Shown piece after piece: positions 1 to 14,431 of a DNA stretch of 14,431 nucleotides (position 1 is its first letter; the number at the start of each line of letters is the position of its first letter). The notes beneath the pieces were generated by a model. The model was given only the letters and a program-made list of their open reading frames with translations. It did no database searches and had not been told where the DNA came from. Origin of the DNA: Undibacterium sp. (lineage in GTDB: Bacteria > Pseudomonadota > Gammaproteobacteria > Burkholderiales > Burkholderiaceae); NCBI GenBank assembly GCA_014376575.1, contig JACMRF010000049.1, forward strand, positions 1-14,431, in the 5' to 3' direction. The position numbers and the translations under genes are program-made.

Positions 1-30
1 ACCCAGATCCGCTAAATAATCGGCACATCC

Positions 31-396
31 ATGCAGTTCACCATCAGCCAATGCTTTTACTTTGACGCAGCCCACACCTTGCAACGCGAGATCGAAGCCG
101 CAAGCAGCCGCCGCATCCACGGCCACACCTACCACGCCGAGGTCAGCGTAAGCGGCCCGCGCGACCCAGCTAACGGCATGGTGCTGGATCTGGGCTTTCT
201 ACGCCTGCGCCTGGAAGCCGTACGCGAACAGCTGGACCACCATCTGCTGGACGAAGTGCCCGACTTGGGCACCCCTACGCTGGAGAACCTATGCACCTTT
301 ATCGCAACACAGTTGACCGACGTGCGTCCCCCTGTGAGCCGTGTGCGGGTATGGCGCGACGCATTGGGCGATACGTGTGTTTTAGACATCCTCTAA
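31..396 (+). CDS. QueD/6-pyruvoyl-tetrahydropterin synthase-like protein lacking the catalytic Cys
   Basis: A 121-residue protein of the COG0720 fold, the usual length for bacterial QueD (6-carboxytetrahydropterin synthase, queuosine pathway, cytosolic). The three zinc histidines are visible: H15 in FDAAH and H30/H32 in IHGH. The LDHH segment (69-71) supplying the catalytic Asp-His pair and the PTLEN motif (82-86) are also present. Against E. coli QueD from memory, the nucleophilic Cys four residues before HGH is Ser (S26), and the pterin-anchoring Glu of the C-terminal VKET strand falls on W108-R109-D110, so no Glu is there. The ATG is the first in frame; there is no clear Shine-Dalgarno. 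Fold assignment is firm. Substrate is uncertain, and it may be a paralogue with another pterin reaction rather than true QueD. It is unrelated to the polysaccharide genes and probably belongs to the conserved chromosome left of the locus. Confidence 0.88.
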   Translation: MQFTISQCFYFDAAHTLQREIEAASSRRIHGHTYHAEVSVSGPRDPANGMVLDLGFLRLRLEAVREQLDHHLLDEVPDLGTPTLENLCTFIATQLTDVRPPVSRVRVWRDALGDTCVLDIL

Positions 397-397
397 A

Positions 398-426
398 TTG
401 TGTACGACTTGTAACCTAGGTATAAA
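398..426 (+). promoter_or_regulatory. Probable sigma-70 promoter of tRNA-Ser
   Basis: TTGTGT (398-403) and TATAAA (421-426) are separated by exactly 17 bases. The -10 box matches consensus at five of six positions and the -35 at four of six. Transcription would start near 433, about 18 bases before the tRNA. No other gene lies between, so this promoter most likely drives the tRNA. Confidence 0.6.
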
Positions 427-450
427 TACTGGGGTTAGAATTCAAATCAA

Positions 451-538
451 GGAAGCGTGGCAGAGTGGCCGATTGCACCGGTCTTGAAAACCGGCGATGG
501 GAAACTATCCGTGAGTTCGAATCTCACCGCTTCCGCCA
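451..538 (+). tRNA. tRNA-Ser (anticodon UGA), CCA encoded
   Basis: The acceptor stem GGAAGCG (451-457) pairs with CGCTTCC (528-534), followed by discriminator G535 and an encoded CCA (536-538). The anticodon stem CCGGT/ACCGG (478-482/490-494) closes a loop CTTGAAA with anticodon TGA at 485-487. The T arm is GTGAG-TTCGAAT-CTCAC (511-527). A long variable arm at 496-509 pairs GATGG with CTATC, the class II form expected of serine tRNAs. All arms fold without mismatch apart from one G-T pair in the variable arm. It decodes UCA and, by wobble, other UCN codons. Confidence 0.97.
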
Positions 539-785
539 AATTGAGAAACATCAATGGCGTGCAAAAAGGAACAAGGGCCACTTGGCACATCCTGCAGCAC
601 TACCGTCGGCACCAAGCATTACCAATCAGCGTGCCGTATGGGTCTCATTTACCTAAATATCAAAAAGCATCTAGGCGTAAGCTAAAACGCAGCAAACGCA
701 TTAGTTGTACACATTATCAAAATATCCCCATTTGAAAGAAATCGCATCGAAATGAGTTCATCGCTTCCAAAAAGACCAGATGCTG

Positions 786-796
786 CCCCCCCCCCC
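786..796. repeat. Homopolymeric C11 tract upstream of wzm
   Basis: Eleven consecutive C residues in non-coding DNA, 65 bases upstream of the wzm start and immediately before the hairpin at 799-836. Tracts of this length are prone to slipped-strand change and to sequencing or assembly error. No promoter boxes are clearly spaced by it, so a regulatory effect is only possible, not shown. Confidence 0.85.
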
Positions 797-798
797 TA

Positions 799-836
799 AA
801 GCCCCGTATGTTTGATAACCCACCGGGCTTTTTTCT
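799..836 (+). terminator. Terminator-like hairpin before wzm
   Basis: AAGCCC (799-804) pairs with GGGCTT (825-830) across a 20-base loop, followed by a T-rich run (TTTTTTC, then TTTT). The stem is short and the loop long, so its strength is doubtful. It could stop transcription from the tRNA promoter, be left over from a lost gene, or act as a leader attenuator for wzm, whose ATG lies about 25 bases further on. Confidence 0.5.
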
Positions 837-860
837 TTTGTTATCCAAGGTATTGCCCGT

Positions 861-1688
861 ATGAACCCGCATGCAGCACACCCCACCTCCTTGGTATCGT
901 TAGCCCGCAGCCTGTGGCGCAACCAGCAGCTTATTGTGCAAATGACCAAGGGCGAAGTTGTAGGCCGCTACAAAGGCTCGGCCATGGGCCTGGCCTGGTC
1001 GTTCTTCAACCCTGTGTTCATGCTGGTGGTGTACACCTTCGTTTTCTCCGAGATATTCAAATCGCGCTGGCCAGGGGGAGATGAAAGCAAAACACAATTT
1101 GCCTTGCTCCTCTTTGTCGGCATGATCGTACTTAATTTGTTTAGCGAGGTCCTTAACCGCGCCCCTGGACTGATTCTTTCCAACATCAATTACGTCAAGA
1201 AAGTCGTATTCCCGATTGAAATACTGCCAGTGGTTGCCATGGGTGCCACCTTGTTCCATAGCCTGATCAGTCTTGGCGTGCTGCTGGCCGCATTTGTAAT
1301 CTTTAACGGCTGCCTGCACTGGACAGTGGTTTTCATTCCCTTGGTGCTGCTGCCGATCGTTATCCTTTCCACGGGTCTTGCCTGGGTGCTGGCATCCCTG
1401 GGCGTATTTTTGCGCGACGTCGGACAAACCATCGTCATCATTACCACCGTGTTGATGTTCCTTTCCCCCGTGTTTTATCCAGTTACCGCCGTGCCGGAAA
1501 GTTTCCGGCCATTCATCATGGCTCAACCGCTCACCTTCATCATCGAGCAGGCGCGTGAAGTGCTGATCTGGGGGCATATGCCAAACTGGCTTGGCTTGGG
1601 CATTTACACCTTGGCAGCAACTGCCGTGGCCTGGGCAGGCTATGCCTGGTTTCAGAAAACCAGAAAGGGGTTTGCCGATGTCCTCTAA
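861..1688 (+). CDS. wzm: Wzm: permease of the ABC-2 O-polysaccharide exporter
   Basis: A 275-residue inner-membrane protein of the ABC-2 type (Wzm/KpsM/TagG family), the usual length. It forms the channel that moves undecaprenyl-diphosphate-linked polysaccharide to the periplasm with Wzt as ATPase. The amphipathic N-terminal segment with the conserved RYKGSAMGLAW motif (36-46) is present, followed by about six hydrophobic segments near 43-63, 79-97, 121-147, 154-181, 190-207 and 243-264. The FLSPVFYP motif (200-207) is typical of the family. AAGG at 847-850 precedes the ATG by 10 bases. Its end overlaps wzt by 11 bases, indicating translational coupling. Identification is firm; the polymer is not known, and a capsule or teichoic-type exporter is less likely given the form of Wzt. 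Confidence 0.95.
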   Translation: MNPHAAHPTSLVSLARSLWRNQQLIVQMTKGEVVGRYKGSAMGLAWSFFNPVFMLVVYTFVFSEIFKSRWPGGDESKTQFALLLFVGMIVLNLFSEVLNRAPGLILSNINYVKKVVFPIEILPVVAMGATLFHSLISLGVLLAAFVIFNGCLHWTVVFIPLVLLPIVILSTGLAWVLASLGVFLRDVGQTIVIITTVLMFLSPVFYPVTAVPESFRPFIMAQPLTFIIEQAREVLIWGHMPNWLGLGIYTLAATAVAWAGYAWFQKTRKGFADVL

Positions 1689-3105
1689 CAAAAACAATCT
1701 TTCCCCTCTACCTCCGGGAGAAGGGTTAGGGGTGAGGGCCGCTACGGACAATATAGCCATTCATGTCCAAAACCTCAGCAAGTGCTACCAGATCTACGAC
1801 ACCCCGCGCGACCGGCTCAAACAGTTCGTCATGCCTCGCATGCAAGGCCTGCTAGGGCAAACACCCAAACAATACTTTCGTGAATTCTGGGCCCTGAAAG
1901 ACGTTTCGTTTGAAATTAAAAAAGGCGAAACCGTCGGCATCATCGGGCGCAATGGCAGTGGTAAATCGACGCTGTTGCAAATGATCTGCGGCACGCTCAA
2001 TCCCACCAGTGGCAGCATTCAAACCAATGGCCGCATCGCGGCGCTGCTGGAGCTTGGCTCTGGCTTTAACCCCGACTTTAGTGGGCGCGAGAACGTGTAC
2101 ATGAACGCCTCTGTGCTGGGTTTGAGTAACGACGAAATCGACGCGCGCTTCAACGACATCGTTGCCTTCGCCGACATTGGCGACTTCATCGAGCAACCGG
2201 TCAAAACCTATTCAAGCGGCATGATGGTGCGGCTGGCTTTTGCCGTCATCGCACATGTGGATGCAGACATCTTGGTGGTGGATGAAGCGCTGGCGGTAGG
2301 AGACGCGTTCTTTACCCAAAAGTGCATGCGTTTTTTGCGAAACTTTATGAAAACAGGCACCGTGTTGTTTGTGAGTCATGACACAGGTAGCATTAAGAAT
2401 TTATGTAGCTACGCTGTTTGGCTTGAAAAGGGGCAGGCAATACAGGAAGGCTTGCCAAAGTACGTCTGTGAACTTTACCTTGAAGCGTTTTACGAAGCAC
2501 AGCAAGGTGCAAGCAGCACAACCAAACTTAGAGCATTCAAGACGCCCGACGATTCACTTTCAATTAAGGATCAACGGCTGGAGTTCATTAACAGCAGCAA
2601 TTTGCGTAATGATTTGCAAATATTCAAGTTCGACCCAGACGCAGCATCTTTTGGCAAAGGCGGCGCGAAAATTCACGATGTTCATCTGCTGGATGAAGAT
2701 GATCATCTGCTGACCTGGATTGTCGGTGGTGAAAAAGTAATGCTGAGGGTAATGGTCCATGCGACTGAATATCTCGACGCTCCTATCGTCGGTTTTTATG
2801 TCAAAGATCATTTGGGACAAACTTTATTTGGAGACAACACATTCCTATCCTACAAGGAGAAGTTTATTCATTGCCAAGCCGGATGTGAACTCCAAGCCGA
2901 CTTTGTTTTTTATATGCCGTTGCTGCCCTCTGGCGAATACAGCATCACGATTGCCGTCGCCAACGGTACCCAAGAAATACACGAACAGCATCACTGGATA
3001 CATGATGCTGTATTGTTTAAATCAGAATCGAGCAGTGTTGCATCCGGTCTGATTGGCATTCCAATGTTAGAGGTAAATCTTCAAACCTTAGAAGCAATGA
3101 GATGA
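1678..3105 (+). CDS. wzt: Wzt: ATPase of the O-polysaccharide exporter, with C-terminal substrate-recognition domain
   Basis: Start chosen at ATG 1678 (475 residues), inside the end of wzm and preceded by AGAAAGGGG at good spacing; an upstream in-frame ATG at 1591 lies deep in wzm. The nucleotide-binding domain shows Walker A GRNGSGKST (90-98), the family segment LLELGSGFNPDFSGREN (123-139), signature YSSGM (178-182), Walker B DILVVDEA (197-204) and switch His in SHD (233-235). Residues about 325-470 are beta-rich and match the position and size of the Wzt C-terminal beta-sandwich, which in E. coli O9a binds the modified chain end. Residues about 8-22 (LSPLPPGEGLGVRAA) are encoded by a dispersed repeat and are extra to the domain. 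GC falls after the switch His, suggesting exchange of the C-terminal domain. It overlaps the next gene by ATGA. Confidence 0.95.
   Translation: MSSNKNNLSPLPPGEGLGVRAATDNIAIHVQNLSKCYQIYDTPRDRLKQFVMPRMQGLLGQTPKQYFREFWALKDVSFEIKKGETVGIIGRNGSGKSTLLQMICGTLNPTSGSIQTNGRIAALLELGSGFNPDFSGRENVYMNASVLGLSNDEIDARFNDIVAFADIGDFIEQPVKTYSSGMMVRLAFAVIAHVDADILVVDEALAVGDAFFTQKCMRFLRNFMKTGTVLFVSHDTGSIKNLCSYAVWLEKGQAIQEGLPKYVCELYLEAFYEAQQGASSTTKLRAFKTPDDSLSIKDQRLEFINSSNLRNDLQIFKFDPDAASFGKGGAKIHDVHLLDEDDHLLTWIVGGEKVMLRVMVHATEYLDAPIVGFYVKDHLGQTLFGDNTFLSYKEKFIHCQAGCELQADFVFYMPLLPSGEYSITIAVANGTQEIHEQHHWIHDAVLFKSESSSVASGLIGIPMLEVNLQTLEAMR
1703..1738. repeat. Dispersed palindromic repeat inside the 5' end of wzt
   Basis: The stretch contains CCCCTCTACCTCCGGGAG followed by AAGGGTTAGGGGTGAGGG, with an inner palindrome CTCC-G-GGAG (1712-1720) and imperfect pairing outside it. 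I recognise this form as a repeat common between genes in many proteobacteria; translated it gives peptides such as PLPPGEG on one strand and TPNPSPGGRGE on the other, both present here. Here it lies in frame within a coding sequence. Recognition is from memory; no second copy is in the window. Confidence 0.7.
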
Positions 3106-5444
3106 TAAAAAATAATTTAATTAAAGCTGCGTCGTTTACTCCAAGTAGCCTCCATGCTCCGAATGCATGGGTCGGGCATATGCCATTTTCATGCTGGATA
3201 ATTCAAGAGATAGCACCAAAAATATTCGTTGAACTTGGTACACATACGGGGAATTCCTACTTCTCATTTTGCCAAGCAGTAGTCGAAGCAAACCTTTCGA
3301 CAAAATGTTATGCAGTTGATACATGGCAGGGTGACGAACATGCCGGTCAATATAATGACGATATATTCACTGAAGTTAATGCAAATAATCACGAAAAATA
3401 TGCCGGATTTTCTCGACTGTTGCGGATGACTTTTGATGATGCCGCGAGCTATTTTGAAGACGAATCCGTAGAACTATTGCACATTGACGGGTTACACACC
3501 TACGAAGCGGTTCGTCATGATTTTGAAACTTGGCTGCCAAAATTGGCACCGGGTGCTGTCGTTATGTTTCACGATACTAATGTCCACGAACGAAATTTTG
3601 GAGTTTGGAAACTCTGGGAAGAGCTGCAAGTACGTTATCCGAGTAATCTAGAGTTTTTACATTCACACGGGCTTGGTGTTTTGAAACTAAACAATGCAAC
3701 GGATGAAAAGAAGCTTGAATGGCTTCAGCCCAACGTACAAGAAAAGAAAATATTGATAGATTACTTTGCTGCGCTGGGTTCGCGGCAATTGGATCGCTTT
3801 GAGTTGAGCGAATTAAAGCTGCATGCTGCTAACGCTGTAGCCGAACGTGAGTCAATGCTCAAAGATAAAGATGTCGCGTGGACAGTACGCTTGAATCAGT
3901 GCTCACAAGACTACCAATTAGAGATTGCCCGTATTGCTGCTGAACGTGATTTAATGCTAAGGGATAAAGATTTAGCGTGGAGAGAACGTCTGGACCAGTG
4001 CTCACAAGACTACCAACTGGAGATTGCCCGTATCTCTGCTGAACGTGATTTAATGTTGATCGAAAAGCATGGATGTATCTATGATTTATCAGACAATCCG
4101 GCCACCAAGGTAAGCGTTGTAACTGTCAATTTCAATGGCAAGAAGTTTCTCAAAGAATTGCTTGATAGCCTTTCAAGGCAAACTTTACAACCTGAAGAAA
4201 TTATTGTTGTAGATAATTGCTCTAGTGATGGGTCAGTCGAATATCTAAAAGAATATTTTCCATACGTAAAAATTGTTCAAGGTGAACGAAATCTTGGCTT
4301 TGCGGGTGGAAATAATATTGGCGTTTTGTCTGCCAAATATCCGCTTATCGCTTTGATTAATAATGATACTGTGGTCGAATCGACTTGGCTTTCTCATTTA
4401 GTTGGAACATGGATTAATCGCACAGTCAATGGTGAAAAAATTGGAGCAGTATCTCCAAAAATAAGATTTTTCAATAAATTTCTGTCATTTAAATTTAGCT
4501 CTGAGCTGTTCACGCCGGGTGGCACTGATGAACGCTCTTTAGGCGTAGCATTTGATTTTTCGAAGACGGGGGTTGTGGGTGTTGCTTATGTAAAACCAAT
4601 AGCCGTCTTAGGCTTCCATAATGAAGAGCAGTGGCCGGAGGAAAGAAACGTGCGCTGGACATCCGGGCCTGCCGTCCTGATGCTTCCGATAGAAGAGATT
4701 ATTTCAGGTTCTGTTTCGATACTCCGCGTTGTAGTGACAACTGGTGGGAAGCCCAGTGGTACGGAACTGCGAGTAGAGTGTGAAGGCCTCGATCTAGGCT
4801 CGTACCATGTCACTGATGTGTTTACCGAGCTTAAGATTGAAATTCCGACAAGCCTGCTGGATTCCGCAAATTGGGTAATCAATAACGCGGGCAGTCGACT
4901 CGACAAATACGGCAACGCCGCAGATATCGGCATCAATCAGCCAGATCATGGGCAATTTGATGCTTTGTCAGACCTTGATGCCTTCTGTGGGTGCAGCGTT
5001 CTGATTCCTCGCAATCTCTTCCTCAACTTGGGCGGGTTTGACGAGAGATTTTTCATGTACTACGAGGATGTCGATCTTTCATGGCGTATGCGTAGAAAGG
5101 GGCTACTCATTGTCTTTGAGCCGCGCTCAGTTGTTCGCCACATTCATGCAGGAAGTAGCGGTGAGTGGTCACCGAGTTTTCGCTACCACGTGACTCGAAA
5201 CTATCGATTAAATGGTTTCAAAAATGCACGGGTCCCACAGATGCTCGTTTTAACAATGCGGCTCTTGCTTGCATTGGGGCGTTCTTTGCGCGTCGGCGGT
5301 CTTGGTATGTGGCGAAAGCGATCAACCAAAAAGTTACAAACTATGTCTGCGGTGGAGATTGAGTTCAGGGCTCTTGCAGATGCTTTTGTGTTGGCGCCTG
5401 GGATATTGACCCGGCGGATGCTAGCGCTTTGGAAGAAAAGGTAA
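3102..5444 (+). CDS. Methyltransferase / coiled-coil repeat / GT2 glycosyltransferase fusion
   Basis: A 780-residue cytosolic three-part protein. Residues 1-200 are a SAM-dependent class I methyltransferase of the Methyltransf_24 type, with motif I VELGTHTGNS (43-52), D73 at the second strand and HIDGLHTYEAVRHDF (127-141) before GAVVMFHDT. Residues about 230-322 are charged, helical and repeat every 33 residues (246-278, 279-311, partial 312-322), suggesting a coiled coil. Residues 336-780 are a family 2 GT-A domain with VSVVTVNFNG (337-346), VVDNCSSDGS (369-378), NND (420-422) as the DxD equivalent, and GGFDERFFMYYEDVDLSWRMRR (644-665). A beta-rich module at about 467-615 is inserted within the GT domain and is richer in GC than its flanks. 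The start overlaps the wzt stop (ATGA), indicating coupled expression. The order suggests methyl capping plus sugar transfer at the chain end; acceptor and sugar are unknown. Confidence 0.88.
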   Translation: MIKNNLIKAASFTPSSLHAPNAWVGHMPFSCWIIQEIAPKIFVELGTHTGNSYFSFCQAVVEANLSTKCYAVDTWQGDEHAGQYNDDIFTEVNANNHEKYAGFSRLLRMTFDDAASYFEDESVELLHIDGLHTYEAVRHDFETWLPKLAPGAVVMFHDTNVHERNFGVWKLWEELQVRYPSNLEFLHSHGLGVLKLNNATDEKKLEWLQPNVQEKKILIDYFAALGSRQLDRFELSELKLHAANAVAERESMLKDKDVAWTVRLNQCSQDYQLEIARIAAERDLMLRDKDLAWRERLDQCSQDYQLEIARISAERDLMLIEKHGCIYDLSDNPATKVSVVTVNFNGKKFLKELLDSLSRQTLQPEEIIVVDNCSSDGSVEYLKEYFPYVKIVQGERNLGFAGGNNIGVLSAKYPLIALINNDTVVESTWLSHLVGTWINRTVNGEKIGAVSPKIRFFNKFLSFKFSSELFTPGGTDERSLGVAFDFSKTGVVGVAYVKPIAVLGFHNEEQWPEERNVRWTSGPAVLMLPIEEIISGSVSILRVVVTTGGKPSGTELRVECEGLDLGSYHVTDVFTELKIEIPTSLLDSANWVINNAGSRLDKYGNAADIGINQPDHGQFDALSDLDAFCGCSVLIPRNLFLNLGGFDERFFMYYEDVDLSWRMRRKGLLIVFEPRSVVRHIHAGSSGEWSPSFRYHVTRNYRLNGFKNARVPQMLVLTMRLLLALGRSLRVGGLGMWRKRSTKKLQTMSAVEIEFRALADAFVLAPGILTRRMLALWKKR
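3837..4067 (+). repeat. 99-bp in-frame tandem repeat (2.3 copies) coding for a helical 33-residue unit
   Basis: Copies at 3837-3935 and 3936-4034, with a partial copy at 4035-4067. The block around GCTCACAAGACTACCAA recurs exactly 99 bases apart (3901 and 4000). Each unit reads roughly AERDLMLRDKD, LAWRERLDQCS, QDYQLEIARI. Period 33 equals three 11-residue blocks, a coiled-coil-friendly spacing. Few substitutions separate copies 1 and 2, so duplication appears fairly recent and copy number could change without a frameshift. Confidence 0.9.
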
Positions 5445-5449
5445 AAATA

Positions 5450-7000
5450 ATGAAAATCGGCATTTACAACAGATACTGGAATACATGCGGAGGGGGAGAA
5501 AACTACACCGGGTCTGTGGCAGAAGTCTTGTCGGAGGATCATGAAGTAGAACTCATTTCTATTGAACCCGTTGATTGGGCTCGCATAGAGTCACGTCTGC
5601 GCCTCGATTTATCGCGATGCTCAACTAAACAATGGCCGAACGAACCGTGTTCCAGTCTATCCCCTTTGTCGGCTCATTACGATCTCTTCATCAATAGCAC
5701 CTACTCATCATCAATAATGCCGCACTCGCCCCAGTCTGCGTTGATATGCTATTTCCCCCACAGGATTGATAGCCTCGCAATAATTCGTTCACGAGTGCTT
5801 CATCGAATCAAGGAGTTTCTGGAACGAAGTAAGGGTGGTGTTTTAAAATTCAATTGCACGCAAGGGGTGGTTATTACGCCCGTCGTTGGAGTTTTCCAAG
5901 TAGAGCCAGATGGGCGATCATGGCTGGGTACAAATGCCGTCTTGACGGTGGCGGGTCTGTCATCTCACTTACTTCGGATTCCGTTGTGGCCTACTGCGCA
6001 CAACGGAATTAAAAGCGTCAAGGTGAGTGGCAGAGAATTGCCATGGCGAATCGACGGCACAAGCTTGTGCATCGAATGCAAGTCGACACCGGCTGAGGTA
6101 ATCACACTCTCCATTGTGAGCGGGCCCATGGTACCGTTAGATTCCGGGATTTCAACCGATTCTCGACAACTTGGCGCCTGTATTGATACGCGAAGAATTT
6201 CATGGGTTGATAACCAAATGGAATCTTTTCGTCAGAGTAAAAAAAATAATCCACTGGCATCGCTATCTAAATACGACAGGATTATTTCAATTTCGAAGTT
6301 CACATCGGAATGGATTGGTAGACGGTGGAATCTGCCATCAATCGAGTTGCAACCGCCGATTGATACGAATGTGTTTAGTGCAGACAGATCTACCTCAAAA
6401 GAGAAAATAATTCTCTCGGTGGGACGTTTCTTTGCTGCTGGGCACAATAAGAAACACCATGAAATTGCATCAGCCTTTATAAGGATGCGTCGAGAGGGAT
6501 ATATTTCAGGAGAATGGCGTCTGGTATTGGTAGGCGCCAGGCACCTTGAGCATCAGAAACATATTGAGTATTTCGATAAATTACAGGCGCTATGCGCAGG
6601 GCAACCGATCGATATCAAGCCAGACCTTCCTTTTACGGAACTTCTTACTTACTATCGTCGTGCATCGATTTACTGGCATGCAGCGGGGTGGGGCGAGCAA
6701 GTCGAACAATATCCTGAACGCTTCGAGCACTTTGGAATGACGACTTGCGAAGCCATGGCTTGTGGTTGCGTGCCAGTTGTGTTTGATGCGGCGGGCCAGA
6801 AGGAAATCGTGAATTCAACAGAGATCGGGTTTCGATTCTCTAGCTACGAGATGCTTGCACAGCAAATGAAGTTCTTGACCAATGCCGATCCAAAAGTTTT
6901 ATCCGAAATCGGTATAAAGGCCCAAGTATCAATCACAAGATTCTCTAGCTCATCTTTCAAGCAAAAAGTAAGGGAAACATTTCAGGGTCTCGCATATTAA
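5450..7000 (+). CDS. GT4-type (GT-B) glycosyltransferase with an inserted beta-rich module
   Basis: Start chosen at ATG 5450 (516 residues), with AAAAGG at 5436-5441 in front; a TTG seven codons earlier is less likely. The N-terminal Rossmann half begins MKIGIYNRYWNTCGGGENY with a glycine-rich donor loop. The C-terminal half has ILSVGRFF (321-328) and the GT4 E-x7-E pair E426/E434 in EHFGMTTCEAMACGCVPVV, which binds the nucleotide-sugar. Residues about 140-250 are not typical of GT4: they are beta-rich, with GVFQVEPDGRSW (147-158) and PLDSGISTDSRQLG (229-242), and resemble accessory modules of other polysaccharide glycosyltransferases. The gene follows the fusion gene after 5 bases. Expected to be a cytosolic transferase acting on lipid-linked glycan; sugar unknown. 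Confidence 0.88.
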   Translation: MKIGIYNRYWNTCGGGENYTGSVAEVLSEDHEVELISIEPVDWARIESRLRLDLSRCSTKQWPNEPCSSLSPLSAHYDLFINSTYSSSIMPHSPQSALICYFPHRIDSLAIIRSRVLHRIKEFLERSKGGVLKFNCTQGVVITPVVGVFQVEPDGRSWLGTNAVLTVAGLSSHLLRIPLWPTAHNGIKSVKVSGRELPWRIDGTSLCIECKSTPAEVITLSIVSGPMVPLDSGISTDSRQLGACIDTRRISWVDNQMESFRQSKKNNPLASLSKYDRIISISKFTSEWIGRRWNLPSIELQPPIDTNVFSADRSTSKEKIILSVGRFFAAGHNKKHHEIASAFIRMRREGYISGEWRLVLVGARHLEHQKHIEYFDKLQALCAGQPIDIKPDLPFTELLTYYRRASIYWHAAGWGEQVEQYPERFEHFGMTTCEAMACGCVPVVFDAAGQKEIVNSTEIGFRFSSYEMLAQQMKFLTNADPKVLSEIGIKAQVSITRFSSSSFKQKVRETFQGLAY

Positions 7001-7121
7001 TGGAAATAATTAAAATTGCACAGAATAAACAATACTTTTAAATATTCTAACCAATTGGCATCATTTATTATACGAATTTAAAACAACTGAAATTTCACAC
7101 CAACACTCAGACATTTGTTGA

Positions 7122-7382
7122 GCAGGATATACACGTCAAATAAAACCATGGACGACCGAGGAAGATGAGCGCAAAGCTGCGGCCAAATTGATACTGGGCC
7201 GATATTATCCAGTCGGTACATTTGAATTCATCCACAACGAGTTGGCTGGCATCAACCGACATATTTCAAACATAAATAATGATTTCTTGGCAATTATCCA
7301 GCAACAAGTTCAGACTAACAATGCGGCACTTTATCGTAGTTTACATCGTTGCGATTTTGTTTTCTATTGCTCTACTCTATAG
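7122..7382 (+). pseudogene. Possible remnant of a lost coding sequence (no proper start)
   Basis: An open frame between TGA at 7119 and TAG at 7380 reads like ordinary protein (for example PWTTEEDERKAAAKLILGR, then FEFIHNELAGINRHISNINN). It has no ATG or GTG before the likely protein part, only a TTG at 7188 without a Shine-Dalgarno, and it runs into the start of the next gene in another frame. The 120 bases before it are AT-rich and full of stops. It may be the 3' end of a gene cut by recombination. I do not recognise the family, and chance cannot be excluded. Confidence 0.3.
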
Positions 7383-9774
7383 TTCTGCAAACGATTCACC
7401 GCTGTTGGTACTGCATCGCTGGGGAAGCGGCGAATTATTCCGTTTATTTGGCATATTCTTGTTTCTTTATTTTTTGCAGTATTTATGTAAAATTTTTAAA
7501 GCGACGATTGGTTTTCCGATATTAATTATCATCTTGGCCGTACTGATTCAATTTAATATTGCATCGGTGACCTCGGTAGCTCTGCTTGCATTCACGGCAG
7601 CCGTCATTGGCAGACGGGTAACTTTTGGGTCCCAGTGGTTCGCAAAATCAGATATTGCAATGCATCTAGCAGTAGGCTACTCAATTTTGATAGGAATATT
7701 ACAGGTAACGGCCCATTTTCCCATCAACACTCAGGGTTTATTCACTCTCGCTTCCTTTGCTTTACTTATCCTACTCCACCGAGAAACGACGGGTTTATCG
7801 GCTGATATATTTGAGTGGCTTCGCAAACCCTTTGAGGCCAACATTACCGCCTTCGTGCTACCTGTTGGCGTGGCGCTGAGCATGTTGGTATATGTTGCAA
7901 TGCCTGAGACACATTCAGATGCATTGATCTTGAATCTCGGTATGGCCCACCAGATGCAGGTCAGTGGAATGTGGTCCTTTGCTACTGAGCGATATGCATG
8001 GGCGGATTGGCCGAAAGGGGCCGCATGGTTGCAGGCAGCCCACTATCTACTCGGAGCGGAGGCTGGAGCCAGGTTGTTCAACTGGTTCACTTTGATTGTG
8101 ACATCTCTGCTGGTGTACAGAGAGTCTGTGCGACTAGCGTTTAGCACCTCAAGCACGTCGGTGTCCATAGCGCTCTTTCTCTCGACTCCAGTAGCCTTTT
8201 GGTGCGCTTTTGTGTTGTTTGACGACGCAGTATTTGGGTTATTCGTAACAGCGGCGATCATCGCAGCTGTAAATTCCTCTGCGATCTTTACCCCACGTGG
8301 AGTATTTGTAACTCTTCTGCTTTGCTCAGCAGCGATGGCAACCAAAATCACTGGTTTAGTCATCATGCCAGTAATAGCTACAGTTTATGTTTTGCGCTTT
8401 TTACTAAATAGAGCCGCGATCTGGAGACGCTTAACTGGGCGGAATTTTATACGATACATTTGGACTTTGATGCCCATTTTGGCAATCGGCGCTATCCCTT
8501 ACTTGGTCTCTTACGTCAAGACCGGAAACCCAGTTCTCCCCCTCTATAACGACATCTTCAAGTCTGAAAACTTCCCTGTAGAGCGTTTCCAGGATTTGCG
8601 TTGGAATGCGCCGCTTGGCTGGGATGCTGTGTTCAAGATGGCCGCTAACACTTCGAAATTTATGGAAGGTGGAAACTGGACTTTCGGTGTTCAACACGCC
8701 TTGTTTTTGATTCCAGTGGCAGTTGAGCTATTCCTGCGCCGTAAAAATATCGCGGTTCTTCAATATGGGTTGGCTATCGTTGTTTGTTTTATTTTAATTT
8801 TTTTTCAAGTGCGCTATGTGCGTTATCTTTATCCTATATTCCCAGTATATACGATATTGCTGGCTAGCTTCCTTCATAGAGTACGCACTGATGGCCTTGT
8901 TAGATCTATTATTGTTATTACTTCAATTTTTGCAATTATTATAAATTTAATAAATGTTAAGTCACTTAACATGTACTATGGCTTTGATTTAAAGACATTG
9001 TCGCCAGTAGATGCAAGAAAATTCATAGACTATTTTGAAAAATCATTAAATGAAACGATCAATTTAGAATACGGTGCCGCAGCTAGAGTTCTTTATCTCC
9101 ATCGACCTTATAGTGCTGGTTTAGATGGAGTGGCGTTTATCTATCATTGGTCTTCACCTTTAATTCGCGGGGCTTTTGATAACATAAAAAATGAAGCTGA
9201 AGCAATTCAGGCCATAAGAAGATTTGGTATTACTCACATTATTATTGACGCTGAAATTGTGAAATCTGTGTCGACGCCGTTCACTCAATCAATTGGCACA
9301 TTTGCCCGAATGCAGAGACAGCAGGGAACTGCTCAGTTATGGAAAGTAGACACAACATTTGTAATTTCAAATGAAACTGTAAAACTTAATAATAAAAATG
9401 TTAAAGACCTATTGCTGATTGGTTGGCGTGAACCTGAATCCTGGGGTGCATGGGCATATGGAGAGTCAGCACGAATAACTGCGCATCTTGTGAATCGTGC
9501 TATTGAAAGTCCTGTTCATATCAGAGCGCTTGCTATGCCCTACGCTCCAAAAAACAGAACGGATGACATCAACGTAGAAATTAGTGTAAACGGTAAAGTT
9601 ATTGAAGAAATAGCTTTGCATCCACAGCAGGAACAGAAAGAACTCAGTTTTAACGTGCCAGCATCCTTGCTGAGAAATTCTGATGTTCTTAATATTGATT
9701 TTATTTTTTCGAAAGCCTTTGATTCATCGCAGTTGCAACTCGGCTTTTCTGAGATTAGCTATCAATACAAATAG
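7279..9774 (+). CDS. Large GT-C-like membrane glycosyltransferase with C-terminal beta-rich domain
   Basis: An 831-residue inner-membrane protein with about a dozen hydrophobic segments between residues 15 and 560 and a soluble C-terminal part of about 270 residues. Layout and the acidic residues in the first large loop (PETHSDALILNL, 209-220) resemble GT-C enzymes that use polyprenyl-phosphate sugars, such as the GT39/ArnT-like group; no exact family is recognised. The C-terminal 710-831 region is beta-rich and opens with GWREPESWGAWAYGESA (715-731), a module form also seen in the two preceding glycosyltransferases. ATG 7321 (residue 15, MRHFIVVYIV) is an alternative start just before the first membrane segment; neither start has a good Shine-Dalgarno. 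The likely donor is the lipid-linked sugar made by the DPM1-like protein downstream. Confidence 0.75.
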   Translation: MISWQLSSNKFRLTMRHFIVVYIVAILFSIALLYSSANDSPLLVLHRWGSGELFRLFGIFLFLYFLQYLCKIFKATIGFPILIIILAVLIQFNIASVTSVALLAFTAAVIGRRVTFGSQWFAKSDIAMHLAVGYSILIGILQVTAHFPINTQGLFTLASFALLILLHRETTGLSADIFEWLRKPFEANITAFVLPVGVALSMLVYVAMPETHSDALILNLGMAHQMQVSGMWSFATERYAWADWPKGAAWLQAAHYLLGAEAGARLFNWFTLIVTSLLVYRESVRLAFSTSSTSVSIALFLSTPVAFWCAFVLFDDAVFGLFVTAAIIAAVNSSAIFTPRGVFVTLLLCSAAMATKITGLVIMPVIATVYVLRFLLNRAAIWRRLTGRNFIRYIWTLMPILAIGAIPYLVSYVKTGNPVLPLYNDIFKSENFPVERFQDLRWNAPLGWDAVFKMAANTSKFMEGGNWTFGVQHALFLIPVAVELFLRRKNIAVLQYGLAIVVCFILIFFQVRYVRYLYPIFPVYTILLASFLHRVRTDGLVRSIIVITSIFAIIINLINVKSLNMYYGFDLKTLSPVDARKFIDYFEKSLNETINLEYGAAARVLYLHRPYSAGLDGVAFIYHWSSPLIRGAFDNIKNEAEAIQAIRRFGITHIIIDAEIVKSVSTPFTQSIGTFARMQRQQGTAQLWKVDTTFVISNETVKLNNKNVKDLLLIGWREPESWGAWAYGESARITAHLVNRAIESPVHIRALAMPYAPKNRTDDINVEISVNGKVIEEIALHPQQEQKELSFNVPASLLRNSDVLNIDFIFSKAFDSSQLQLGFSEISYQYK

Positions 9775-9942
9775 TAAACTAATTACTGGTTTTGATGTGA
9801 ATTTTCGAAAACTTTTCTTCTAAAGAGGTTGTACATTGTGTTGATTTTCAGGAGACTTACAAGAATCTGTTTCAAATGAGTAATTGTGTTCACCAAGGAT
9901 TTCAGTGCTCAATAAAAGTTGGATGTTTTTTAGAGAAATCGT

Positions 9943-10968
9943 ATGACATATTCGTATATTAAAGACAATCGGAAAATTGCTGTTGTTATTCCGAGCTATC
10001 GGGTTGTCAAGCATATCTTGGGCGTAATCTCTGAGATTGGCCCCGAGGTATGGCGTATCTATGTGGTTGACGACAAGTGTCCTGATGGATCAGGTAACTA
10101 CGTTGAAGAAAACTGCATGGATCAGCGCGTTATTGTGCTGCGTCACGAAGCTAACCTAGGTGTTGGGGGCGCCGTAATGACCGGCTACCGTGCTGCAATT
10201 TTTGATGGGGCAAAAATCATCGTCAAAGTTGATGGTGACGGGCAGATGGACCCAAGCCTTATTTCCAGCTTCGTTGAACCCATCTTGGCAGGAGAGGCGG
10301 ACTACACCAAGGGAAACCGCTTTTTCGATCTTGAAGAAATTCGTGCTATGCCAGGGATGCGCTTATTTGGCAATGCCGTGCTGTCATTTATGACTAAATT
10401 TTCATCTGGATATTGGGATCTGTTTGATCCTACCAATGGATACACGGCGATCCATGCCGACATTGCGTGCCATTTACCATTTAAAAAAATAAGCCAACGT
10501 TATTTTTTCGAAACCGATATGTTATTTCGACTAAATATATTGCGCGCAGTAGTGGTTGATGTTCCCATGGATGCCAAGTACAGCGACGAAGTGAGCAACT
10601 TGCGCATTTCGAGAATCATGGGTGAGTTTCTCTTAAAACATAGTCGAAATTTCTTGAAGAGAATTTTTTATAACTATTATCTTCGCGATCTGTCTTTGGC
10701 ATCCATAGAGCTGCCAGTTGGCTTGGTGTTGCTTCTTACTGGTACAGGTTTTGGTTTGTACCATTGGTTTGAATCTGCTCATGTCGGTGTTGCAACACCC
10801 GCTGGTACGGTCATGTTGGCAGCATTGCCTATATTGATGGGGACGCAGTTGGTGTTGGCTTTTCTGGGGTTCGATATTGCGAATATTCCAAGACGTGTGC
10901 GCCATTCGCGCATTCTATCTAATAATATGTCGGCTTACAAAAGTCGATATTCAAATAATTTAAGTTAG
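9943..10968 (+). CDS. Polyprenyl-phosphate glycosyltransferase (DPM1/GtrB-like GT2)
   Basis: A 341-residue GT2 protein that probably moves a sugar from a nucleotide donor to undecaprenyl phosphate at the cytosolic face. Visible motifs are AVVIPSYR (13-20), VVDDKCPDGS (41-50), NLGVGGAVMTGY (71-82), the metal-binding DGDGQMD (97-103), DPTNGYTAIH (162-171) and FETDMLFRL (189-197). Two C-terminal membrane segments at about 256-275 and 286-308 match the GtrB-like arrangement. The 168 bases before it are AT-rich; the Shine-Dalgarno is weak (AGAGAAA), and no clear promoter was found. It lies between a GT-C-like membrane protein and a GtrA-family protein, which supports a flipped lipid-linked sugar route. 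The sugar transferred is not deducible. Confidence 0.88.
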   Translation: MTYSYIKDNRKIAVVIPSYRVVKHILGVISEIGPEVWRIYVVDDKCPDGSGNYVEENCMDQRVIVLRHEANLGVGGAVMTGYRAAIFDGAKIIVKVDGDGQMDPSLISSFVEPILAGEADYTKGNRFFDLEEIRAMPGMRLFGNAVLSFMTKFSSGYWDLFDPTNGYTAIHADIACHLPFKKISQRYFFETDMLFRLNILRAVVVDVPMDAKYSDEVSNLRISRIMGEFLLKHSRNFLKRIFYNYYLRDLSLASIELPVGLVLLLTGTGFGLYHWFESAHVGVATPAGTVMLAALPILMGTQLVLAFLGFDIANIPRRVRHSRILSNNMSAYKSRYSNNLS

Positions 10969-10970
10969 AT

Positions 10971-11540
10971 ATGGAGTATTTAAGGTTCCTGATGGGTAAG
11001 GCTCACCATTATTCTCTTTCCCTGATCATTAGATTGGAGTTTGAATCTTTAATCATGGGGTTGTTGTCAGTCGTTCCAACTGTTTTTGGCGTTTTTTTGC
11101 GAGCCACTGCTAGTAAATTTTTTTTCAAAAAAATAGATGGATTTCCTTGGCTCCAACCCCGTGTCACTATCATTCATTCCGAAAGAATAGTTGCTGGGAC
11201 ACATCTTGGCATCAATACCGGTACTTATATAAATGGTGTGGGTGGTATTGAATTTGGAAATAATGTATTAATAGGCAGCAATGTCACAATTTCCTCCGGC
11301 GAGCACCCCATTGATGGCGTGTCCCCTCCCATATTCTCACGTGTCGTAACACCCAAGAAAATCGTGATACTTGATGATGTATGGATAGGTGCAGGCGCAG
11401 TCATCATGCCGGGCATCACCTTGGCAAAAGGGTCTGTTATAGGTGCTAACGCCGTCGTCACAAAAGATACTGAAGAGTATGCTGTTTACGTTGGTGTGCC
11501 AGCTAAAAAAATAAGAAACAGGCAAGATGAACCCAAATGA
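10971..11540 (+). CDS. Left-handed beta-helix (hexapeptide) acyltransferase
   Basis: A 189-residue protein of the WbbJ/CysE-like hexapeptide acyltransferase group, probably acetylating a sugar of the polysaccharide or its precursor. Hexapeptide-type turns run from about residue 73 to 165, for example GIEFGNNVLIGSNVTIS (92-108), IVILDDVWIGAGAVIMPG (131-148) and GSVIGANAVV (154-163), ending in YVGVPAKKI. H112 in SSGEHPID is at the usual catalytic His position. The N-terminal 50 residues are hydrophobic and may touch the membrane. The ATG at 10971 follows the previous stop by 2 bases. ATG 10992 (182 residues) has a better Shine-Dalgarno (TAAGG at 10981-10985) and may be the true start. Acyl group and acceptor are unknown. 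Confidence 0.9.
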   Translation: MEYLRFLMGKAHHYSLSLIIRLEFESLIMGLLSVVPTVFGVFLRATASKFFFKKIDGFPWLQPRVTIIHSERIVAGTHLGINTGTYINGVGGIEFGNNVLIGSNVTISSGEHPIDGVSPPIFSRVVTPKKIVILDDVWIGAGAVIMPGITLAKGSVIGANAVVTKDTEEYAVYVGVPAKKIRNRQDEPK

Positions 11541-11581
11541 AAACTATTTTTACCTTCAGTTTAAATGAGTATGGGTAATTA

Positions 11582-11962
11582 ATGAGCATGAAATTCCTCA
11601 GATATGCCTTAGTTGCAGGAATCGCCTATGGTATTGACTTTGGCGGATTTATTCTTTTATTGAATATTGGATACTCACCTTTCTGGGCTAATACACTTAT
11701 TAAGGTAGTCGCCGCCATTTTTGGTTTTTTTTCCCATCGCTATTTTACGTACTTAATCAAGGTGCGTAATGGTATGGGAAAAGATGCCATTCGTTATTTC
11801 GGTTTAGCCTTGTTTTACACTCCAACTTCTTCAATATTGCTTTATGGTATTATGCTAATAATTTCAAATCCTATTTATGCAAAAGTAATATCGGATATTT
11901 CCCTTTTTATATTGATGTTTTGGATAACGTCAAGGTTTACATTTGTAAAAGCAAAAATATAA
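11582..11962 (+). CDS. GtrA-family membrane protein (putative lipid-linked sugar flippase)
   Basis: A 126-residue, four-segment membrane protein (about residues 6-28, 35-50, 71-92 and 98-116) of the GtrA/DPMS family, typical in length. The FFSHRYFTY block (49-57) after the second segment and the closing ITSRFTFVK (115-123) are family features. GtrA proteins are proposed to flip undecaprenyl-phosphate sugars made by GtrB-type enzymes, one of which lies two genes upstream. ATG 11588 is an alternative start two codons in. About 100 AT-rich bases without a clear terminator separate it from the next gene. Confidence 0.88.
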   Translation: MSMKFLRYALVAGIAYGIDFGGFILLLNIGYSPFWANTLIKVVAAIFGFFSHRYFTYLIKVRNGMGKDAIRYFGLALFYTPTSSILLYGIMLIISNPIYAKVISDISLFILMFWITSRFTFVKAKI

Positions 11963-12074
11963 TTTGGCAATCATCCGCTAAGCGCTTACCTATGAAATTT
12001 TCACGTGCAATTTTTAATAATTACGTTTCGAGCGACCGCTTCTATTTTTTATTTCCACATAATAAATGTGTTGT

Positions 12075-13358
12075 ATGAAGATTGTTATTACTGGCGTCAC
12101 AGGTTATATTGGTACACGCCTGACATCTTTGGTATTGACGCGTGGACACGACGTTGTAATAGCGTCCCGTCAACGACCTTCGTTTTCCCATAACCCTTGG
12201 CTATTTTTTGATTTGGCATCTGCCAAATCGATCGTATTACCTATCGGGACTGATGCAGTCATGCATCTTGCGGCTAACACCCAACACACACATGACTTTG
12301 ATGAGCAGCACGGAGTAACCGCCGCTAAAAAATTAATTCAATCAGCAAAGGTAGCAGGTGCCAAATTTATTTTTGTATCCAGTCAAACAGCAAGGGCGGA
12401 TGCGCCCACAGCTTATGGCCGAACCAAATGGCGCATTGAGCAAGCAGTATTGTCTTCTGGCGGCTGGGTGGTGCGACCCGGCCAGGTCTATGGAGGTCCG
12501 CTACGGGGCTTGTTTGGCACGTTGGCGCTGACCGTCAGGCAATTACTGCTGCTTCCCGCGTTCATGCCTGCCCCACGGGTTCAGCCAATTCATGTCGACG
12601 ATCTCGCTGAGGGGTTGCTGCGCATTATCGAGCGAGGTGATGTTCCGCCCACTGTGTACTGTCTAGCTGCGTCTGAGCCGGTTTCTTTCGCTCAATTTAT
12701 GGGTGAGATGGCCCAGTCGCGGCTTCGTTGCTGGCGCGGCTTTATACCACTCCCCGTTGTTTTCATCTACGCTCTGGGTAAAAAACTGCGAACTAAGCTG
12801 GGGTTGGAGCGCTTGCGTTCACTTTTTGATTTGCCTGTCATGGCCACCGCAGCTGATTTGAAGCAACTTGGGCTGATGCTGCGCCCCTTACGCTCGGGTA
12901 TGCATCCATCTGGTGATGACCGAAGACGATGTGTGCTGCAAGAAGGTACTGCCTTGCTAACGTATGTATTGAAAGTTGCACCCGGCAGCGCGTTGTTGCG
13001 CCGTTATGTTCGCGTCATTGAACGGGTGCGCGGTGGGCTAGCAGTGGGATTACCTCAATGGTTGATGAACTATCCAGTTGCTTTGTCTATGCTTGACGTG
13101 TCTGCGTGGGCTGATGCTATGGTGGGTGCCGACTATGAATGGCGGTTAGATGCTGCGACTTTGTTGGCTGAGGCCACTCCATTGGGGTCTGATCGTTTTC
13201 TCGGTGTCGGAAAAAGGTTAGAGCGTCAACGTGGCGCACTGGGCAGTTTGATCGCAATCACGAATGCAGTTGCGAACGAGGTGTTGTGGCGCCTGTTACG
13301 AGTGCTTATGCTCCCATTAGTTCGCCTGACTTTATCCCGTACAAAAGGCGTTTTATGA
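12075..13358 (+). CDS. NAD-dependent epimerase/dehydratase-like protein with C-terminal extension
   Basis: Start chosen at ATG 12075 (427 residues, MKIVITGVTGYIG), which puts the Rossmann strand at the N-terminus; ATG 12066 adds three residues. Neither has a Shine-Dalgarno. The extended SDR fold shows GVTGYIG (7-13), D46, HLAANT (64-69), SS (102-103), catalytic Y114-x3-K118 in YGRTK, RPGQVYGG (134-141) and IHVDDLAEG (172-180). Residues about 265-427 are an extra part with GMHPSGDDRRR (275-285) and a hydrophobic end, which I do not recognise as a named domain. It may modify a nucleotide- or lipid-linked sugar. It overlaps the following FAD oxidoreductase by ATGA, so the two are probably made together. 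GC rises from about 40-50% in the first 350 bases to near 58% after about 12420. Confidence 0.85.
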   Translation: MKIVITGVTGYIGTRLTSLVLTRGHDVVIASRQRPSFSHNPWLFFDLASAKSIVLPIGTDAVMHLAANTQHTHDFDEQHGVTAAKKLIQSAKVAGAKFIFVSSQTARADAPTAYGRTKWRIEQAVLSSGGWVVRPGQVYGGPLRGLFGTLALTVRQLLLLPAFMPAPRVQPIHVDDLAEGLLRIIERGDVPPTVYCLAASEPVSFAQFMGEMAQSRLRCWRGFIPLPVVFIYALGKKLRTKLGLERLRSLFDLPVMATAADLKQLGLMLRPLRSGMHPSGDDRRRCVLQEGTALLTYVLKVAPGSALLRRYVRVIERVRGGLAVGLPQWLMNYPVALSMLDVSAWADAMVGADYEWRLDAATLLAEATPLGSDRFLGVGKRLERQRGALGSLIAITNAVANEVLWRLLRVLMLPLVRLTLSRTKGVL

Positions 13359-14431
13359 CCCCGGATTTCGACGTCATCATCGTTGGCAGCGGCCCGGCAG
13401 GTGTGTCAGCGGCATTTCCGCTTGTTGAGGCTGGGCTGCGCGTCCTCATGGTCGATGGTGGTCAAAAGCCTGGTATCGAGCCACCAACGGCAGAATTTTT
13501 GTCGGCACGTGCCAATGAGCCCGAGCAATGGAAGTGGATGGTGGGCGAGAATTTTCACGCGCTGAATATGCGCGATGCGGTGTCGCCAAAATTGCGCGCA
13601 CCACCGCATGCCTATGCATTTGAAGGGTTTGAGCGTAGCAACAAAATAGTTGGCCAAGATTTCATCACGGTCGGTTCGCTGGCAACCGGTGGTCTCTCCA
13701 ATTCATGGGGTTGTGGGGTGGCGCACTTTTCGGCGAGCGAACTGGCTGCGTTCCCGTTTCCTGCCGCTGAGCTGGAGTTGTCTTATGCCACGGTTAGCCG
13801 ACGCATGGGTATCAGCGGCCGCGCTGACGACGACTTGTCTGGCTACTTTGGCCTGGATAACTTTTTACAGCCGCCTATACCCATGGATGCATTGCACACA
13901 AGCATGTCGCAGCGGTACGAGGGGCAGAGAAAGAAACTGCATGCGCAAGGTTTCAGGCTGGGCCGGTCAAGGGTTGCCGCCCTGAGTCAGGACATGGCGG
14001 GGCGACAAGCCTGTAATTTGTCGGGTAACTGCCTATGGGGGTGTCAGCGGCGGTCGCTGTATTCTGCGATAGACGATCTGCCAGCACTGCGGAAGCATGA
14101 GAATTTCCGCGAATTTTCCGGCTTTGTTGTGGATGCCTTGACGCGTAGCGATGACATTTGGCGCGTTGGTGGCACCAACATGAAAGATAACAAGCAACAA
14201 TTCATTACTGCCAGTCGAGTCATTCTGGCCGCCGGCACTCTGGCGACCACCCGGATCGTGTTAAATACATTGAATCACCAGCGTCCGGTTCCCTTGCTGT
14301 CATGCCCAACAGCTGAGTTTCTGCTGTGGCTTCCTCGACAATTGGGTGCGCAAAGAATGCCTGGCTTTGGACTTGGACAGCTGTCTTTTACGATGGCGCT
14401 TCAAAAGAACATAACGGCTTTTGGCTCTATG
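13355..14431 (+). CDS. GMC-type FAD-dependent oxidoreductase (3' end beyond the window)
   Basis: A frame open from ATG 13355 to the last base (359 codons, no stop), so the gene is cut by the window edge. The N-terminal FAD-binding motif is DVIIVGSGPAGVSAAFPL (6-23) with acidic D34 at the end of the second strand. GGLSNSWGCGV (112-122) resembles the GG-S--WGG segment of GMC oxidoreductases, and VILAAGTLATTRIVLN (289-304) is the second dinucleotide-fold motif. A cysteine group C220-x5-C226-x3-C230 precedes a conserved-looking RRSLYSA. Such proteins oxidise alcohols or sugar hydroxyls. Pairing with the epimerase-like gene through a 4-base overlap suggests both act on the same sugar; the substrate is unknown. 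Confidence 0.88.
   Translation, partial: MTPDFDVIIVGSGPAGVSAAFPLVEAGLRVLMVDGGQKPGIEPPTAEFLSARANEPEQWKWMVGENFHALNMRDAVSPKLRAPPHAYAFEGFERSNKIVGQDFITVGSLATGGLSNSWGCGVAHFSASELAAFPFPAAELELSYATVSRRMGISGRADDDLSGYFGLDNFLQPPIPMDALHTSMSQRYEGQRKKLHAQGFRLGRSRVAALSQDMAGRQACNLSGNCLWGCQRRSLYSAIDDLPALRKHENFREFSGFVVDALTRSDDIWRVGGTNMKDNKQQFITASRVILAAGTLATTRIVLNTLNHQRPVPLLSCPTAEFLLWLPRQLGAQRMPGFGLGQLSFTMALQKNITAFGSM

What the first reader, a model, noticed from the sequence alone, without database searches (positions are those of the whole stretch)
3102..5444. Methyltransferase, repeat coiled coil and glycosyltransferase fused next to Wzt: candidate one-chain terminator and ruler
Seen: SAM methyltransferase (1-200), 33-residue helical repeats (246-322) and GT2 domain (336-780) in one protein, coupled by ATGA to a wzt with a C-terminal beta-sandwich. 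Known: in E. coli O9a, WbdD caps the chain by kinase/methyltransferase action, its coiled coil sets chain length, and the Wzt C-terminal domain recognises the cap. Inferred: this fusion may combine extension, methyl capping and length setting, with repeat number acting as a length dial. No kinase domain is visible, so the chemistry would be simpler than in WbdD.
Basis: partly seen in the sequence, partly recalled or inferred. Interest (0 to 1): 0.72.

Follow-up and report, generated by a model that had tools for sequence, protein, structure and literature searches.

The report
Methyl-cap, ruler and sugar-adder fusion
This bacterial gene fuses an enzyme that probably methyl-caps a growing surface sugar chain, a repeat-built helical rod that probably sets chain length, and an enzyme that adds sugars; related genes carry different caps and different numbers of repeats, which would make the idea easy to test.

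Summary
ORF 3102-5444 encodes, in one 780-aa chain, a Methyltransf_24 methyltransferase, a long helix with two 33-aa repeats plus a partial third, and a GT2 glycosyltransferase. It overlaps wzt by ATGA; that Wzt carries a Wzt_C domain. No kinase was found.

The interpretation (one-chain terminator, ruler, extender) is partly supported. The format is not new: Klebsiella O12 WbbB and O7 ORF6 put terminator, coiled coil and glycosyltransferases on one chain, and methyl-only caps are known.

New here: in one relative the ruler, GT2, GT4, Wzm and Wzt-ATPase are kept while the head and the Wzt recognition domain are both replaced; in two others the head and recognition domain are kept while this GT2 is not. 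Across 50 wzt loci, a Trp aligned with the methyl-cap pocket of Aquifex Wzt goes with a methyltransferase next door (12 of 14 versus 14 of 36). Head and recognition domain are also physical neighbours, so linkage could explain part of this.

The 33-aa repeat varies from 0 to 5 copies among GT2 relatives with at least three kinds of head. Relatives of the head carry 0-13 copies of a 14-aa repeat instead.

Capping, length control and polymerase role remain inference. A new variant of a known kind.

The parts
3102..3716 (+). Methyltransferase head, residues 1-205 (candidate chain-capping enzyme)
3738..3857 (+). Helix leaving the head, residues 213-252
   Evidence: AF2 model of residues 1-253; same region is low-confidence in the full-length model
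3843..4061 (+). 33-aa repeat array: 248-280, 281-313 and partial copy 314-320 (candidate ruler)
   Evidence: helix 253-330 in AF2
4107..4421 (+). GT2 catalytic domain, N-terminal half (residues 336-440)
   Evidence: Pfam Glycos_transf_2 E 6.6e-22; pLDDT mostly 95-98
4422..4976 (+). Beta-rich insert within the GT2 (residues about 441-625)
   Evidence: DSSP of AF2 model; conserved with the GT2 in relatives
4977..5441 (+). GT2 C-terminal half and C-terminal helices (residues 626-780)
861..1688 (+). Wzm-like ABC-2 permease
   Evidence: Pfam ABC2_membrane E 4.3e-23
1678..3105 (+). Wzt: ATPase plus C-terminal recognition domain (Wzt_C about 2644-3057)
   Evidence: Pfam ABC_tran E 2.2e-24, Wzt_C E 4.4e-36; nearest solved C-domain by sequence is the Aquifex Wzt-CBD 8dky, E 4.6e-11
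5450..7000 (+). GT4-type glycosyltransferase kept next to the GT2 in relatives (candidate partner enzyme)
   Evidence: Pfam Glycos_transf_1 E 8.8e-17; follows the GT2 in L001, L002, L003 and L091

Best explanation
A cap-ruler-extender protein of an ABC-transporter-dependent polysaccharide (O-antigen-like) pathway. The C-terminal GT2, probably with the adjacent GT4, extends a lipid-linked chain near the membrane. The 33-aa repeats form a helical rod holding the N-terminal methyltransferase away from the GT: 118 residues from 213 to 330, about 177 A if it is one alpha-helix (arithmetic, not measured). When the chain end reaches the head it is O-methylated on the terminal sugar, elongation stops, and the Wzt C-terminal domain recognises the methylated end for export through Wzm. 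Repeat number would set the spacing and so the chain length. Shown by computation: domains, helix, repeat variation, co-replacement of head and recognition domain in a few loci. Inferred: methylation of the chain end, polymerase role, ruler function.
For: (1) Same order as proven one-chain systems O12 WbbB and O7 ORF6 (PMC11231755). (2) Exchange between loci. L091 keeps Wzm 60%, Wzt-ATPase 62%, GT2 59%, GT4 64% and a GtrB-like enzyme 73%, but has a DUF4915 head and a Wzt_C (Pfam E 1.5e-22) with no BLAST match to this one at 1e-8. L092 and L093 keep the head (64%, 58%) and Wzt_C (63%, 53%) but have no BLAST match to this GT2 or GT4 at 1e-8. (3) The nearest solved Wzt C-domain is that of Aquifex, which binds 3-O-methyl-mannose; of its four methyl-pocket residues T346, A348 and W362 are identical here and L300 is Tyr. 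(4) In 50 wzt loci (three of them L092, L093 and L002 again) the Trp at that position goes with a methyltransferase in the next gene: 12 of 14 with Trp, 14 of 36 without, Fisher p 0.004. (5) Predicted helices 213-252 and 253-330. (6) Repeat number 0-5, in exact 33-aa register in most relatives, at least 15 changes on a tree of 28 labelled rows.
Against: The wzt C-domain and the head are adjacent in the DNA (they overlap by ATGA), so one exchange could replace or keep both without any functional match. Of the 7 head loci, two (L092, L093; heads 64% and 58%) have the matching Wzt_C, three with heads at about 51-56% do not (L094, L095, L096; in L095 the Wzt ORF beside the head has almost no C-domain), and two (L089, L090) are short stretches that show no wzt. 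Aquifex H350 and H355, which contact the sugar, trap loop or next sugar, are Ala and Glu here; V380 and Y233 were not mapped. 14 of 36 Trp-less loci also have a methyltransferase next to wzt, and two Trp loci (L188, L193) do not; the test is not corrected for shared ancestry. A helical periodicity of the repeat was not significant (1887 of 20000 column shuffles reached it). P0018 has head and GT with no repeat and a short linker. 8 of 38 GT2 relatives appear without a head (some may be cut short), so the GT can probably work without a ruler. Only one GT module is present.
Confidence: 0.55

Rival explanations
1. The methyltransferase decorates an internal sugar in every repeat unit or an adaptor sugar; the helix merely tethers two enzymes acting on the same acceptor, and chain length is set elsewhere. 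Head and Wzt C-domain move together only because they are neighbours.
For: Methyltransferase-GT fusions are common among the 120 relatives listed; methyltransferases also adjoin wzt in 14 of 36 loci without the pocket Trp; heads at about 51-56% identity occur beside Wzt proteins without this Wzt_C (L094-L096); the fold is a general O-methyltransferase fold.
Against: Does not predict the Trp association, the pocket residues, nor a rod of variable copy number.
Confidence: 0.24
2. The GT2 is an adaptor or single-addition enzyme, not part of the polymerase; the protein is a terminator recruited to a separate polymerase, WbdD-like, with the GT module serving as its dock.
For: One GT2 module only; a GT2 relative occurs as a separate enzyme beside the GT4 (L001); WbdD docks onto a separate polymerase (PMC11231755, PMC5082667 passages).
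Confidence: 0.15
3. Repeat copy number is neutral slack from replication slippage and the helix is a linker with no measuring role.
For: Copy number changes often; repeats within this protein resemble each other (0.76 identity) more than those of other proteins (0.44), as fresh duplications would.
Against: The 33-residue register is kept in most relatives and residues of the repeat are shared across proteins with different heads; P0012 and P0017 have one degenerate unit of about 26 residues.
Confidence: 0.2

Closest known systems
K. pneumoniae O7 ORF6 (PMC11231755)
   Same: N-terminal methyltransferase, coiled coil, C-terminal GT2 on one chain, ABC-transporter pathway
   Different: O7 has an additional kinase domain, a CBM-like domain and two GT2 modules, and makes a methyl-phosphate cap; here no kinase was found and there is one GT2 with a beta insert
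K. pneumoniae O12 WbbB (PMC11231755 passages)
   Same: Terminator, coiled-coil ruler and polymerase in one polypeptide
   Different: WbbB terminates with Kdo using a GT; here the head is a methyltransferase and only one GT module is present
E. coli O9a WbdD (PMC5082667, PMC11231755 passages)
   Same: N-terminal methyltransferase on a rod; coil length changes chain length there; only terminated chains are exported
   Different: WbdD has a kinase and no GT; polymerase WbdA is a separate protein
E. coli O101/O162 methyltransferase (PMC13168486 passages) and O5 WbdD (PMC11231755 passage)
   Same: Methyl cap; the O101 protein has one predicted methyltransferase domain and a coiled coil
   Different: No fused GT mentioned in the passages read
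Aquifex aeolicus WzmWzt (PMC9445017 passages; 8dky, 8dku)
   Same: Nearest solved relative of this Wzt by sequence; three of four methyl-pocket residues identical
   Different: H350 and H355, which contact the cap sugar, trap loop or second sugar, differ

Membership tests
One-chain terminator-ruler-polymerase (WbbB, O7 ORF6 kind) | Candidate terminating enzyme and GT module at opposite ends of a helical rod in one chain | tested here: met
   Pfam and AF2; architecture only
One-chain terminator-ruler-polymerase (WbbB, O7 ORF6 kind) | Enzymatic polymerisation and chain termination | not testable with these tools
   needs biochemistry
One-chain terminator-ruler-polymerase (WbbB, O7 ORF6 kind) | All or most polymerase GT modules on the chain | tested here: inconclusive
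   one GT2 module found; a GT4 is encoded next door
WbdD (O9a/O3 type) | Kinase domain beside the methyltransferase | tested here: not met
   no kinase family in this protein; 206-335 is linker and helix
WbdD (O9a/O3 type) | Oligomeric coiled coil | tested here: inconclusive
   monomer helix predicted; oligomer not modelled; periodicity test not significant
WbdD (O9a/O3 type) | Coil length sets polysaccharide length | not testable with these tools
   copy number varies among relatives, chain lengths unknown
Cap-recognising Wzt | C-terminal carbohydrate-binding domain on the ATPase | tested here: met
   Wzt_C E 4.4e-36
Methyl-cap-binding Wzt of the Aquifex type | Methyl pocket L300, T346, A348, W362 | tested here: inconclusive
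   Y, T, A, W here; H350 and H355 not conserved
Methyltransf_24 / cation-dependent O-methyltransferase fold | Family profile and fold | tested here: met
Glycosyltransferase family 2 | Profile and GT-A fold | tested here: met

The most novel reading that the evidence does not exclude
These proteins are an exchangeable cap-ruler-extender cassette. Different heads (Methyltransf_24, Methyltransf_11/23, DUF4915 and a weak sulfotransferase-like domain) are swapped onto the same 33-aa-repeat rod and GT2, each with a matching Wzt recognition domain. DUF4915 would then be a new kind of chain-capping module, and tandem-repeat copy number an evolvable dial of surface polysaccharide length.
Probability: 0.38. 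Interest if true: 0.76.

Novelty: new variant of a known kind. Interest (0 to 1): 0.6.

Why it matters
In O9a the coiled coil of WbdD sets O-antigen length, as shown by insertions and truncations (PMC5082667 passage). Here nature offers a graded series: relatives that share one GT2 module but differ in repeat number (0-5) and in the kind of head. If chain length follows repeat number, the rule connecting rod length to chain length becomes testable without engineering. The paired change of head and Wzt recognition domain, if it is more than physical linkage, gives a sequence handle for predicting which cap a transporter reads, and nominates DUF4915 (no paper in the held library contains that word) as a candidate cap-forming module.

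Tried and rejected
Hendecad coiled coil: 33 = 3 x 11 suggested it, but hydrophobic power at 3.67 residues was reached by 1887 of 20000 column shuffles, so it is not claimed. An earlier comparison against 3.5 was unfair because tiling a 33-residue unit suppresses 3.5, and was dropped.

Kinase in the window: no kinase family for the 9 proteins or the partial last ORF; genes outside the window could not be checked, as no genome is held.

Repeat outside this GT family: a search with residues 244-324 alone gave 2 of 156 candidates, this protein and P0002; the tool needs exact shared words, so this says little. MT24-headed proteins that reach the list score only 12-25 on the 33-aa profile, and many carry a 14-aa repeat instead (87 of the 95 listed head relatives examined). 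The 33-aa profile was built from this GT2 family, so its high scores there are by construction.

Genomic island at the tRNA: an 18-nt piece of the tRNA-Ser has no second copy in the window.

The genome-contig scan drew mostly distant GT2s; of its 80 loci I looked closely at L001, L002, L003, L008 and, for the head, L009. No plasmid match at 1e-40. GT-module matches at E <= 1e-60: 1 of 369 genomes, the search centre itself; 1 of 398; 1 of 169, the same genome as. Head matches at E <= 1e-50: 7 of 369, 1 of 5, already among the seven.

Sulfotransferase head: P0051 and P0132 match Sulfotransfer_3 only below its cut-off (24.5 and 25.6 bits, cut-off 27), and P0007 has no Pfam match in its N-terminal part. 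So that head type is tentative. P0126 and P0127 were left without a head label.

Rows dropped in the Trp test: one search listed 69 Wzt places; 68 were fetched (one cut at a contig end in G126 was left out); 3 had no ATPase ORF in my non-overlapping set, 5 had C-terminal parts under 110 aa (one of these, L189, is the locus L095 with a Methyltransf_24 head), 9 had no same-strand gene within 400 bases (two of these, L129 and L142, have the Trp). That leaves 51; L153 was set aside for doubtful alignment, giving 50. With L153 and L091 included: 13 of 15 versus 14 of 37, p 0.0019. Requiring both Ala348 and Trp362: 10 of 12 versus 17 of 40, p 0.02. ATPase E below 1e-70 only (L153 and L091 included): 10 of 10 versus 9 of 17, p 0.012. 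Only the first 500 residues of each next gene were scanned.

Whether a variable-repeat ruler is already in print: the listings showed no paper that I recognised as describing one. I saw passages or sections of only five papers, and the main primary paper (PMC4650267) is not held, so this is not a claim of absence.
Full report
WHAT IS THERE. ORF 3102-5444 encodes 780 aa and overlaps wzt by ATGA. Pfam finds Methyltransf_24 (43-159) and a GT2 whose halves are split by a beta-rich insert. Between them lie two 33-aa repeats and part of a third; the two full copies are 82% identical as DNA. The surrounding order is a QueD-like gene, tRNA-Ser, wzm, wzt, this fusion, a GT4, a large unassigned protein, a GtrB/DPM-like GT2, a hexapeptide transferase, a GtrA-like protein, an epimerase and an FAD oxidoreductase.

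TWO MODULES WITH SEPARATE HISTORIES. Of the 119 other proteins listed, 95 share the head (69-84% identity, P0067 49%) and 25 share the GT2 with its insert (about 40-80% in its parts); P0067 is in both sets. In a tree of 38 GT2 modules this protein sits with P0002 (Methyltransf_11/23-type head), P0004 (DUF4915 head) and P0011 (no head), 96/87 support. Head labels given to 28 rows need at least 8 changes on that tree, repeat numbers at least 15; 7 of its 35 inner branches are weak. Head labels came from precomputed Pfam lists, Pfam scans and, for P0007, resemblance to P0051 in the alignment; sulfotransferase-like heads are tentative.

THE REPEAT. A profile (consensus ERDAMLADKDRAWSARVEQVAADHVAEIQRIAA) built from this family finds strong copies (score 30 or more) in 27 of 215 proteins, nearly always spaced by exactly 33. 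Counts run from 0 (P0018) to 5 (P0003, P0005, P0020). Head relatives with other GTs often carry a 14-aa repeat (LNQAVTERDGQIAS-like, at least 8 of 14 identical): 71 of 87 examined, of 95 listed, have at least one copy, up to 13; shuffled linkers gave 0 hits against 219. The window protein shows none of these, so it looks like a head from the 14-aa family joined to a rod from the 33-aa family. Its linker reads HAANAVAERESM, close to the A-x-A-E-R-D found in both repeats; that the join fell there is inference.

HEAD AND TRANSPORTER DOMAIN CHANGE TOGETHER IN SOME LOCI. L092 has a 64% head and 63% Wzt_C, L093 58% and 53%; neither has a BLAST match to this GT2, and they carry RgpF/WbsX-type domains and two other GT2 domains respectively. 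L002 (Luteimonas) has the GT2 and repeats with a Methyltransf_11-type head and a 46% Wzt_C. In the alignment window, L002, L092 and L093 share QHHW near the C-terminus; L091 does not. Against: the two domains are neighbours in the DNA, so one exchange could move both; and three further loci with more distant heads (about 51-56%: L094, L095, L096) have no match to this Wzt_C, L095 having a Wzt ORF with almost no C-domain.

POCKET TEST. The nearest solved C-domain is the Aquifex Wzt-CBD, seen with 3-O-methyl-mannose (PMC9445017 passages). Paper numbering was mapped as chain number minus one, which fits all seven residues checked. Pocket residues L300, T346, A348, W362 are Y, T, A, W here; H350 and H355 are A and E. 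Wzt ATPases were then sought in 292 genomes without regard to the C-domain (61 with a match), 68 regions fetched, and the next gene scanned with Pfam. With Trp: 12 of 14 have a methyltransferase next; without: 14 of 36; Fisher p 0.004. The counts are not independent by descent, and include L092, L093 and L002 again, so this is support, not proof. Other C-domain classes have their own methyltransferase types (FkbM-type in L140, L141, L151), which fits matching of cap and reader but weakens the Trp as a unique sign.

COMPARISON WITH THE KNOWN. From PMC11231755 (abstract, first parts of sections 11 and 13, and passages): terminators lie at the far end of a coiled coil; O12 WbbB and O7 ORF6 carry terminator and GTs in one chain; O5 caps are methyl. 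From PMC5082667 (passages): WbdD coil insertions and truncations lengthen and shorten chains. From PMC13168486 (passages): an intact O101/O162 methyltransferase, which has a coiled coil, is needed for O-methylation; lipid-linked chains of two O162 strains each bore one methyl, while other strains were methylated only in part (85.4% and 13.7%); disruption changed chain length and composition. From PMC11127046 (passages): GtrA/GtrB/GT-C type systems decorate chains after export. So mechanism and one-chain format are precedented; the swapped heads, the conserved countable repeat and the partly matched reader domains are what is added.

ODDS. On checking, I lowered the best explanation from 0.58 to 0.55 and the novel case from 0.40 to 0.38, and raised the decoration rival from 0.22 to 0.24, because of the physical linkage of head and reader domain and the three loci that break the pairing.

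VERDICT. A new variant of a known kind, with a good natural series for testing the ruler.

Noticed in passing
7279-11962: A large protein without Pfam, NCBIfam or PHROG match (7279-9774, GT-C-like by length and context only), a GtrB/DPM-like GT2 (9943-10968) and a GtrA/DPMS protein (11582-11962) resemble a three-component system for adding side-chain sugars after export; L091 keeps the GtrB-like gene at 73%.
   Followed up: partly
5450-7000: The GT4 follows the GT2 in L001, L002, L003 and L091, even where the GT2 is a separate gene (L001), suggesting a pair. It also seems to hold extra sequence before its GT match, which starts at residue 314.
   Followed up: partly
451-538: tRNA-Ser (TGA) lies about 320 bases before wzm, after a QueD-like gene; a possible island edge, but an 18-nt piece of it has no second copy in the window.
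   Followed up: partly
P0061, P0100, P0037 (residues 206-520): Head relatives carry up to 7, 8 and 13 copies, some near-identical, of a 14-aa (two-heptad) repeat between the methyltransferase and other GTs; such arrays could change copy number by slippage.
   Followed up: partly
L091:8086-10719 and P0003-P0020: DUF4915 (PF16261) occupies the head position in 14 of 38 GT2-family proteins in the tree; no paper in the held library contains the word.
   Followed up: partly
L140, L141, L151: Wzt genes whose C-domains share another pattern (LISGA at the checked positions) are followed by FkbM-type methyltransferases, hinting at further cap-reader classes.
   Followed up: no
L163, L165: The gene after wzt matches sulfotransferase families, another possible kind of chain-end modification; both lack the pocket Trp.
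   Followed up: no
12066-14431: An NAD-dependent epimerase-like protein and an FAD oxidoreductase that runs off the window end; roles in this locus unclear.
   Followed up: no
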